In this document: positions 1-64,000 of the stretch, one piece after another
Position numbering within the stretch: the stretch's first letter is position 1
Layout: the number at the start of each line of letters is the position of its first letter
NCBI RefSeq assembly: GCF_034366625.1
Contig: NZ_JAXMIH010000015.1
Coordinates: forward strand, 1-64,000
Direction: 5' to 3'
DNA: 64,000 nt
Source: Prosthecobacter sp.
Lineage (GTDB): Bacteria; Verrucomicrobiota; Verrucomicrobiia; Verrucomicrobiales; Verrucomicrobiaceae
Notes under the pieces: generated by a model
The model's database searches: none
What the model was told of the DNA's origin: nothing
What the model saw: only the letters and a program-made list of their open reading frames with translations
Translations under genes and position numbers: made by a program

Positions 1-1
1 T

Positions 2-3000
2 GGCATCGGGATCGACTCTAGCAAAAGTGGTGTCGTGCAAGGAGACGGCAGGATCATTGCCGTGGGAGCGTCCTACAACGGCAACACCAACGCGTATGAC
101 TTCGCGCTGGTGCGCTACAATGCGGATCTGAGCCTCGACACGGGCTTTCACAGCACTGGCAAGGTGACGACCCACATCGGCAGCGAAGCTGCCGTCGCGC
201 ATAGTGTCGTCTTGCAGACCGACGGCAGGATCGTGGTCGCAGGCTACTCCTACAACGGCAGCAAGTACGTCTTCACCCTCGCCAGGTATTTTGGCAGTGA
301 CCAGCCGCCCATCACCAAGACTGGTGTGGCAAGCAACGTCAGCAAGACTGCCGCCACGCTGGCTGGCAGCGCCAATCCCAACAGTCTGGCGACTACGGCC
401 CACTTTGAATACGGACTCACGTCGAATTACGGCAGCGTGACTGCGGATCAGGCTTGTGGCAACGGCACCACGTCGGTGAACCTCAGCGCTGGCATCACCG
501 GACTGGCTCCGAACACGACCTATCACTTCCGTCTTGTCGCGGTGAATGCCGCCACGCTGTTCGGCGGCACCACCTATGGCAGCGACGCTACCTTCACCAC
601 CGCCCCTGATCCGCCCGTGGCAGTCACGGCTGCTGCCACCACGGTGAGCGCCTCGGAAGCCACGCTGGCCGGGGTGGTCTTTCCCAATGGACGTGTGACC
701 ACGGTCTCTTTCGACTACGGCCTGACGAGCATCTACACCGAGACCACTTCCGTGCAGACCATCCCAGCAGGAACGGGAGCGGTCACAGTGTTCGCCATGG
801 TGACGGGCCTCGTCGCCAACGGCACCTATCATTTTCGCGTCGTTGCCAACAACTCCGGCACGCCTGTCCCCATCGAGGGGCTGGATCAAACCTTCGTGGC
901 GCAGGCTCCGGCTCCGAGCGTGTCCAGCAGTGGTGCTGCACCGCTGAGTACCACAAGCGTTCGTCTCAGCGGAACGGTGCGGGCGCACAATGCGGACGCG
1001 CAGGTGTTCTTCGACTACGGCACCGATGGCGTGACGTTTCCCGCCAGCGTCACTACCACCCCGGCCACCGTGACGGGTGACGTGGACACGCCGGTGAATG
1101 GCAGCCTGCTCAATCTCTCTCAAGGTGTGACGTACCACTACCGGCTGCGCGCGGTGAACGCAGGCGGCACGACCACCAGCGGCGTGGGCACCTTCACCCT
1201 GGATCTGCTCTCAGGCTTGAATCAAACCTTCCCCAGTGCCGCGCCGGACGCGCAGGGTTTCGTCTTCGTCAATCTCGCGCCTGCGGGCCTGCTGCACGGC
1301 TGGCGTTTCATCGGTGAGCAGCAGTGGCGCGCCTCCGGCGTGCCGGCCAGCGGTTTGACGACAGGGACGCGGGAGATCGAGTTCCGTCCGGTGCCGGGGC
1401 ACATCCAGCCGCCGCAGGAGGTCGTCAGTGTGATCAGCGGGGAGGCGGCCACGGTGCTCGCGCGTGATTACTACGAGGCCGCCGTCACCGGCAGCGGCGG
1501 GCTGAGCGTGACGCTGAAGCCCGACTCCATCACCACCGGCAGCGGACGCGCGCAGTGGCGGCTGCTGGGCGAGGATGACACGCAGTGGCGCGACAGCGGC
1601 GCGACGCTCACCAGTTTGATCCCCGGCAGTTATCTCATCGAGTGCAAACCGGTCTCCGGCCACACCACACCGCCGAACGCCAACGCCACGATCAGCGCCA
1701 ACCAGACCGGCGCGCTGACGATCACCTATTTCATCGCGGAAACGCCAACCGGCGTTCCGCCCGCCGAACTCGCCTTCTCCGCCGTCGCCACGGATCAAAC
1801 CAAACCGTATGCGCATGTGGGCCAGATCCGCAGCGCGGTGGGATCGAGCACCGTCTTCGTCGTCAAAGCACGGGTGGTGGCCACCGCAGGCCATGTCGTC
1901 TTTGATGATGGCACGCTCGCCGCCGTGCAGGGGCTGCAATGGCTGTTTCAACGGCATCGCGGCACCTACGAGCCGAAGCCGCAGACTCCACGCGGGTATT
2001 ACATCTTCGACGGCTACGCAGCGCAGCGCATCCTCGACAACTCACCAGGCACCTCGTCACCGCAGTCGCAGCATCTCGACGTGGCGGCGCTGTACTTCGA
2101 GGAAGACGCAGGCCGTGGCGGTTACGGCGGCTTTTTGGCGAGTGATTTGAATGACAACGAGTTTCTGCTCTCGAATGCCAACAAGATGCTGGTGGGTTAC
2201 CCGGTCGATGGCATCGCCACGACGAGCCAGGGGCGCATGCATGCCACGGCACCGGCGAATGTGGTGTTCACCGCCGCGTTTGGCCGCACGTTCACGACTG
2301 CGGGCATCCGCAGCAGCGGCGGGAACAGCGGCGGGCCCTTGTGCGTGCAGTATCAGGGCGGGAACTACTACCCGGCCGCGATCTATCTCGGCGGGACGAA
2401 TCAAACCGTGGTGCGCGCGATTGACAGCGCGGTGATTGATCTCTTCAACCGCGCGGAAGTCAGCGGCAACGGTGGCGGCAACAACACCGGCGGCGGCATC
2501 ACGCACACCAGTGTGAGCGTGATCGGCAGCGCGGGTAACCCGGGGGCGCTCAAGGTGCTCATCGAACCAGCGGCTGCGATCAGCGCCGGGGGCGGCTGGC
2601 GCTTGAGTCCTGAAACGAGTTACCGTGCCAGTGGCGCGCAGAAGAGCGGGCTGAACGCCGGGAGTTATGTGCTGCAACTGACCACGGTGGCGGGCTATCA
2701 GGCCCCCACATCGCCGAGTGTGACGGTGGTTGGCGGGCAACTCGCCACCATCACCTACAGCTACGATTTGTCAGTGGTCTTGAGTCCGCAGGAAAGCTGG
2801 CGGCAGGCGAACTTTGGCAGCAGCACGAACAGCGGCAGCGGCGCGGACGCCGCCGATCCTGATGGCGACGGACTCAACAACGCCGCCGAATACACCGCAG
2901 GGACAAATCCGAACAGCAACACGGATGTGTTCAAGGTGCAAACCGCGCAGAAGAGCGGCAGCACCTTCACGTTGACCACCGCCGGGAAGACCGGGCGCAC

Positions 3001-3157
3001 CTACCTCCTGGAGCGCAACGCGACGATGACTGCAGAATCGTGGACACCTGTGGGGAGCCCGCAAGGTCCGCTGGCATCTGACGCCACTGTGACCCTGATC
3101 GACCCCGCCACACTGGCAGGCCAGGCGTTTTATCGCATCCAAGTCACGGGGCCATAA
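2..3157 (+). CDS. Secreted delta-60 repeat / FN3-like / trypsin-like protease protein, 5' end outside window
   Basis: The reading frame is open from the first bases, so the gene starts upstream; 1051 residues are visible. Residues 1-97 contain delta-60 type repeats (QGDGRIIAVG and QTDGRIVVAG). Three FN3-like domains follow at about 101-196, 203-296 and 301-398. PEGA-like modules (pattern WR..SG..L..G.Y.....P..G...P) lie at about 404-485, 497-578 and 838-916. Between the second and third is a trypsin-like domain with a complete triad: His631 in ATAGHVV, Asp693 in DVAALYF and Ser776 in GGNSGGP. The last 125 residues carry a calcium-binding-like DPDGDGLNNAAEY motif and a beta-rich tail that recurs in other proteins of this window. 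Likely an exported or surface protease-like protein. Its substrate is unknown. A GTG at 35 could be mistaken for a start but lies inside a repeat. Confidence 0.8.
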   Translation, partial: GIGIDSSKSGVVQGDGRIIAVGASYNGNTNAYDFALVRYNADLSLDTGFHSTGKVTTHIGSEAAVAHSVVLQTDGRIVVAGYSYNGSKYVFTLARYFGSDQPPITKTGVASNVSKTAATLAGSANPNSLATTAHFEYGLTSNYGSVTADQACGNGTTSVNLSAGITGLAPNTTYHFRLVAVNAATLFGGTTYGSDATFTTAPDPPVAVTAAATTVSASEATLAGVVFPNGRVTTVSFDYGLTSIYTETTSVQTIPAGTGAVTVFAMVTGLVANGTYHFRVVANNSGTPVPIEGLDQTFVAQAPAPSVSSSGAAPLSTTSVRLSGTVRAHNADAQVFFDYGTDGVTFPASVTTTPATVTGDVDTPVNGSLLNLSQGVTYHYRLRAVNAGGTTTSGVGTFTLDLLSGLNQTFPSAAPDAQGFVFVNLAPAGLLHGWRFIGEQQWRASGVPASGLTTGTREIEFRPVPGHIQPPQEVVSVISGEAATVLARDYYEAAVTGSGGLSVTLKPDSITTGSGRAQWRLLGEDDTQWRDSGATLTSLIPGSYLIECKPVSGHTTPPNANATISANQTGALTITYFIAETPTGVPPAELAFSAVATDQTKPYAHVGQIRSAVGSSTVFVVKARVVATAGHVVFDDGTLAAVQGLQWLFQRHRGTYEPKPQTPRGYYIFDGYAAQRILDNSPGTSSPQSQHLDVAALYFEEDAGRGGYGGFLASDLNDNEFLLSNANKMLVGYPVDGIATTSQGRMHATAPANVVFTAAFGRTFTTAGIRSSGGNSGGPLCVQYQGGNYYPAAIYLGGTNQTVVRAIDSAVIDLFNRAEVSGNGGGNNTGGGITHTSVSVIGSAGNPGALKVLIEPAAAISAGGGWRLSPETSYRASGAQKSGLNAGSYVLQLTTVAGYQAPTSPSVTVVGGQLATITYSYDLSVVLSPQESWRQANFGSSTNSGSGADAADPDGDGLNNAAEYTAGTNPNSNTDVFKVQTAQKSGSTFTLTTAGKTGRTYLLERNATMTAESWTPVGSPQGPLASDATVTLIDPATLAGQAFYRIQVTGP

Positions 3158-3262
3158 TACGAGTGCGTGAGCCATGCGTGGGCGCGGCACTGACGGACCG
3201 AAGGTTTGTATCGACACCGGCCCCCACGGACCGGTAATCTGGCTTTCAACCAAGCTGCTCTC

Positions 3263-5836
3263 ATGCTCCTTCGATTCACACTTCTCACCGGTCTGCTGCT
3301 GACCGGGTTGATGCAACGGCAGGCGCAGGCGGCGTTTCCGACGCTTTATCTGAAACCCGTTGTGCTGAAGCAGATCTACGCTCCAACGACCATCACATCC
3401 GCAGGGGACGGCAGCGGACGTCTTTTTGTCTGCGACCAGCCAGGGAAGATCCACATCATTCAGGGCGGCATGCTGCTGCCCACGCCGTTCCTCAACATCG
3501 CCAGCGCCAGCAACACGCCACCGAACAACGGTCCCGGCCCGGTGCTGTCTGTCGGTACCAACTACAGCGAGCGTGGCCTGCTCGGTCTGACCTTTCACCC
3601 CAATTACAACAAGAAGGACATCAACCATCAGCCGCTGCCCGGCTTTGGGAAGTTTTACCTCAACTACAACAAGGCCTACGTCGCGGGAGTCGATCCGCCG
3701 CCGCCGGTGGCGGACCACACGCCGAACTGCGTCACGATCATCGCCGAGTTCCAGGTCTCAGCGTCGAACCCCAACGTTGCCGATCCGGCCTCCGAGCGGC
3801 GGCTGCTGGTCTTCACCCAGCCGCAATCGAACCACAACGGCGGCCAGGTCGAGTTTGGCCCGGACGGCTATCTATACTTCGGCTGCGGTGATGGCGGCCA
3901 GCAGGAGGACAACAACGTCGGTCACACGGGCGGCAGCGGAGCCAAGCCCACCGACGCCCTCGGCAACGGGCAGGACAAGACGCGCTACCTCGGGAAAATC
4001 CATCGCATCGACCCCTTGGATCCAGACGGTGCCGGCCCGCTGACCTACAGCATCCCGACCGACAATCCCTTCTTCAATGATCTGACACCGGGCCTCAAAA
4101 AAGAGATCTATGCTTACGGCCTGCGCAACCCGTGGCGCTTCTCCTTCGACAAACGCCCCGGCGGTACGAACCGCCTGTTCTGCGGTGATGTGGGCGGCAA
4201 CCGCGTCGAGGAGGTCGATATCATTGTCGCGGGCGGCAACTACGGCTGGCGCTACAAGGAAGGCCTGGAGTTCCCGCTGTTTTCCTCGAACGCCGCCGCT
4301 GCCTCCCCTCCAGGCACCAACATGACGCTGCCGCAAGCCGACCTCGACGCGCTCGTCGATCCCATCGCGGTGTATGCTCACACCAACATCCCGGTGGGGG
4401 ACCCGCCGACGCTGCTGCCGAAGCTCGGCCTTTCCATCACGGGCGGCTTCATTTACCGCGGTGCCGCGATCCCGGCGCTGCAAGGGAAGTATGTCTTCGG
4501 TGACTATGGCACGACCTCGGGCGCCTCCAATGGCCGCATGATGGGGCTGGAAGAAACCGCGCCGCTCAGCGGCGTCTTCACGCTCACGCAGGCGTTGCCG
4601 CTCCTTGGCACGAATCCCATCGTCGGGCAGCGCATCTACTGTCTGGGAGAAGATGAGAGCGGGGAGATCTATGTGGGGTTGAAAACCACGGCGGGCGTGC
4701 TGGCACTCGACGCCGGTATGCCAGCCGGCGGAGTGTACAAGATCGTGGCAGCCATCCCGGGAGCTTCTGGCACGGCGACACTCGAACCGAGCAAGGACAA
4801 CACCATGTTTGCAGAAGTGGCGAACAACTCGAATGCGCAGGGCCAGCGCATCTATGCCGGGAACACCGCCAGTTCCAATCCCCGGCGCGGCCTGCTGGCC
4901 TTTGACCTCACCGGCCTCCCCAGCGGCACGACGACGGTGGACTCTGCCAGCCTTCAGCTCACGGTGGAGTTCGGCTTTGGTGACCCGACGCCGATGAGTC
5001 TGTTCCGCCTCAATGTAGACTGGGGTGAAGGCACCTCGTTCGCCAACCCGACCGGCGGCACCGGAGTGGCCGCCACCCCCAACGATGCCACCTGGACTCA
5101 CCGCTTCTTTAGCACCCAGACCTGGACCACTCCTGGCGGTGATTATGTGCCAGCCGCAACCGCCACCACGGATGTGGGCACCAGCGGTGCAAGAACGTGG
5201 TCCGGGGTGCAGCTCACCGCCGATGTGCAGAACTGGGTCGGCACGCCAGCGACCAACTTCGGCTGGATTCTGCTGGGGGATGAAGCCAATGCGCAGACGG
5301 CCAAACGCATTTACAGCGGTGAGGCGTCCACTGCCAGCGTCCGGCCAAAGCTGACGGTGAATCACACGGCGTATTCCGCCCCGCCCGCCACTCCCTTCGA
5401 GTCATGGCTCACGACGTATTTCCCAAGCAACGTCCCCGGCCAGTTCGTCGATCCCGAAGGCGACAACGACGGCGATGGCGTCAAGAACCAGATCGAGTAT
5501 GCCTATGGCTTCAGTCCCATCGTCTTCAATGCGTCGAGTGATTTCAGCACGGGCCAGACACCGGCGGCGGGTGGTGCCACGGATCTCACCGTGACCTTCC
5601 GGCGTGACAGCGCCGCCACCGATCTCACTTACCAGCTTCAGACCAGCACCGACCTCACCACTTGGACCACCATCGCTCAAAGCGTCGGCGGTGCCGCAGC
5701 GACAGGACTGAATGGCGGCTCGATCATCTCTGACAACACGCTCTCCGGCACGGTGAAACTCGTGACGGCGAAGCAGACGCTGGTCGCAGGAGCGAATGAC
5801 CGAAAGTTTGTGCGGCTGCGGGTGGACCGGCAGTGA
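3263..5836 (+). CDS. PQQ-dependent sugar dehydrogenase (GSDH family) with DNRLRE/CBM96-like domain
   Basis: This is a secreted 857-residue protein. The ATG at 3263 was chosen over a TTG at 3206 because a signal peptide (LLRFTLLTGLLLTGL) begins directly after it. Residues about 31-495 match the glucose/sorbosone dehydrogenase six-bladed propeller: SNHNGGQVEFGPDG with His191, YGLRNPWRFSFD and GDVGGNRVEEVDI. In the family such an enzyme oxidises sugars using PQQ. Residues about 505-703 resemble the DNRLRE/CBM96 beta-sandwich (RGLLAFDLTGLPSG, then a VQNWV..P..N.G segment). The last 130 residues contain DPEGDNDGDGVKNQIEY and the same tail type as the upstream gene. It lies 105 bases after that gene, so co-transcription is possible. 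Substrate is not predictable from the sequence. Confidence 0.87.
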   Translation: MLLRFTLLTGLLLTGLMQRQAQAAFPTLYLKPVVLKQIYAPTTITSAGDGSGRLFVCDQPGKIHIIQGGMLLPTPFLNIASASNTPPNNGPGPVLSVGTNYSERGLLGLTFHPNYNKKDINHQPLPGFGKFYLNYNKAYVAGVDPPPPVADHTPNCVTIIAEFQVSASNPNVADPASERRLLVFTQPQSNHNGGQVEFGPDGYLYFGCGDGGQQEDNNVGHTGGSGAKPTDALGNGQDKTRYLGKIHRIDPLDPDGAGPLTYSIPTDNPFFNDLTPGLKKEIYAYGLRNPWRFSFDKRPGGTNRLFCGDVGGNRVEEVDIIVAGGNYGWRYKEGLEFPLFSSNAAAASPPGTNMTLPQADLDALVDPIAVYAHTNIPVGDPPTLLPKLGLSITGGFIYRGAAIPALQGKYVFGDYGTTSGASNGRMMGLEETAPLSGVFTLTQALPLLGTNPIVGQRIYCLGEDESGEIYVGLKTTAGVLALDAGMPAGGVYKIVAAIPGASGTATLEPSKDNTMFAEVANNSNAQGQRIYAGNTASSNPRRGLLAFDLTGLPSGTTTVDSASLQLTVEFGFGDPTPMSLFRLNVDWGEGTSFANPTGGTGVAATPNDATWTHRFFSTQTWTTPGGDYVPAATATTDVGTSGARTWSGVQLTADVQNWVGTPATNFGWILLGDEANAQTAKRIYSGEASTASVRPKLTVNHTAYSAPPATPFESWLTTYFPSNVPGQFVDPEGDNDGDGVKNQIEYAYGFSPIVFNASSDFSTGQTPAAGGATDLTVTFRRDSAATDLTYQLQTSTDLTTWTTIAQSVGGAAATGLNGGSIISDNTLSGTVKLVTAKQTLVAGANDRKFVRLRVDRQ

Positions 5837-5878
5837 CGGATGATGCCCATACGCCGAGCTGGTGTCAGACATCGCCGC

Positions 5879-7900
5879 TCACGGGGTGGCGATGGAGTCG
5901 GAGGTCTCGGTGTTGCGGGTGGGAGAGTAGGTGAAGCCGGAGAGGGTGATGCCGGTGACGGTGAAGGTGAAGGTGCCGCGGTTTTTGGTGCGGATGGAGG
6001 TGAGCGCGGCGGTGCCAGTGCGGCTGGTGTTTTTGGACACGGTGCCGGTGGTGAGGCCGCTCCACTGGCCGGTGACGGTGGCACCGGACTTGAGCGCGCC
6101 GTTTTGATCCCTCACGGTGACGGTGGCGGTGGCGGCGTAGCCCTGCTTGGTGGAGCTGCGGCTCATGGCGATGTTGGCGACATAAACGACACTGTTGTTC
6201 TGCACGACAATGGTCACGGTGTCCGCCACCGAGGACAGGCCGCTGTTGTCCACGACGACGAGGGAGGCGGTGTAGGTGCCGGGGGCGGAGTAGGATTTGA
6301 CGGGGTTGGCAGCGGTGGAGCCGGTGCCATCACCAAAATCCCAGTCGTAGGCGGTAACGCTGCCGTCGGGATCGTAGCTGCCGACGCTGGAGAAGTTCAC
6401 TGCGAGCGGGGCTGTGCCCGTTGTGGGCGCGGAGGCATCCGCCACGGCGATGGGAACCTGCCCATCCACCGGAATGATGCTGCCGGTGAGGCGGAACTGG
6501 CCGAGGCTGCCGTAGTCGTTGTAAGCGGTGAGAGGATCACCGGTGCCGATGCCATCGATGGCGAGGTAATAGGTGCCCTGGGTGACCGTGGCACTCAAAG
6601 CAGCGCCGAGTGTGGTGGGATTGGCGGAAGTGACGAGGTTGCCGAGGCCGTCGTAGAGAGCGAACTGGATGTCGAGATTGGGCGAGAGTGCTGCGGGCGT
6701 GGCATTGAAGGAGATCGGACCCGCGCCTGTCGTAAAGCCGAAGAGATCCGCATCCGTGCGGCGCTCGATGATGCCGGCGGCGTCGATGGTCGTGCCGGTC
6801 AGCGGTGTGGCGTTCACGATGCTGTCACCGTGTTCGTCAACGCGGTAACCGGTGATGCCGGCGATCATGGCGGTGTCGTCTTGCGTGTTGTTCGCGTAAG
6901 GGTACTCGCCTTTGCTCCACTGGGTGACGTCCTTGTAGTAGCCCACGCCCATGATGGGTGCCCAGTTGGCGTGGCCTTGGTAATAACCGACTGCTGCGAT
7001 GTTGTCGTGCGCCACCTGGCCGTCGTGGCTGAGATTGAAGGTGTGACCGGCCTCGTGGCTGGCGGCCTCGGCGGTGTATTTGACGTTGCCACTGCCGAGC
7101 TGGGCGGTGAAGACAAAGCAGGGGGTGTCCGAGTTCCAAGTGAAGGAGTTCAGGTAGGCCACGCCTCCAGCACCCGCGCCATACCAATCGTAGCTGCTGC
7201 CACCAATGCACACGCGCACGCCGAATTGCGTGTCCGAAGTGGTCGTTTTACGCAACGCTTCGAGTCCAGGATCCTGTGTGGACACGTCCACGTCAAACGG
7301 GGCGAAGTCCTCCGCGATGCGCTGCCAGATGGCCTGGATGTTGTTGAGTTCTGTTGTGGTGAAGGAAGTCGTCGTGCTGTCGGTGCTGTAGGGCGGCGTC
7401 ACGATGTTCGCGCCGCTGGTGAAGTTGCTGTTCCAGTAGGTGCCGGAGGTGGTGTGACCGTCGAAGTCGAGGTAGATGACCTTGCTGGCGCCGGGCTTGC
7501 TGTGCAGCAGGAAGGTTTGGTCCACGGGGAAGGGGCCGGAGGGGATTGTGGTGCCAGTGGTCGTCGTCTCGGCGTTGGCCACGGCGTTTTGCAAGGGCAG
7601 CAGGCCCTCGCACACAAAATGAAGGCGGCCCTGGCGGTCCATGCGGAGGGTTCTTTCCTTCTGACAGAGATCGCGCAGCTCGGCATCGGTGCGGTCATAC
7701 CACGCGGCGACTTGCTTCAGCCGTGATCCCAGCAAGGCGGGGATTTCAGTTCCACGGCTGTGCTTGGCGAAGGATTGCAGCGGGAACGCCTCACCCCGGC
7801 GGTTGGTCTGCGCATGGGCAGTGATGCCGAGGAGAGTGTTCAGAATCAGTACGGCTGTCAGGCAAGACGTACGAAGAGAGAAAAAGGAAGGCTGGTTCAT
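5879..7900 (-). CDS. Secreted metzincin-type zinc metalloprotease with PKD domain
   Basis: A 673-residue protein with a signal peptide (CLTAVLILNTLLGITAHAQ). The zinc motif is HEAGHTFNLSHDG: His282, Glu283, His286 and His292 fit the metzincin pattern HExxHxxGxxH except that the usual glycine is Asn289. After the catalytic domain, residues about 385-480 resemble a bacterial pre-peptidase C-terminal domain (DADLFGF, TYYLAIDG.G). Residues about 484-554 are a PKD domain (YDWDFGDGTGS, GTYTASLVV). The C-terminal 110 residues are Thr/Ser-rich and beta-type. It is convergent with the sugar dehydrogenase gene (42 bases between ends). Likely an extracellular protease. The glycine-to-asparagine change may alter the turn before the third histidine but leaves all zinc ligands intact. 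Confidence 0.87.
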   Translation of the reverse strand: MNQPSFFSLRTSCLTAVLILNTLLGITAHAQTNRRGEAFPLQSFAKHSRGTEIPALLGSRLKQVAAWYDRTDAELRDLCQKERTLRMDRQGRLHFVCEGLLPLQNAVANAETTTTGTTIPSGPFPVDQTFLLHSKPGASKVIYLDFDGHTTSGTYWNSNFTSGANIVTPPYSTDSTTTSFTTTELNNIQAIWQRIAEDFAPFDVDVSTQDPGLEALRKTTTSDTQFGVRVCIGGSSYDWYGAGAGGVAYLNSFTWNSDTPCFVFTAQLGSGNVKYTAEAASHEAGHTFNLSHDGQVAHDNIAAVGYYQGHANWAPIMGVGYYKDVTQWSKGEYPYANNTQDDTAMIAGITGYRVDEHGDSIVNATPLTGTTIDAAGIIERRTDADLFGFTTGAGPISFNATPAALSPNLDIQFALYDGLGNLVTSANPTTLGAALSATVTQGTYYLAIDGIGTGDPLTAYNDYGSLGQFRLTGSIIPVDGQVPIAVADASAPTTGTAPLAVNFSSVGSYDPDGSVTAYDWDFGDGTGSTAANPVKSYSAPGTYTASLVVVDNSGLSSVADTVTIVVQNNSVVYVANIAMSRSSTKQGYAATATVTVRDQNGALKSGATVTGQWSGLTTGTVSKNTSRTGTAALTSIRTKNRGTFTFTVTGITLSGFTYSPTRNTETSDSIATP

Positions 7901-8112
7901 TATTGTGGAAATTATAAAATAGCAGATTGGTCCGCTCTTTGTCCATCCTTTCCGCCGAGTGTTAGATTTTTTTCAGACGGCGTCACGGCCACCGACGCGA
8001 ACCAGGCCGAGGTGCGCTGCTTTAAAAGGCCGCTCCGATGCACGCTCCTGTTCGCTCATCCTTCGTGCGCTTGGCGGCGTAATGTGGGAGACTGGCAGAA
8101 CCAGCAACGGGC

Positions 8113-8637
8113 ATGAAAACGACTCTCTCCTCCAGCCTCAAGAACATTGCCTTGGCCGTTTTCACGATGGCACTGTGCCTGAGCAGCCTCTCCGCCCGTG
8201 CCCACCCGCCATCCATTTCATGGCGCCGGTGCGATGTCCTGCCAGTCGGGCTGGTCATTCCTCGACTGCCGGGATATGTGCGCACCCCCTACACTCAGCC
8301 GCCGCGTCTGGTGGATGTGCGAGGCCTGGCGCCGGGATCGAAAGCCTGGTGCCCCTACAGCCACAGGCTTTTCATCGTTCCTGTCACGTCGCAGCAGCAG
8401 AAGGTGGCCTCATACACGGCTGTGAAGCTCGTGCGGAAGCCGCCGTTGCCGGTCGTTCACGTCATCCATGCTCCCATTGCTGAACGTCCCTATGGCATCG
8501 CCGTTCCTGGACGTCCCGGTTTCGTGATCAGCCCGCATGCTCCCCACCAGCAGTTCGTGGATGTCACGGGCCTGTCTGTGGGCACGGCGGTCAGATGCCC
8601 TTACACCGGCAAGGTCTTCCGTGTGCCGACGCCGTGA
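8113..8637 (+). CDS. Small secreted protein with two copies of a CPY(S/T) module, unknown function
   Basis: A 174-residue protein with a clear signal peptide (IALAVFTMALCLSSLSARA). The mature part is a duplication. Each half reads roughly P..PG.V..P...P...VDV.GL..G....CPY....F.VP: the first copy has RLVDVRGLAPGSKAWCPYS, the second QFVDVTGLSVGTAVRCPYT. Each copy has one cysteine in the CPY motif, so a disulfide between copies is possible. I do not recognise the family. The module looks like a small beta fold ending in CPYTGKVFRVP. It is probably periplasmic or extracellular. The gene stands alone, 212 bases after the divergent protease start, and converges on the next minus-strand gene. Confidence 0.8.
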   Translation: MKTTLSSSLKNIALAVFTMALCLSSLSARAHPPSISWRRCDVLPVGLVIPRLPGYVRTPYTQPPRLVDVRGLAPGSKAWCPYSHRLFIVPVTSQQQKVASYTAVKLVRKPPLPVVHVIHAPIAERPYGIAVPGRPGFVISPHAPHQQFVDVTGLSVGTAVRCPYTGKVFRVPTP

Positions 8638-8649
8638 GGCTGTCGCCTC
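8636..8649 (+). terminator. Short stem-loop at the end of the two-repeat secreted protein gene
   Basis: GAGGC (8636-8640) and GCCTC (8645-8649) form a five-base-pair stem with a four-base loop, overlapping the stop codon. There is no run of T after it, so an intrinsic terminator is only a guess. Confidence 0.25.
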
Positions 8650-8674
8650 CGAAGAGAACATCGACGCCGCTTTT

Positions 8675-9958
8675 TCAGCGCACGATGTTCACGCCCAAGG
8701 GGGCGGTGATGACGCGGCCATCGACGCGCACTTGGCAGAAGAAGCGGATGAAGCCGACTTGCGGCGGACGGATCTTGAAGGCGAGCCAGGGGCCGCCGCG
8801 CAGATCTTCGCGCAGGATGTCGCCGCCGACGGGGTGGAGGCGGAGGACGGTTTTGCCGTCGTCGTAAAAGCCGGTGAGATGAGCGAAAGCGCTCATGAAA
8901 GGCTCCAGGCGGGTGACGGGCTGGCCAGAGGAGTCGCTGACGTGGATGCGCATCAGGCTGACCTGACGCAGCGGTGGTGAGCCGCCGTTTCCGCCGGTGA
9001 AGGTGAGGTCAAACCGAAAGCCGCCGACGGTGGTGCTGACGACATCGAGAAAATCGCGGGTGGCGCGGCTCACGATCTTGAACTCGCCGCCGAGGTCGGT
9101 GGCGGGATATTCAGGGAGCGCGGTTTCAGCGGGGGCGATCTCGGCCCACAGGCGGTAGGGACCGGCAACGGCCGGAGTGAAGGCGAACTCGAAGATTCCT
9201 GGAGAATCCATGCCTGTGGGAGTGAGGAGATGGAAGTCCTGCAAGGTCTGGTCCACGAGCAGAAAGCGGACGGGCGCGCCGTGCAGCGACACGAGCTGAT
9301 GTGAGGCCAGGGGTGGACCAGCGATGGTCTGCAAGCGGGTGCGCAGCCGTGTTTCGACGCCTTGCGTGAGCACGGCCTCGGATTCGAGGCTGAGCTTGGT
9401 CAGTGATGTGACCGGCGTGGGGTTGACGTCGGTGTAGGGAATGCGGCGGACGCGCAGCACGCCACCGCAGACAGGGCAGGTCGCGTCGGATTTGGTCGAG
9501 AGCCGTTCGGGATGCTGCGGGCAGACGTGGATCTCGGCGTTGACGTCCGCCGGGTCGAAGGCGGGTTTCAATTCGTCGAGCGTGGCCTGTAAACGTGCGA
9601 AACTGGCGGTGGCGGTGGCTTGAGTCTGTGCCATGCCGGCCTGGGCGATGTCGTTGACGAGGCGGAAGGCCAGGGCGGTGTTTTGGTCGATCAACTGACG
9701 ATGTTCGGGAGCGGTGGAAGCACGCGCGAGCAGACGCAGGGCAGGGCTGCACAGGGAAATCTGCTGCGGGGCTTCCTGCAGGCGGTCTTCTTTGAGCAGC
9801 CGTGCGACATTGCCGGTGGAAAGGCGGATGACGTTCCAAGCTTCGGCAGCGGTCTGGGGATCGAGCACCTGGGGCGGGACGGGCAGATCGGCGCGAGCGT
9901 GACAGCAGAAATGGAAAAGCAGAAAGCAGAAAACAAAATGCCGGTGCATGGAGATCAC
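8675..9958 (-). CDS. Secreted protein with heavy-metal-binding domain (HMBD-like), last gene of DUF1800 operon
   Basis: A 427-residue protein with an N-terminal signal peptide (FVFCFLLFHFCCHARA). Residues about 140-168 match the small heavy-metal-binding domain: Cys146-Pro-Gln-His149-Pro-Glu, then Cys161-Pro-Val-Cys164-Gly-Gly. The family pattern is CPMHPE...CPKCGM, seen in copper and heavy-metal efflux proteins. Here the methionine positions are replaced by Gln148 and Val. The C-terminal 230 residues are beta-rich and contain LEPFMSAFAHLTGF and G.FRFDLTF, similar to accessory regions found with such domains. The start overlaps the stop of the upstream GspG-like gene by four bases, so it is the fourth gene of the operon that begins near 19061. 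A periplasmic metal-handling role is inferred only from the domain. Confidence 0.8.
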   Translation of the reverse strand: MISMHRHFVFCFLLFHFCCHARADLPVPPQVLDPQTAAEAWNVIRLSTGNVARLLKEDRLQEAPQQISLCSPALRLLARASTAPEHRQLIDQNTALAFRLVNDIAQAGMAQTQATATASFARLQATLDELKPAFDPADVNAEIHVCPQHPERLSTKSDATCPVCGGVLRVRRIPYTDVNPTPVTSLTKLSLESEAVLTQGVETRLRTRLQTIAGPPLASHQLVSLHGAPVRFLLVDQTLQDFHLLTPTGMDSPGIFEFAFTPAVAGPYRLWAEIAPAETALPEYPATDLGGEFKIVSRATRDFLDVVSTTVGGFRFDLTFTGGNGGSPPLRQVSLMRIHVSDSSGQPVTRLEPFMSAFAHLTGFYDDGKTVLRLHPVGGDILREDLRGGPWLAFKIRPPQVGFIRFFCQVRVDGRVITAPLGVNIVR

Positions 9959-10506
9959 TGCGCGATGATGTCGTCCCGTGTCCAGAGGGTTTTGTCGGGA
10001 CCGGCGGAGCGGATTTCCATCTTTTGGGCGGACAACTGATGGAAGAAGTAGGGCGTGCCCCAGGTGTCGATCAATTCGCCCTGGTCATTCAGGCGCACAT
10101 TTTCCTGCGGGAGGTAGCGCACGCCTTGGGGATTGCCGCCGTTGAGGGTTTTGACGATCTCGGCGTTGGTGCCGACGGGATTGCCGCCGAAGCGCTGGCC
10201 AAAGTGGCGGAGATTGAGGGCGATGGAGTCGGCCTCGACGCGCGCGGGATGATCCTCGCGCGGGGGAGGAGGTGTGCGCGACGCTGGAACGACGGGCGGT
10301 GATGCTGCCGGTGGCACCGAAGGTGGCGGCATGACGGGAGCACTCACTTTTTGCGTCACGTCCGGCGATTTCGCCGCAGGGGAAGACGCGGGGGAAATCT
10401 CTGGCGTCGAAGGCGGGGCTGCATCTCGCGGACGCAGCAGGAAGACCGCGACTACGGCGGTGCAGATGATGAGAACTGCCAGCAGAAGCGATTTCTTCAT
10501 CCTCAC
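9955..10506 (-). CDS. Membrane-anchored protein with GspG-like C-terminal domain
   Basis: A 183-residue protein with one N-terminal membrane helix (LLLAVLIICTAVVAVFLL) and a Pro/Ser/Ala-rich linker to about residue 85. Its C-terminal domain resembles the globular end of type II secretion pseudopilin GspG: DTWGTPYFFHQL, IRSAGPDKTLWTRDDI. No prepilin peptidase site with a Phe/Glu start is visible, so it is a GspG-like domain on a plain anchor and not a normal pilin. GTG at 10506 overlaps the stop of the DUF1501 gene; ATG at 10500 is an alternative start. The end overlaps the next gene by four bases. Translational coupling with DUF1501 suggests it works with the DUF1800/DUF1501 pair. Confidence 0.77.
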   Translation of the reverse strand: MRMKKSLLLAVLIICTAVVAVFLLRPRDAAPPSTPEISPASSPAAKSPDVTQKVSAPVMPPPSVPPAASPPVVPASRTPPPPREDHPARVEADSIALNLRHFGQRFGGNPVGTNAEIVKTLNGGNPQGVRYLPQENVRLNDQGELIDTWGTPYFFHQLSAQKMEIRSAGPDKTLWTRDDIIAQ

Positions 10507-11966
10507 GGATTCATGAAGCCGAGATCCGCAGTGGAGAAACGGCCGATGTTTGGGAAGAGCACCGGGATGTCCGAGTCAGGGACGCCAAACCATTTCGCGA
10601 GAGTGGCGGAATGCTGATCGACCGCAAGAGTCGGAATCCAGCGCCCGGTGCCGGTGTCATCGGGGCCGTTGATGGCAAAAGTGGGCAGCTTGCCGAAGGT
10701 GCGGCCGCCTTGGACGGCACCGCCCATGACGAGGTGATGCGCGCCCCAGCCGTGGTCACTGCCCTGGCTGTTGGTAGGGAAGGTGCGGGAGAAATCGCTG
10801 GCGGTGAAGGTGGTGACGTTGCTGGATTCTCCGAGCTGCTCCATGGCGCGCTGGAAGGCAAACATGCACTCGCTGACCTCGTTGAGGAGCGTGGCGTGGC
10901 TGCCGGTGGTGGTGTTGAGGGTCGGCGTGAACGTGACCTGGGAGGTGTGGGTGTCGTAACCGCCGACCGAGCAGAAGAAGATCTGACGATGCATGTTGAA
11001 GGCCGCCGGGCCGCGGGCCTGGATCAAGCGGGCGATCATTTTGAGCTGGTTGCCGAGGGTGGTGACCGGGAAGGGGACGGTCCAGAAGGTGTCGAGGGCG
11101 GTGGGGGCGATGGCGGTGTTGAGCAGATCGCCGGTGTAGATGGCGCGGTCGAGCACCTGGGCGTAGGCCTTGCGCTGGAGGTTGGTGTTGCTGAGGGCGA
11201 GGATGTCACGCATGGCGCGGACGCGGGTGCCAGTGCCGCTCATCAAGTTGCCGCTCAAAGTGACGGCCCCAGTGGTGGAGACATGGTATTGAGAGACCAG
11301 ATTGCCGATTTCCAAGGTGTTCGCGCCATTGAGGGAGACGGACATGGAAAGGCTGCCGCTGGGATTGGCCCAAGCATTGAGGAGATCGGCCACACGCCCG
11401 CCCCAGCCGGTGGCGGGGGGCTGATCGGGGATGGAGGTCTGCCATTGGGTGACCTGATCGCTGTGAGAGAAGAGCTGCGGGGGCTTGGTGCCGGTGGCGC
11501 TGGAAAGGTATTGCGCGCGGGTGATGGGGCGGACCAAGGTGCCGATGTTGAAGACGGTCGCGAGCTTGTCTTCGCCAAAGAGAGTCTGGAGTTCGCCGCA
11601 GTTTGGATGGAAGCCGTAATTGTGCCCGTCCGCGTCCTGATAGGCGGGATCAGCGCCGCCAGGGCCGGTGCGCAAGGTCAGCAGCGAGGACTGTGGCAGC
11701 GCGAGATTGCCGCGGATGGAGGTGTAGTTGTTGAAGGTGGTGGTGTCGGTGGGGACGATCCAGTTGTTGGAGTCATTGCCGCCGGAGAGGAAGAGGCAGA
11801 CGAGCGCCTTGTAGTCGGTGGGAGAGGGGCCGGTGGGTGCCGCCATGACGGAGTTGATCAGTCGCAGGTCGCGGATGGTGCTGCTGTAGGCGGCGGCACC
11901 GAGGCCGAGGCCACCGAGGCTGCGGGCAAAGCTGCGGCGTGTGAGAATGTTGGGGGCGGAATTCAT
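10503..11966 (-). CDS. DUF1501 domain-containing protein, Tat-exported
   Basis: A 487-residue protein starting with a twin-arginine signal (RRSFARSLGGLGLGAAAYSS). It has the DUF1501 hallmarks: KALVCLFLSGGNDSNNWIVP near residue 55, HPNCGELQTLF, FCSVGGYDTHTSQ, and near the end TASDFSRTFPTNSQGSDHG followed by HHLVMGG. These patterns resemble the alkaline phosphatase/sulfatase-like fold, but the activity of DUF1501 proteins is not established. The gene begins six bases after the stop of the giant DUF1800 gene, the usual partner of this family. It is followed, with overlap, by the GspG-like gene. Likely periplasmic or outer-surface. Confidence 0.9.
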   Translation of the reverse strand: MNSAPNILTRRSFARSLGGLGLGAAAYSSTIRDLRLINSVMAAPTGPSPTDYKALVCLFLSGGNDSNNWIVPTDTTTFNNYTSIRGNLALPQSSLLTLRTGPGGADPAYQDADGHNYGFHPNCGELQTLFGEDKLATVFNIGTLVRPITRAQYLSSATGTKPPQLFSHSDQVTQWQTSIPDQPPATGWGGRVADLLNAWANPSGSLSMSVSLNGANTLEIGNLVSQYHVSTTGAVTLSGNLMSGTGTRVRAMRDILALSNTNLQRKAYAQVLDRAIYTGDLLNTAIAPTALDTFWTVPFPVTTLGNQLKMIARLIQARGPAAFNMHRQIFFCSVGGYDTHTSQVTFTPTLNTTTGSHATLLNEVSECMFAFQRAMEQLGESSNVTTFTASDFSRTFPTNSQGSDHGWGAHHLVMGGAVQGGRTFGKLPTFAINGPDDTGTGRWIPTLAVDQHSATLAKWFGVPDSDIPVLFPNIGRFSTADLGFMNP

Positions 11967-11972
11967 GAGCGG

Positions 11973-14900
11973 TCAGCGCTGAATGGTGTAATCGGGACTG
12001 GTGAGAATGAGATGTATGATGGCGCGGAGGCGGTCGCGCTTTTGGGTGTCACTCGGGGTGGTGCTGCCTTGGTTATACTGCACGGCGGAAACGTGCGCGT
12101 TGGTGAGGCCGACGGGAGTGGATGCGGAAGAGCAGGTCACACCGGTGACGGTGAAGGTGCGGGCACCCGTCACTGTGACGGTGCGGGCGACGGTGGCGCT
12201 GTTGAAAGTTCCTGCTGGAGAGAAGGTTCCGGTCGTCACACCGCTGATCAGCACCGTGTCCCCGGTGTTGAGTTTGTGATCGACGGTCGTGACAACGACA
12301 CACGGATTGGTGGCCGGCGTGCCGGGGCTGATCGAGGTGATGGGAGTGGCGACGAAGTTCTTGATCAAATCCTTGGCTTCGGTGGACAACTGGCCCGCCA
12401 TCAAGAGAGTGCTCATCTGGTCGATCAGCGTGGCAAGGTTCTGGTTGTGCGTCCAAGGCACCGAGGTCAAGGCAGGCACGCCGAGGCCGAGATCAGCGAT
12501 GGGCGCGGCGCCCATCCACGGACTGAAGTCGAGCACCAGAGCATTGGTGCCGGTCTTGAAGCTGCTGATGCCGTTGGTGTTGCCTGGATTGAAGAGGCCG
12601 TTGTAGAGGAAATTGGCCTGACGCACGGCGGTGGTTTCCGCCGTGATCTGGAACTCCGGCGTGGAGATGCCCTGGGAGGCGAGGGCGCCGGGGTATTTGT
12701 AGTCTGGCACGAAGAAGTTGAAGACGGTGGGGGAGTTCAGCGGGGTCTGCTCGAGGTCGGTGGTGGTGTTGCCCATGTTGAAGGTGCTGGGCAGGGAGCC
12801 CACGCTGCCGCTGCGTGTCAGCGGCTGGCTGACCAGCGGGAACATCCACATGCCGTTGTCCGCATCGTTGGCACCGCCCTGCGTGGCGATGGCGGCGCTG
12901 GTGAGCACGGTGAAGGTGTTCGAATCGGGCACGGATTCGACGGTGAAAACGCCGTCGGTGGGCTGTGGATTGCCGACGGTGAAGTTCTGGAAGACGGTGT
13001 CTCCGACCTCGAGATGGTGATCCGCGACTCCGCCGGTAATCCAGTCCGTGGTATCAAAGGTGATGAGCTTGTCATTGGGCGAGGCCAGGCCGGAGTTGCT
13101 CACGGTGTAAGAGCCCCGGAAGCCGGCCATGCGGACGCGGCCTGAACGGGCTGCGCCGTCCGTGGGCACGGTGATGGTGAAGGTCGTGCCGCCACCGGTG
13201 GTGCTGGTGGAGGTGACGGCGGTGTAAACACCGTCAGTGATGGCGGTGCCGGCGGGCAGTTCGAAATCCAGCCAGGCGCTGCCGCCGGCTGGCAGCCAGT
13301 GACTGCTCAGAGTGATGGTGGCCGTGGTGGAATTGGCCGCCACAGAGTAGGTGCCGGAAATGCCCGCGTTCGTGGTGCCGTTGGAGGTGCTGATGCCGAC
13401 CCAGCCCTTGGCATTCACATAAAACAGGCTGCTGGTGGGGGCTGGCGTGCTGAGAACGGTGTAGGTATCCGAGTTTGGTGTGGTGTCCCCGGCCTGGAAC
13501 GGTTCGACGGTGCGGGGGAAGCTCAGGTAAACCGTGTTGCCGCCCGCGAGCTTGTTGGCCATCGTGACGGCGATCACATGCGATCCGGTCTGGCTGTAGG
13601 TGCCGCTGGCTCCGTTCAGGCGGAAGGCGCGGGCGGCGTTGGCGACACGCATGACCGGCTCACGCTGCTTGCCGAAGGCGGGCTTGGTGGACTCCGCGCT
13701 GCTGCGCGCCTCGAAATCGAGCAGGATGGCCTTGATGACGGCCTGCATGTCGCCGCGCACGCCGGCACCGTTGTCATTGAACTTCTGGACGACGCGGTAG
13801 AGGTAATCACGCGAGGGATGACTGGTCACGAGGCGCTGGATGAGCTGGCGGCAGATGAAGGGGCCGACATTCGGATGATTGAAGAGCTGGTCATGCGCGA
13901 CATCGAGCTCCTGGGCCGGGAGGTTCTGGTAGGCGGGATCGTTGTAATGCGTGCTGTTGTGGGTGGCGTAAGGGTCCAGTGGCTGGCCGCCCGCAGTGGT
14001 CAGACCGGTCAGAACCTCGTTGTTCAGCAGGCGCTTGGGTCCGGTGAAGTGGCGGGCGGGAACTTCGCGCATCTGACGAATCCAGTTGGTGGCGGCACCG
14101 ATGGAGGTGCGGAAGGCACCATCATAGCCATAGTCCCAACCGGTGAAGACATGGGCAAAACCAACGATCTCCTGCTGGGTGTAGGTGTCGATGGGCGAGT
14201 CCTTGGAATTGAGCACCAGCGTGCCGTCCGGCCACATGCGGAACAGGCCGACGGAGAAGAGCTGCTTGATCTCACGGGCGTAGTTTTCGTTCGGAATGCG
14301 GCCGACGGTGAGATCTGGCTTGTCGTTGCGCAGCATGTCGAGGTAGCGGCCCATGGTTGGCGTGAGCGTCATGTCCTCGAGGATGACACGGAAGTTGCCG
14401 AAGGCATTGGTGGCGAGCCGGTCGTAATAATACGAAATGGCCTCCGCCCGGTTGTCCAGCGGACCTTGGGCGGAGACCACGAGGATTTCGCTCAGCGCGA
14501 AGGCGATGCGTTGACGGAGCTGGTCCGCGCCGGTGATCGAGTTGCGCCACCAGGCGTTGAAGGTGAGGGTTTCGTCAAACTGACCGCCACCGCCGCCATC
14601 TGAGAGCTCACGGGCGAGCACTTCCGGCAATTGAATGGAAGCGGCCTTGGTGAACTGGTCGTCGATCCATGCTTCGTAGCTGGCCAGGGCCTTCAGGGCC
14701 TGAATGTCCGTGATGTTGGCGCCAAACGTGGCCTGGGTGAGGAAGCGCACGGCTCCGGCATTCGTATCATGGTCATCAGTCCATGCGGGAGACGCTGGCG
14801 GGGGTGTGAAGGTGCGGGAACCGTTGGCCAGCGTGTAATTGCCACGGATTTCACCGGCCGGATACAACGCGGTGTGCAGATTGATGTAGGCTTTGCCCTG

Positions 14901-17900
14901 CTTGATGATTTCGATGATGTCCGCTTTTGAAAGCGTGCCCACTGCTTCGATGGTCCAATGGTGGCTGCCATCCGGCTGAGGGCCGTCGTTGGGATTCACC
15001 GGCTCCACGCCGTCGTAAACGATGGCGGAGGCATGGGTCAAATACGGATCAACATGCACATGCCAGTCGGTGAGGTCACCGGTCAGGCCGCTGTAGCTGA
15101 AATTGACGATGGCGGTGTTCTCATCCTCGCTCAGGCGCAGGGTGGAGGTGCCGACACCATTGGTGGCCGCGCCATTTTGGGAAAGCATCGAGGCGACGTA
15201 GAGCGTGCCCGGTGTGGAGCCTGGTGGCGGTGCCACATACGGCGAGAGCACGGTGCCGGGCACGATTTCAGACGGGGTATTGCCGGTCTGACCGGGCTTC
15301 AGCCAGCCCACGGCCAGATTGTCCCCGGCACCGGTTCCCGCCTTGTGCAGGACTTCCAAGTAATAGCGTTTGCCAGCCTCCAGCGCGAGCCAGGGAGACT
15401 TCTGATGCGTTTCTCCGGCGTTGTTCCATTCCTGCGCGGCTGTTCCGGTGCTGACCCACGCACGCTTGACCGAATTGACCGGCTCCGTGTCATTGGAAAT
15501 CCACAACTCTGCCGCATTGCTGGCCGCGATCCAGAAGTAGTAGTTCCCGGTGAGCGGGGCGGTGATGTAACCGTGGATGCGCGCCCCGTAGTCATCGCCA
15601 AAGTCCGTGGGAGCCGTGAGCGAGGTCAGGTTCGTGGTGCCGGTGGGCGCGGTGCTGGTGGGAATCGCCGCCACGCTTGTCCCGCTGATGCCGTTCCAAT
15701 GTTCACGAACGATGGTGCCTGCGGCCTCCTCCACGCGCAGATTGATCAACGAATGGCTGGTGCCTGCGGCGTTCGTGAGGGTGAGCATGATCTGGTAAAG
15801 TCCTGCGGAACCGGGAGGTGGTGTGCCGCTGAGCACACCGCCGTTGTAAGTGAGCCAGTCAGGCAGGCCGCTGACGCTGACCGAGCTGCCGTTGGTTCCC
15901 TTGATGAGGTGAGAAAAGGCACCGCCCACCAGGGCCACAGTGTCTGTTTCAATGGTGGGTGCGGCGGGCGCGGGAGCCGTACTGGCCGGATAGAGCCGCT
16001 CTGACGGGATGATCTGCTTCGGCTGGCTGGGGCTGAACCAGTAGAGCCTGCAGCGTGAGAAACCGCCACTTTCCCAGTAATCGAGCTCGATGTCGTAACG
16101 CACGCCGCCGAGCATCGGGAGGCGGACAAAACGCTCGTTGCCGTTCGAGGACCAGTCTTTGAGGGACTTGTTCACGAAATCAAAGTTCATGCTGCCCGTG
16201 CCGGTGACGTATTCGCCCGCGCCAAAGTTGACCGTGAACGAGGTGGGGGTCACCGCCGTGACCACGCGGTTGAGATTGTCGCTGACGTTGATGCTGCCGC
16301 TGCCGGAGGAGAAGAGACCCGCGCCGAAGTTCACCGTGAAGGTCGTGCTGGTGGCCGCAGTGATTTCATAGGGGAGCTGGCCCAGATTCACACTGCCGCT
16401 GGTCGGGTCCACCTCGACCGAGTCACCGACGGCAAAGCCGCCTGGTGTGACATTCGTGAGGTTCGAGTAATTGATCACCGCATCCCCGGTCACGCCGTCA
16501 TAGGCATAGGTGCTGCCGTTTGCGAGCACAAGATTGCCGGTCGACGGGTCAAGCCGGACGCTTTCTCCGACCACAATGTTGCCGAGTTTCAGAATCGAAT
16601 TCGTATAAGTGACGATCGTGTTGCCTGTGGTGGCGTCGTAGGAATAGGTGCTGCCGCCGCTGTTCGCCGCAGGCAGCATCTTGAGGTCCTGCACCGCACC
16701 GTTGATTTTCAGGGTGCAGCCGTCATCCGCCTGCACCACGAAGGTGTATTCTTCCGAGAACTGCGGCTGCACTTGACCGCTCCAGCGCACCGTGAAGGTG
16801 TCCGCGTTGATCAAGTTCCAATCTGGCGTTCCCGTGCCCCACAGGCCGTTGTTGCTCTCCGTCACCGCCGTGTTCGTGCCGATGCGTCCGGGCGTGTTCG
16901 AGAAAGTCGTATTCGTATAGGTCTTGTTATAGACACCGGTCGTGGTGCTCGTGGAGCGGTTCTCCAGGAAGCCGGTGGCTCCCGCGCTTTGATTTGCAGG
17001 CAGGGTGCTGCCCGTGCTGTTGAGCGTCACGGTGAATGTGTCCGCACTCGGCACAGTCACGACGCTGTAAGTGCCGCTGTAGCCGTTCGGATCGATGGTG
17101 TTCGGATTGAACAAAGTTCCGTTGGTAAAGGCCAGCGCCACTTGGTTTCCGACCGAAAGACCGTGCGCGGTCAGCGTGATCGTTGCTGTCCCGGTCGTCA
17201 CCGGTGACGCGGAGCGTGTGAAGGCATATGTCATCGCCTGCGTGTGCGTGAACTGCTCCGCCTGCGGAATGTTGGCAAAGGTGCCGCCATCACGGCTCCA
17301 TTGCAGCCGGCAACGTGCTTCACTGGTGGTTTCCACATGCTCCACGCGCATTTTGTAGCGCTCCGTAGGTGTTGCGGGCACCACGAGACTGTAGGAGGCG
17401 CTGATCTTGAAGGTGCCGATCGTCTCCGGCGTTGCCGCCCCATCCCAGCCATGCTCCAGAATCTCCTCGCCCGGCAGGTCGAACGTGCCGTTACGATCCA
17501 AGTCGAGCAGCACGCGGGCTTTGTCATCCGCGTCGAGTTGGAAGCGGTACGAGCCCGCCGTCGCCGGACTGAGATACATTTCAAATGTGTCGGAGTAATT
17601 GTCCGGCACATTCGTCGCCGTCGTACCTGCCGCTGCAACCACGCCCACTCCGTTCGGCGTGCCGCCCATCCATTCGTAGTCCACCGTCGGGTCCACACGT
17701 TCGATCACCGCAGGATGAGGGAAGGACTGGATGCTGAAGTTGCAGGTGCTGCTGCTGTTCGTCGGCAGGCCGGCGCCGGAGACGCTCAAAGTGAAATTTG
17801 TTCCCGGTGTGACCGCCGTGATGGTGTAATCGAGATTGTTGTAGGTCGCGCTGTTGAGGTTGCCGCCCGTGAAGGTCACCCGAACCACATGTCCCACCTG

Positions 17901-19061
17901 AACCGCCGGTGTCTTGGTGTACGGAATGACGATGGTCCCAGTATAGTTCGGTGATGTCCCCGATCTCGTGTAAACATAGGTGCCCGCATCGCCAAAATTC
18001 GCCGCATGCGCATAGGTGCCGCTCGAGTGGTCGTAATAGCGTGCCAGCAGCCCCATTCCGCTGGGCGCGGTCGTGTTGCTGATGATCACCGCCGCCTGCT
18101 TTTTGGTCTGATCGATCACCAGCGGGGTCGAAGTACCAGACATCCCGCCGTTCAATGTCACGATGACTGATTCCCCACCCTCCAGGGCAGAGTCGATGCC
18201 TGGACTGATGGCAATCGTCGCCGTCTTGGCTCCGGGTGCAAAATACACGGAACCTGACAAGCCGGTAAAGTCTGTCCCTGCGGTCGCGCTGCCACTCAGC
18301 GTGTAATAAACCCAGGCACCCATCAGACTTTGATTTCGCCGCAGCCTGAGCAGCCCTGCCGGCCCTCCGTCTTCGGAGGCAAATGCCGTCTCCGCCTCCA
18401 CCGTCACCACATCTGGTGTCTGCAACACCTGGGTGATTTCCGCCACGTCCGAGACACCGTCGTCATTGCTGTCCGTGTCTCCTGGCACAAGGCCCAGTTT
18501 GCGCTTCACCCAGTCGGAGACGCCGTCGCCGCTGGAACTCACATCCGAGGTTTCCAGCTTGTAGAACTTCTTCGTGTCCCCAGGCGTCTGGATGGAAATC
18601 GTCGCCGCCGTCTGGTCGGTAGAGGGAATGTATTCCGTGGTGCCGCTGACCGGTGTCTGCAGCGTTTCGGCCGCCCACACCGGCCCGTTTGGTGCATCGG
18701 AACTCAGGACACGGTACTTTTTTCCTGCCTCGATTTTCGTCGTGAACACTACCGCATTGCCGACGATGATCATGTTGCCGATCTTGAAACTGTCCGTCGC
18801 CACGAAAGGGTTTGTCCCGGCGACCGCCTCCAGGCTGTTGATGAAGCCGTCGTTGTCCGTGTCACCGGCAGGATCAATGGCCCAGGCATTGAACTGCTCC
18901 TGCCAGATGTCATCCAGATCGTCAGGGCCATTGGTTTCGCCGACTGGTACTTGTCCGGCGGGCCATTTATTTTGATCAGTGACAGAGGTGGCAGAGACCA
19001 GCGTCTCCAACGAAAAAAGCATCAGCAGGAAGGTTAGAATCCTGAAATGATGGATGGGCAT
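11973..19061 (-). CDS. Giant DUF1800 protein with Calx-beta, three PA14-like, CHRD and inserted beta modules
   Basis: A 2362-residue secreted protein (signal peptide ILTFLLMLFSLETLVSA). Approximate domain order: residues 35-190 a module with DTDNDGFINSLEA; a short NDDGVSDVAEI segment near 195; Calx-beta 214-307; PA14 334-607; an added beta module 612-690; second PA14 711-1024; Ig-like 1039-1110; third PA14 1114-1257; CHRD 1286-1412; DUF1800 1431-2362. DUF1800 hallmarks are IPNENYAREIKQLFSVGLF, FAHVFTGWDYG, PTVFNFFVPDY and the end LTSPDYTIQR. The first two PA14 domains and DUF1800 (two places) are interrupted by short modules with the pattern HGL..G..V.L.F..G...Y.V......TFTV. Most DUF1800 proteins are far shorter (roughly 450-700 aa). 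First gene of a four-gene operon with DUF1501, a GspG-like protein and a metal-domain protein. Function unknown; likely surface-located and ligand-binding. Confidence 0.88.
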   Translation of the reverse strand: MPIHHFRILTFLLMLFSLETLVSATSVTDQNKWPAGQVPVGETNGPDDLDDIWQEQFNAWAIDPAGDTDNDGFINSLEAVAGTNPFVATDSFKIGNMIIVGNAVVFTTKIEAGKKYRVLSSDAPNGPVWAAETLQTPVSGTTEYIPSTDQTAATISIQTPGDTKKFYKLETSDVSSSGDGVSDWVKRKLGLVPGDTDSNDDGVSDVAEITQVLQTPDVVTVEAETAFASEDGGPAGLLRLRRNQSLMGAWVYYTLSGSATAGTDFTGLSGSVYFAPGAKTATIAISPGIDSALEGGESVIVTLNGGMSGTSTPLVIDQTKKQAAVIISNTTAPSGMGLLARYYDHSSGTYAHAANFGDAGTYVYTRSGTSPNYTGTIVIPYTKTPAVQVGHVVRVTFTGGNLNSATYNNLDYTITAVTPGTNFTLSVSGAGLPTNSSSTCNFSIQSFPHPAVIERVDPTVDYEWMGGTPNGVGVVAAAGTTATNVPDNYSDTFEMYLSPATAGSYRFQLDADDKARVLLDLDRNGTFDLPGEEILEHGWDGAATPETIGTFKISASYSLVVPATPTERYKMRVEHVETTSEARCRLQWSRDGGTFANIPQAEQFTHTQAMTYAFTRSASPVTTGTATITLTAHGLSVGNQVALAFTNGTLFNPNTIDPNGYSGTYSVVTVPSADTFTVTLNSTGSTLPANQSAGATGFLENRSTSTTTGVYNKTYTNTTFSNTPGRIGTNTAVTESNNGLWGTGTPDWNLINADTFTVRWSGQVQPQFSEEYTFVVQADDGCTLKINGAVQDLKMLPAANSGGSTYSYDATTGNTIVTYTNSILKLGNIVVGESVRLDPSTGNLVLANGSTYAYDGVTGDAVINYSNLTNVTPGGFAVGDSVEVDPTSGSVNLGQLPYEITAATSTTFTVNFGAGLFSSGSGSINVSDNLNRVVTAVTPTSFTVNFGAGEYVTGTGSMNFDFVNKSLKDWSSNGNERFVRLPMLGGVRYDIELDYWESGGFSRCRLYWFSPSQPKQIIPSERLYPASTAPAPAAPTIETDTVALVGGAFSHLIKGTNGSSVSVSGLPDWLTYNGGVLSGTPPPGSAGLYQIMLTLTNAAGTSHSLINLRVEEAAGTIVREHWNGISGTSVAAIPTSTAPTGTTNLTSLTAPTDFGDDYGARIHGYITAPLTGNYYFWIAASNAAELWISNDTEPVNSVKRAWVSTGTAAQEWNNAGETHQKSPWLALEAGKRYYLEVLHKAGTGAGDNLAVGWLKPGQTGNTPSEIVPGTVLSPYVAPPPGSTPGTLYVASMLSQNGAATNGVGTSTLRLSEDENTAIVNFSYSGLTGDLTDWHVHVDPYLTHASAIVYDGVEPVNPNDGPQPDGSHHWTIEAVGTLSKADIIEIIKQGKAYINLHTALYPAGEIRGNYTLANGSRTFTPPPASPAWTDDHDTNAGAVRFLTQATFGANITDIQALKALASYEAWIDDQFTKAASIQLPEVLARELSDGGGGGQFDETLTFNAWWRNSITGADQLRQRIAFALSEILVVSAQGPLDNRAEAISYYYDRLATNAFGNFRVILEDMTLTPTMGRYLDMLRNDKPDLTVGRIPNENYAREIKQLFSVGLFRMWPDGTLVLNSKDSPIDTYTQQEIVGFAHVFTGWDYGYDGAFRTSIGAATNWIRQMREVPARHFTGPKRLLNNEVLTGLTTAGGQPLDPYATHNSTHYNDPAYQNLPAQELDVAHDQLFNHPNVGPFICRQLIQRLVTSHPSRDYLYRVVQKFNDNGAGVRGDMQAVIKAILLDFEARSSAESTKPAFGKQREPVMRVANAARAFRLNGASGTYSQTGSHVIAVTMANKLAGGNTVYLSFPRTVEPFQAGDTTPNSDTYTVLSTPAPTSSLFYVNAKGWVGISTSNGTTNAGISGTYSVAANSTTATITLSSHWLPAGGSAWLDFELPAGTAITDGVYTAVTSTSTTGGGTTFTITVPTDGAARSGRVRMAGFRGSYTVSNSGLASPNDKLITFDTTDWITGGVADHHLEVGDTVFQNFTVGNPQPTDGVFTVESVPDSNTFTVLTSAAIATQGGANDADNGMWMFPLVSQPLTRSGSVGSLPSTFNMGNTTTDLEQTPLNSPTVFNFFVPDYKYPGALASQGISTPEFQITAETTAVRQANFLYNGLFNPGNTNGISSFKTGTNALVLDFSPWMGAAPIADLGLGVPALTSVPWTHNQNLATLIDQMSTLLMAGQLSTEAKDLIKNFVATPITSISPGTPATNPCVVVTTVDHKLNTGDTVLISGVTTGTFSPAGTFNSATVARTVTVTGARTFTVTGVTCSSASTPVGLTNAHVSAVQYNQGSTTPSDTQKRDRLRAIIHLILTSPDYTIQR

Positions 19062-19358
19062 GGTGGTTGGAAGATATTGAATTACGGGAAAAGCCGGAAT
19101 GCTTTCGGATGTTTTACTTAACTGAAAATGAATTACTCAGGCATGTTACAGAAAAACCATATTGTGAGTCAATCCAATTCAAACAGACCAGTTTTCAGCG
19201 TCGGCGTTGGAAATCAGTCTGGCCGGTAAAACGGGCAAAAAAGCCGTGACAAATGTTCCGGCGAAGGAATTTGTAACCCACGAACGCGATGCCTTTGTCT
19301 GCGCAACCAGAGTGTGTTGCTTCCGGCCTTGGAACCGAACTTGGACACTCTTCTGTAA
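19062..19358. promoter_or_regulatory. Divergent intergenic region between the giant DUF1800 gene and the first helical-repeat gene
   Basis: About 297 bases between two divergent starts, AT-rich compared with flanking genes, especially 19081-19190. It should hold promoters in both directions. I see no convincing -35/-10 pair, RNA gene or long inverted repeat. A 60-codon open frame from 19067 has no recognisable content and is probably chance. Confidence 0.4.
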
Positions 19359-21089
19359 ATGCTTGATCCGATCTCCCCCAACCCTCTGGTCTCAGCAGTC
19401 AAGCGTCTGTTCTCACCCTTTGCCTGTTTTGTGTGGGTGTTGGTTTTTGTGATGCTGTATTTTGGAGTCCGGCTGGTTGAAAAAAAGTTCGACGTCGAAT
19501 TGCTGGGTGGTTCCGGCCATCTGGTCGAGGATGCGAGAAAGGCGGTACAACAAAACGACTGGCCTGCGGCTTTGCAGGCCATTCAAAAAATTCCAGACGG
19601 CATTCGTCACAAGCCGGAGTTTCTTCGTGTTCTCGCTGATTATCTCAAAGGAACGCGGTCAGACCCCGCGTTGCTGTCACAAGTGATCGGCAGGCTTGCT
19701 GTACAAGGAGCGCTCAATCCAGAGGATTTCGTCTGGCTGTGCCGTGACCATCTCGCAGAGGGCAGGACACAAGCAGCACGCGAGACACTGGAACTTATTC
19801 CGGCAGCCATGCGCTCCACCCTGGCGTTTGTGGAGATGGAGCTCGCGCTCCTCAGGCAAGAAGGCAGGCAACGCGAGGCGGCTGAGATGGAACGTGGAAT
19901 GTTCGAAAAGTTCGCGAATGATCCGGGAGTTGCCCTGAACAAGGCGGTCAGAGACCTTGATGGAACATTCCCGGAGATTCAGCGCTCAGCACGGGACCGC
20001 TTGTGGGAGATGGCACGGCGCGATGATGTGCATGGATTGACTGCGATACGTCTCCTGACAAAAAGGACCGGCCACACACGACAGGAGACGGAGCGACTCC
20101 TGCAATTGGCGGACAAACATCCAAGAGCCGCAGCCCCTGACAGATTGGAGATCATCTCTCTCATCATGCGATTGGTTCCGGAAAAGAGGGAAGCCCTGCT
20201 GAACGAAGAGACGGAGCGCTTCAGCCGCAAGCCGGCCGAGATAAGGCCTTTTGCCGCATGGCTGGCACGGGAAAAGGAGTTCGAAAGGATGCAAAAATTG
20301 TTGTCCAAACATGCCTCTCTGAGATCCGAGGATATGTTCATCCTCACGGCACAAGGACTGGCAGAGCAGGAGCACTGGACAACATTGTCGGAAATGCTGA
20401 AAAAGGGGCGCCAACTGCCTGTGTCCAGCGCACGTGTTGCCACATGGAGGGCGTTGATTTCCAAAAATCTCCAGCCTGACAATCTGCAGGAGACGCGCAA
20501 GCATGTGCACGAAGCCATCCGGCACGGGGCGGTGGAAAAAAATACCCTCGCCGTCCTCGGAGCCGCCCGTCTGGCGGAGGAATGGGCCATGCCTGATCTG
20601 GCGCTCGAAGCCTATCTGACGCTGGCAGAACCAGGTTCCCGGCAAGAGGTTGAACTGCTGGAAAAGTGCTGGCAGGCGGCAGCCGCCTTGAAGGATTCCA
20701 ACATTCTTGAAGAGCTTGCCAGAAGACTCGCCACGTCGTGGCCGGAAAACCGTCGGTTTGTGCTGCGCTACGATTACCTGCGTCTTCTGCGTGGGGAGAA
20801 ACTCGAGCTGACTGTGGCGAAATTGTCAGACGCAGATGCCCGCTTACCGGCCGCCACGGTCTTCCTGCTGGAGGCGCTCAAGGCTTACCGGATGGAGGAC
20901 ATGTTTCTGGTCTCCTATTTTCTGCACAGCATCAGCGAAACGGACGATCTCACCACGGGTGAAAGAGCCGTTTACGTCGGCCTGATGGCCGCCTGCGGCG
21001 AGGTTTCCGCTGCTTATCAATTGGCTGAAAAGATCCACCCCGAACTGCTGCTGGCAGGGGAAAAAGCTTTTCTGGAGAGGGCGCTCTGA
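19359..21089 (+). CDS. Membrane-anchored helical-repeat (TPR-like) protein, paralogue A
   Basis: A 576-residue protein with a short cytoplasmic end, one membrane helix at about residues 22-41 (FACFVWVLVFVMLYFGVRL), then an almost entirely helical region. Repeated pairs of helices (ARKAVQQNDWPAALQAIQKI, ETLELIPAAMRSTLAFVEME) suggest TPR- or Sel1-like repeats facing the periplasm. It is clearly paralogous to the next gene: both contain a KAVKDLDGTF/KAVRDLDGTF segment, an AWLAREKE segment, ARVATWRAL or ARAAGWRAL, and end in AYQLAEKI / AYQIAEKI followed by EKAFLE. I do not recognise the family. A scaffold role in envelope assembly or secretion is a guess. The start is ATG with no strong ribosome binding site. 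Confidence 0.75.
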   Translation: MLDPISPNPLVSAVKRLFSPFACFVWVLVFVMLYFGVRLVEKKFDVELLGGSGHLVEDARKAVQQNDWPAALQAIQKIPDGIRHKPEFLRVLADYLKGTRSDPALLSQVIGRLAVQGALNPEDFVWLCRDHLAEGRTQAARETLELIPAAMRSTLAFVEMELALLRQEGRQREAAEMERGMFEKFANDPGVALNKAVRDLDGTFPEIQRSARDRLWEMARRDDVHGLTAIRLLTKRTGHTRQETERLLQLADKHPRAAAPDRLEIISLIMRLVPEKREALLNEETERFSRKPAEIRPFAAWLAREKEFERMQKLLSKHASLRSEDMFILTAQGLAEQEHWTTLSEMLKKGRQLPVSSARVATWRALISKNLQPDNLQETRKHVHEAIRHGAVEKNTLAVLGAARLAEEWAMPDLALEAYLTLAEPGSRQEVELLEKCWQAAAALKDSNILEELARRLATSWPENRRFVLRYDYLRLLRGEKLELTVAKLSDADARLPAATVFLLEALKAYRMEDMFLVSYFLHSISETDDLTTGERAVYVGLMAACGEVSAAYQLAEKIHPELLLAGEKAFLERAL

Positions 21090-21237
21090 TTCGGCATGCC
21101 GTTGGAGGGCCGTCACGATGTTCGCCGCCGTCCTTGCCCCAGCGCCCATTTTTGTTTTGGTCGGCGATGGAAGTGGCTGTTGCCAGCCCCGTCACGAAGT
21201 GTCTATTTCATTTCGCCAGTGAATCTCCACGACTGTC

Positions 21238-22992
21238 ATGCAATCGCCGCTCCCACCGAAACCTGAGATCTCGGAATTCGACGCCGAATCCCTGATTCCC
21301 AAGAAAGGCGGCAGCCTCTCCCATTTTGCCGTTCTGGCGTGGGTGCTGATCGGACTGGTGCTGTTGGGAATGACCTGGCTGGTGGTGCACAAGTTTGATC
21401 TCGGCAGGCTGCGCGGACCTGATTACTTCATGACGAGGGCCTGGCAGGCCATGGAGACTGGGAATCTGAGTGAAGCCTTGAGCGCGATCGAGAAGGTGCA
21501 GGGTGCCGCGCGTGGCAGGCCGGAGTTCCTCCGGCTTCTCGCTGAATACCTGAAAAAAACCGCCATCGAGCCAGCGCTCCTGGCGGATGTCCTTGAAAAG
21601 CTGGAGTCGGCAGGGAAAACACAGCCGGACGACGTGCTGTGGCTCAGCCGGGCACGCTTTGCCGCCGGGGACATGGTGAGGTCACGAGCGGCTTGGAACC
21701 GCATGCCAGCTTCCCAGCGTTCCAGCCTGATGGCGATGAAACTCAACATCGACCTGCTCCGCAAAGAGGGCAATTTTCGCGAAGCGGGAGAAGTTGAGCG
21801 GCAACTTTTCCAGCTCTTTCCCGACGAACCGGAGATCGCTTTCCGCAAAGCGGTGAAAGATCTGGACGGCACTTTCCTTGAAATTCAGCGCTCTGCCTTT
21901 GAGCGCCTCTTTAAATTGGCTTCAAACGGGGGCCAGACTGGGCTGGACGCGGTCAGAATGCTGAGCCGACGGACCGAACTGACGCTGGCCGAGGCGGAAC
22001 ACCTGCTGAAACTGGCGGAAACATACCCTGACATCACACCGGACGACCGGCTGATGATCGTTTCCACCCTCATGCGTCTGGATCCAGAGCAGCGTTCTAA
22101 AAGAATCGAGGCAGAAATCGAGCGCTACCGGGAGGGCGGAGCCGCCCTCTTGACACGAGTGGCTGCGTGGCTGGCTCGGGAGAAGGAGCACACTAGGGTG
22201 AGGGAACTTGTTCCGGAGGAACTCCTGCTGAAATCGTCCGATCTATTTCCCTTGGTAGTGCAGGGTTTGAGTGAACAACAAAAGTGGCAGGAGTTGATGG
22301 ATCTGCTAAAAAAAGGAAAAAAACTGCCGGTTTCGAACGCCCGCGCTGCCGGCTGGAGAGCGCTAGCCTCGCGCAATTTGAATCCCACGGACGTGAAAGG
22401 AACCCGCACTCATCTGGAAGAAGCCATCCTGCTGGGGGCTGCAGAAAAGAACACCCTGGCGCTGCTGGGAGCCGCCAGTCTGGCCGAGTCTTGGAACATG
22501 ACGGATCTGGCGCTTCAGGCCTGCCAGGCTCTGGCGGAGCCTGGCTCCCCCCGCGAGGTGCAGATGCTGGAGAAATGCTGGGAATTGGCCGTCATTCAGA
22601 AAGACACCTCATTGCTGACCACACTGGTCGGCAAGCTCCTGCGGCTCAGACCGGACGACCTTCAGTACTCCAACCGCCGCGACTACCTGCGCCTCCTGCG
22701 CGGGGTGGAACTCGAAACCACCCTGCCGGATGGTGGGATCTCCCCCAGGAGTGCCTCTGCCCATTTGCTGGAAGCCTTGAAAGCCTACCGAATGCATGAT
22801 CTGGCCCAGGCTTCCGCCGCCCTGCGCAAGGTGCGGGACATTCAGGACTTCACCACGGGAGAAAAAGCCGTTTATGCCGGTCTGCTGGCTGTGGCTGGTG
22901 GCGAAGTCTCCCAAGCCTACCAAATCGCCGAAAAAATCCGCACCGAAAGCCTGTTGCAGGAGGAAAAAGCGTTTCTGGAGCTGGCCCGGTGA
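21238..22992 (+). CDS. Membrane-anchored helical-repeat (TPR-like) protein, paralogue B
   Basis: A 584-residue protein of the same build as the gene 148 bases upstream: a cytoplasmic end with acidic residues, one membrane helix at about 31-50 (VLAWVLIGLVLLGMTWLVV), then helical repeats. Shared landmarks include the PEFLRLLAEYLKK segment, KAVKDLDGTFLEIQRSAFER, the AWLAREKEH segment and the C-terminal GEKAVYAGLLAVAGGEVSQ. The two genes appear to be an old tandem duplication, since conservation is strong in the helical part but the first 30 residues differ. Function is unknown. A terminator hairpin follows 48 bases after the stop. Confidence 0.76.
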   Translation: MQSPLPPKPEISEFDAESLIPKKGGSLSHFAVLAWVLIGLVLLGMTWLVVHKFDLGRLRGPDYFMTRAWQAMETGNLSEALSAIEKVQGAARGRPEFLRLLAEYLKKTAIEPALLADVLEKLESAGKTQPDDVLWLSRARFAAGDMVRSRAAWNRMPASQRSSLMAMKLNIDLLRKEGNFREAGEVERQLFQLFPDEPEIAFRKAVKDLDGTFLEIQRSAFERLFKLASNGGQTGLDAVRMLSRRTELTLAEAEHLLKLAETYPDITPDDRLMIVSTLMRLDPEQRSKRIEAEIERYREGGAALLTRVAAWLAREKEHTRVRELVPEELLLKSSDLFPLVVQGLSEQQKWQELMDLLKKGKKLPVSNARAAGWRALASRNLNPTDVKGTRTHLEEAILLGAAEKNTLALLGAASLAESWNMTDLALQACQALAEPGSPREVQMLEKCWELAVIQKDTSLLTTLVGKLLRLRPDDLQYSNRRDYLRLLRGVELETTLPDGGISPRSASAHLLEALKAYRMHDLAQASAALRKVRDIQDFTTGEKAVYAGLLAVAGGEVSQAYQIAEKIRTESLLQEEKAFLELAR

Positions 22993-23040
22993 TCCTTGGC
23001 TGCCGGGCTTCCTTGGTCGGGGACACTCTCCACCAAAGAA

Positions 23041-23075
23041 AAAGCCTGCACGGAACGAATCCGAGCAGGCTTTTT
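23041..23075. terminator. Bidirectional intrinsic terminator
   Basis: A perfect nine-base-pair stem, AAAGCCTGC (23041-23049) with GCAGGCTTT (23065-23073), and a 15-base loop. T-rich sequence follows on the plus strand (23071-23075), and an A-rich run precedes it, giving U-rich RNA on the minus strand. It sits between the plus-strand helical-repeat gene and the minus-strand PEP-CTERM gene, so it can serve both. Confidence 0.85.
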
Positions 23076-23100
23076 GGAAAATCCGATGAGGGAAGCTGGA

Positions 23101-23754
23101 TCAACGACGGCGGCGAAGGACCAGAACACCGAAACCGATCAGGCCGAGCAACGAGCGGCTAGGTTCGGGAACGCCTGCAACAGTGAGTGAGGCATTGCCG
23201 GCGGAAGCGGTATTAGCAGCCCCTGGTCCTGGGCTAAGTTCGGCACCATCTTGAGTGAAAAAGCCCAACAAATAGTTGCTGGTAGGGTCAGCAGGAGTAA
23301 CCCAAGCTTGAGTGCTATCAACGGCGGACCCATTTCTGTAGAAGCCATATTCAGTGCCCGCACCAATGGTCGAAGATGCCGTAGTAAGTGTGGGGAACCA
23401 AAGCAGTGCGAGCGGATCCCCTGTATTCCATCCAGAAACTGAGGAAAGGTCAAGGGCACCTGTTGTGAGATCGAGAACTCCATTGACTCCATAACTTGAA
23501 AGATCCGTTTTAAACAAGACCTTGTCATCACCTCCATTCAAGCTGCTCCCAATCGAGGTCGAAGAACCAGCCAGAATGCTGTCAAATGTGGCGTCAGTGG
23601 TGCTGGAAACAAAAAGAACAAGGCCTGTTTGAATCATGGCGGTTCCACCAGAATTCTTCAACAGGTCGCTTTGCACCAAGAAGGAAATGGATGCGTGCGA
23701 TTGATAGGCTGTAAATACAGTCAACGATAAAACCAAGGCGAACAAACGGTTCAT
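23101..23754 (-). CDS. PEP-CTERM sorting domain protein
   Basis: A 217-residue exported protein with a signal peptide (LFALVLSLTVFTAYQSHAS). Its C-terminus is a textbook PEP-CTERM signal: VPEPSRSLLGLIGFGVLVL followed by four arginines. In known systems an exosortase in the inner membrane recognises the PEP motif and processes the protein for surface attachment, often with exopolysaccharide loci. The middle part is low in cysteine and rich in Ser/Thr/Gly/Leu, with no enzyme motif; it looks like many PEP-CTERM structural proteins. No exosortase gene is in this window. It is probably followed by the terminator at 23041. Confidence 0.9.
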   Translation of the reverse strand: MNRLFALVLSLTVFTAYQSHASISFLVQSDLLKNSGGTAMIQTGLVLFVSSTTDATFDSILAGSSTSIGSSLNGGDDKVLFKTDLSSYGVNGVLDLTTGALDLSSVSGWNTGDPLALLWFPTLTTASSTIGAGTEYGFYRNGSAVDSTQAWVTPADPTSNYLLGFFTQDGAELSPGPGAANTASAGNASLTVAGVPEPSRSLLGLIGFGVLVLRRRR

Positions 23755-23810
23755 ATTTTGGATGTTTAGAGCATTACGTGTTTCAGTCGAATGAAATTAT
23801 CGATTATAAC

Positions 23811-25001
23811 TCAGGGCACATAAGGTGGTTTCACGGACCACATAGCAGTCACTGGTGCTCCAGTGCTCTTTTTACGAATCACGATTCCTTTGTTCGGTCC
23901 GATTACAACGTCATCGTTAGCAATGGTTCCTGTCACACCCGATTTGCGCCAGCCGGGCCCAAGTCCCGAGGCACCTGTGAAATAATAATAGCTTGTTCCA
24001 GATGCCTTGTTCTTGCCCAAAACCGAATTGTCCCACACCAAAACTTGGTCCTGTCGCAGAGCAATCGAGTGAGATGAGCTACCTGCAAAAGCACCGGACT
24101 CAAAGAGCTTTAGCTGTGACAACGTTAACTCGGTGGCGAAGGGAAGGGCCACAGCGTTGTCTTGATCCACGGAATTGGCGATGGTTCCAAGTGGGGTTGC
24201 CAACTGAGACATCTGTACTGTGCCCGTGAACGTTAAAGAAGTAGCTGTGGCGATATTGTGTCTCACGACAAAAAAAGTGTCCGGCATCAAAACATCATCG
24301 TTGGCAAGGACGGCAGAAACCCCTGCCTTGCGCCACCCGGGCCCAGCGCCAGTAACTCCAGAAAAATAATAATAAGAAACAGGTGAGGCGAGATCAATGC
24401 CTGCGGATGTGTTGTTGGGAATCAAGATTTCTGTTTGGCGAACGGCAATAGAATGGCTGGAGCTTGGATTTACACCCGCTCCCGCTGGGAAAATTGACCC
24501 CAACGTGTCATACGGGATGACTTCCAGCGCAGTGGTTGAGTTGATGGCCGTGGTCAAATCATCGCCCGCTGTGTCCACCGTCAAAGAAGTGGCCGCATTG
24601 GAAACAACCGAGTAGTACATGCCGACCCGGGTGCCGGATTTCAAGAACACGTAATAGCGCTTGGGCTGCGTGCCTGAAACATAGACGAACTGATTGACGG
24701 TCAGGCCGGGGGTTCCCGTGAGGGCAATGACGTTGCTGGTGTCCGTGAAGGTCTCCCCATTGTCCCAGATCTGATTGCTGTTGCCGTCCGTGAACGGTTC
24801 ACCGGCATCGTAGGTGCCATTGGCTGAAAGAGAGGCCGCCGTGCCGACGAACTCGGCCGAGCGCTTGAACGGGATGTATACGTACGAGTCCGAGTTGCCG
24901 GCCAAATCGACCGTGACGAACCCGGCAGGGTCGGTTTCCACTGCCTTGGAGAGGAGTGGCAGCGCGCAGAGAGCGATGAGGAATAAGCGGAGCTTGTTCA
25001 T
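23811..25001 (-). CDS. Exported TIGR02597-like protein
   Basis: A 396-residue protein. ATG at 25001 was chosen because it starts a signal peptide (LRLFLIALCALPLLSKA); the frame is open 17 codons further. The mature start ETDPAGFVTVDLAGNSDSYV and the two repeated blocks (SSHSIAVRQTEILI / SSHSIALRQDQVLV; SYYYFSGVTGAGPGWRKAG / SYYYFTGASGLGPGWRKSG) match the pattern I associate with the TIGR02597 family of Verrucomicrobiota. Its N-terminal third contains a segment of the type found repeatedly in the giant DUF1800 protein (GTPGLTVNQFVYVSG ... YYSVVSNAATSLTVDT). Function unknown. It lies 56 bases upstream of the PEP-CTERM gene on the same strand, so the two may be co-transcribed. Confidence 0.78.
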   Translation of the reverse strand: MNKLRLFLIALCALPLLSKAVETDPAGFVTVDLAGNSDSYVYIPFKRSAEFVGTAASLSANGTYDAGEPFTDGNSNQIWDNGETFTDTSNVIALTGTPGLTVNQFVYVSGTQPKRYYVFLKSGTRVGMYYSVVSNAATSLTVDTAGDDLTTAINSTTALEVIPYDTLGSIFPAGAGVNPSSSHSIAVRQTEILIPNNTSAGIDLASPVSYYYFSGVTGAGPGWRKAGVSAVLANDDVLMPDTFFVVRHNIATATSLTFTGTVQMSQLATPLGTIANSVDQDNAVALPFATELTLSQLKLFESGAFAGSSSHSIALRQDQVLVWDNSVLGKNKASGTSYYYFTGASGLGPGWRKSGVTGTIANDDVVIGPNKGIVIRKKSTGAPVTAMWSVKPPYVP

Positions 25002-25316
25002 GGATTTGATTTTTTCGAGATTAGGAGGTCGGACTTTTATTGTCCAGCCCAAAGTGAGGTTGTGTTCTTCCTGTTTATACCCCGTGGACGGGGAAACGTT
25101 ACATGAAATCTGGAGGTATTTTGCCCGCCTGGCCGCCGGTTCACCCCGGCAACTTCATGATTGCAGGATATGGCTAGTGGCGATACCATCCACCTGTTGT
25201 GACAAGGACCTTCAAAAATTCGCTGTTTGTGCGAATCCAGACGCGTTCCTCACTGACAGCGCCGGATTGTGTGAGCATTCCGTCACTTGAGCACCTGGCC
25301 CATAGCATGCCTTATC
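25002..25316. promoter_or_regulatory. Divergent intergenic region before the secretion operon
   Basis: About 315 bases between the TIGR02597-like gene (minus) and the GspK gene (plus). A short perfect inverted repeat, CCCCGT (25080-25085) and ACGGGG (25088-25093) with a two-base spacer, is the only structure seen; it may be an operator half-site pair or chance. No RNA gene was seen. Confidence 0.35.
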
Positions 25317-26282
25317 ATGTTGGTGAATAATCGTCTCCATCTCTGCCGCATTTCAGCAACCGCAGGTTCGGTGCTGCTGGCGGTGCTGTGCTTGGTGGCG
25401 GTGCTGTCGTTTCTCATCGTCTCGGCGGTGTCGGTTTCGAAACAGCATGGCGACATGCAGCAGGCGCGGCAAGGCGTGATGCGCGCACGCCAACTGGCGG
25501 AGATGGGCGTGGCGGTGGCGGCGCACCCGATGATCCAGCCGGGCGATCCGCTGCTGAGGCGAAAGGTGTCGGGCATTGAGCACTTTGACGTGATCCTCAG
25601 CACGGAGGAAAGCAGACTGAACCTGAATGCACTGCTCACTGAAGAGCGCATGCCGGTGCTGGAGCGCATTTTTACCTCATGGGGCATTTCCCCTGCGGAT
25701 GCCCAGAGCCTCGTGGCGACGCTGATGGACTGGACGGATGCGGATGATCTCAAACGCCGGCCCGATAGCGCGGAGAAACTCGATTACACCATGATGGGGC
25801 TTTCCGACCGGCCGTTGAATCGCAAACTGGTCAGCCTTGATGAAGTCGATCTGATGCTCCGTGCAGGTGAAATCCAGGCCGTCCAACCGGACTGGCGTTC
25901 TTTCTTCACCTTGAGAGGCAATGGACAATTAGATGTGAACATGGCATCCGCCGAAGTCCTCGCCGCTGCGACGGGGGCTTCGCTGGAAAATGCGCAACAG
26001 CTCGTGCAGAAGCGCAGCGGGCTGGATGAACTGCCGCAAACAACGGATGACGCTCCGCTGGAAAGTCTGGAGGAGACGCTGGCGCTGCTGGGCCTGGCCG
26101 GACAACAGGCGGCGGAGGTCACGCCCTTGCTGACGCTGCACGGTACGACGCTACGCATCGAAAGCATCGGTACGGCGGGGGATGCGCGCTGCGGCATCGC
26201 GGTGCTGGTGCGCAAGAATGAGGGAATGCCGCGCATCACCGAGTGGCGTGAATTTGCTGTGGAGGGAACGCGTCAGCTTTGA
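25317..26282 (+). CDS. gspK: Type II secretion-like minor pseudopilin GspK
   Basis: A 321-residue protein from ATG 25317; a TTG ten codons upstream is possible. The N-terminus has a short basic stretch and one hydrophobic helix (GSVLLAVLCLVAVLSFLIVSA), as in pseudopilins processed by prepilin peptidase. The following region matches GspK: EESRLNLNALLTEERMPVLERIF, then DWTDADDLKR, YTMMGLSDRPLNRKLVSLDEV and a helix-hairpin-helix-like segment (DVNMASAEVLAAATG). GspK caps the tip of the pseudopilus in type II secretion. It is the first gene of a five-gene run in which every following start lies within a few bases of the previous stop. The major pseudopilin genes are not nearby. Confidence 0.87.
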   Translation: MLVNNRLHLCRISATAGSVLLAVLCLVAVLSFLIVSAVSVSKQHGDMQQARQGVMRARQLAEMGVAVAAHPMIQPGDPLLRRKVSGIEHFDVILSTEESRLNLNALLTEERMPVLERIFTSWGISPADAQSLVATLMDWTDADDLKRRPDSAEKLDYTMMGLSDRPLNRKLVSLDEVDLMLRAGEIQAVQPDWRSFFTLRGNGQLDVNMASAEVLAAATGASLENAQQLVQKRSGLDELPQTTDDAPLESLEETLALLGLAGQQAAEVTPLLTLHGTTLRIESIGTAGDARCGIAVLVRKNEGMPRITEWREFAVEGTRQL

Positions 26283-26287
26283 CCCTC

Positions 26288-27499
26288 ATGTCGTTTCAAC
26301 GCCCATCGCTTTCAACACTCAGCTTCCCAGGTGAAGATGCCAGGGAGTCATGGGTTGCCGGTGCCGATAGTACTTGGAAGCGTGTCGAAAACGCCTCTGG
26401 CGGCGTGATGGGAGTCGAAGCCATCGCCTTTGACAGTGCGCCGTTCTGGTCTCTGAACCATGAAGCCGCACCCGATGAGGCCGTGGCGTTGCGCTGGGAG
26501 GGATTCGGCCTGACTAACGCAGGTGGATCGCGTTTGTGGGCGCACTGGCCGGTCACGCGAAAGGGAAAACAGGTGCTCGTGGGAACGGTGGCGCTGTCGG
26601 GGGAATCCTCCGGGCATGGTTGGGAGAACTTGCGTGCCGAAGGCTTTGAGCCCAGCGCCCGGATGCTGCCCCTGCCTGCGAGCGGCCTGACGGTATGGAA
26701 GGAACTGGGGCGTTATGTGGTGGCGTTCACGCGTGAGGCGAAATTGCTGCATGTGGCCGTGCTGACTTCGCGCAGCCTGGATGTGGATGCGGCTTTTGAA
26801 GTGCGTGACCTGTCCTCCGCGCTCCAAACGCACGGGTTCCTCGACGAGATCTCGGCCATCCATGTGTGGACGCGCTGCGAAACGGATTTTGCTCCGCAGC
26901 TTGCCTGTTTGTTTGAAGATGCCGCCGTCATCAAGGAACCACGGCCTGACCCACGGCTTCCTGCAGATGCCAGCGGCCTGCTGCCGGCACAAGTGGCGGT
27001 GATGCGGCAGCAAAAGCAGCAGAGGCAGAGGCAGTTGCTGCTGATGGCGACGGCAGCGATGGTTTACCTGTGCTTCTTCGGTGCCTGGTGGTTGCGCCTG
27101 CAATGGCGTGAGTCTCGTTTGAATCAAACGGACGCGAGAATGGCCGCCGCGCAGCCGGAGATCGACCTCGTGCGCGAGGCGCAGTCACACTGGCTGGAGA
27201 TGGAGGGCGCGATCAATCCCGACCTTTATCCGGTGGAGTTGTTCCATCAAATCGTGTCGCTGCTGCCGAACGAAGGCATTCGTTTGAAGGAGTTTCAAAT
27301 CGCGGACGGCAGGCTCATCGTGAGCGGCGAGGCGACGACCGTCAATCACGCGCTCGGATTCAAGGACCGGCTGGCCGCGTGTGAGCCGTTGCAGCGCTAC
27401 CATTGGAATTTCCCCGTGCCTGCGATTCGTGAGGATAACCGCGCGGAGTTTCGCGCGGAAGGAACACTTAGCGGAGGGGCTGCTCATGAAGGCCAGTGA
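26288..27499 (+). CDS. GspL/PilN-like inner-membrane assembly protein
   Basis: A 403-residue protein with a long cytoplasmic region lacking clear enzyme motifs, one membrane helix at about residues 255-275 (LLLMATAAMVYLCFFGAWWL), and a periplasmic part that starts with a coiled coil and ends in a ferredoxin-like domain (VELFHQIVSLLPNEGIRLKEF). This layout is that of GspL or fused PilM/PilN proteins, which link the secretion ATPase to the pseudopilus. ATG 26288 was chosen; a TTG at 26279 overlaps the gspK stop. The actin-like nucleotide motifs of PilM are not seen. Position between gspK and the GspM-like gene supports the call more than sequence similarity does. Confidence 0.72.
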   Translation: MSFQRPSLSTLSFPGEDARESWVAGADSTWKRVENASGGVMGVEAIAFDSAPFWSLNHEAAPDEAVALRWEGFGLTNAGGSRLWAHWPVTRKGKQVLVGTVALSGESSGHGWENLRAEGFEPSARMLPLPASGLTVWKELGRYVVAFTREAKLLHVAVLTSRSLDVDAAFEVRDLSSALQTHGFLDEISAIHVWTRCETDFAPQLACLFEDAAVIKEPRPDPRLPADASGLLPAQVAVMRQQKQQRQRQLLLMATAAMVYLCFFGAWWLRLQWRESRLNQTDARMAAAQPEIDLVREAQSHWLEMEGAINPDLYPVELFHQIVSLLPNEGIRLKEFQIADGRLIVSGEATTVNHALGFKDRLAACEPLQRYHWNFPVPAIREDNRAEFRAEGTLSGGAAHEGQ

Positions 27500-28043
27500 A
27501 CGCAGGCTGCTCATGATTCTGGGCGTCCTGGCCGCCTTGTCTGGCGGAGCCATCCTTGCGCAGCGTCTGCTGGGCCGGCAGCATGCCATTGAGCGGCGGG
27601 AACAGACGCTCGAACTGAAGCAGATGGAGGCGCAAGCGATGCTGGCCGAGGCCGGGCTTTGGAAGCAGCGTCTTGACTGGCTGCAGGTCAATCAGCCCAC
27701 GATGACGAGCGAGAGCCAGGCCAGCGAGAAATTGCTCGAAGAAATGCTGGCCGCAGCGGCCAAGCACAATCTGGTGGTGCAGAAGAAGCAGTTGCACGAA
27801 TCTTCCCGGCAGGCCTTTTTCCATGAAGTGGGGGTGACACTCACCGTCCTTGGGGATCTGCCCGATGTCTTTCGCTGGATGCATGGCCTGCTGACGCCGG
27901 AATCCTTCCAACTCGTGTCCCAGTTGAAAATTGTGCCGGATGCCAAGGACAAAACCAAAGTCATTGCCACGGTGCGCATCAACCGCCGCCACGCGCCAGC
28001 CATCACCGCCGTTGAAACGCCGAAGGAGGGGGCAGGATCATGA
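27486..28043 (+). CDS. GspM/PilO-like inner-membrane assembly protein
   Basis: A 185-residue protein from ATG 27486, overlapping the upstream gene by 14 bases. It has a short cytoplasmic start, one membrane helix (LLMILGVLAALSGGAILA), a coiled coil (residues about 30-70, RREQTLELKQMEAQAML) and a small periplasmic alpha/beta domain (HEVGVTLTVLGDLPDVFRW). This is the size and order of GspM or PilO, the partner of GspL. No catalytic motif is expected. The call rests on architecture and operon position, so a more distant coiled-coil protein cannot be excluded. Confidence 0.72.
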   Translation: MKASERRLLMILGVLAALSGGAILAQRLLGRQHAIERREQTLELKQMEAQAMLAEAGLWKQRLDWLQVNQPTMTSESQASEKLLEEMLAAAAKHNLVVQKKQLHESSRQAFFHEVGVTLTVLGDLPDVFRWMHGLLTPESFQLVSQLKIVPDAKDKTKVIATVRINRRHAPAITAVETPKEGAGS

Positions 28044-28879
28044 AGCGTGTCCTGCCCATGCTTGCCATCCTGTTCTGCGGCTTTGCATTCGCAGAGGAGA
28101 CCACGGTTTTCACCGCTCCCAAAGTGTATCCCGTGGAGCGCTATGAAACCGGCTGGGGCAAGAATCCGTTCACCTTGAAGACAGCTCCGGTGGTGGTGGA
28201 AAATGCTCCGTTTGCCAAGGATCTCGCCATCGGCACCTATTATGGTGACGCCGAAGATCCTACGGTCGTGATCGTCAATACGAAGACGAACGAACGCATC
28301 AGGCTCAAAAAAGGCCAGCCGGCTGCCAATGGGATGAAGCTCGACAGCGTGAAGCTTGGCAGCAGCCGCAAGGACATCGCCGCCGAGGTCACACTCGGTG
28401 CAGAAACGTCCGAAATCCGCTACAATGACAGCTATCTTAAACAGGTGGCCGCCGCTGAGGCGACCAAGGCGCCAGCAATTCAGCAGCAACTGCAACAGCA
28501 GCAGATGCGCCAGCCGGCTGGTGCACCCCCCCTCAGAGTTCCCATGCCACAGCCCCCTGTCCAGCCAGGCAATGCTGTTCAGCCCGGCACAGCTCGTGTG
28601 GGTGCTTCTCCCGTTCTTCCTGGCCAGCAGGGTTCCGTTCCGCAGCCCGCCTTGGCGCAACTTGGCGTGTCGCGGCCCGGAGCGGTTGATCTCGCGGTCA
28701 CGCCAGCAGTTAATAGCGTCGGCGGCAATGCGAATCTGACGGTTTCCATCGGAACGCAGCCGGGAACCATGCCTTCCTCACCTCTTGTTTCACAGGCGGC
28801 CAATCCCAATGCCTCTCCGGTGCCGGTTCGGCGCCGTTTGATCTCCCCCGTGGCCAATGCCACCGCGATTCCGCCATGA
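28040..28879 (+). CDS. GspC/PilP-like periplasmic secretion component
   Basis: A 279-residue protein with a signal sequence (VLPMLAILFCGFAFA). Residues about 30-135 form a small beta domain: ETGWGKNPFTLK, IGTYYGDAEDPTVVIVNTKT, NERIRLKKGQPAANGMKLDSV. This resembles the homology region of GspC or PilP that contacts the N0 domain of the secretin. The C-terminal 140 residues are Gln-, Pro- and Val-rich with low complexity (QQQLQQQQMRQPAGAP) and probably disordered. The gene overlaps both neighbours by four bases (ATGA) and directly precedes the secretin gene, as gspC and pilP do. The function is inferred from location and general shape. Confidence 0.62.
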   Translation: MKRVLPMLAILFCGFAFAEETTVFTAPKVYPVERYETGWGKNPFTLKTAPVVVENAPFAKDLAIGTYYGDAEDPTVVIVNTKTNERIRLKKGQPAANGMKLDSVKLGSSRKDIAAEVTLGAETSEIRYNDSYLKQVAAAEATKAPAIQQQLQQQQMRQPAGAPPLRVPMPQPPVQPGNAVQPGTARVGASPVLPGQQGSVPQPALAQLGVSRPGAVDLAVTPAVNSVGGNANLTVSIGTQPGTMPSSPLVSQAANPNASPVPVRRRLISPVANATAIPP

Positions 28880-31308
28880 ACATCCGCTCCGCCGTCATCA
28901 TGAAATCGACCTGCAAAATCGACCTGCTCTGCGCAGTCATCCTGTGCATGATCCCCGGACTCTTGGCTGCACAAAACGCCCCGGTTTCCCCGCCCCAAAT
29001 ACGACCGCCTGCAAACACGTCGGCCGCGCCAGCCGCTGCTCCGCAGCCCGCCTCCGGCAAAAATGTCATCGGCTTCACCGCCACACCTCTCGCTGAAGTC
29101 CTGGGAGAATACTATCGGGTGACGGGACGCCGTGTTCTCAAAGACCGCGGCCTCGAAAGTGCCACCGTCACCATCGAAGTACCCGGCGAGTTCAGTGATG
29201 AGGAGTACCGCTCCATCATCGAAAAGGGATTGCTCATGCACGGCTATGCGCTGGTTCCCAGTGGGGCCGATCTTTTCAAGCTTGTCGCCGCCGAGCAGGG
29301 CACCTCGCCTTCGTCGCAGGGAGTGCCAATGATTTTGCGAGCAGCCGACCTGCCTGACAATGACCAAGTGGTCTCTCATGTCATTGAACTCAGCAATCTA
29401 CAGGCTGAAGAAGCATCCACAGCTTTCCAGCAGCTCATCCCGCTGCATCCGTATGGCAAAATCCTCGCCATGTCGAATGCCCGGGCCTTGGTGATCACCG
29501 AGGCCTCCCAGACCATTCGGGCCTACCTCGATCTCGCCAAGCAGGTGGATGTGCCGCCCATGGAAACCGTCCAAAAGACCATCCACCTTGAGCGTTCAGA
29601 GGCCACCGAAGTCGTTGAGCAGCTCAACGCCTTCTTGGGCCTCGGCGGCAGTGGCGGCGGTGCGCTTCGCAGTGCTTCAGGCCAGGCACCAACGCCTGGG
29701 GGGGCTCCTGGAGCGGTGGCAGCCGGTGGGACAGCGGTTTCACTCGGCGGTGCTGCCGGGGGCGTCAGTCCCGAGGCTTCCAAACCCATCATTCAGGCCA
29801 TCACGAGGACCAACAGCCTGTTGATCGTCGCACGTCCGGTGGACATGCAGAAGATTGAACGCCTCGTGCTTGAACTCGATGCTGAGTCCACCTCCACACG
29901 GTACTTCTCGCGCAAGCTCAAGTACCTCGATCTCACCGTGTTTCTCGGCATCGCCGAAAAGGCCCTCCAGAGAAATGCCAAAGGCACTGGTCAAAGCGGC
30001 ATCCCCCAGCAGAACACCCCCGCGACGCCAACCAGCAACACTTTTGGCAACAACACCTCCAACTCTGCCTTCGGTTCCAACTCAGGAATGGGCTCCAGTC
30101 TCGGTGGTGGCTATGGTTCCGGGCAGTCGGGTTCGAACTCCTTCGGTTCAGGATCGAGCACGCCGTTGGAAGTCACCAAAAAACCCATCAGCGTGCTGAT
30201 CGGCAACACGCTGGTCATTGCCGACCCCGCCAGCTCTAAATTCTTCGCCAGCGGCCCGCCGGAACAGATCAAGGCCCTCGAAGAACTGGCCGATGAGCTG
30301 GATGTGCGCCCGCGCCAGATCCTGCTCTCCGCCATCATCGGCGAGTTCACCCTCGGCGACGATTTCAACTTTGGTCTCGACTGGATTCAAACACTCAAGC
30401 AGGCCGGTGGCGATGGTCTCGTCGGGGGTGTGCTCAACACACAAGGCACCGCCTTTGCCAATCCCTCCAACTTGAAAGACATCGCGGGATTCCTCGGCGC
30501 AGGCGGGCCTGCCTCGCTGAGCGGCCTCACCGCCTACGGTCAGATCAACAAGAACCTCAACGTCTTCCTTCAGACCCTCGAGAGCACCCGGCGCTTCCAT
30601 GTGCTGCAGAAGCCCACCATCACCGCGCTCAACCATCAGTCTGCCAGCATCTACATCGGCCAGCAGATCGCCATCGCCGGGCAGACCTATACCAACGGCG
30701 CTGCTGTGGGCGGCGGTCTCGGCTTCACCAGCACCACGCAGTACATCCCCGTGCGTCTCCAGCTCGACATCACGCCGCACATTTATAATGACAACGAGGT
30801 CATGCTCGAATTCAAACAGCAGAACAACGACGTCTCCGGCTTCACCACCATCAGCGGCAACCGCGTGCCCAACATCTCCGAGCAGGGCATGCAGAACAGT
30901 CTGATCGTCCCTGACCGCGCCACCGCCATGCTCGGCGGCCTCATCACCGAGCGTGACACCAAGAACAAGAGCGGCCTGCCGTTTCTGGTGCGCATCCCCA
31001 TTATCAAGCACCTGTTTGGCAGCACCAACACCAGCAAAGAACGGCGTGAGATGATGATCTTCGTCCAGCCACGCATCCTGCCGGATGAAACCTCCCACAT
31101 GCTGGAGCAGGCCCGCATCGGCGATGGCAGCGAGAATTTTGACAAAGCCTTCCAATTTGAAAACATGCCAGAAACCATCGTCCCGCGCGCCATCCCGGCT
31201 CGTGAAGACAAGCCCAACGACCTGCTGCCGCCGCCGACGGTGGCAACGCCCAAGAAGGGTTTGTTCGACAAGTTTAAAGGCTTGTTTAAAAGGACGAAAG
31301 CGGAGTGA
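28876..31308 (+). CDS. gspD: Type II secretion secretin GspD
   Basis: An 810-residue outer-membrane secretin. After a signal peptide (LLCAVILCMIPGLLAAQ) come an N0-like domain near residues 63-120 (NVIGFTATPLAEVLGEYY), N1 (VVSHVIELSNLQAEEAS, about 165-230), N2 (TVQKTIHLERSEATEVVEQL, from about 232) and a Gly/Ser/Asn-rich insert near 375-430. The secretin core spans about 479-736: ILLSAIIGEFTLGDDFNFG, VLQKPTITALNHQSASIYIG, and VPDRATAMLGGLITERDT followed by LVRIPIIKHLFGS. The last 70 residues are basic and may bind pilotin or peptidoglycan. It closes the operon. The Gly/Ser insert within an N domain is longer than in Proteobacterial GspD. Symbol by homology; a type IV pilus role is less likely given GspK. 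Confidence 0.93.
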   Translation: MNIRSAVIMKSTCKIDLLCAVILCMIPGLLAAQNAPVSPPQIRPPANTSAAPAAAPQPASGKNVIGFTATPLAEVLGEYYRVTGRRVLKDRGLESATVTIEVPGEFSDEEYRSIIEKGLLMHGYALVPSGADLFKLVAAEQGTSPSSQGVPMILRAADLPDNDQVVSHVIELSNLQAEEASTAFQQLIPLHPYGKILAMSNARALVITEASQTIRAYLDLAKQVDVPPMETVQKTIHLERSEATEVVEQLNAFLGLGGSGGGALRSASGQAPTPGGAPGAVAAGGTAVSLGGAAGGVSPEASKPIIQAITRTNSLLIVARPVDMQKIERLVLELDAESTSTRYFSRKLKYLDLTVFLGIAEKALQRNAKGTGQSGIPQQNTPATPTSNTFGNNTSNSAFGSNSGMGSSLGGGYGSGQSGSNSFGSGSSTPLEVTKKPISVLIGNTLVIADPASSKFFASGPPEQIKALEELADELDVRPRQILLSAIIGEFTLGDDFNFGLDWIQTLKQAGGDGLVGGVLNTQGTAFANPSNLKDIAGFLGAGGPASLSGLTAYGQINKNLNVFLQTLESTRRFHVLQKPTITALNHQSASIYIGQQIAIAGQTYTNGAAVGGGLGFTSTTQYIPVRLQLDITPHIYNDNEVMLEFKQQNNDVSGFTTISGNRVPNISEQGMQNSLIVPDRATAMLGGLITERDTKNKSGLPFLVRIPIIKHLFGSTNTSKERREMMIFVQPRILPDETSHMLEQARIGDGSENFDKAFQFENMPETIVPRAIPAREDKPNDLLPPPTVATPKKGLFDKFKGLFKRTKAE

Positions 31309-31331
31309 TTCGTTTTCGCCGGCTCCTTGCC

Positions 31332-31362
31332 GCCTGTGTTTGCGGAGCACGAAGCTCCAGGC
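31332..31362. terminator. Imperfect stem-loop between convergent genes after gspD
   Basis: GGAGC (31344-31348) pairs with GCTCC (31354-31358), and the outer arms GCCTG (31332-31336) and CAGGC (31358-31362) could extend it with a bulge. There is no T-run. It lies between convergent genes and may act as a weak or factor-assisted terminator. Confidence 0.3.
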
Positions 31363-31387
31363 ACCAGCGGAAAGCAGACCGGTCACC

Positions 31388-31729
31388 TCATGCAACGAGC
31401 AGTGCCGCCACCAGATTCTCGCCATAAGGCGCGGCACCTTGGTAAATCACCCGCACGGATTTGCCATGCAGCAGGGCTTCACGCGCCACTTCATAGGCCC
31501 ACATTGGCCAGGCGCTTGCCCAGCCGTCACCCGAGTTGAACTGGACATACAAGGTTCCGTTCACCATGCACCCGGCGTGTACAATGGTGCCAACCAGGGA
31601 ATCCAGCTTCGCTTCTTTCAGTTTCTTCGACCTCTCGGTCGCCAGCTTGCTTCCCTTGTCTGCGGTTGGAAAAGAACCACTGAAGACCTTCTCAACCATT
31701 GCCGCTGCCTTGGATAATTTTTTGCTCAT
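31388..31729 (-). CDS. Conserved-looking small hypothetical protein
   Basis: A 113-residue protein without signal peptide or membrane helix. The first 45 residues are basic (KLSKAAAMVEKVFSG, ERSKKLKEAKLDSLVG). The rest is beta-like: GTIVHAGCMVNGTLYVQFN, then GDGWASAWPMWAYEVAREA and GKSVRVIYQG. I do not recognise it. Such a compact globular sequence with normal amino-acid use is likely to be a real gene. It is transcribed away from the polysaccharide cluster and converges with the secretin gene. A possible operator lies 55-71 bases upstream. Confidence 0.65.
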   Translation of the reverse strand: MSKKLSKAAAMVEKVFSGSFPTADKGSKLATERSKKLKEAKLDSLVGTIVHAGCMVNGTLYVQFNSGDGWASAWPMWAYEVAREALLHGKSVRVIYQGAAPYGENLVAALLVA

Positions 31730-31784
31730 GCGTTGGAATTATCTTTTTCGTCGTCCCGCAGCAAGGCAAAAGGGAGGCTTTAAT

Positions 31785-31800
31785 GTGACAAAACCGTCAC
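31785..31800. promoter_or_regulatory. Short inverted repeat upstream of the small hypothetical gene
   Basis: GTGAC (31785-31789) and GTCAC (31796-31800) form an inverted repeat with a six-base centre. On the minus strand it overlaps TTGTCA, a good -35-like hexamer, for the gene at 31388-31729. This would fit an operator, but no matching -10 hexamer stands out. Confidence 0.3.
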
Positions 31801-31874
31801 GTAATCTCAAGCGTCGCCATAATCTGACATGTGTCTGTGCATGCAAAGCTGGTCATATGTCAGCCGACCGGCTT

Positions 31875-33281
31875 TCAGCATGACTTGGCATGGAAGGAAA
31901 AGACGTGCAGGAAGGTCCGGGCGATGATCTGTAGATCGAGGTAGAACGACCAGTTCTGGCAGTACTCAATGTCGGAGGTGACGCGATGTTTGATCTCACT
32001 GGCATGATCCACCGGGCCACGCTGGCCGCGAACCTGCGCAAGGCCGGTCACACCTGGTTTCACGGTGTGGCGCAGTGCATACTGGCTGCACTCCAGAGTG
32101 AAGATCGCGTCATGCTCGGCCATGTGAGGACGGGGACCAACGACGGACATGTTCCCCAGCAGCACGTTCAAGAACTGCGGCATCTCATCAATGCTGAGCT
32201 TCCGCAAGAGGGCACCACACTTGAAGATACGCGTATCGTTGGGACGAGCCTGGACGCTTTCCGAGCCATGATTGACATTCATGGTGCGGAATTTGTAGAT
32301 CTGGAACATCTGGCTGTCGGCCCCAGAACGTGACTGCCTGAAGAAAAGCGGGCCGGGTGAAAACAGCCGGTGCAGGAGCCAGACACCGGCACACAGGAAT
32401 GGAAGAACGAAAACCACCACTGGCAGGCTGATGGACACATCGAGCAGACGCTTCAGGAAACGATGTGCAGGGCTGACCAGCGGATGCTTGTGCAGGCTGA
32501 CGAGCTTCATCTGCGAATATTCGGTGAGCTGCACCGATCCCATGTCACCCACGATCGGCAGCAGATCCACGGCCAGATGCGTGCCGTGGGATTCGGCGAT
32601 CTGCCGGATCTTCTCAGTGCGAGCGGCGTCCGTGGGCAGGCGCCAGATGAGCAGATTGGGGCGTCCACGCTTGATGGCTTCTTCAAGACGATGCTCGAGG
32701 AACGTTTCGTGGCAGGCATCAGCTTCGGTGGCAAGAACCTCGCAGAGGTGGATGCCAAGCATCGTCTTGTTGGAGAACCATTGCCTTGTCGCGTCTTCTC
32801 CGGTTTCATCGCAAACCACCAGAATGCGCAGCCGGGGCTGGATGCGTTTGCCCATGATCTTGAGCAGTTGCAAAAACACGATTTTTCCGGTCCAGAGACA
32901 CGGGCCAAGCAGGGCGAGGAAGAACAGCAGCAGCTTGCGTGAAACTTGGTAGTCGCGCCAAAGCGCGAGATAAATGAACAGGGTGAGTGCTAGGAAAAGC
33001 AGTTGGGCGGCGCAGATGCGGAAGGAACGCCCGTTCAGCAGTTGATACATATAATGTCCCTCGCGCAACCAGATGACCGTGTGCAGCACGAGCCCACAGA
33101 GGCTCAAGCTCAGGAGAATACCTTCTTTGACCGGTGGTACCCACGTTAGGTCAAAAGTGTGAGGGGGGATCAGTTGGGAGAAGATGAATGCTGCCAAAAA
33201 GGCACCGGCCACGGAAATGATGTCCACGAGGACGAAAAAGGGCGTCCATCCACGAACTCGTTGGCTTAGGGAGTCTTGCAT
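31875..33281 (-). CDS. Undecaprenyl-phosphate sugar-1-phosphate transferase (WcaJ/PssE-type initiating enzyme)
   Basis: A 468-residue membrane protein. ATG 33281, preceded by a GGAAGAA-like site, was preferred to a TTG at 33338. The N-terminal half has four membrane helices (FVLVDIISVAGAFLAAFIF and others) and a CoA-binding-like Rossmann domain (RLRILVVCDETGED). The C-terminal catalytic half is typical of polyprenyl glycosylphosphotransferases: one re-entrant helix (LLDVSISLPVVVFVLPFLC), GPLFFRQSRSG, IYKFRTMNV, LRKLSIDEMPQFLNVLLG, SVVGPRPHM and KPGVTGLAQVRGQRG. It transfers a sugar phosphate, commonly glucose or galactose, to undecaprenyl phosphate and starts repeat-unit synthesis. On the minus strand next to the ligase/polymerase gene and upstream of the main glycosyltransferase run. 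Confidence 0.93.
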   Translation of the reverse strand: MQDSLSQRVRGWTPFFVLVDIISVAGAFLAAFIFSQLIPPHTFDLTWVPPVKEGILLSLSLCGLVLHTVIWLREGHYMYQLLNGRSFRICAAQLLFLALTLFIYLALWRDYQVSRKLLLFFLALLGPCLWTGKIVFLQLLKIMGKRIQPRLRILVVCDETGEDATRQWFSNKTMLGIHLCEVLATEADACHETFLEHRLEEAIKRGRPNLLIWRLPTDAARTEKIRQIAESHGTHLAVDLLPIVGDMGSVQLTEYSQMKLVSLHKHPLVSPAHRFLKRLLDVSISLPVVVFVLPFLCAGVWLLHRLFSPGPLFFRQSRSGADSQMFQIYKFRTMNVNHGSESVQARPNDTRIFKCGALLRKLSIDEMPQFLNVLLGNMSVVGPRPHMAEHDAIFTLECSQYALRHTVKPGVTGLAQVRGQRGPVDHASEIKHRVTSDIEYCQNWSFYLDLQIIARTFLHVFSFHAKSC

Positions 33282-33409
33282 TTGGAATATTCTTCCATAC
33301 CAGCAATAAACTCCAGAATTACAGGCCTTAGATTCCAATCAGTAATGCCTTAGGCCGCGCTCAGACACATGGAAGCCGCTTCGTTGCCTCCAAACCAAAC
33401 CAAGCCTTG

Positions 33410-34777
33410 CTAAGCACTTCGCCTTGATGCCCTGCGGGAGGAAGAAAAAGTCATGGCGAGCACCAGTCCAGCCACTGCGGCGGAGAGATATCGAGTGGAC
33501 TCCATCTGCAACGGGAAATCCACCACGGCATGCAGAAGCACTGAAAAAAGTGCCGTGGAGAAGCAGATCAGTCCCGCCTTGCGCTGAAAGGACATCCCAT
33601 GACGGCTGTCCTTGGAGAACACGTGACGCAGAGCACTCCATAGCCGCCTTCCTGGCAGTGCCAGCACCAGGACAAAGATGACCGCCCCGGACCATCCCCA
33701 TTCCGCGAAGAATTCGGCATAGTCATTGTGGGCATGCCGCCAGCGCCCTTCCTGTAGCAGTGGATCGAGCGCGGAATAATGCACCGCCACCCATTCAAAA
33801 GTCCCTGGGCCGGTTCCCGCCCATCCGTGATCCAGCCCGATCTGAAACGCCATCATTGCCGCATGCCGTCTGGCAGGATCATCGAAGTGATGTGCCGCAA
33901 AGATGTTCCAACGCCCCAGTCCGGTTCCCGCCCCGCTCAGCCACGCGCCGAGAACCAGCAGGCTGATCGCGATGAATAGAAGCAACGCAATGCGTCTGCC
34001 GCTGAAAGGCAGCTCGGCCAGACGTGCCTTCCAGGCCACAAGACCACCGCCCACTAATAGAAGCATCTCCAAAACCAGCATGAGGTGTCCCATCTTCGAC
34101 ACATTCACCAAAACGGCGATGATCTGCACCATCACAGCGACCACCAGGCACGCCAGCACCATCTGCTGGGGAAAGGTGGGCGATTCTTTATGCAGCAGTG
34201 TCACGCACAACCACACGCTGACCGGCCAGACCAGGTTTAAAAAAGCCGCCGCGTTGCCGTGATACCAAAACAGGCCGAAGACGGAACTCGGCACATGGCG
34301 CACTTGCCAGAGTGAACTGAGATCTGCGGAGGTATGAAGACAAAGCCCCGCAACAGCTGTGATAAAGCCTGAAACCGTCACGGCCAGCACCAGAACATAA
34401 CGGCCTCGCCGTTCGGACGCGATGTCCAGAGCCATGAGCAGTACCATCAACGCCGCCGATATCGAGATCATGGCCTGCATGGACGTTGCCTGATCAATCG
34501 TCCCAAATGCCGTCCACGGATTCTTGTCCAGATCGAAGATCGCTCCAGTCGATCGTTCCACGATGGCACGTGGAAACCCTGTGACAAGCCATCCGCATCC
34601 ACTGATCAGAGCCGCGATCCACCAGACAGCACGTTCATGCGGACGCGGAGATTTCCAGGCTGTGATCTTTGAAACGGACCAGAAGATGAAGGAACCGCAC
34701 GCCAGCCACACAACAAGTTGATGCGTTGACCAAGGCAGTTTCACATTTGATCCCGGCAGCAGGCACAAACACACCAC
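33410..34777 (-). CDS. O-antigen ligase/polymerase (Wzy/WaaL-like) membrane protein
   Basis: At least 455 residues with about ten membrane helices (LVVWLACGSFIFWSVSKI, VLVLAVTVSGFITAVAGLC). A large periplasmic loop near residues 300-350 contains the O-antigen ligase family pattern HAAMMAFQIGLDHGWAGTG and GRWRHAHNDYAEFFAEWGW. It probably polymerises or ligates lipid-linked repeat units. The visible start, GTG 34777, falls inside a hydrophobic stretch: the frame continues upstream (to about 34843) with residues that would complete a first helix (ILRSIALAFLVVCLCLL), but only ATT or ATC codons are present there. A non-standard start or an error upstream is possible. It ends 129 bases before the start of the initiating transferase on the same strand. 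Confidence 0.83.
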   Translation of the reverse strand: MVCLCLLPGSNVKLPWSTHQLVVWLACGSFIFWSVSKITAWKSPRPHERAVWWIAALISGCGWLVTGFPRAIVERSTGAIFDLDKNPWTAFGTIDQATSMQAMISISAALMVLLMALDIASERRGRYVLVLAVTVSGFITAVAGLCLHTSADLSSLWQVRHVPSSVFGLFWYHGNAAAFLNLVWPVSVWLCVTLLHKESPTFPQQMVLACLVVAVMVQIIAVLVNVSKMGHLMLVLEMLLLVGGGLVAWKARLAELPFSGRRIALLLFIAISLLVLGAWLSGAGTGLGRWNIFAAHHFDDPARRHAAMMAFQIGLDHGWAGTGPGTFEWVAVHYSALDPLLQEGRWRHAHNDYAEFFAEWGWSGAVIFVLVLALPGRRLWSALRHVFSKDSRHGMSFQRKAGLICFSTALFSVLLHAVVDFPLQMESTRYLSAAVAGLVLAMTFSSSRRASRRSA

Positions 34778-34779
34778 CA

Positions 34780-35175
34780 GAAAGGCGAGAGCAATACTGC
34801 GGAGGATGTGGGTGAACGTGGTGATACCGAAGTGTGCGTCTGACTAGCCACCTAGGTCAACCCCACGAGGGCTTACGCATCCTAAGACAAGCCTTACCAC
34901 CATCTGAACCGTGAGGGAGTGGAGTTCTCATGACGGTATCGGATGATTATGGCAGTTCAAAGGCGGGCCGGGTGGAGCACTGACTCAACCAATGGCGGCA
35001 GCTTGTTTAAATTGGCTCAGAGATCATTACAACAAACCGGCACTGATTATGAAGCGGTGTTCTGACTCTGGAATTTCAAAGCGAAATCAGCCTCTACAGC
35101 CCCTTGCTGGCTCACAGAAGTGACACAGCCGTCGAATCGATCTCCTCTGAAACCTGAATAATTGAACTAATCCAT
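34780..35175. promoter_or_regulatory. Divergent intergenic region between ligase gene and UDP-sugar genes
   Basis: About 395 bases. The first 65 bases probably encode the true N-terminus of the ligase (see that gene). The rest has no open frame of note. A small inverted repeat, ATTTC (35073-35077) and GAAAT (35083-35087), lies about 90 bases before the decarboxylase start. The main promoter for the long plus-strand cluster is expected here, but no confident hexamer pair was found. Confidence 0.4.
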
Positions 35176-36171
35176 ATGAAAAAACGCATACTCATCACCG
35201 GCGGAGCCGGATTCCTCGGTTCCCATCTCTGTGAACGCCTGCTGAACGAGGGGCATGAAATCATCTGTGCGGACAACCTGTTCACAGGTCGCAAGCAGAA
35301 CATCGCCCATCTCATGAGCCACCCGAATTTCGAGTTCATGCGGCATGACATCACGGAGCCGATCTGTGTGGAGGTGGATCAAATCTACAATCTCGCGTGT
35401 CCTGCTTCTCCACCGCACTATCAATACAACGCCATCAAGACCATCAAGACCTCCGTGATGGGCGCCATCAATGTGCTCGGTCTCGCCCGGCGCGTCCATG
35501 CCCGTGTCTTCCAGGCATCCACCTCCGAGATCTACGGTGACCCCGAAGTGCATCCTCAGCCGGAAAGTTACTGGGGCCATGTCAACACCATCGGCCTCCG
35601 TTCCTGCTACGATGAGGGCAAGCGTGTCGCTGAAACCTTGTTCTTTGACTACCACCGCCAGAACGGTGTGGACATCCGCGTGGTGCGTATCTTCAACACC
35701 TATGGCCCCCGCATGCTGCCGGATGACGGTCGCGTGGTCTCCAACTTCATCGTGCAAGCCCTGCGTGGGCAGGACATCACAATCTACGGTGACGGCACTC
35801 AAACCCGTAGCTTCTGTTATGTCGATGATCTGATCGAAGGCTTCGTGAAGTTCATGGACACGGACAATTTCACCGGTCCGGTAAACCTCGGTAATCCAGG
35901 TGAGTTCACGATGCTGGAACTCGCTGAACAGGTGCTCAAGAAAGTCGGTGGCAAATCCAAGATCGTCTTCCGTCCGCTGCCTTCGGATGACCCCAGACAG
36001 CGCCAGCCGGACATCACGCTCGCCAAAAACAAGCTCGGCTGGGAGCCTAAAGTTCCGCTGTCGGACGGACTGGACCGCACCATCGCCTACTTCGCTCAAC
36101 TGCTCGAAGGCCCGACCTCGCGCCAGCCCCGGCCGATGAAGGCCCCCGTGAGGAAATTGGCCCTTAACTGA
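35176..36171 (+). CDS. UDP-glucuronate decarboxylase (UDP-xylose synthase)
   Basis: A 331-residue short-chain dehydrogenase of the extended class. The NAD-binding motif GGAGFLGS is at residues 9-16 and the catalytic Tyr145-xxx-Lys149 lies in CYDEGKR. The sequences [41 protein letters not shown] and [14 protein letters not shown] are diagnostic of UXS enzymes. It converts UDP-glucuronate to UDP-xylose. The next gene makes its substrate and starts 20 bases downstream, so UDP-glucose is taken to UDP-xylose in two consecutive steps. The last 20 residues are basic and unusual. First gene of the plus-strand polysaccharide operon. Confidence 0.95.
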
Positions 36172-36191
36172 TCCTCAAACTGACACCCCTC

Positions 36192-37562
36192 ATGAGAATT
36201 TGCTGCATCGGTGCCGGCTATGTCGGCGGACCCACCATGGCGATGATCGCCGCCAAGTGCCCCCACATCCGCGTCGATGTGGTGGACCTCAACGCCGACC
36301 GCATCGCGGCCTGGAACTCGGACGAGCTGCCCATCTACGAGCCCGGCCTCGATGAACTTGTGCGCCAGGCACGCGGGCGGAACTTGTTCTTCTCCACTGC
36401 GGTCAAAGAGTGCATACACGACTCCGACATCATCTTCGTCAGCGTCAACACGCCGACGAAGACCTTCGGCGTCGGCGCGCACAAGGCGGCGGACCTGCGT
36501 TTCGTCGAGTCCGTCGCCCGCACCATCGCCGAGGTGGCAGAATCGCCCAAGATCATCGTCGAAAAGAGCACCATCCCGGTGAAAACCGCCGAGGCCATCC
36601 AGACCATTCTGGGTGCTGACGCGAAAGGTTTGAAGCACCAAGTGCTCTCCAATCCCGAATTCCTCGCCGAAGGCACCGCCGTCGTCGATTTGAGCAAGCC
36701 GGACCGCATCCTCATCGGTGGCGAGCAAACACCCGAAGGATTGGCCGCCGTGGAGGCGCTGGTCAGCGTCTATGCCAACTGGGTGCCGCGCGAGCGCATC
36801 CTCACCACCAACCTGTGGTCCTCCGAGCTCTCCAAGCTCGTCGCCAACGCCTTCCTCGCACAACGCATCTCCTCCATCAACAGCATCTCCGCGCTGTGTG
36901 AAAAAACCGGCGCGGATGTCGATGAAGTCGCACGCGCCATTGGCTCCGACTCACGCATCGGCCCGAAGTTCCTCAAAGCCTCCGTCGGCTTCGGCGGCTC
37001 CTGCTTTCAGAAAGATGTGCTCAACCTCGTCTATCTCTGCGGCCACTTCGGCCTGCCGGAAGTGGCCGCTTATTGGGATCAAGTCATCAAGATGAACGAC
37101 TGGCAGAAGCACCGCTTCGCAGAGCGAGTGTTGCGCACCTTGTTCAACACCGTCACCGGCAAGCGCATCGCCGTGCTCGGCTTTGCGTTCAAGAAAGACA
37201 CCAACGACACCCGCGAATCCGCCGCCATCTATGTGTGCCGCGATCTGCTCGAAGAACGCGCCAACGTCTCGATCTACGACCCGAAGGTCACCACCGCGCA
37301 GATCTGCAAAGATCTCGCCATCCAGGACGACGACCCGAACGTCGAGTTCGCCACCAGTGCCGCGCAGGCCGCCAGAGGCGCGCACGCACTGCTGGTGCTC
37401 ACCGAGTGGGATGAGTTCCGTCATCTCGACTTCGAGGCCATCTACCAGTCCATGGTCAAACCCGCGTGGATCTTCGACGGCCGCAGCCTGCTCGATCACG
37501 CGAAACTGCGCCAGACCGGCTTCAAGGTGTACAGCATCGGCAAGCCGCTGCCAAACAACTGA
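36192..37562 (+). CDS. ugd: UDP-glucose 6-dehydrogenase
   Basis: A 456-residue enzyme that oxidises UDP-glucose to UDP-glucuronate with two NAD. The N-terminal Rossmann motif is GAGYVGGP (residues 7-14). [22 protein letters not shown] and [10 protein letters not shown] are family motifs, and the catalytic cysteine is Cys271 in [24 protein letters not shown] and the [14 protein letters not shown] segment are closest in style to the longer eukaryote-like class of UGD (about 460-490 aa) and not to the shorter enteric enzyme. Placed directly after the UDP-xylose synthase gene. Its product could also feed glucuronic acid into the polymer. Confidence 0.96.
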
Positions 37563-37622
37563 ACTCATGCGGCCTGGTGCAGGTTCATGCATCTCCTCTG
37601 TCCGCAACTTCCCAATTCACTC

Positions 37623-38474
37623 ATGACACAACTCCCCGAACGCACTTACTCACCCGAGGCCTTGCTGGGTCATCCGCTCAAGCTGCTGCGAGATATTGGA
37701 ACCGACATCCTCGCTGGTCGGGAGCTTGCTTGGCGGTTGTTTGTTCGCGATCTGAGCGCGCAATACCGACAGACCTATCTTGGCTACATCTGGGCGTTCC
37801 TGCCTCCGCTGGTGACCTCGCTGACTTTCATTTTTCTCAACTCGCAGGGCATTGTGCAGATTGACACCGGTGCGGTTCCCTATGCAGCCTTTGCCATGAT
37901 GGGCACGCTGCTCTGGCAGGTGTTTGTGGACGCGGTGACTGCTCCCGTGCAGGCCCTCAGCGCCGCCAAATCCATGCTGGCCAAGATCAATTTCCCCCGG
38001 GAGGCCATTCTGATGGCTGGCTTCTACATGGTGCTTTTCAACTTCGCCGTGCGCTTGGTTTTGCTCGTCGGCGTCATGATTTGGTGGCAGGTGCCGGTGG
38101 ATGCTGGCCTTGCGTTCTTTCCCGTAGCCCTTGGTGGTCTGTTGCTCTGCGGCACCGCCATCGGGCTCGCCCTGGCTCCGTTGGGTGCGCTGTATGGCGA
38201 TGTGTCGAAGAGCATTCCGATCTTCGCGCAGTTTTTAATGCTGCTGACACCCGTGGTCTATCCTGCCCGAACCGATGGGCTTGCGGGCCTCCTCGCCACC
38301 TGGAATCCGATCTCGCCCTTGATGGTGACCGCGCGGGAAACACTCTCCGCTCAGGCTCTCACCCTCGTCGGCCCCTTTGCCGCCATCACGCTGATTTCCG
38401 CCGCCGCCGCACTGATCGGCCTGGTCACCTTCCGCATTGCCATGCCACACCTCATCGCCCGCATGGGTGGTTGA
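37623..38474 (+). CDS. Polysaccharide ABC transporter permease (Wzm-like)
   Basis: A 283-residue ABC-2 type permease. ATG 37623 gives the usual short cytoplasmic start; an ATG at 37587 is less likely. It has an amphipathic helix before the first membrane span (AWRLFVRDLSAQYRQTYLGY, matching the ABC-2 exporter signature) and about six membrane helices, ending with TFRIAMPHLIARMGG. Such permeases move undecaprenyl-linked polysaccharide across the inner membrane together with a Wzt-type ATPase. That ATPase follows 25 bases downstream. Finding this exporter in a locus that also has Wza/Wzc-like genes is noteworthy. Confidence 0.92.
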   Translation: MTQLPERTYSPEALLGHPLKLLRDIGTDILAGRELAWRLFVRDLSAQYRQTYLGYIWAFLPPLVTSLTFIFLNSQGIVQIDTGAVPYAAFAMMGTLLWQVFVDAVTAPVQALSAAKSMLAKINFPREAILMAGFYMVLFNFAVRLVLLVGVMIWWQVPVDAGLAFFPVALGGLLLCGTAIGLALAPLGALYGDVSKSIPIFAQFLMLLTPVVYPARTDGLAGLLATWNPISPLMVTARETLSAQALTLVGPFAAITLISAAAALIGLVTFRIAMPHLIARMGG

Positions 38475-38499
38475 TTCGTTGCCAAAAATAACTCCCGCT

Positions 38500-39831
38500 A
38501 TGCAGCCCTCCGCCATCCTCCGAAAACAGCAACTCGACACTCCACTCGCTGGAGGCTCTGGTTCCGTCGTGGAATCAGACGTGCTCGTCGATGTCCAGCG
38601 CGTCTCCAAGAAGTTCTGCCGAGATCTCAAGAAGTCCCTCTGGTATGGCATCAAGGATGTCGTCACCGACATGAATCCATGGCAGCGCCGCTCCGCAGCC
38701 CTGCCGGTGGCACCTTCAGGAAGTGATCTGCGTCCCGCTGAGTTTTGGGCGGTCAATGATGTCTCCTTCCAGCTCCGCCGTGGCGAGTGCCTTGGGCTGA
38801 TCGGTCACAATGGTGCGGGCAAGACCACTTTGCTGAAAATGCTCAATGGTCTCATCAAGCCGGACCACGGCAGTATTACAATGCGTGGTAGAGTCAGTGC
38901 GCTGATTGCCCTCGGGGCCGGCTTTAATCCGATTCTCACAGGTCGCGAGAATGTGTATGTCAACGGTGCCATTCTGGGCTTGAGCAAGAAAGAAATCGAC
39001 GAGCAAATCGATGGCATTATCGACTTTGCTGAGATTGCGGAGTTCATTGATTCGCCGGTGCAAAGTTACAGCTCCGGCATGCAGGTGCGCCTAGGTTTTG
39101 CAGTGGCCACTGCGATGAAACCGGATGTGATGATCCTGGATGAGGTGCTCGCTGTTGGCGACGTCAGCTTCCAGGCCAAGTGCTTCAACACCCTGGCTGA
39201 GTTTCGTGAGCGCGGCACTGCCTTCATTCTTGTTTCCCATAACATGCACCAGATTGCTCGGTACTCGACGCAGGTGCTCTATCTCAAAAAAGGAAAGACG
39301 CAATTTGGTGGTGAAACTGATGGCGCAATTGAGCATTTTCTTCGTGACATGGGGCAAGCGGAGTTTGAGGCCGTTCATGAGCGCACCGATTGGAGCACTG
39401 TCTATGGTTCGGGCAAGATTGCCTTCACTGCTGGTCGATTCCGTGACGGCAATGGAGTAGAAGTCACCACCATTGAGGCAGGGGCGGCAGTGACGCTGGA
39501 AATTGACTATAAGCGCAACGCCGATCTTCAAGCCCCGCCGGTACTGGATGTCGTCATGCGTGATCGCGATGGCATTCTGTTTCAGGGCACCAACGCTATG
39601 TCGGGCGTCAGCTTCGGTGCGTTGCCGAAATGTGGATCATTTCATGTGAGCTTTCCCAGTATGCCGTTCAATTCGGATTACGTGGAGTTCTTTTTCAGTG
39701 TCTTGGATTCGAAAACCTCCGAGATATTCGACTGGAAACGCCATGTCAGGCTCAACCTCGGCAGTCGAGGGGTCCAACTAGGACGTGTCTTGCTACCCGT
39801 GAATTGGGGATGCCTCGCCGGCGCCGAATGA
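38500..39831 (+). CDS. Polysaccharide ABC transporter ATPase with C-terminal carbohydrate-binding domain (Wzt-like)
   Basis: A 443-residue protein. The ATPase domain has the Walker A motif GHNGAGKT (about residues 102-109), the signature YSSGMQVRLGFAVA, Walker B VMILDEVLAVGD and a switch histidine in LVSHNMHQI. The first 75 residues and the stretch DLKKSLWYGIKDVVTDMN are typical of the longer Wzt/TagH group. Residues about 300-443 are a beta-sandwich (VTLEIDYKRNADLQAPP, GTNAMSGVSFG) like the Wzt domain that recognises the non-reducing end of the finished polymer. This implies a chain-end modification, for which the downstream methyltransferase is a candidate. Confidence 0.93.
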   Translation: MQPSAILRKQQLDTPLAGGSGSVVESDVLVDVQRVSKKFCRDLKKSLWYGIKDVVTDMNPWQRRSAALPVAPSGSDLRPAEFWAVNDVSFQLRRGECLGLIGHNGAGKTTLLKMLNGLIKPDHGSITMRGRVSALIALGAGFNPILTGRENVYVNGAILGLSKKEIDEQIDGIIDFAEIAEFIDSPVQSYSSGMQVRLGFAVATAMKPDVMILDEVLAVGDVSFQAKCFNTLAEFRERGTAFILVSHNMHQIARYSTQVLYLKKGKTQFGGETDGAIEHFLRDMGQAEFEAVHERTDWSTVYGSGKIAFTAGRFRDGNGVEVTTIEAGAAVTLEIDYKRNADLQAPPVLDVVMRDRDGILFQGTNAMSGVSFGALPKCGSFHVSFPSMPFNSDYVEFFFSVLDSKTSEIFDWKRHVRLNLGSRGVQLGRVLLPVNWGCLAGAE

Positions 39832-39891
39832 CTGCCGCCATCATCATGACGATCCCATAACCTCCCTCAAATTACGAAACCACCCTCCAAT

Positions 39892-40518
39892 ATGGCAGAA
39901 CGTGCTCATCCTGACGAACCCGGCTTTCAAGACCGGTGGCAATTCCGACTTCGCAAGGGCATCATTCCTTGGGTTTCCAAGGTGCGAAGCCCCTACCGAG
40001 CGGCTTTCATGTGGCGTTACAACTGGGTGAGCAGCTACTGTTCAAACAAAGACGTTGTTGATGTCCCTTGTGGCATGGGTTGGGGCACATCGCTTATTCG
40101 CGGCACACGCTCCATCATAGGCTATGATCTCAGTCCTGAGGCAGTCAGCGAAGCCAAGAGTCGATATGGCAGCACGGTCAAGTTTGAGGTTGGCGACATG
40201 GGAAAGCTTGATCTGCCAGACGAGAGCGTGGATGTCGTTAGCTGCCTGGAAGGCATTGAGCATGTCCCGATGGATGTGGGGCAACGGTTCATGACCGACG
40301 CTCATCGCGTGTTGCGACCGGGAGGCAGGCTATTGATCTCGTCACCGTATTGCCGTACTGCGCCCCACAGTGGGAATCCGTATCACATCCACGAATACCA
40401 ACCAGACGAGATTCACTCGCTGATCAACGGTTTCTTCAAGATCGAGAACTGCGAGCGTCACGATGTCGATTTGATGACGGTGCTTTACCTGACCTGCAAA
40501 AAAGACCCAGTAGCATGA
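39892..40518 (+). CDS. Class I SAM-dependent methyltransferase
   Basis: A 208-residue enzyme with a Rossmann-like methyltransferase core: motif I VVDVPCGMGWGTS, motif II IGYDLSPEAVSEAK, GDMGKLDLPDESVDVVSCLE and the post-motif DAHRVLRPGGRLLIS. This is the Methyltransf_11 type. It could methylate the polymer end recognised by the Wzt C-terminal domain or a sugar precursor; the sequence does not decide. It begins 60 bases after the ATPase gene, and its stop overlaps the next start (ATGA at 40515). Confidence 0.88.
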   Translation: MAERAHPDEPGFQDRWQFRLRKGIIPWVSKVRSPYRAAFMWRYNWVSSYCSNKDVVDVPCGMGWGTSLIRGTRSIIGYDLSPEAVSEAKSRYGSTVKFEVGDMGKLDLPDESVDVVSCLEGIEHVPMDVGQRFMTDAHRVLRPGGRLLISSPYCRTAPHSGNPYHIHEYQPDEIHSLINGFFKIENCERHDVDLMTVLYLTCKKDPVA

Positions 40519-41786
40519 AAGTTCCTTGGAACATTTCTGCGGCCGGTTTTTTTCGGTCTCTGCTCAGTCAAGGCGAAGGGCTTGCCAGCTCAAAGCCCGG
40601 TGGTCCCATCACCCTCTACGGCACTTGCTATGCGATCCTTGGCCTTCACTTTCTGGGAGAGGATGAGCCGGTTATGGACAACGTCCGCCGGTTCGTTACT
40701 TCTGCACAGGATTCTGAGAGCGGACTCCTCATCGGCCCTGAGCTTGTCGGATTCGAGGCGGCGCCGGGTGTGATGCATGATCGCGGCCACCTGCTGATGC
40801 ACCTTACCTGTTCAGTGCTGCCGTTTTGCCAGCAGTTCTCCATTCAACTCAAGCATCCCATCTTCGAAGCACACAAATTTTGTGACCAATCATACCTCGA
40901 ACAATGGATGAAGAGCCGAAACTGGCGACACGCGTGGTTCGAGGGCAATAACATCCTCTTTGTCGGCCAACTGTTGGTCTATCTTCGCGATACGGAAATG
41001 CATCCCGGTGCCGGTGCTGCTCTGGACTCGTGGTTTCAATGGCTAGATCGCACAATGGATCCAGCCACCGGCCTATGGGGCACAAATGGCTTCTGCTCGC
41101 CGATGGAAGCGGTGTATGGCGGCTATCATCAACTCCTCGTCTATTACCATCAAAACCATCTGTTGCCCCACATTCGTGGTTTGGTGGATACGGTCTTGAA
41201 ACTCCAGCACTATGACGGTGGGTTCAATCCGAATGGCAATGCAGGGGCATGCGAGGATGTCGATTCCGTGGACATACTGATCCACTGCTATAAACGCCTT
41301 GATTACCGCCGTGCAGAGATTCGCCATGCCTTGCGCCGGTGTCTCCGACATATCCTAGCCACTCAGAATCCCGACGGCGGGTTCCCATACAGTCGTGACT
41401 GGCCTCAGACGCACATGGGCATTCCAGGGACTGACGCGGCACCAAATGTGTCCTGCTCTTTTCCAACATGGTTCCGCATACACACGCTCGCACTCATCGC
41501 TGAAGTGCTTCCAGGCGAACCAGCCTTGCATGGTGTGCCCTTTCGATTCAGCAATGCACTTGGCATGGGATGGCATCAAAGCCCCGATGGCTGGTCGGTT
41601 GTGAGCCCGGCAGCGACATTGGAGGAACGCGTCCTCGAAGGGCTGCACCAGCTCCGCATCGCGAAGCACTGCGGACGCAACCATCTGCGAACCATCAAGC
41701 GTGCAGGGCTCCGGGTCTTGTCCAAAACTGGCCTGTCCGTCGGCTCATCTCGGAAGCCCGTCTCCGGAACACCTTCACACAACTAG
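40515..41786 (+). CDS. Alpha/alpha-toroid (prenyltransferase/squalene cyclase-like repeat) protein
   Basis: A 423-residue protein starting at ATG 40515, four bases inside the methyltransferase gene. It lacks a signal peptide. It contains repeated helical hairpins with Gly-rich turns typical of an alpha/alpha barrel: TSAQDSESGLL, LQHYDGGFNPNGNAG, LATQNPDGGFPYSRD. The DGGF repeats resemble prenyltransferase and squalene cyclase (QW-like) repeats, but no DxDD or DDTA catalytic motif was seen. Such folds also occur in polysaccharide lyases and glycoside hydrolases of clusters like this. A role in polymer modification is inferred only from location. Confidence 0.72.
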   Translation: MKVPWNISAAGFFRSLLSQGEGLASSKPGGPITLYGTCYAILGLHFLGEDEPVMDNVRRFVTSAQDSESGLLIGPELVGFEAAPGVMHDRGHLLMHLTCSVLPFCQQFSIQLKHPIFEAHKFCDQSYLEQWMKSRNWRHAWFEGNNILFVGQLLVYLRDTEMHPGAGAALDSWFQWLDRTMDPATGLWGTNGFCSPMEAVYGGYHQLLVYYHQNHLLPHIRGLVDTVLKLQHYDGGFNPNGNAGACEDVDSVDILIHCYKRLDYRRAEIRHALRRCLRHILATQNPDGGFPYSRDWPQTHMGIPGTDAAPNVSCSFPTWFRIHTLALIAEVLPGEPALHGVPFRFSNALGMGWHQSPDGWSVVSPAATLEERVLEGLHQLRIAKHCGRNHLRTIKRAGLRVLSKTGLSVGSSRKPVSGTPSHN

Positions 41787-41794
41787 GCGTCCAT

Positions 41795-42736
41795 ATGCAA
41801 TCTAAACCGCAACTGTCAGTTATCATGGTGGTGAAGAACTGCGCAGAGTACTTGTCGCAGGCGATCGACAGCGTTATTGAGCAAACCATGCAGGACTTCG
41901 AATTCATCGTCATTGATGATGCTTCGAGCGACAGCACTTTGTCCATGCTCCAGTCTGCGGCACAGAGGGATGATCGCATCAAACTGGTGGCGCATACCTC
42001 GAAGGGACTGACGGCTGGGCTAAACGTGGCTTTGAGAGCTGCCAGTGCCGAATACATCGCGCGAATGGATGGCGACGATGTTTGCCTGCCAGCTCGATTT
42101 GAAAAGCAGTTGTACTATTTGCAGTCGCACCCGGAGTGTGTCGCGATCGGCTCCGAGGTTATGCTGATCGATTCCTATGGACGAAGTATTGCTCCACGAA
42201 CACATCCCGCCAGCCATGATGTCATCCGTCAGCGACTGGTGGTTGGCGATGGCGCAGCCATGACCCACCCCGCGATCATGATGAGAGCTGCCAGCGTTCA
42301 TCAAGTCGGCGGCTACGACGAGCGCTTCGAGACGGCGCAGGACTTGGATCTGTTCATCAAGCTGGGTGAGGTAGGGCAGTTGCACAACCTTGCGGAAACG
42401 TTGCTGCTATGGAGGCAGCATCGAGCCAGCGTCAATCATACCAAGTATCACACATGGCGCAGGCTGAAGGCTCTCGCGGTCGCCGAGACCATCAGGCGAA
42501 TCGGTGCTGATGAATACGCGGCTGTGATGTTTGCGGAGCAAGAAGTTCCCACGCTGGCGCAATCGGATCTTCAAATCGCGGATCGCGCCTTCTACTCGGG
42601 CCACATCCGCACCGCCGCGATCTACTTGATTCGCAGCCTCCGCGTTCCCGGTCTTCGGCGCGGAGCGCTGGCTCGTTCCGTCCGCTGGGTGCCCCACTTC
42701 CTTGTGTCCAAACTTCGGCGTCCCACGATAGCCTGA
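41795..42736 (+). CDS. Glycosyltransferase family 2
   Basis: A 313-residue GT-A fold enzyme. ATG 41795 was chosen because the family core begins directly after it (QLSVIMVVKNCAEYLSQAI). It has FIVIDDASSDSTLSM, the metal-binding ARMDGDDVCLP, and AMTHPAIMMRAA followed by GGYDERFETAQDLDLFIKL. It probably adds one sugar to the lipid-linked repeat unit. The donor cannot be named. It starts eight bases after the toroid gene and is followed 28 bases later by another family 2 gene. Confidence 0.9.
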   Translation: MQSKPQLSVIMVVKNCAEYLSQAIDSVIEQTMQDFEFIVIDDASSDSTLSMLQSAAQRDDRIKLVAHTSKGLTAGLNVALRAASAEYIARMDGDDVCLPARFEKQLYYLQSHPECVAIGSEVMLIDSYGRSIAPRTHPASHDVIRQRLVVGDGAAMTHPAIMMRAASVHQVGGYDERFETAQDLDLFIKLGEVGQLHNLAETLLLWRQHRASVNHTKYHTWRRLKALAVAETIRRIGADEYAAVMFAEQEVPTLAQSDLQIADRAFYSGHIRTAAIYLIRSLRVPGLRRGALARSVRWVPHFLVSKLRRPTIA

Positions 42737-42764
42737 CTCATTCACAAAAATCACTCACACTCCT

Positions 42765-43694
42765 ATGAGCGAAGCCACTCTTTCTGTTGTCATTTGCGCA
42801 TACAATCCAAGGCGCGACTTCCTCGAGAAGGCGCTGCAATCATTGAAGGCTCAAACGCTTGACGCCATGCAGTGGGAACTGGTGCTGGTGGACAATGCTT
42901 CCTCGCCGCCCATTTCCAAACTCTTCGATCTCTCATGGCATCCTAAAGCGAGGCATGTAGTAGAGACCAAGCTCGGTTTGTCCAATGCCAGGTTCTGCGG
43001 CATCTGTGAAAGCACGGCGCCTCTGATTGTGTTCGTCGATGACGATTGCATTCTTGATCCAAACTACCTTGAGCACGCACATGCAATTGCTACCTCGCAT
43101 CCATCACTAGGCACCTGGGGCGGACAATGCCTGCCAAGCCTGGAAGCACCGATGCCTGAGTGGTTCCGCCCTTATGAGTATCTGCTCACGGTGCGCCGGT
43201 TGGAGCGCGATCAATGGTCCAATCTCGGCCTGGACACCGATACGATTCCTTTTGGTGCAGGCCTCTGCCTGAGGCGCGATGTCGCCGAGGCCTATGCAGA
43301 CGGCGCAGCCTCCTCGCTCTCCGGGAAGCTGGGAAGAACAGGCGGCTCACTGGTCGGCGGCGATGATGTGGATATTTGCATGACTGCTTTGAAGCTTGGC
43401 TATGGCACAGGTCTTTTCGCCAAGTTGACACTTCTTCATCAAGTGGCCGCAAAGCGGTGTGAAGACGCCTATCTGCTGCGCCTCCTGGAAGGCACCGAAT
43501 ACAGCGACACGGTCATTCGACATCTTTACAACGCACCGGTTCGCACGGCGCGCGGCAAACTCGAAACACTGCGCCGCTGGTGGAACCAAATGCGCATGCC
43601 ACCTGCGACGCGTGAAGTCTGGCGTGCGCAAGGAAGAGGCCGAAAGCGTGCCGCCGAGGAAATCGCCGGCGGACAATGGCAGTGCGCGGCCTGA
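42765..43694 (+). CDS. Glycosyltransferase family 2
   Basis: A 309-residue GT-A fold enzyme. Core motifs: TLSVVICAYNPRRDFLEKAL, WELVLVDNASSPP, FVDDDCILDPNYLEHA (the DxD-type metal site) and GAGLCLRRDVAEAY. GGDDVDICMTALKLGYG is the acceptor-side acidic motif, in the position of the usual ED. The sequence is close to enzymes that carry a WGGQCLPSLEAP segment between the halves. Substrate unknown. Directly upstream of a nucleotide-sugar transferase-like gene with 17 bases between them. Confidence 0.9.
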   Translation: MSEATLSVVICAYNPRRDFLEKALQSLKAQTLDAMQWELVLVDNASSPPISKLFDLSWHPKARHVVETKLGLSNARFCGICESTAPLIVFVDDDCILDPNYLEHAHAIATSHPSLGTWGGQCLPSLEAPMPEWFRPYEYLLTVRRLERDQWSNLGLDTDTIPFGAGLCLRRDVAEAYADGAASSLSGKLGRTGGSLVGGDDVDICMTALKLGYGTGLFAKLTLLHQVAAKRCEDAYLLRLLEGTEYSDTVIRHLYNAPVRTARGKLETLRRWWNQMRMPPATREVWRAQGRGRKRAAEEIAGGQWQCAA

Positions 43695-43711
43695 TCACGG
43701 AATAACCAACC

Positions 43712-44614
43712 ATGAAATTAGAATCCATCATCACCATGGCCAATGAGCCGGTGCGTCTGCAATTCCTGGCGCTGGAACGCTCGTTGCGCGCCACCGGATG
43801 CGCGCTGCCGATCAAGGTGATTCCTTATGACCAACGCAAGTTCGACCTGCCCGCGAACAGCGAGTGGTGGGAGCTGCCTGACATGGAAGCCTGGCTCACG
43901 GAGAAGAAAGCCCATCGGCTCACGCGAAAGTATCAGTGCATGACGGTCGCGAACTATCAGTTCGTGGACGCCGATGTGGTGTTCCTGCGCGACCCTGGCG
44001 CTGTGCTCGATGAGCATGACGGCTTCGTGGCCAGTTGCACCGAATGGAACAAACCACAGCACAGCTTCAAGCCCGAGACCGCCGCTATTCTCTCGACACA
44101 AAGTTCCACATGGCATCAGAACTTGTTCAGCGTGGGGCAGTTCGCCTGCGATCGACGCATTGCCACATTGGAAGAACTGAAAAGCTGGGTCGAAGGCAAG
44201 CCGTTCGAGCATGTCTGCTTGCGGAACTACAGCTCCGATCAGGTCGGCATTAACTTGCTCGTGGCGCAAGCGCGCGTGCCCTTCAAGAATCTCACGCTGC
44301 CGCCTGTGCTGATGCAGTCCACATGGGCTGGCGATTATCCCGGCGAATTCGAATCGCTGTGGCGCGATCAAACACGCAAGCCCTATCTTGTTCATTGGGC
44401 AGGGCCAGCACTCCAGCAGGATCTGCCGATCAATGATCTCTTCTATCAGTTCCTCACGCGCGCCGAGATCCAGGAGTGGAAGGACCAACAAGCCCAACGC
44501 CAGCAAGCAGCGCTGAAACGTGGCCACTGGCCCTGGGCTGTGCGCCTGCTGAACCGTACCGTGCGCCTGCTGGACAAACGCTTCTGGGTGCAATGGAAGC
44601 CGGTGGATGTGTGA
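43712..44614 (+). CDS. Putative GT-A fold glycosyltransferase, unassigned family
   Basis: A 300-residue soluble protein. It starts ESIITMANEPVRLQFLALER and has a DxD motif in NYQFVDADVVFLRDPGAV, typical of nucleotide-sugar transferases of the GT8/GT24-like type. KPYLVHWAGPALQ with its HWAG segment resembles the late metal-binding His of retaining GT-A enzymes. No membrane segment. Likely another transferase of the repeat-unit pathway or a modifying transferase. Family assignment is uncertain. The end overlaps the first possible start of the next gene by eight bases. Confidence 0.75.
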   Translation: MKLESIITMANEPVRLQFLALERSLRATGCALPIKVIPYDQRKFDLPANSEWWELPDMEAWLTEKKAHRLTRKYQCMTVANYQFVDADVVFLRDPGAVLDEHDGFVASCTEWNKPQHSFKPETAAILSTQSSTWHQNLFSVGQFACDRRIATLEELKSWVEGKPFEHVCLRNYSSDQVGINLLVAQARVPFKNLTLPPVLMQSTWAGDYPGEFESLWRDQTRKPYLVHWAGPALQQDLPINDLFYQFLTRAEIQEWKDQQAQRQQAALKRGHWPWAVRLLNRTVRLLDKRFWVQWKPVDV

Positions 44615-45809
44615 GCTTCGTTCTTTTCTGAACAGATCATCACCTGTGACTAAAATCTCCATCGCATCCTTGCTGGCCCCCACGTCTGTCGGCGGACTGG
44701 CCTCCTACCAGCAACGGTTGGCTGAGGGGCTCTTTGCTACTGCGAGATATGATGTCAGCCTGCTGGCGCTGACGGAACCGAGCCTGCCATCTCTTGCTGT
44801 CATGAATAGCGGCCGTATGGCAGTTGAGATGGTTCCTGGACGGAACTCGTTCCAATCCTGGACGCCTGTGTTGCGCAGTCTGGCATCAAGACCTCTTCTG
44901 CTGCCGGTGCTGCGAATGCTGATGAACAAGCTGCTGTCGCCTTCAAAGCTTGCTGCCCGGCTGCAAAACACCCAGGCGCTGCACTTCGTGGGCACGGGCT
45001 GGGATTTTCTGGGTTTCTCGTTGATGAAGGCCGCCAGAACAGCGGGAACTCGATTTACGATCTGGCCGGCGGTGCATCCGAAAAACTGGGGAGACGATCA
45101 AATCGACATCAGTCTCTACAGCCAGGCGGACGCCATTTTTTGCCAGTCGGATTACGAGAAGCGTCATTTGGAAAGTCTCGGCGTGCCTGTGGCAAAGCTG
45201 GTTCGGTGCGGCCTGCCACCCATGTGCAAGGCGAATGGCGATGGTGAGAGGCTTCGTCAATCTCTGGACATTTCTAAGCGACCCACCGTGCTGTTTTTGG
45301 GTCGTCGCGATGAGGGCAAGGGCTATCCGGCCCTGCTTGAGGCCTGGCCTCTGGTGTTACGACAGTGTTCAGACGCGGTGCTGCTCCTCGCAGGCCCTGG
45401 CGATGCCGATCAGCAGAGATTGTCGCTCATACCGCCTGCCAATGTGCGCGACCTTGGTTGTCCAGATGAGCAGCGGAAAGCTGATGCTTATGCAGCTTGT
45501 GATGTCTTTTGTCTTCCATCCGCCCACGAGTCCTTTGGCATCGTGTATGTCGAAGCCTGGTCGTATGGCAAACCTGTCCTTTGTGGCACTGCTCCAGCAA
45601 GCCGAGAGCTTGTGGAAGATGGTGTTACAGGTGTGTGGGCTGATCAGCAGCCGCAGCAACTGGCCTCGAGCCTGCTGCGGCTGCTGTTAGACCCGGAATA
45701 CGCCCTGCAGCTCGGTGTGTCGGGTATGCAGCATCAACGGATGAACTACACCGCAGAGCACATGCTCGACTCCCACATGAAAGCCTGGGGAGCTGTCTCG
45801 CTCAATTGA
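44607..45809 (+). CDS. Glycosyltransferase family 4
   Basis: A 400-residue GT-B fold enzyme. An ATG at 44607 overlaps the previous stop; a GTG at 44646, right before the conserved strand TKISIASLLAPTSVGG, is an alternative start. The N-terminal domain carries GGLASYQQRLAEG. The C-terminal domain has PTVLFLGRRDEGKGYPALLE and the retaining-GT motif SAHESFGIVYVEAW, followed by GKPVLCGTAPASRELVEDG. It probably transfers a hexose or other sugar during repeat-unit assembly. Followed by a family 2 gene with nearly no gap. Confidence 0.9.
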   Translation: MCELRSFLNRSSPVTKISIASLLAPTSVGGLASYQQRLAEGLFATARYDVSLLALTEPSLPSLAVMNSGRMAVEMVPGRNSFQSWTPVLRSLASRPLLLPVLRMLMNKLLSPSKLAARLQNTQALHFVGTGWDFLGFSLMKAARTAGTRFTIWPAVHPKNWGDDQIDISLYSQADAIFCQSDYEKRHLESLGVPVAKLVRCGLPPMCKANGDGERLRQSLDISKRPTVLFLGRRDEGKGYPALLEAWPLVLRQCSDAVLLLAGPGDADQQRLSLIPPANVRDLGCPDEQRKADAYAACDVFCLPSAHESFGIVYVEAWSYGKPVLCGTAPASRELVEDGVTGVWADQQPQQLASSLLRLLLDPEYALQLGVSGMQHQRMNYTAEHMLDSHMKAWGAVSLN

Positions 45810-45823
45810 AGCAAACCTTCGAT

Positions 45824-46720
45824 ATGGTTCGCGCATCTATCATCATCCCGACGTGCAATCGTCCTGAAGACCTGCGGCGTTGCCTGCAGACTCTTCAACC
45901 GCAGCTCGACACTCAGCTCTGCGAGGTGATTGTGGCAGACGACAGTCGTGATGAACGCACACGCCAGCTCTTGGCGGCACAGTTTCCTTGGGTCAAAGTC
46001 ATTCCAGGCCCACGCTGCGGCCCTGCTGCCAACCGCAACGCAGGCGCGTGCCATGCCACCGGCCTATGGCTCATCTTCATTGATGACGATGTCATTCCAG
46101 AGCCTGGTTTTTTGAAGGCTTATCTGGATGTCTTGAACGAAGCAGGCGATCACGGCATCTTCCACGGTCTCACACGGTCCATGCCTGCGACCAGCTCACT
46201 GCTATGGGAGGCTCCCGAGGTTTTGGAGAAACTGGATCTCTTTCCGTCCTGCAACTTTGCTATTCGCCGAAGCCTCTACGAGCAAGCGGGTGGATTTGAT
46301 GAGCGCTTCAATCCCTCGTTCGAAGACATGGAGTTTTCCTCACGACTGAAAGCGCAAGGCGAGGAGTGCAGGTTCGTCCCCGAGGCTGCCGTCCATCATC
46401 CGCGCAGGCCGCTGCCTGCACCAGGCAAGCTCGCGCGTCGCTGGGAGACACGTGTGATCTCCGCTCTCGACTTGGGAGCCCGACCAGGTGTGCTCGCCCT
46501 ATTGCTCACGAAGCATGTGGCGATGGTCATTCTCTCGCGCTTCCGCAACAGAGGCATGTCTTGGGATTCAGCGCGCGCAGGCGTGGTCTTTGCGCGTGAG
46601 TTTGCCTGGTTCATCTGGCTGCTGCCTGCCTGGTTGTGGAAGCACGCCAAGTCCACGCGCAGCCCGTTTTGGGAAATGCAGCAAGCGCTGGGAAAAGCAC
46701 CGCGACGTTACGGCTTGTAG
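45824..46720 (+). CDS. Glycosyltransferase family 2
   Basis: A 298-residue GT-A enzyme; ATG 45824 is preferred to the TTG at 45806, since the core ASIIIPTCNRPEDLRRCLQT begins right after it. It contains CEVIVADDSRDERT, GPAANRNAGACHATG, the metal site FIDDDVIPEPGF, and GGFDERFNPSFEDMEFSSRL, all classic. The C-terminal 60 residues include a hydrophobic segment (FAWFIWLLPAWLW) that may tether the enzyme to the membrane. Sugar donor is unknown. Confidence 0.9.
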   Translation: MVRASIIIPTCNRPEDLRRCLQTLQPQLDTQLCEVIVADDSRDERTRQLLAAQFPWVKVIPGPRCGPAANRNAGACHATGLWLIFIDDDVIPEPGFLKAYLDVLNEAGDHGIFHGLTRSMPATSSLLWEAPEVLEKLDLFPSCNFAIRRSLYEQAGGFDERFNPSFEDMEFSSRLKAQGEECRFVPEAAVHHPRRPLPAPGKLARRWETRVISALDLGARPGVLALLLTKHVAMVILSRFRNRGMSWDSARAGVVFAREFAWFIWLLPAWLWKHAKSTRSPFWEMQQALGKAPRRYGL

Positions 46721-46744
46721 CCATTCGTTGAAGCGAAGACACCG

Positions 46745-47362
46745 ATGAGTATCCAAGAAATTATCCAGCGGGCGTCGCGGCGTTGTGACTTGCTCCCTGG
46801 CCCTGTCCAGTGGCTGCGCATGACCTTGCTGCGGTTGCGCGGCGCGCGGATCGGGAGTGGGACTTGGCTTCCGCGGGTGCGGGTTCCTTGGCCTCATCAG
46901 TTGTCGATTGGCCGTCGCTGCACCGTGGAACCGGATGTCTATTTCAAACATGATGGTTTCTGGAAGCCCGGACCTTCCATCCAGATCGGCGATCGCGTGT
47001 TCATCGGCTGCGGCACCGAGTTTAACATCCGTGAGGGCATCACCATCGGCGACGACTGCCTGATCGCCTCCGGCTGCACCTTCATCGACAGCGATCATGG
47101 AACGACGCCGGGCCAGCCGATGAATGTTCAGCAGGGCCGTGGTTCACCCATCGTGATCGAGGACAATGTCTGGCTTGGCGCGCAATGCGTCGTGCTGAAA
47201 GGCGTGCGTCTGTGCAGCGGGGCGATCATCGGGGCTGGATCAGTCGTCACCAAATCCGTTCCGGCAGGCGAAGCCTGGGCCGGGGTGCCTGCACGGCGTC
47301 TGCGGGCATCCGGGACACCACTTCAGCCATCACATTCCAACAGCCAAACAACACATTCATGA
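46745..47362 (+). CDS. Hexapeptide-repeat O-acyltransferase (WbbJ-like)
   Basis: A 205-residue left-handed beta-helix enzyme. It shows repeated hexapeptides: LSIGRRCTVEPDVYF, IQIGDRVFIGCGTEF, ITIGDDCLIASGCTF, the catalytic His loop IDSDHGTTPGQPM, and IVIEDNVWLGAQCVVLKGV then GAIIGAGSVVTKSV. The end PAGEAWAGVPARRLRASG is typical. It likely acetylates a sugar of the polymer from acetyl-CoA. It overlaps the next gene by four bases (ATGA at 47359). Confidence 0.9.
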   Translation: MSIQEIIQRASRRCDLLPGPVQWLRMTLLRLRGARIGSGTWLPRVRVPWPHQLSIGRRCTVEPDVYFKHDGFWKPGPSIQIGDRVFIGCGTEFNIREGITIGDDCLIASGCTFIDSDHGTTPGQPMNVQQGRGSPIVIEDNVWLGAQCVVLKGVRLCSGAIIGAGSVVTKSVPAGEAWAGVPARRLRASGTPLQPSHSNSQTTHS

Positions 47363-48117
47363 TTCTCTCCAAAAAACTCCCGCCAATGTTCCATAACCGT
47401 CGTGTTCTGGTTTCAACACAGGCTTATCGGCGCTATTACCTGCACAGCTTGACATCAATCCATGCGGATCTGTTTCAAAGTGTCGAGAACTGGATTCGTC
47501 CGGGAGACACTGTCTGGGATGTGGGTGCCAACTGCGGGATTTTCACCTACGCAGCCGCTGTGCTCGCTGGCGCGAAGGGGCGGGTGATCGCCATCGAGGC
47601 AGACGTTCAGTGCGCGTCGCTCATTGACCGTTCCCGCAAGTATCGGCTGGCCGAGGAGGCGCCGGTTGTCTTGTGCCCATTTGCCGTTTCGGAGAGCAGC
47701 GGAACTGTACAGTTTCAATTGTCCGCCTACCGCTCGGCAGCCAACAGCCTGAGTGGATTTGGCCGATTTGAGGCCGGGGGAATCCAGCTTGAGGTTCCCG
47801 TGTTTTCCTTGGACAGCCTGCGTGCAGGTCTGCCGGATCCGACCGTCATCAAGATTGATGTCGAAGGTGCTGAGCATCTGGTTTTGAACGGTTGCATCGA
47901 GACACTGCGCCAGTGCCGGCCGGTGCTCGTTTGTGAATGCACCGGGGGAGAAACCGGTATCGCCATTGAGAACCTGCTGCGTGAGGTCGGTTACGCGTGG
48001 CGATCCATGACGGCCAGCGACACCACGCCTTTCACCCAGGATCAGATCACCTGTTCGGACATCGTGGCGCTGCCGACGGAGCATGCGCGTTGCACTCCGT
48101 ACGCGGTTCGTGCCTAG
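47359..48117 (+). CDS. FkbM family methyltransferase
   Basis: A 252-residue enzyme from ATG 47359. Motifs of the FkbM fold: DTVWDVGANCGIFTYAAAV, GRVIAIEADVQCASLI, VLCPFAVSESSGTVQF, VIKIDVEGAEHLVLNGC and RPVLVCECTG. FkbM enzymes O-methylate sugars or polyketides and are common in polysaccharide clusters. This is the second methyltransferase in the cluster and is unrelated in detail to the one at 39892. Its likely target is a sugar hydroxyl in the repeat unit or at the chain end. Confidence 0.92.
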   Translation: MILSKKLPPMFHNRRVLVSTQAYRRYYLHSLTSIHADLFQSVENWIRPGDTVWDVGANCGIFTYAAAVLAGAKGRVIAIEADVQCASLIDRSRKYRLAEEAPVVLCPFAVSESSGTVQFQLSAYRSAANSLSGFGRFEAGGIQLEVPVFSLDSLRAGLPDPTVIKIDVEGAEHLVLNGCIETLRQCRPVLVCECTGGETGIAIENLLREVGYAWRSMTASDTTPFTQDQITCSDIVALPTEHARCTPYAVRA

Positions 48118-48137
48118 CAAACTCAGGCCTCACTGAT

Positions 48138-50372
48138 ATGAAGATCGCTGCGACAGGATATGTCTCTGAACAGGCTGGCAGTGTGGCCTCGGCCAATGCA
48201 CTGCTGCTGCGCGCTCTGTTGGACGCCGGGCACGAAGTGGACTTCTTCTCCAAGCCGTCGTTTGTCGATCCACGGCCTTCAGTTGGCGAGCGTGTGGGAT
48301 TTCGCTTCATTTGCACGGACAATGTGCGCGCGGACCGGTTTCGGGCGCGGGTGCAGCGGGTGCCGTTGCTCGGCTTTCTGGCCTGCCGCTGGGATTGCTC
48401 CAGTTACCTTCGTTTGCTGCTGCGTCTCATGCAGCGCGAGCATCAAACCCGACGCTATGATCTCTGTCTGTGGCTTGGCGACTATGTTCCTGGCCGCGTG
48501 AAAGGGGTGCCGATGGTCAGCTTTGCGCAAGGGCCTCCTGGCACCGATGCGCGCTCGATTGTTGCCCGTTATCACGAGATTCGCAGGCTCGCGGGCCGTT
48601 GGAAAGCACTGAAGTGGTGGCTGTTGGCGCAACTTCGGCTCTCAGTCGTGGGACTTCCAAATTTTAAGCATTCGGATCACATCATTGTTGGCAGCGAGCA
48701 AGCGCGCCAGACACTGCACCATCGTTATGGCGTGTCTCCGACGCGCACCTCGGCCATGCCGTATCCGATTGATCTGGATCTCTTCCGTCCGGCACCTTCA
48801 GGCCCGGCAGCATGCGACACACCCCTGCGTGTGCTCTGGTTGGGCCGCATCATTCCCCGCAAGCGTCTGGATCTCTTCCTGGATGGCTTGCAGACAGCGA
48901 TCCGGCGCGGTTTGCCAGTGAAGGCGACGATTGTCGGCGGCTCTGGCTTCATCCCCGGCTATGAGAAGTTGATCGAGGCGTTTCCCTTTCCGGATCGTTT
49001 GAAGTGGATCAAAGGCATGCCGCGTGAGCAGGTGCCAGCGTTGCTCCAGCAGCATGATGTGCTGGTGCAGCCGAGCGACGAAGAAAACTTTGGTTCATCC
49101 GTCGCTGAGGCTCAGGCCTGCGGATTGCCGGTCATCGTCGGACACACCAACGGCAACGCGGATTACCTCTGCGCCCGTGACATTCATCTCGCTGACGACC
49201 GTCCAGAGACATTCGCCAGAGCACTGGTGCAACTGTGTGCTCAACCGGCAGGATCACCCGCTGAGTCCCGGGCGCTGGCGGAGCAGCATTTCGATCTCAG
49301 CCGCCTGACCGAGCAGTTCACCACCATCCTGCACGCGGTAACTCAAACCACCTGCGCAGAACCAAGCCCTCGCATGAAACCGAACATGGAACGCATTGAT
49401 GTCATCATTCCAACGCTCAAACGACCTGATCACCTCCGGCGGTGCCTTGAGGCCCTGAAAAACCAGGAAACAGCCGTCGATCAGATCTTCGTGGGTGTTC
49501 GTGCGGATGATGAACAAAGCCGCGAGCTGATTCGTGAGTTTGAAAGTGTGCTCCCGGTTCGTGCCGTGGAGGCAAAAGGAGTTGGTGTCGTGGGTTCCAT
49601 GAATTCATGCCTGGCAGAAAGCGATGCCGCTTGGGTGGCGCTGGTGGATGATGATGTGGTGATCCCGCCGCACTGGCTCAGCTCCATGATCGCTCACTTG
49701 CGCTCCAGGCCGGATGTCGTGGCGGCTGGCGGCAAAGACTTGCTGATGGACTACCCCGAGATGCGCCGGACCGAGCCGCTGATTCAGGATGTGGGCCTGA
49801 TTCACTGGTTTGGGCGGATCACAGGCGGTCATCATCGTGGTGGTGGCAAAGCGCGGTTGGTCCAGGTGCTGCGTGGCTCCAACTGTCTGTTCAACGGCGA
49901 TTTCCTGCGTCGTTGCGGCTTTGAGCGTGAGTTGCGCGGCAAGGGCGCGCAGGTGAACTGGGAACTCGCCTTGGGACTTCAAGCACGCACGAAGAAGCAG
50001 CGCATGATTTTTGATCCCACTGTGCAGGTCATTCACAATGTCGCGCCACGTCATGATGGAGACACCGTGCATCGCGGCATCTTCAACTTCACTGGCACCA
50101 GCGACATCGCCTTTAACGAAACCTTGGTGGCTTTGAAGCATGGAAGCGGCCTCGTGCGCTGGACGATTCCACTTTGGCAGATCTGCGTGGGCAGCCATGT
50201 CTGCCCCGGACTGGCGCGAGCCGTTGATTTTCTGCTGCGCCCAAAAAGTCAGCCGTGGCAGCGATTCGCTGCCACGCTGGCGGGCCGTATCGTGGCTGTC
50301 AGGCAGTGCCTTGGCCGGAAGACCGGGGCAGACAACATGTTGGCTGATCAAGTTCCCGCCGCCGCTCGATGA
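48138..50372 (+). CDS. Fused GT4-GT2 glycosyltransferase
   Basis: A 744-residue protein of two catalytic domains. Residues 1 to about 405 are a GT-B family 4 enzyme: ATGYVSEQAGSVASANALLL, PLRVLWLGRIIPRKRLDLFL, KGMPREQVPALLQQ and the motif DEENFGSSVAEAQACG. Residues about 418-744 are a GT-A family 2 enzyme: RIDVIIPTLKRPDHLRRCLE, ALVDDDVVIPPHW and FNGDFLRRCGFERE. The two parts are joined by about ten residues; in-frame ATG codons at 49373 and 49385 sit at the junction, so a separately translated GT2 product is possible. Two successive sugars may be added by one polypeptide. Start ATG 48138 opens the conserved GT4 strand. Confidence 0.9.
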   Translation: MKIAATGYVSEQAGSVASANALLLRALLDAGHEVDFFSKPSFVDPRPSVGERVGFRFICTDNVRADRFRARVQRVPLLGFLACRWDCSSYLRLLLRLMQREHQTRRYDLCLWLGDYVPGRVKGVPMVSFAQGPPGTDARSIVARYHEIRRLAGRWKALKWWLLAQLRLSVVGLPNFKHSDHIIVGSEQARQTLHHRYGVSPTRTSAMPYPIDLDLFRPAPSGPAACDTPLRVLWLGRIIPRKRLDLFLDGLQTAIRRGLPVKATIVGGSGFIPGYEKLIEAFPFPDRLKWIKGMPREQVPALLQQHDVLVQPSDEENFGSSVAEAQACGLPVIVGHTNGNADYLCARDIHLADDRPETFARALVQLCAQPAGSPAESRALAEQHFDLSRLTEQFTTILHAVTQTTCAEPSPRMKPNMERIDVIIPTLKRPDHLRRCLEALKNQETAVDQIFVGVRADDEQSRELIREFESVLPVRAVEAKGVGVVGSMNSCLAESDAAWVALVDDDVVIPPHWLSSMIAHLRSRPDVVAAGGKDLLMDYPEMRRTEPLIQDVGLIHWFGRITGGHHRGGGKARLVQVLRGSNCLFNGDFLRRCGFERELRGKGAQVNWELALGLQARTKKQRMIFDPTVQVIHNVAPRHDGDTVHRGIFNFTGTSDIAFNETLVALKHGSGLVRWTIPLWQICVGSHVCPGLARAVDFLLRPKSQPWQRFAATLAGRIVAVRQCLGRKTGADNMLADQVPAAAR

Positions 50373-50379
50373 AAAATCG

Positions 50380-51054
50380 ATGATCACTTTCCTTCTGCAT
50401 CACCGCACCAAACCGCAGTTGTTCAGCCGCGCCTGGGTGCGCACCTGGCTAAAGCGCATCTGGACGCTGCCCCCGCTGCTGGGCTACTGCCTGCAATCCC
50501 TGCGCTGGCGGATGAAAGGCGCGCAGATCGCCTCCTCCACCGTCATGGCGCAACTGACCGTGCATGGTGACGCCAGAAATCTTGCCATCGGTGACTGCTG
50601 CTGTCTCGGCATCACCCGCATGCAGACGCATGAGCGCATTCAAATCGGCAACTGTGTCGTGATCAACGATGGCGTCAGGCTCATCACCGGCTCGCATGAC
50701 ATTCACTCGCCCACTTATGAGCATGTTTTCGCGCCGATTGTGATCGAGGACCATGCGTGGATCGCGACGGATGCGATGATCTTGAAGGGCGTGACGATCG
50801 GACGTGGTGCCGTGGTCGCGGCAGGAGCGGTTGTCGTCAAAAACGTCCGTCCGTTCAGCGTGGTTGGCGGCAATCCGGCCAAAGAAATCGGTTCCCGCAA
50901 CATCGAGAGCTTCAATTACATCCCGTCGTCATGGTTTGCACCAGTGATGGCCTGGGTGGGTCGGAATCCCGTGATTGATCGATTGGAACCAGCAATGGGG
51001 GCCGCTGCCGAGCCGCCGACGATCTCGTTGCCGAAGGAACTTCTCCCGCACTGA
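50380..51054 (+). CDS. Hexapeptide-repeat O-acyltransferase
   Basis: A 224-residue left-handed beta-helix enzyme starting at ATG 50380, seven bases after the fused transferase. The repeats are ARNLAIGDCCCLGITRMQ, IQIGNCVVINDGVRL, the active-site His loop ITGSHDIHSP, and IVIEDHAWIATDAMIL then VTIGRGAVVAAGAVVVKN. The N-terminal 55 residues are more basic and helical than in the other two acyltransferases of the cluster. It probably O-acetylates a different sugar position. Followed directly by the second polymerase/ligase gene. Confidence 0.9.
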   Translation: MITFLLHHRTKPQLFSRAWVRTWLKRIWTLPPLLGYCLQSLRWRMKGAQIASSTVMAQLTVHGDARNLAIGDCCCLGITRMQTHERIQIGNCVVINDGVRLITGSHDIHSPTYEHVFAPIVIEDHAWIATDAMILKGVTIGRGAVVAAGAVVVKNVRPFSVVGGNPAKEIGSRNIESFNYIPSSWFAPVMAWVGRNPVIDRLEPAMGAAAEPPTISLPKELLPH

Positions 51055-51055
51055 C

Positions 51056-52411
51056 ATGGAGTGGCTCATTTCCATCTTGATCGTGCTGCCGGCCTTCTAT
51101 CTGGCCGCGTCACGTTCCAGTTATCTGCTCGACTATGTGTTCTTCGTCGTCGCGTTGAACCGTGGTATCCGCAGACTCGTGGATTACTACATCAATGAGG
51201 CTTTCAACCCGCTATCGACCATCAGCCTGACGCCGCTGGTCGTCAGCGCACTGCTGCTGCTCCCTGTGCTGGGGCGTTTCAACCAGCTCAGCCCGAAGAC
51301 GCGCAAGATCGCAGCTCTGATCACCTTGGCGCTGGTGCATGGACTGGCGGTGGGCGTGCTGAACTCGGGCATCGGAGCCGTGTATTCGATGGGCGAGTGG
51401 ATGGCGGGCTTTGGCGCGTTCTTATTCGCAGCGACGGCGCCGGTTTCATCAGCGACGGCAGACCGCTGGTTAAAGTCATCTGGTTATGCCGCGTTGCTTG
51501 TGGCGCTGTATGGTTGGTATCAATACCTCACCATTCCTCCCTGGGACGCCTTTTGGGTCACCGAGGTGAAATTTGTGGGCTACCTCGGTCAGTTGCGGCC
51601 GACAGAGATGTCTGTGTTCTCCACCATGCATGAACGTGGCCCCTGTGCGAGCTTCCTGGCCTGGGCGGCGATTCCCATGATCCTGCACCCGCGCTGGCGC
51701 ATTCTCGGTGGTTGGTTGACGATCCTGCTGCTGTTCTCGGTGGTGCTGCTGACACTGAGCCGCAGCATGTTGATCATCGTCGCACTGGTGGCGTTGTTGC
51801 AGCCAGCTTTGTCCAAAGGACGCGGCCTGGGCCGGGTGTTGTTTTTTGCCGCGCTGCTGTCCATCGGTGCAAACTACGGACTGGAACACATGCCTGGTGC
51901 GGAGCGCATTCAACAGCGCTTTGAAACAGTGAAGGACATCCAGAACGATGGTTCTTACCAAGGGCGCCTGGAAATTCTCACCACCGGCATTCCGTGGGTG
52001 CTGAAACACCCGCTGGGCCTCGGACTTGGCAGTTCCGGCTTCGGCGCAGGACGCATCGGCGGCGGTGCGAAGGAAGGCTGGTGTGACAGCGGTTACATCG
52101 AGGTGTTCAGCCAGTTCGGCTGGATTGGTGGTCTCGCCTTCTTCGCTGCGATGGCGCAAATCTGGAATGAACTGACGCGTCGCATTCGTCAGGGCGGCAA
52201 AGACGCCTTCCTTTTCACCGGCCGCGCCGTGCTGCTCGGCTGCCTGGTGTTCCTCTACGTCGGCAACGTTTTCGGCGGCTTCTCGCTCTTCTGGGTCTTC
52301 CTCGGCATCTCGCTCAACCGCCTGACGAAGCCCGTCGTGAAGTCCCGTCAGGTGGTGCCGGCAGTCATTCCCTCAATGCCATGGGACATGCCGCGCACTG
52401 CTCTTGGATGA
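51056..52411 (+). CDS. O-antigen polymerase/ligase-like membrane protein
   Basis: A 451-residue protein starting at ATG 51056, one base after the acyltransferase stop. It has about eleven membrane helices (WLISILIVLPAFYLAASRSS, ISLTPLVVSALLLLPVL). The large periplasmic loop contains SYQGRLEILTTGIPWVLKHP then GLGLGSSGFGAGRIGG and GWCDSGYIEVFSQFGWIGGL, the pattern of the Wzy_C/O-antigen ligase family. It is the second member of this family in the window (the first is on the minus strand at 33410). One may polymerise the repeat, the other ligate or serve a second polymer. Confidence 0.86.
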   Translation: MEWLISILIVLPAFYLAASRSSYLLDYVFFVVALNRGIRRLVDYYINEAFNPLSTISLTPLVVSALLLLPVLGRFNQLSPKTRKIAALITLALVHGLAVGVLNSGIGAVYSMGEWMAGFGAFLFAATAPVSSATADRWLKSSGYAALLVALYGWYQYLTIPPWDAFWVTEVKFVGYLGQLRPTEMSVFSTMHERGPCASFLAWAAIPMILHPRWRILGGWLTILLLFSVVLLTLSRSMLIIVALVALLQPALSKGRGLGRVLFFAALLSIGANYGLEHMPGAERIQQRFETVKDIQNDGSYQGRLEILTTGIPWVLKHPLGLGLGSSGFGAGRIGGGAKEGWCDSGYIEVFSQFGWIGGLAFFAAMAQIWNELTRRIRQGGKDAFLFTGRAVLLGCLVFLYVGNVFGGFSLFWVFLGISLNRLTKPVVKSRQVVPAVIPSMPWDMPRTALG

Positions 52412-52438
52412 AACTTTGAAACTCAAACACAAATCACA

Positions 52439-53593
52439 ATGAAAATCGCCTACGCCATGATCAACTGCAACCGCCGGGACGGCAGCGCCCGCGCGGTGAA
52501 CGAAGTCGCCGAACGTCTGGCGCGCACACACGAGGTGCATCTCTATGCGCGCAAGGCGGAGGACCTCGACCTCTCGCGCATTGCATGGCATCGCGTGCCA
52601 GGCGTGAACTGGGCGGAGGTGATCGACTTCGGCAGCTACTATCTTGAAGTGAACCGCCGTGTGCGTCCTGGCCAGTTTGAAATTGTCCACACCATTGGCT
52701 GCAACACACAACGAGGCAATGTGGTCACCATTCAAAACATCCAACCGGCGAAGAAGCAGATCCTCGACCGTCTTGGCCGTGATGAAAAAGTTTCTCCTGC
52801 ACGACGTCTCACACGCTGGCTGTATTTAAGTGCCACCTGCGCCGCAGAGAAGCGCCTGTATCAGCACAAGCCCGGACGAAGGGCTCCCATGTTCCTTCCG
52901 GTGTCGCGTGGCGTCGCGGCGGAGTTGCAGAAGCACTACAATATCGGTCCGGCGCAGGTGCGGATCGTGCCAAATGCGGCGGACACAGAGCGCTTTAAGC
53001 CGCTCAGCACCGAAGCACGCCAGGCATGGCGCGCGCAAAACAACGTGCCGCAGGATCAACTGATGGCGATCTTCGCTGGCGGCGAATGGGCGCGCAAAGG
53101 CCTCGATTTTGCCATTCAGGCGATGGGGCATCTCAAAGATGTGCCACTGACACTGTTCGTGGCCGGCGATGACCCCGACCGCGCGCGCTTCATCAACATG
53201 GCACGCGATGCAGGCGCGGCGGATCGCGTCATCTTCGGCGGCTTCCGCAAGGACATGCCGCAGGCGCTTGGCGCGGCGGATTTCTTTCTGTTCCCGAGTT
53301 GGTATGAGGCTTTCAGTCTCGCCACGATCGAGGCTGCGGCCTGCGCACTGCCGGTGGTGGCCACGCGCATCAACGGCACGGAGGATTTCATCTCTCCAGG
53401 AGAGAATGGCGACTTCATCGAGCATGATGCGGAGCAGATCGCCACTGTGCTACGAAGGCTGTGCGCGCAGCCGGATCATCTGAAGGTCATGGGTGCCAAT
53501 GCACGCGAGCGGGTGGAGATGAGCTACACCTGGGACCGGATCGCACAGATGACCGAGGACGCCTACAAGGCCTATTTGAGCAGCTCGAACTGA
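52439..53593 (+). CDS. Glycosyltransferase family 4
   Basis: A 384-residue GT-B fold enzyme. N-terminal strand KIAYAMINCNRRDGSARAVN, then HTIGCNTQRGNVVTIQN. C-terminal domain with NIGPAQVRIVPNAADTERF, LMAIFAGGEWARKGLDFAI and the retaining-GT motif SWYEAFSLATIEAAACALPV. The GSAR segment takes the place of the usual glycine-rich loop. It begins 27 bases after the polymerase gene and precedes two other transferase genes. Sugar unknown. Confidence 0.92.
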   Translation: MKIAYAMINCNRRDGSARAVNEVAERLARTHEVHLYARKAEDLDLSRIAWHRVPGVNWAEVIDFGSYYLEVNRRVRPGQFEIVHTIGCNTQRGNVVTIQNIQPAKKQILDRLGRDEKVSPARRLTRWLYLSATCAAEKRLYQHKPGRRAPMFLPVSRGVAAELQKHYNIGPAQVRIVPNAADTERFKPLSTEARQAWRAQNNVPQDQLMAIFAGGEWARKGLDFAIQAMGHLKDVPLTLFVAGDDPDRARFINMARDAGAADRVIFGGFRKDMPQALGAADFFLFPSWYEAFSLATIEAAACALPVVATRINGTEDFISPGENGDFIEHDAEQIATVLRRLCAQPDHLKVMGANARERVEMSYTWDRIAQMTEDAYKAYLSSSN

Positions 53594-53604
53594 TTTTCAC
53601 CACC

Positions 53605-54804
53605 ATGCACATTCTTGTCGTCAGTCATTCCTGCGCCACAGCGCTCAATCAGGAAATCTATGCGCGCATTCAGCGTGAAACCGGCTGGAAGATCACCGTG
53701 GTGATCCCGGACCGCTGGCATGATGAGTTTGGCAATGCCTTGCGGCAGGAACCCTGCCAAGGACTGGAAACTTCGCTGATCCGCTGTGCCGTGTGGAAGA
53801 ATGGCAGCATCATCTTCCACGTCTATCGCATGCGCTGGCAACGCTTCCTGCGCGAACTGAAACCGGACGTGATCTACATGAATCACGAGCCATATGCTCT
53901 GGCCACGGCGCAGGTGTGCTGGGCGAACAATCGCTCCATCCGAGTGCCATTTGGCTTCTACTCCTGCCAGAACATCAACAAGCAGTATCCGCGGCCGTTC
54001 TCGTGGTTGGAATCCATGGTGTATCGTTCATCGAGCTTTGCGCTGCCGATCACCGATCGCGTGGCGGATGTGTTGTCAGCAAAAGGCTATCGCGGCAGAC
54101 AAACAGTCTGTGCACTGCCGCTGGATCCCGAACGCTATCATCCGCGCTTGAGGGCGACTCCACCAGAACGCTTTCCCCAGACAAACGCCCCCGTGATCGG
54201 CTATGTGGGCCGTTTGATTGAGCCGAAAGGTCTGCGCACTCTCGCCACAGCCCTTGGTGGCATTCGTGATCTCGACTGGTGCATGGTGTTGGTGGGCACG
54301 GGCGGGTTTCAGCCGGAGTTTGAGCGTCTGCTGACCGAACGCGCGGTGCGTGACCGTGTTTTCTTTGCTGGATACGTTCCGCACGATGAAACGCCGCGAT
54401 GGCTGGCCTCGATGGACATGCTGGTGCTGCCTTCCGAGACCCAGCCGAACTGGGAGGAGCAGTTTGGCCGCGTGATTCCTGAGGCGATGGCCTGCGGTGC
54501 CGCCGTGGTCGGTTCAGACTCTGGCGAGATCCCGCATCTCATCCGTCAAAGTGAAGGCGGTCTTGTGTTTACGCAGCGTCAGCCGGACGAACTTGCCACT
54601 GTGCTGCGCCAGCTCGTCATGGGACCGAAGCTGCGCCGTCAGCTTGCGGAAAACGGCCGTCGCTGGGTGGAACGAGACATTTCGGTGCCTGCGGTGGCGC
54701 AGAAAATGATCGACGCTTTTGGAACCGCGGCCGCAAGCAAAGAGCGCGAGTGCGTCGAGAAACTTCAGCCGCTCAAACCAAGCCATGCGTTTGCACAGTC
54801 CTGA
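53605..54804 (+). CDS. Glycosyltransferase family 4
   Basis: A 399-residue enzyme from ATG 53605. Features: HILVVSHSCATALNQEIY, IRVPFGFYSCQNINKQY, PVIGYVGRLIEPKGLRTLA, VLVGTGGFQPEFERLL, and the retaining motif WEEQFGRVIPEAMACGAAVV. FYSCQNINKQYPRPF is characteristic of a group of transferases that act on lipid-linked acceptors. The last 30 residues overlap the next gene by 20 bases in another frame. Confidence 0.92.
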   Translation: MHILVVSHSCATALNQEIYARIQRETGWKITVVIPDRWHDEFGNALRQEPCQGLETSLIRCAVWKNGSIIFHVYRMRWQRFLRELKPDVIYMNHEPYALATAQVCWANNRSIRVPFGFYSCQNINKQYPRPFSWLESMVYRSSSFALPITDRVADVLSAKGYRGRQTVCALPLDPERYHPRLRATPPERFPQTNAPVIGYVGRLIEPKGLRTLATALGGIRDLDWCMVLVGTGGFQPEFERLLTERAVRDRVFFAGYVPHDETPRWLASMDMLVLPSETQPNWEEQFGRVIPEAMACGAAVVGSDSGEIPHLIRQSEGGLVFTQRQPDELATVLRQLVMGPKLRRQLAENGRRWVERDISVPAVAQKMIDAFGTAAASKERECVEKLQPLKPSHAFAQS

Positions 54805-55243
54805 ACTGCTCTGGAAGTGGAGCCGCGAGTTGCATCGTCGCGGTTGGAGTCTTCCGGCGCGCCTGGTGAAGACGCTGAATTTCGCGCTGCACAAGTGTCT
54901 GCTGCCTGCAGAGGCCGAAGTGGGCGATGGCGTGATTCTGGAGCACTATGGGATGGGCATTGTGATGCATCCGCAGGTGCGCATCGGCAACCGCTGCCGC
55001 GTTTATCATCATGTCACGCTTGCGGCGGAGACGTGGATTGGTTCTCCGCATTTTATCAAACTCGAAGACGATGCAACCATCGGCGCACACAGCATTGTGG
55101 TGGCAAGACCGAACACACCACTGACAATCGGTCGCAAATCCGTGCTCGGAGCGGGATCGGTGCTGACGAAAGATGTTCCCCCATTTGAAATCTGGGCCGG
55201 TAATCCGGCCCGCAAGATCGGCGAAGTGCCGCAACCTTTATGA
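54785..55243 (+). CDS. Serine acetyltransferase-like hexapeptide acyltransferase
   Basis: A 152-residue protein that starts at ATG 54785, 20 bases inside the previous gene. It has a helical N-terminal third (LLWKWSRELHRRGWSLPARL) and then hexapeptide repeats: EVGDGVILEHYGMGIVMHP, VRIGNRCRVYHHVTLAA, KLEDDATIGAHSIVVA and KSVLGAGSVLTKDV. The HYGMGIV and YHHVTL segments recall serine acetyltransferases and sugar O-acetyltransferases in EPS clusters. It is shorter than CysE, so a sugar acetylating role is more likely. Confidence 0.85.
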   Translation: MRLHSPELLWKWSRELHRRGWSLPARLVKTLNFALHKCLLPAEAEVGDGVILEHYGMGIVMHPQVRIGNRCRVYHHVTLAAETWIGSPHFIKLEDDATIGAHSIVVARPNTPLTIGRKSVLGAGSVLTKDVPPFEIWAGNPARKIGEVPQPL

Positions 55244-56340
55244 TCGCACAGCTTGGCATGCATTTGAAAGCTTCCGCAGGCGGAGTGGACCGTTATTTCA
55301 ACGCCTTGAACACCACACTGGCCCGCCAGAGCGTGCAGACGACGGCGTATGGCTTTGGCGAGACATCTGAAGACAGCAGCCTCGGCCCGGTGAACAAGCC
55401 GCTCATGCAGAGGTGGAAGGCGGTACGGCAGCAGGTTATTCCACAGCGTGGAAAACTGCTGGCATCTCATTTTGCGCTTTATGCGCTGCCTGCGGTGCTT
55501 GGCCGGCGCTGGGACGCGCATGTGGTACATTTCCACGGACCGTGGGCGAGTGAATCGAAACGCGAGGGTGGGAAACTACACACGGTCTTTTGCAAACGGC
55601 TGATGGAAAAATCGGTCTATCAACGCGCAGATCGCTTCATCGTCCTGTCAAAGGCGTTCCGCGACCAGCTCTGCCAAGGGTATGGCGTGTCTGAGGATCG
55701 CGTGCATGTGGTTCCTGGCGGTGTGGAGACAGACAAGTTCGCTCCCGTCGATGTCGTGGAAGCACGCCATCGACTCGTGTGGCCGCAAAAGCAGAAGATC
55801 ATCGTCTGCGTTCGTCGGCTGGCCAGGCGAATGGGTTTGGAGACGTTGATTGAGGCGTTTGGCAAGGCCACCGTTCATCATCCCGACGTGAAGCTCATGA
55901 TTGGAGGGCAGGGGCCGCTGCGTGAGGAACTGGAGCAGCAGGTGCTGAGGGCGGGGCTGGCCAAGAACGTGCAATTTCTTGGGTTCGTCCCGGAAAGCGT
56001 GCTGCCCTCGGTTTATGCTGCAGCAGACCTGTCGATTGTGCCGAGCGCGGCGCTGGAAGGCTTTGGATTGATCTCTCTCGAATCACTGGCCTGCGGCACA
56101 CCGGTGCTGGTGACGCCCGTGGGTGGTTTGCCTGACACGGTGAAAGGCCTGGGAGATGACTTGGTGCTGAAAGGCACGGGGGCAGATCAAATCGCCGAAG
56201 GACTGCGTGGCTGGCTGGATGGGACGCTGCGTCTGCCGTCGCGCGAAGCATGTCGCGAGCATGTGATGCGTGGGTTCACCTGGGACAGCATCGCACGGAG
56301 AGTCTGCGAGGTTTACCGCGAAGCAGGATGGCAGCCATGA
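55240..56340 (+). CDS. Glycosyltransferase family 4
   Basis: A 366-residue GT-B enzyme; its start overlaps the acyltransferase stop (ATGA at 55240). Features: GMHLKASAGGVDRYFNAL with the donor glycine loop, HFHGPWASESKREGG, KQKIIVCVRRLARRMGLETL, KLMIGGQGPLREELEQ and AALEGFGLISLESLACGTPV. The HFHGPW motif is frequent in EPS glycosyltransferases. Next gene overlaps again by four bases (ATGA at 56337). Confidence 0.93.
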   Translation: MIAQLGMHLKASAGGVDRYFNALNTTLARQSVQTTAYGFGETSEDSSLGPVNKPLMQRWKAVRQQVIPQRGKLLASHFALYALPAVLGRRWDAHVVHFHGPWASESKREGGKLHTVFCKRLMEKSVYQRADRFIVLSKAFRDQLCQGYGVSEDRVHVVPGGVETDKFAPVDVVEARHRLVWPQKQKIIVCVRRLARRMGLETLIEAFGKATVHHPDVKLMIGGQGPLREELEQQVLRAGLAKNVQFLGFVPESVLPSVYAAADLSIVPSAALEGFGLISLESLACGTPVLVTPVGGLPDTVKGLGDDLVLKGTGADQIAEGLRGWLDGTLRLPSREACREHVMRGFTWDSIARRVCEVYREAGWQP

Positions 56341-57962
56341 TCATGATGAAGAGAAACGCACGCATTGCATTGATGGTACTGTTGACCGCTGGATTGTGGC
56401 TGGCCTTGAAGCCGACGATTGGCAACCGGCGACTCACATTTCTGCCAGTGCGGTGGTCGGAGTATGTCGATTTTATGGATTTCTGGTTCAATCTGGGCGC
56501 GTTCGGGCTTCTCGGGATCACCGCCTGGCTGGCGTTTGGGACGAAGGAGAAGATTTTGAGCAGGGCGTTTGTGATGGTCGGCATCATCACGCTGCTGAAT
56601 GTGCTGCTTGAGCTGGTTCAAACGTCGATTCCAGGCAGAGCGGTGGACATGGCCGATCTGTGGGCGGGCCTGCTTGGATGTGTGATAGGAATTGCGAGCG
56701 GGCTGGTCAGTCAGCGGCTGATGAACGGCAGGCACCCCAACAATGCCGTGCCGCAGGTGCTGTTTCTCGATCAAACTGGTCGCCTGGGCGGTGCGGAACT
56801 GATGCTGCTCGACATCGCCTCCGCACGTGCTGCTGACAGTGAAGTAATTTTGTTCCATGACGGCGAGTTTCGTGCGGCACTGGAGAGCGCAGGCGTGAAA
56901 ACAAGAGTTTTCAGGCTTGGCGATGAAGCTTCGGCAGTGGACAGACAGGCTGGCTTGAGCCGCGCTTTACGATGTGTGCCGGGTCTGGTCGATCTGATGC
57001 TGCGGATCGCACGTGCAGCACGATCGTTCGATGTGGTGTATGCCAATACCGCCAAGGCTCTGATCATCGGCGGTCCTGCGGCCAAGTTGGCCGGGTGTCC
57101 GCTGGTGTTCCATCTCCACGACATTGTGGCGGACGGACACTTCAGCGCGCTCAACCGTCGTTTGCTGATTTTCTGCGCGAACACCTTTGCAAACGCCGTG
57201 ATCGCCAATTCGGAGGCGACGAAAGCCGCCTTCATCTCCAGCGGAGGCCGTGCGGAGCGCTGTGTGGTGATTCCGAATGGTTTCCTCATTCCAGAAGTCC
57301 GATCGACGGCGGCGGACATCGAATCAAGGCGTTCCAGCCTTGGCATTCCACCGGATGCGTGGATTGTTTTGATGGCCGGACGTCTGGCGCACTGGAAAGG
57401 GCAGCATGTCCTCTTGGAGGCGCTGCAAGCCATGCCAGATGCACACGCGGTACTGCTTGGAGATGCGCTGTTCACAGATGAAGACCGTGAATATGCCCGC
57501 AGATTGCATGTGCAGGCTGCCGTGCCGGCGCTTGCAGGCCGAGTTCACTTTGCGGGTTTTCAATCTGAGACACTTCCGTTTTTCGACATGGCGGATGTGG
57601 TGGTTCACGCATCCGTTTTCCCCGAGCCTTTTGGCCGCGTCATCGTAGAAGGCATGCTGGCTTGCAAGCCAGTGATCGCGTCGCGTGCAGGCGGAGCAGC
57701 GGAGATTTTGCAGCATGAGCATACGGGTCTGCTGGTGGAACCTGGTAACGCGAGGGAGCTGGCCGATGTCATGATGCGTTTGAAGAACGATCCCAAACTC
57801 GCCGCCGATCTTGCGCAAAACGCGCAACGAACTGCGCACGACACTTATGCCCTGCATGCAGTGCAGGCAAAGATCGAGGCCGTGATCCGCGAAACGGCAT
57901 GCTGTGAAAACGAGCAGGCTCCGGTTGCGGAGACAACCGCGCAGATCAGGCAGGCAGCATGA
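56337..57962 (+). CDS. VanZ-like membrane domain fused to family 4 glycosyltransferase
   Basis: A 541-residue protein starting at ATG 56337. Residues 1-130 form a VanZ-type membrane domain: a first helix (RIALMVLLTAGLWLALKP), then DFWFNLGAFGLLGITAWLAF, LLNVLLELVQTSIPG and RAVDMADLWAGLLGCVIGIA. The Glu in LLELVQ, the R.VDMADLWAG segment and the glycine-rich last helix are the family hallmarks. Residues about 142-541 are a GT4 enzyme: FLDQTGRLGGAELMLLDIA, HLHDIVADGHFSALNRRL, VLMAGRLAHWKGQHVLLEAL and the motif PEPFGRVIVEGMLACKPVI. VanZ functions are poorly known; fusion to a transferase suggests the domain anchors it or helps present an acceptor lipid. Confidence 0.9.
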   Translation: MIMMKRNARIALMVLLTAGLWLALKPTIGNRRLTFLPVRWSEYVDFMDFWFNLGAFGLLGITAWLAFGTKEKILSRAFVMVGIITLLNVLLELVQTSIPGRAVDMADLWAGLLGCVIGIASGLVSQRLMNGRHPNNAVPQVLFLDQTGRLGGAELMLLDIASARAADSEVILFHDGEFRAALESAGVKTRVFRLGDEASAVDRQAGLSRALRCVPGLVDLMLRIARAARSFDVVYANTAKALIIGGPAAKLAGCPLVFHLHDIVADGHFSALNRRLLIFCANTFANAVIANSEATKAAFISSGGRAERCVVIPNGFLIPEVRSTAADIESRRSSLGIPPDAWIVLMAGRLAHWKGQHVLLEALQAMPDAHAVLLGDALFTDEDREYARRLHVQAAVPALAGRVHFAGFQSETLPFFDMADVVVHASVFPEPFGRVIVEGMLACKPVIASRAGGAAEILQHEHTGLLVEPGNARELADVMMRLKNDPKLAADLAQNAQRTAHDTYALHAVQAKIEAVIRETACCENEQAPVAETTAQIRQAA

Positions 57963-58001
57963 GCACTTTTTCAAAAACATCCCCCCAAAAAAAACACCGT
58001 C

Positions 58002-59252
58002 ATGTGCAGCATTAAATCCAAGCGTCGTATCGCCATTGTCCACGACTGGCTTCCCGTTTATGGCGGAGCTGAAAGAGTGCTTGAGCAAATGCTCAAGGTT
58101 TACCCGGACGCCGATCTTTTCAGCCTGATCGACGCCCTTGACGATGAGAGCCGGAAATTCCTGAAAGGGAAGACGGTGAAAACTTCCTTTGTGCAGAGGC
58201 TTCCAGGCGGAAAAAAATACTACCGCCACTGCTTCCCGCTGATGCCTCTGGCGATCGAGCAGTTTGACTTCAGCGGTTACGACATGGTGATCTCCAGCAG
58301 CTATGCGTTTGCCAAAGGCATCATCACCGGGCCGAGGCAGTTGCATCTGTGCTACTGCCATTCACCCATCCGCTATGCCTGGGATTTGCAGACGCAATAT
58401 CTCAAAGAATCGAAGCTGGACCGTGGCCTGAAGTCCTGGCTGGTGCGCGGGCTGCTGCATTTCATCCGCATGTGGGACAGCCGTACGGCGGCAGGCGTGG
58501 ACGCATTCATGGCCAACTCGCGCTTCATCTCACGCCGCATCGAAAAAGTGTACCGCAGGGATGCGACGGTGGTCTATCCACCGGTGAACGTGGAGCGTTT
58601 TGAAACATGCCGTGAGAAAGAGAATTTCTATGTGACTGCGTCACGGCTGGTGCCCTACAAGCGCATCGACCTGATCGTGCAGGCCTTCAATGCGATGCCT
58701 GACCGTGAGCTTGTCGTGATTGGAGACGGGCCGGAACTGTCCAAACTTCGGCGCCTGGCAGGACCCAATGTGAAGGTGCTCGGCTGGCAGGCCGATGAGG
58801 TGCTGAAGGACCACCTGCAGCGCGCCAGGGGTTTTGTCTTTGGTGGCGAAGAGGACTTTGGCATCATTCTGCTGGAGGCGCAGGCCTGCGGCACTCCGGT
58901 CATCGCCTACGGACGCGGAGGTGCGCTTGAAACGGTCATCGAGAATGAAACCGGCCTGTTCTTTGGTGAGCAGAACGTTGATTCACTACGGAGCGCCATC
59001 GCCGAGTTTGAAACGCGCGAATGGGATGCGCTAAACTGCCGGCTCAATGCGGAACGATTCAGCGCGAGGCTCTTCCGCGAGAGCTTCCAACATTTCGTCG
59101 AAGGAGAGTGGGAACGGTTTGAAGCATATTCCACAGGTGTGGAGACACGTCCGGCTGAAGGCAGGTGTGGATGGCAGCAGACCATGCCGGAGGAAGTGAT
59201 GATCGACGAGGCGGCCCAGGGACTGGGGATGGAGCAGATGCTGCCATCCTGA
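58002..59252 (+). CDS. Glycosyltransferase family 4 (WbaZ-like mannosyl/hexosyltransferase)
   Basis: A 416-residue enzyme. The N-terminus RIAIVHDWLPVYGGAERVLE and the segments ISSSYAFAKGIITGPRQLHL, YCHSPIRYAWDLQTQYLKES match the WbaZ-type family. The C-terminal part has NFYVTASRLVPYKRIDLIVQ, VVIGDGPELSKLRRLAG and EEDFGIILLEAQACGTPVIA. It probably transfers mannose or a related sugar, which is an inference from the family. It is separated from the preceding gene by 39 bases rich in C and A runs. It closes the glycosyltransferase run; a 163-base gap follows before the export module. Confidence 0.93.
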   Translation: MCSIKSKRRIAIVHDWLPVYGGAERVLEQMLKVYPDADLFSLIDALDDESRKFLKGKTVKTSFVQRLPGGKKYYRHCFPLMPLAIEQFDFSGYDMVISSSYAFAKGIITGPRQLHLCYCHSPIRYAWDLQTQYLKESKLDRGLKSWLVRGLLHFIRMWDSRTAAGVDAFMANSRFISRRIEKVYRRDATVVYPPVNVERFETCREKENFYVTASRLVPYKRIDLIVQAFNAMPDRELVVIGDGPELSKLRRLAGPNVKVLGWQADEVLKDHLQRARGFVFGGEEDFGIILLEAQACGTPVIAYGRGGALETVIENETGLFFGEQNVDSLRSAIAEFETREWDALNCRLNAERFSARLFRESFQHFVEGEWERFEAYSTGVETRPAEGRCGWQQTMPEEVMIDEAAQGLGMEQMLPS

Positions 59253-59415
59253 ACGGATTGGAAGGGACGCCACACCGGGCTGCTCACAGCGCCGGTGAAT
59301 GCCAGGCTTGGCAATCTCAAGGGACTCTCATGCCTTGGCGTGAGTAAGCATTCCCTTAAGGTCATTTAAGCCACGCGACACACCATCGGGTTGCTCATGT
59401 GCTTTATAGTTCCTG

Positions 59416-60408
59416 ATGATTCTGATCAATCGAGAGTTCATGGCAAATGGAGTGCTTAAATCGGACGCAGCCCGGCTTTTGGGGCGGCGTTTGATCTCCT
59501 TGTGCTGGCTTTTGCCACTGCTGACCTCCGGACAACTGCAGGCGCAGCAAGGCACCGCTGTTTCCGCGAGATTTGCCGCTATCAAAGGGGTGGTGATGGT
59601 CTCCACCTCTGGCGGCGGTGAGAAGCAGGTGCAGAAAGGCGACAGTATTCGAGCCGGGACAGTGATCTCGTGTGGTGCCATCGCCGGCGCTCTCTTGAAG
59701 CCTCTGCCGACACTGCGCGTGATCATCTATCCCGACACCAAGGTGCGTTTCGATGGAGCGGAAATCCTTTCTGACGGCGGTGGAAATGTGACGTGCAGCA
59801 TCATTGCGGGAAAGGCCTTGTTTCACATCGGTCAAGACGGTGAGAGTGGCGGGGAAGATTCTTCCACGCCGAAAATCAAAGTGACTGTTCACACCGAGGA
59901 AGGTGTGATCGTGAACGACATGGGCGGCAGTCAACAAAGGAGCAACGACACAAACCCGGCAGAGAAGGATGCGAAACAAACTGGTGTCGCGACATGGACG
60001 GTACAACACGACGAAGGTAGAACTGTGGTGGCCGTGGGTGAGGGAATGAGCAATGTCAGCATTGGCAAAGGCTCGTCAGCGGCGAATGGAGACGTGGGCG
60101 GACAGATCGAGGTGCCGAAAGGGTCGGTGATCTGGTTGTTCAACCGTGGAGGCGGCCGAATCGAGGCCGAGCTGGTGGACACGCTGACCGGCAAAGTCAC
60201 GAATCTCACCGGCGGGCCATCGCAAGGCGGCAGCGATCTTGTGGAGCAGTCGAAGAAGCAACTCGTCACTCCATCATCCAGTGGAACGTCCTCAACGTTG
60301 GGAACGCCGACCACCCAGCCTGGCACTACGCCGACCGGCGGCCCTTCGAACCCCGATTTGTCCAACCCCCAGCCACAACTTCCGGTTGTTTCTGCCGACA
60401 CCCCCTAA
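59416..60408 (+). CDS. FecR-domain-like exported protein
   Basis: A 330-residue exported protein. The signal sequence is LISLCWLLPLLTSGQLQAQ. Residues about 50-150 resemble a FecR domain: FAAIKGVVMVSTSGGGEKQV, KGDSIRAGTVISCGAIAGAL, VIIYPDTKVRFDGAEILS. The remainder, TWTVQHDEGRTVVAVGEGMS, continues the FecR-like pattern (a value stored and returned after a threshold), and the last 60 residues are Ser/Thr/Pro-rich. Unlike sigma-factor partner FecR proteins it has no cytoplasmic anti-sigma part and no sigma gene nearby. In Verrucomicrobia such proteins often stand next to envelope polysaccharide genes. ATG 59416 was kept; ATG 59440 is an alternative. Confidence 0.72.
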   Translation: MILINREFMANGVLKSDAARLLGRRLISLCWLLPLLTSGQLQAQQGTAVSARFAAIKGVVMVSTSGGGEKQVQKGDSIRAGTVISCGAIAGALLKPLPTLRVIIYPDTKVRFDGAEILSDGGGNVTCSIIAGKALFHIGQDGESGGEDSSTPKIKVTVHTEEGVIVNDMGGSQQRSNDTNPAEKDAKQTGVATWTVQHDEGRTVVAVGEGMSNVSIGKGSSAANGDVGGQIEVPKGSVIWLFNRGGGRIEAELVDTLTGKVTNLTGGPSQGGSDLVEQSKKQLVTPSSSGTSSTLGTPTTQPGTTPTGGPSNPDLSNPQPQLPVVSADTP

Positions 60409-60415
60409 CTTCGTG

Positions 60416-61690
60416 ATGAAAAGAAAAAAACCACCCCTGTTCCATCTTTCAGCACCGCTGCTGCTGTGGTGCGTGTTGTTGCATGCTGTTAACACAGAGG
60501 GCCAGGACACGCTTCGCGACGAGGCCGCCGGCACAAAAGCCTCGCTCGCCGCGCCAGTGGAAGGAAAAGTGCTCGATCCGAATGACCAGGAAGACGTCTT
60601 TTTGGAAGAGTTTATGAACTATGAAATGAAGCTTCTGAAAAATTGGAAGCTGCGGGTGTTTGCTTCCGGCTCCTGGCGCTATGACTCCAATGTTTTCCTG
60701 ACCAACACCGGGGCACAGAGCGATGTGATGTGGAGCGCACGCCCCGGATTTCAATACTCTTACGGAGACGAGCAGGCGAAGCTGCGGGTGCTGGCGGATT
60801 ACAACGCGCAGTTCAATTTTTTCGAGAAATTTGAGGCACAGAACTCGGTGAACCAGTTCCTGAGCCTGTCATTGGGCTACCGCATGAAAAAAACGTCGAT
60901 CAAGTTGTCAGGCAACTTCAATGATGTTGCCGGTGGCGACCTTGACGTGGGCGGTCAGGCGCAGCGGATACAGTTTTCTCCTCAACTGCAGCTGATGTAC
61001 GAAGTGTCTGAAAAAATCCGCGTTGGCATCAGCGGGCAGCTTCAACGCAGTCATTACGATTCACTGCTTTCGTCCACCACATGGAGATTTGGGTTATTCG
61101 CGGACTATGCATTCTCACCACGCTTCCGGCTGGGCGTGCAGTTCAACGAAATGATTCAAGAGGTGGAGCAAAGTGGAAATCAGACTGGGGAGGATTTTCT
61201 TGTGCGTGTGGAGTGGGAGGCGGCGCAGAAGGTCTCTCTCACCGGAACTGCCGGCTTTCATCTGCTGCACACGGTTTCCGCAGGCGACAGTGTGCTGCCA
61301 GTCGGAACGCTTGGATTCAAGTATGAGGTCGGGCCGAAGACATCCTTGCATGCGAGTGTGTACGCGCGGGCGCAGAACTCGCCCTCGCTCACCGGACAGT
61401 ATTACCAGTCGGAAGGTGTTCTGGTGGGCATCCAGCAGCAGGTGGGCAGCAAGCTCAACATCGGCGCGGATTTTGGTTATGATTTCTCCGAGTACGGTTC
61501 CTATCTCGCCGGTGTGGCGAGCAGCCGTGTGGATCATGTGCGCTTTTTCCGGCCATGGCTGAAGTACACGCTGCACCGTCATCTGTCGCTGGAGCTGTTT
61601 TACCAGCACACGACGAACGATTCCTCCGGCGCTGCTGCGCAACCGTTTGTTCGTAATCTATTCGGAGCCGGTCTTACCAGCTCATGGTAG
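60416..61690 (+). CDS. Outer-membrane beta-barrel protein
   Basis: A 424-residue protein; ATG 60416 starts a signal peptide (LLLWCVLLHAVNTEGQ). After about 70 residues the sequence alternates hydrophobic and polar residues in many strands: RYDSNVFLTNTGAQSDVMW, KLRVLADYNAQFNFFEKF, SIKLSGNFNDVAGGDLDVGG, RLGVQFNEMIQEVEQSG, TSLHASVYARAQNSPSL. The last residue is Trp (NLFGAGLTSSW), fitting the C-terminal aromatic signal of barrels. The DSNVFLT pattern occurs in exopolysaccharide-linked porins of the BBP2/OmpP1 type. It may form the outer-membrane outlet beside the Wza-like protein. It starts eight bases after the FecR-like gene. Confidence 0.82.
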   Translation: MKRKKPPLFHLSAPLLLWCVLLHAVNTEGQDTLRDEAAGTKASLAAPVEGKVLDPNDQEDVFLEEFMNYEMKLLKNWKLRVFASGSWRYDSNVFLTNTGAQSDVMWSARPGFQYSYGDEQAKLRVLADYNAQFNFFEKFEAQNSVNQFLSLSLGYRMKKTSIKLSGNFNDVAGGDLDVGGQAQRIQFSPQLQLMYEVSEKIRVGISGQLQRSHYDSLLSSTTWRFGLFADYAFSPRFRLGVQFNEMIQEVEQSGNQTGEDFLVRVEWEAAQKVSLTGTAGFHLLHTVSAGDSVLPVGTLGFKYEVGPKTSLHASVYARAQNSPSLTGQYYQSEGVLVGIQQQVGSKLNIGADFGYDFSEYGSYLAGVASSRVDHVRFFRPWLKYTLHRHLSLELFYQHTTNDSSGAAAQPFVRNLFGAGLTSSW

Positions 61691-61736
61691 GCGCCTGAAT
61701 TTTCTCATCATTTCATTTATCCTCGCGATCACACTT

Positions 61737-62393
61737 ATGAATCGATCTCCCATCACCAAACTCGTCTGCATGCGTGGCATCTGCTTCGTGTTCTGCTGCT
61801 TTGGCTTGAACATGAAGCTGCATGCGCAACAAACGGCCGCGGGTTCAATGAGCACGGCGGGTGCTGAAGCGCTTTCGAAAAGCAGTGTTTCACCTGACTA
61901 CCAGATTCGTGAAGGAGACATGGTGCAGGTTTCGGTATTTGATGAACCTGAGCTCGCCGCAGGCGGCAGGGTGCGGAAGGATGGAACCATCCAGTGTCCT
62001 ATGATCGGCTCGGTTAAGATCCAGGGACTCAGCCAGTCGGCTGCCGCCAGATTGATTGAGGAGGCATATCGGAAGGATTATCTGGTGCATCCAGAGGTGA
62101 ACTTGTTCATCTCCCAGTTCTCTGTGCAACGCATCACGATTCTGGGGCAGGTGCAGCGGCCAGGCGCGCATGAGCTTCCTGCGGAAAAAGATCTCACCAT
62201 CCTGCAAGTGCTGGGTATGGCAGGAGGGCCAACCCGCATCGCCAATCTCAAAAAGGTCCTCGTGAAACGAGTCGAGGGCGGCCAGGAGCGTGTTTACAAA
62301 GTGGACGTCAACAGCATGGCGTCCGGGAATCAAACCATGATGTTTTATGTCCGTGAGGACGACGTCATCACCGTGCCGGAAAGCTTCTTTTAA
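61737..62393 (+). CDS. Polysaccharide export protein (Wza-like, SLBB)
   Basis: A 218-residue protein; ATG 61737 starts a signal-like segment (GICFVFCCFGLNMKLHAQ). The mature protein begins near YQIREGDMVQVSVFDEPEL, the Poly_export motif, followed by GRVRKDGTIQCPMIGSVKIQ, AARLIEEAYRKDYLVHPEVN, and an SLBB domain (RITILGQVQRPGAHELPAE, ILQVLGMAGGPTRIANLKKV). It ends at VREDDVITVPESFF. Shorter than enteric Wza because it lacks a second SLBB domain and the outer-membrane helix. It probably forms part of the outer export channel with the neighbouring barrel. Followed after five bases by the Wzz/Wzc-like gene. Confidence 0.9.
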   Translation: MNRSPITKLVCMRGICFVFCCFGLNMKLHAQQTAAGSMSTAGAEALSKSSVSPDYQIREGDMVQVSVFDEPELAAGGRVRKDGTIQCPMIGSVKIQGLSQSAAARLIEEAYRKDYLVHPEVNLFISQFSVQRITILGQVQRPGAHELPAEKDLTILQVLGMAGGPTRIANLKKVLVKRVEGGQERVYKVDVNSMASGNQTMMFYVREDDVITVPESFF

Positions 62394-62398
62394 TCACC

Positions 62399-64000
62399 AT
62401 GCAACTTGCCACTTTACCCACGCTTCAGTCGTCCATGGAGGCGCTGCCACGTCTGGAAAATGACTCCGAGGCATCTTCTTCGTTTCTGAACCCGGCACAG
62501 ATGATGGATGGCATGCGCCGCCATTGCTGGATCCCGATCACCCTGTCCATTTTTGGAATGATCCTGGGTTATGCCTATTTCAAACGCCAAAAACCGGTGT
62601 ACGAAGCGACGAGCGTCGCCCAGTTTGGCTCGGAGCAGAATTCCCTGCTGAGCATGAACGGGATGAACGCACCTGGTCTTGGCGACGAAAAATCCATCAA
62701 CACTCTCATCCAGGCCGCAAAAAGCCGCGAGGTGGTCGGACGCGTGATCACGGAGTTGAACCTGACACAATTGCCTGCTTTCTCAGGCGGACATGCGGCT
62801 GGCTCCAAAGAGGCACGGGAAAATGCGATCTCCCTGGTGAGTTCCATGATCCGCATCTCCCTACGTAAGGACACTCGGCTGATTGACTTCAATGTGACCG
62901 GGGCTGACCCGGAACTCGTGGCGTCCTTGTCCAGCCAGGCGGTACTCAGCCTCGTGGCGGAGCTGGAAGATCAAAAGAGCAAAACCATGCAGGGGGCCAT
63001 CCAGTCCTTGGTGGCGGAAGGACAGCGTTTGCAGGACAAGCTGAAGAAGTCAGAGATCGCCATGCATGACTACAAGCGGTCGAATCAAGCCATCTCGCTT
63101 GATGAGCGCAAGGATCTCGTGCTCACAAAGCTGAAGGAACTAGGCACAGAGCTGAATCATCAGTCCAAAGAACGCCTGACACTCGAAACTCACCTTCAAG
63201 CATGCAGGGAGGAAAAGCTGCCACGCGATCAATTGCTCAACCTGCCGACCATCGCCAGCCACCCCAAGGTATCAGGGATTCTCTCGCAGATTGGCAGTCA
63301 GAAGGCGACATTGGCTGTGCTGGCCGAGCGCTACAAGCCCAAGCATCCGAAGTACGAGGCTGTCGAGGCGGTGATCAGCAATCTGGAACAGCAACTCACC
63401 TCTATCCTGGCTGATGCCGTCAATTTGCTACAGTCCAGTTGTGAAAACGCGCAGGAGCTGGAACGCAAACTTCAGGAGCAGCTCAAGAAGCAGGAGTCCG
63501 AGGCGCTCGACCTCGAGCACCTCGCTGTTCAATACAATGTGCTGAAGCGTGAGATGGAGTCCGACCAGGCGGTCTATGAATCTGTGCTCACGCGCATCAA
63601 GCAGGTGGACGTTTCCAAAGGCATGGAAACGCCGCCGATCTGGGTCCATCAACTGGCCATGGTGCCTGGTGAGCCGATGTCTCCCAATGCTAAAAAGCTG
63701 GTGGGCAGTTCCACGGCCGGGGGCTTCATGCTGGGCCTGGCCATCATCGGCCTCATTGTCATGCAGGACCGCTCGATCCGCACTGTGGACGACGCGCGTG
63801 AGAAGCTGCGGGTTCCAGTGCTGGGCATGATCGCCAATCTGCACCAGCACATCGACTCCGCGCAGCACGGGAAGCATGCTGCCAGCCACGAACATGAACT
63901 TACGCCTGTGTTGAAAGAGCACAAGAATGTCGCAGAAAGCTTCCGCGAGTTTCGTGCGATCATCGCCAGGATGGCCAGAAGTCAGCAGACCTGCCATATG
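62399..64000 (+). CDS. Wzz/Wzc-like polysaccharide chain-length protein, 3' end outside window
   Basis: The frame is open from ATG 62399 to the end of the window (534 codons). Residues about 43-60 are the first membrane helix (CWIPITLSIFGMILGYAYF) and YEATSVAQFG begins the Wzz periplasmic domain. Long coiled-coil stretches follow (QGAIQSLVAEGQRLQDKLKK, EQLKKQESEALDLEHLA), then the second helix (GGFMLGLAIIGLIVM, near 441-455), DRSIRTVDDAREKLRVPVLG and near residue 513 AESFREFRAIIARMA. That last segment commonly leads into a BY-kinase (Wzc-type) ATPase domain, which would lie beyond 64000. The protein would regulate chain length and couple export to the Wza-like channel. Confidence 0.9.
   Translation, partial: MQLATLPTLQSSMEALPRLENDSEASSSFLNPAQMMDGMRRHCWIPITLSIFGMILGYAYFKRQKPVYEATSVAQFGSEQNSLLSMNGMNAPGLGDEKSINTLIQAAKSREVVGRVITELNLTQLPAFSGGHAAGSKEARENAISLVSSMIRISLRKDTRLIDFNVTGADPELVASLSSQAVLSLVAELEDQKSKTMQGAIQSLVAEGQRLQDKLKKSEIAMHDYKRSNQAISLDERKDLVLTKLKELGTELNHQSKERLTLETHLQACREEKLPRDQLLNLPTIASHPKVSGILSQIGSQKATLAVLAERYKPKHPKYEAVEAVISNLEQQLTSILADAVNLLQSSCENAQELERKLQEQLKKQESEALDLEHLAVQYNVLKREMESDQAVYESVLTRIKQVDVSKGMETPPIWVHQLAMVPGEPMSPNAKKLVGSSTAGGFMLGLAIIGLIVMQDRSIRTVDDAREKLRVPVLGMIANLHQHIDSAQHGKHAASHEHELTPVLKEHKNVAESFREFRAIIARMARSQQTCHM

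Follow-up and report, generated by a model that had tools for sequence, protein, structure and literature searches.

The window analysed here, a stretch of 64,000 nucleotides from a Prosthecobacter sp. genome (contig NZ_JAXMIH010000015.1, positions 1 to 64,000), carries a giant gene whose product has its PA14 and DUF1800 domains interrupted by small, mutually related beta modules. The protein belongs to both host families: it reaches 230 bits in two stretches against DUF1800 (PF08811, cut-off 26.1) and aligns with unfilled homologues, and it reaches 101.3 bits in three stretches against PA14 (PF07691, cut-off 24), with a PA14 fold match in the structural model. The module insertions explain why the profile matches to DUF1800 and PA14 are split in giant proteins of this kind. 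The features of the locus are the following:

11973..19061 (-): giant host protein, 2362 aa; open reading frame with Pfam matches to Calx-beta, PA14 in three stretches, CHRD and DUF1800
18075..18416 (-): Calx-beta domain, aa 216-329 (Pfam, 32 bits, cut-off 27)
17988..18074 (-): PA14-1, first part, aa 330-358 (flank search, alignments)
17721..17987 (-): module M1 within PA14-1, aa 359-447, profile core 388-424 (profile; empty site in relatives)
17244..17720 (-): PA14-1, second part, aa 448-606 (flank search, alignments)
16944..17243 (-): module M2 in the interval between PA14-1 and PA14-2, aa 607-706, core 627-679 (profile)
16674..16943 (-): PA14-2, first part, aa 707-796 (flank search, alignments)
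16158..16673 (-): module block M3 within PA14-2, aa 797-968, cores 827-859, 869-911 and, weak, 917-945 (profile)
15972..16157 (-): PA14-2, last part, aa 969-1030 (flank search; PA14 fold in the model)
15270..15659 (-): PA14-3, without recognised insert, aa 1135-1264 (best Pfam stretch)
14838..15176 (-): CHRD domain, aa 1296-1408 (Pfam)
13605..14753 (-): DUF1800, N-terminal part, aa 1437-1819 (Pfam; alignments)
12795..13604 (-): three-module block at DUF1800 site 1820, aa 1820-2089, cores 1833-1883, 1915-1964 and 2013-2052 (profile, alignments; mostly beta in the model)
12348..12794 (-): DUF1800, middle part, aa 2090-2238 (alignments)
12063..12347 (-): module M7, FCCH-type, at DUF1800 site 2238, aa 2239-2333, core 2256-2306 (profile, alignments and model; Z 9.8 to the UBA1 FCCH)
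11976..12062 (-): DUF1800, C-terminal helix segment, aa 2334-2362 (alignments, model)
10503..11966 (-): DUF1501 protein, downstream neighbour gene (Pfam PF07394, 83.9 bits)

A DUF1501 homologue is present in 75 of the 79 named loci, and the DUF1800-DUF1501 pair appears, in the available part of an earlier report, as a predicted operon of unknown function (PMC5122149). By eye, the DUF1501 gene (10503-11966) has an RR-type, Tat-like start and the giant protein a signal-like N-terminus. Elsewhere in the window, a small protein (23101-23754) gives a weak match to PEP-CTERM, at 16.5 bits under the cut-off of 20.7.

An iterated profile detects nine module copies in the giant protein (domain E<=0.01), and a corrected profile seed detects eight, the weak copy at residues 917-945 being lost, which agrees in number and position with the roughly eight related segments described in a sequence-only reading of this DNA. 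One copy lies in PA14-1, two to three in PA14-2 and one between these two domains, while DUF1800 holds three in a mid-domain loop and one near its C-terminus. The modules are whole units of about 75-95 residues around profile cores of about 30-55 aa, and their identity to orthologues is 50% against 72% for the host, being the lower of the two in 20 of 20 orthologues. Raw pairwise similarity among the modules of the giant protein is uneven, many pairs being no better than shuffles. In profile-profile comparison (hhalign) of nine site-based groups, 29 of the 36 pairs have a probability above 90, three lie at 79-85 and four are poor (3.6-52.6), against 0 of 54 pairs above 50 (top value 5.7) for control slices of the host PA14 and Calx-beta, a contrast of which part is selection, because the module groups were gathered by one shared profile and the control slices were not. 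A chance or low-complexity likeness of Thr/Ser-rich beta segments is rejected on the profile-profile controls, despite the uneven raw scores. A related segment had also been proposed in the TIGR02597-like protein at 23811-25052, where the profile finds four fragments, all with negative bit scores, so that this copy is rejected; the TIGR02597 profile itself spans residues 31-411 of this protein.

The AlphaFold2 model of the DUF1800 half (50 sequences; pLDDT 86.4, pTM 0.85) shows a mostly helical host core and mostly beta inserts, with strands at model residues 382-653 and 803-889. M7 (model residues 793-891), to which the structural comparison was mainly confined, has the FCCH barrel fold and superposes on the FCCH of UBA1 with a Z of 9.8 and an rmsd of 2.5 over 79 aligned residues with 23% identity; its matches to the phi92 endosialidase (4hiz, Z 6.9) and to EF-Tu (Z 5.9) are both at levels that the tool describes as common. 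Separate beta modules on a host domain, which the sequence-only reading had proposed to look for, are visible in this half, but the model of the PA14 half is only moderate (pLDDT 76, pTM 0.51). It matches a solved PA14 (6qe7) with a Z of 20.1 and an rmsd of 1.9 over 140 residues aligned within model residues 6-699, a span of 694 residues of which most must therefore lie outside that PA14 fold. The best superposition (window 15882-18074), for which the tool reports the two limits and not the residues aligned inside them, runs from the first strand of PA14-1 into PA14-2 and may reflect either a first-strand swap between two PA14s or a modelling artefact. Several of the PA14-fold structure matches are, by their titles, sugar-bound structures.

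Among known families, the giant protein stays below the cut-off of E1_FCCH (PF16190, the first catalytic-cysteine half-domain of ubiquitin E1; 15.0 bits, cut-off 29.5), which a paralogue in genome G009, L038, exceeds with 46.9 bits, and below that of End_beta_barrel (PF12195; 16.8 bits, cut-off 35); both of these weak matches fall inside the modules. PF16190 matches 10 of 33 module members at E<=0.1 and PF12195 matches 8 of 33, the phi92 endosialidase 4hiz weakly matches the module profile (E 0.0075), and a genome-wide search with PF16190 in the genome of the window gives 0 matches at E<=1e-4. By Pfam and by structure, then, the barrel is FCCH- or endosialidase-barrel-like, and the earlier description of the module as undescribed is not supported: its fold is already known and it is the setting that is unusual. 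The modules share with E1_FCCH the barrel fold, as seen in M7, and with End_beta_barrel, the phage endosialidase barrel, weak profile and structure matches, but here they recur in loops of PA14 and of DUF1800 within an exported-type protein of bacteria. The FCCH of ubiquitin E1 is an inserted domain too, and the endosialidase barrel is part of a phage tail spike.

The DUF1800 sites were compared in an alignment of 38 proteins, where site 1820 is filled in 15 and empty in 23, and in a second one of 87 proteins (74 named loci, the window and 12 others), which leaves out five of the 79 named loci with broken or short frames (L144, L163, L168, L175 and L185). The main insertion sites are three and follow, at about these positions, residues 1820, 2238 and 1710 of the giant protein. 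At site 1820, 61 of the 87 proteins have an insert of 195-600 aa and 26 have 20 aa or fewer; the site is empty in L048, a paralogue within the window's own genome. Module matches occur at this site in 58 of the 61 filled proteins, and the only match in the 26 unfilled ones is the PA14-1 copy of L166. Insert size and the number of module matches both vary, from about 226 aa (up to three, subdivision-3-type) through about 318 (four) and about 378 (five) to 577-600 aa (five to six). Site 2238 holds a module in 26 of the 27 window-type proteins, as well as in L140 (two modules), L159 and L208, and has 29 aa or fewer in the remaining proteins of the 87, L178 excepted; modules at site 1710 are found only in L038, L039, L208 and L209.

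Three of the 61 inserts at site 1820, those of L170 and L178 included, have no module match. The insert of these two proteins looks different, perhaps another beta module, and contains an NGxY-type stretch which we take to resemble phage tail proteins, and L178 (the same as L046/L108, G033) has in addition a 192-aa unrelated-looking domain at site 2238. In one genome, three giant DUF1800 paralogues (L037, L038 and L039) lie within about 25 kb (G009:C1:239000-264000), and the two further ones of these three carry many canonical FCCH-like copies and the extra insertion site 1710. In another, the orthologue L036/L144 (G014:C91) is broken inside DUF1800 into ORFs of 1983 and 611 aa, through a frameshift or an assembly error.

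The PA14 sites were measured by separate flank searches. The PA14-1 site is empty (net -1 aa) in L110, L113 and L130, which are otherwise window-type and have 51-59% identity in the flank after the empty site, and a further 20 window-type proteins have an insert of 76-98 aa there; the count omits two cross-hits, L142 and L161. With weaker matches it is also empty in ten proteins of the subdivision-3-type clade, which are weaker evidence because one PA14 matches the PA14-1 and PA14-2 flanks alike; the second PA14-1 flank has only 18-24% identity in these proteins. The PA14-2 insert measures 92-94 aa in 4 rows, 172-177 in 5 and 249-276 in 12, with nothing between the three classes among these 21 rows, and the M3 block of the window, with 172 aa, belongs to the middle one. 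The site is unfilled (net -3 to 0) in L146, L165 and L166, where PA14-1 and PA14-2 match separately. Rows whose first flank was weak or matched PA14-1 were dropped (L061, L111, L125, L130, L131, L132, L135, L157, L162 and L178), and the statement on empty PA14-2 sites excludes 23 more rows (net -3 to +5 aa), where PA14-1 either was not found or was indistinguishable from PA14-2. Profile matches in PA14-2 number one in L115, two (plus the weak third) in the window and three in L118. As the insert changes in steps of 0, about 93, about 174 and about 265 aa, whole modules come and go at this site. One unit of the block is a canonical FCCH-like copy in L113, L126, L127, L131 and L135, and a type C repeat in L134. 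Since relatives have empty sites at all four intradomain positions, in agreement with the models, the proposal that the modules are loop insertions in otherwise intact host domains is supported, as is their presence in two unrelated hosts, PA14 and DUF1800.

Type C is a second repeat family, seen in L127 (aa 573-634, 754-815 and 832-899) and also in L119, L122, L123, L124, L125, L131, L134 and L135. It occupies another PA14-1 loop (L123, L127), a position within M2 (L127) and positions behind M2. It is abundant in the window's genome (18 matches at E<=1e-4, for instance in ORFs of 8918, 10491 and 11959 aa) and recurs widely in the giant ORFs of these genomes, which the FCCH type does not.

In a tree of the DUF1800 core (87 tips), the proteins filled at site 1820 form a clade with support 1.0, whose first branch consists of L170 and L178, with their insert lacking a module match, and whose remainder has support 0.987; the site is empty in the 25 DUF1800 proteins sampled from elsewhere, same-genome paralogues included. 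Most members of DUF1800 at large do not have these inserts, a result that would otherwise have spoken against the sequence-only reading, but by the tree the insert in the middle of DUF1800 is an ancient trait, close to fixation, of one DUF1800 subclade. L166 is nested within the filled clade (joining L038/L039 with support 0.807), and has 5 aa at site 1820 and a continuous DUF1800 profile match, an apparent clean loss, or natural excision, of the block. M1 is common to window-type and L153/L166-type proteins and missing in nearer relatives on the DUF1800 tree, which yields no order of gain and loss for M1; an exchange of the N-terminal half may also lie behind this distribution. The canonical FCCH-like subtype, a clade picked afterwards as the best fit to its sequence signature, has support 0.963 and 44 tips (34 with the signature), from several lineages and from sites 2238, 1710, 1820 and PA14-2. 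Most of the genomes compared are metagenome bins, so that the single losses in L130 and L166 could in principle be assembly effects, though the frames are open. On the evidence of these alignments and trees, the history of the FCCH-type barrel is one of repeated gain and loss in loops of two unrelated folds.

The modules occur almost exclusively in this gene family. All 7 of the 7 profile matches (E<=0.01) in the genome of the window fall in the giant gene, and a search of 37 related genomes, this one included, returned 97 matches in 15 genomes, 95 of them on contigs matched by the whole giant protein and 2 in other large ORFs. In the 11 genomes reached through the loci, 88 of 92 matches are in this gene or its DUF1800 paralogues (L208-L210 among them), and 4 of 92 in other ORFs (L211-L214). 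In the phylum sample, modules were found in 6 of 145 genomes, the window's own included; in the five others, one or two copies with lower scores lie in ORFs that have no DUF1800 match.

Regarding the mobile-like character that had been proposed, the turnover of modules is clear, but module pairs within a gene (n=225, mean DNA identity 0.661, maximum 0.778) are on average no more alike than codon-shuffled control pairs (n=55, mean 0.665, maximum 0.738), and no trace of recent copying was found at the DNA level; identities of 0.75 or more are reached by 7 of the 225 module pairs and 0 of the 55 shuffled ones. Nor was a foreign composition found, the GC of the modules being close to that of the host (0.619 for modules, 0.610 for host). 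None of the nine Pfam families matching the giant protein at E<=1 is a splicing, nuclease or transposase domain such as an intein, homing or transposable element would bring. The notion of an undescribed mobile module is therefore supported only in part, given the known fold, the lack of a recent-copy trace in the DNA, the absence of an intein or transposase domain and the rejected copy in the TIGR02597-like protein. As for phages, a 291-aa multi-module stretch of L208 gave no tblastn match at E<=1e-3 against 50,697 phage records, PHROG matches are weak (best 1.3e-4), and the giant protein (P0001) has no PHROG match at E<=1.

We consider it likely that FCCH-type barrels have been inserted as whole units into the loops of otherwise intact domains, PA14 and DUF1800, in a single large protein of exported type. 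Comparison and modelling between them carry the separate structure of insert and host, the empty sites, the whole-unit steps, the gains, at least one apparent clean loss and the near-confinement to the family. A short module array would have been captured by one ancestral DUF1800 loop, with further insertion at other permissive loops afterwards, and spread would have proceeded by recombination among the module copies in the gene and in its paralogues, through duplication together with illegitimate or unequal recombination; some canonical FCCH-like copies may have been captured from outside at a later time. The barrels might act as fast-evolving decorations, non-catalytic in themselves, which give a sugar-binding scaffold more exposed surface for binding, spacing or shielding.

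Other histories have to be weighed against this one. The modules could be old integral parts, ancestral to the DUF1800 subfamily, with empty sites arising by loss and no spreading at all, and the site-1820 block common to almost the whole subclade, the loss-like L166 and L130 and the patchy distribution of M1 would fit such a history; we regard it as improbable, since site 1820 is empty in those 25 proteins from outside the clade, modules at site 1710 are seen in just four proteins, and the PA14-2 lengths fall into three step classes. Repeated capture from outside, in which FCCH-like barrels from phage tails or other giant surface genes entered in several independent insertions, is rather unlikely, although several observations favour it: canonical FCCH-like copies across sites and proteins are often closer to each other than to the remaining modules of their own protein, related copies exist elsewhere in the phylum (in further large ORFs and in one of 294 aa, all of them lacking a DUF1800 match), and type C, which occupies the same loops too, is a common genome-wide repeat of giant ORFs. 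Against such capture speak the confinement of FCCH-type copies to this gene in the window's genome, the negative phage search with its weak PHROG matches, and the host-like GC. A self-propagating in-frame element, intein-like or transposon-like, would account for precise in-frame insertion and loss at several sites, but with no splicing, nuclease or transposase family, cores of so few residues and no recent copies we give it very little credence.

Insertion of whole FCCH-type units, our preferred account, can be taken further, if only tentatively: the PA14 and DUF1800 loops may be insertion hot spots, between which one FCCH-type family hops across unrelated folds by recombination, one module each time, within the gene and its paralogues and up to the present. 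Unrelated modules do use the same loops, type C lying beside and once inside an FCCH-type module and L178 having different inserts at both its DUF1800 sites. If this is true, continuing intragenic domain insertion would here be caught in intermediate states.

A literature search found no description of these PA14/DUF1800 inserts. A close parallel is that of the BEAN/HABAS domains of RNA polymerase, homologous small domains which, in the available part of that study, are described as polyphyletically inserted at several sites by an unclear mechanism, with the process waning once early evolution was over (PMC11515920). Both cases place homologous small domains at several sites of a large protein, but here, as far as that part of the study allows the comparison, turnover is visible between related Verrucomicrobiota and involves two unrelated host folds. 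The ECOD catalogue of domain insertions, in which a small domain interrupts a larger one and nested insertions are known, does not contain the words PA14, FCCH or DUF1800 in its main text, and in its available part no repeated gain and loss of one family in the loops of one gene family was found described (PMC13114784).

As a rule, a domain insertion is reconstructed from two end states that lie far back in time. In these related bacteria, the same loops, in two unrelated host folds of one protein, are seen without an insert, with one to three length units and, apparently, emptied once more, which makes insertion-tolerant loops, the copying of modules within a gene and the continued function of the host domains testable. 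The gene family is thus a good natural record of one domain becoming inserted into another.
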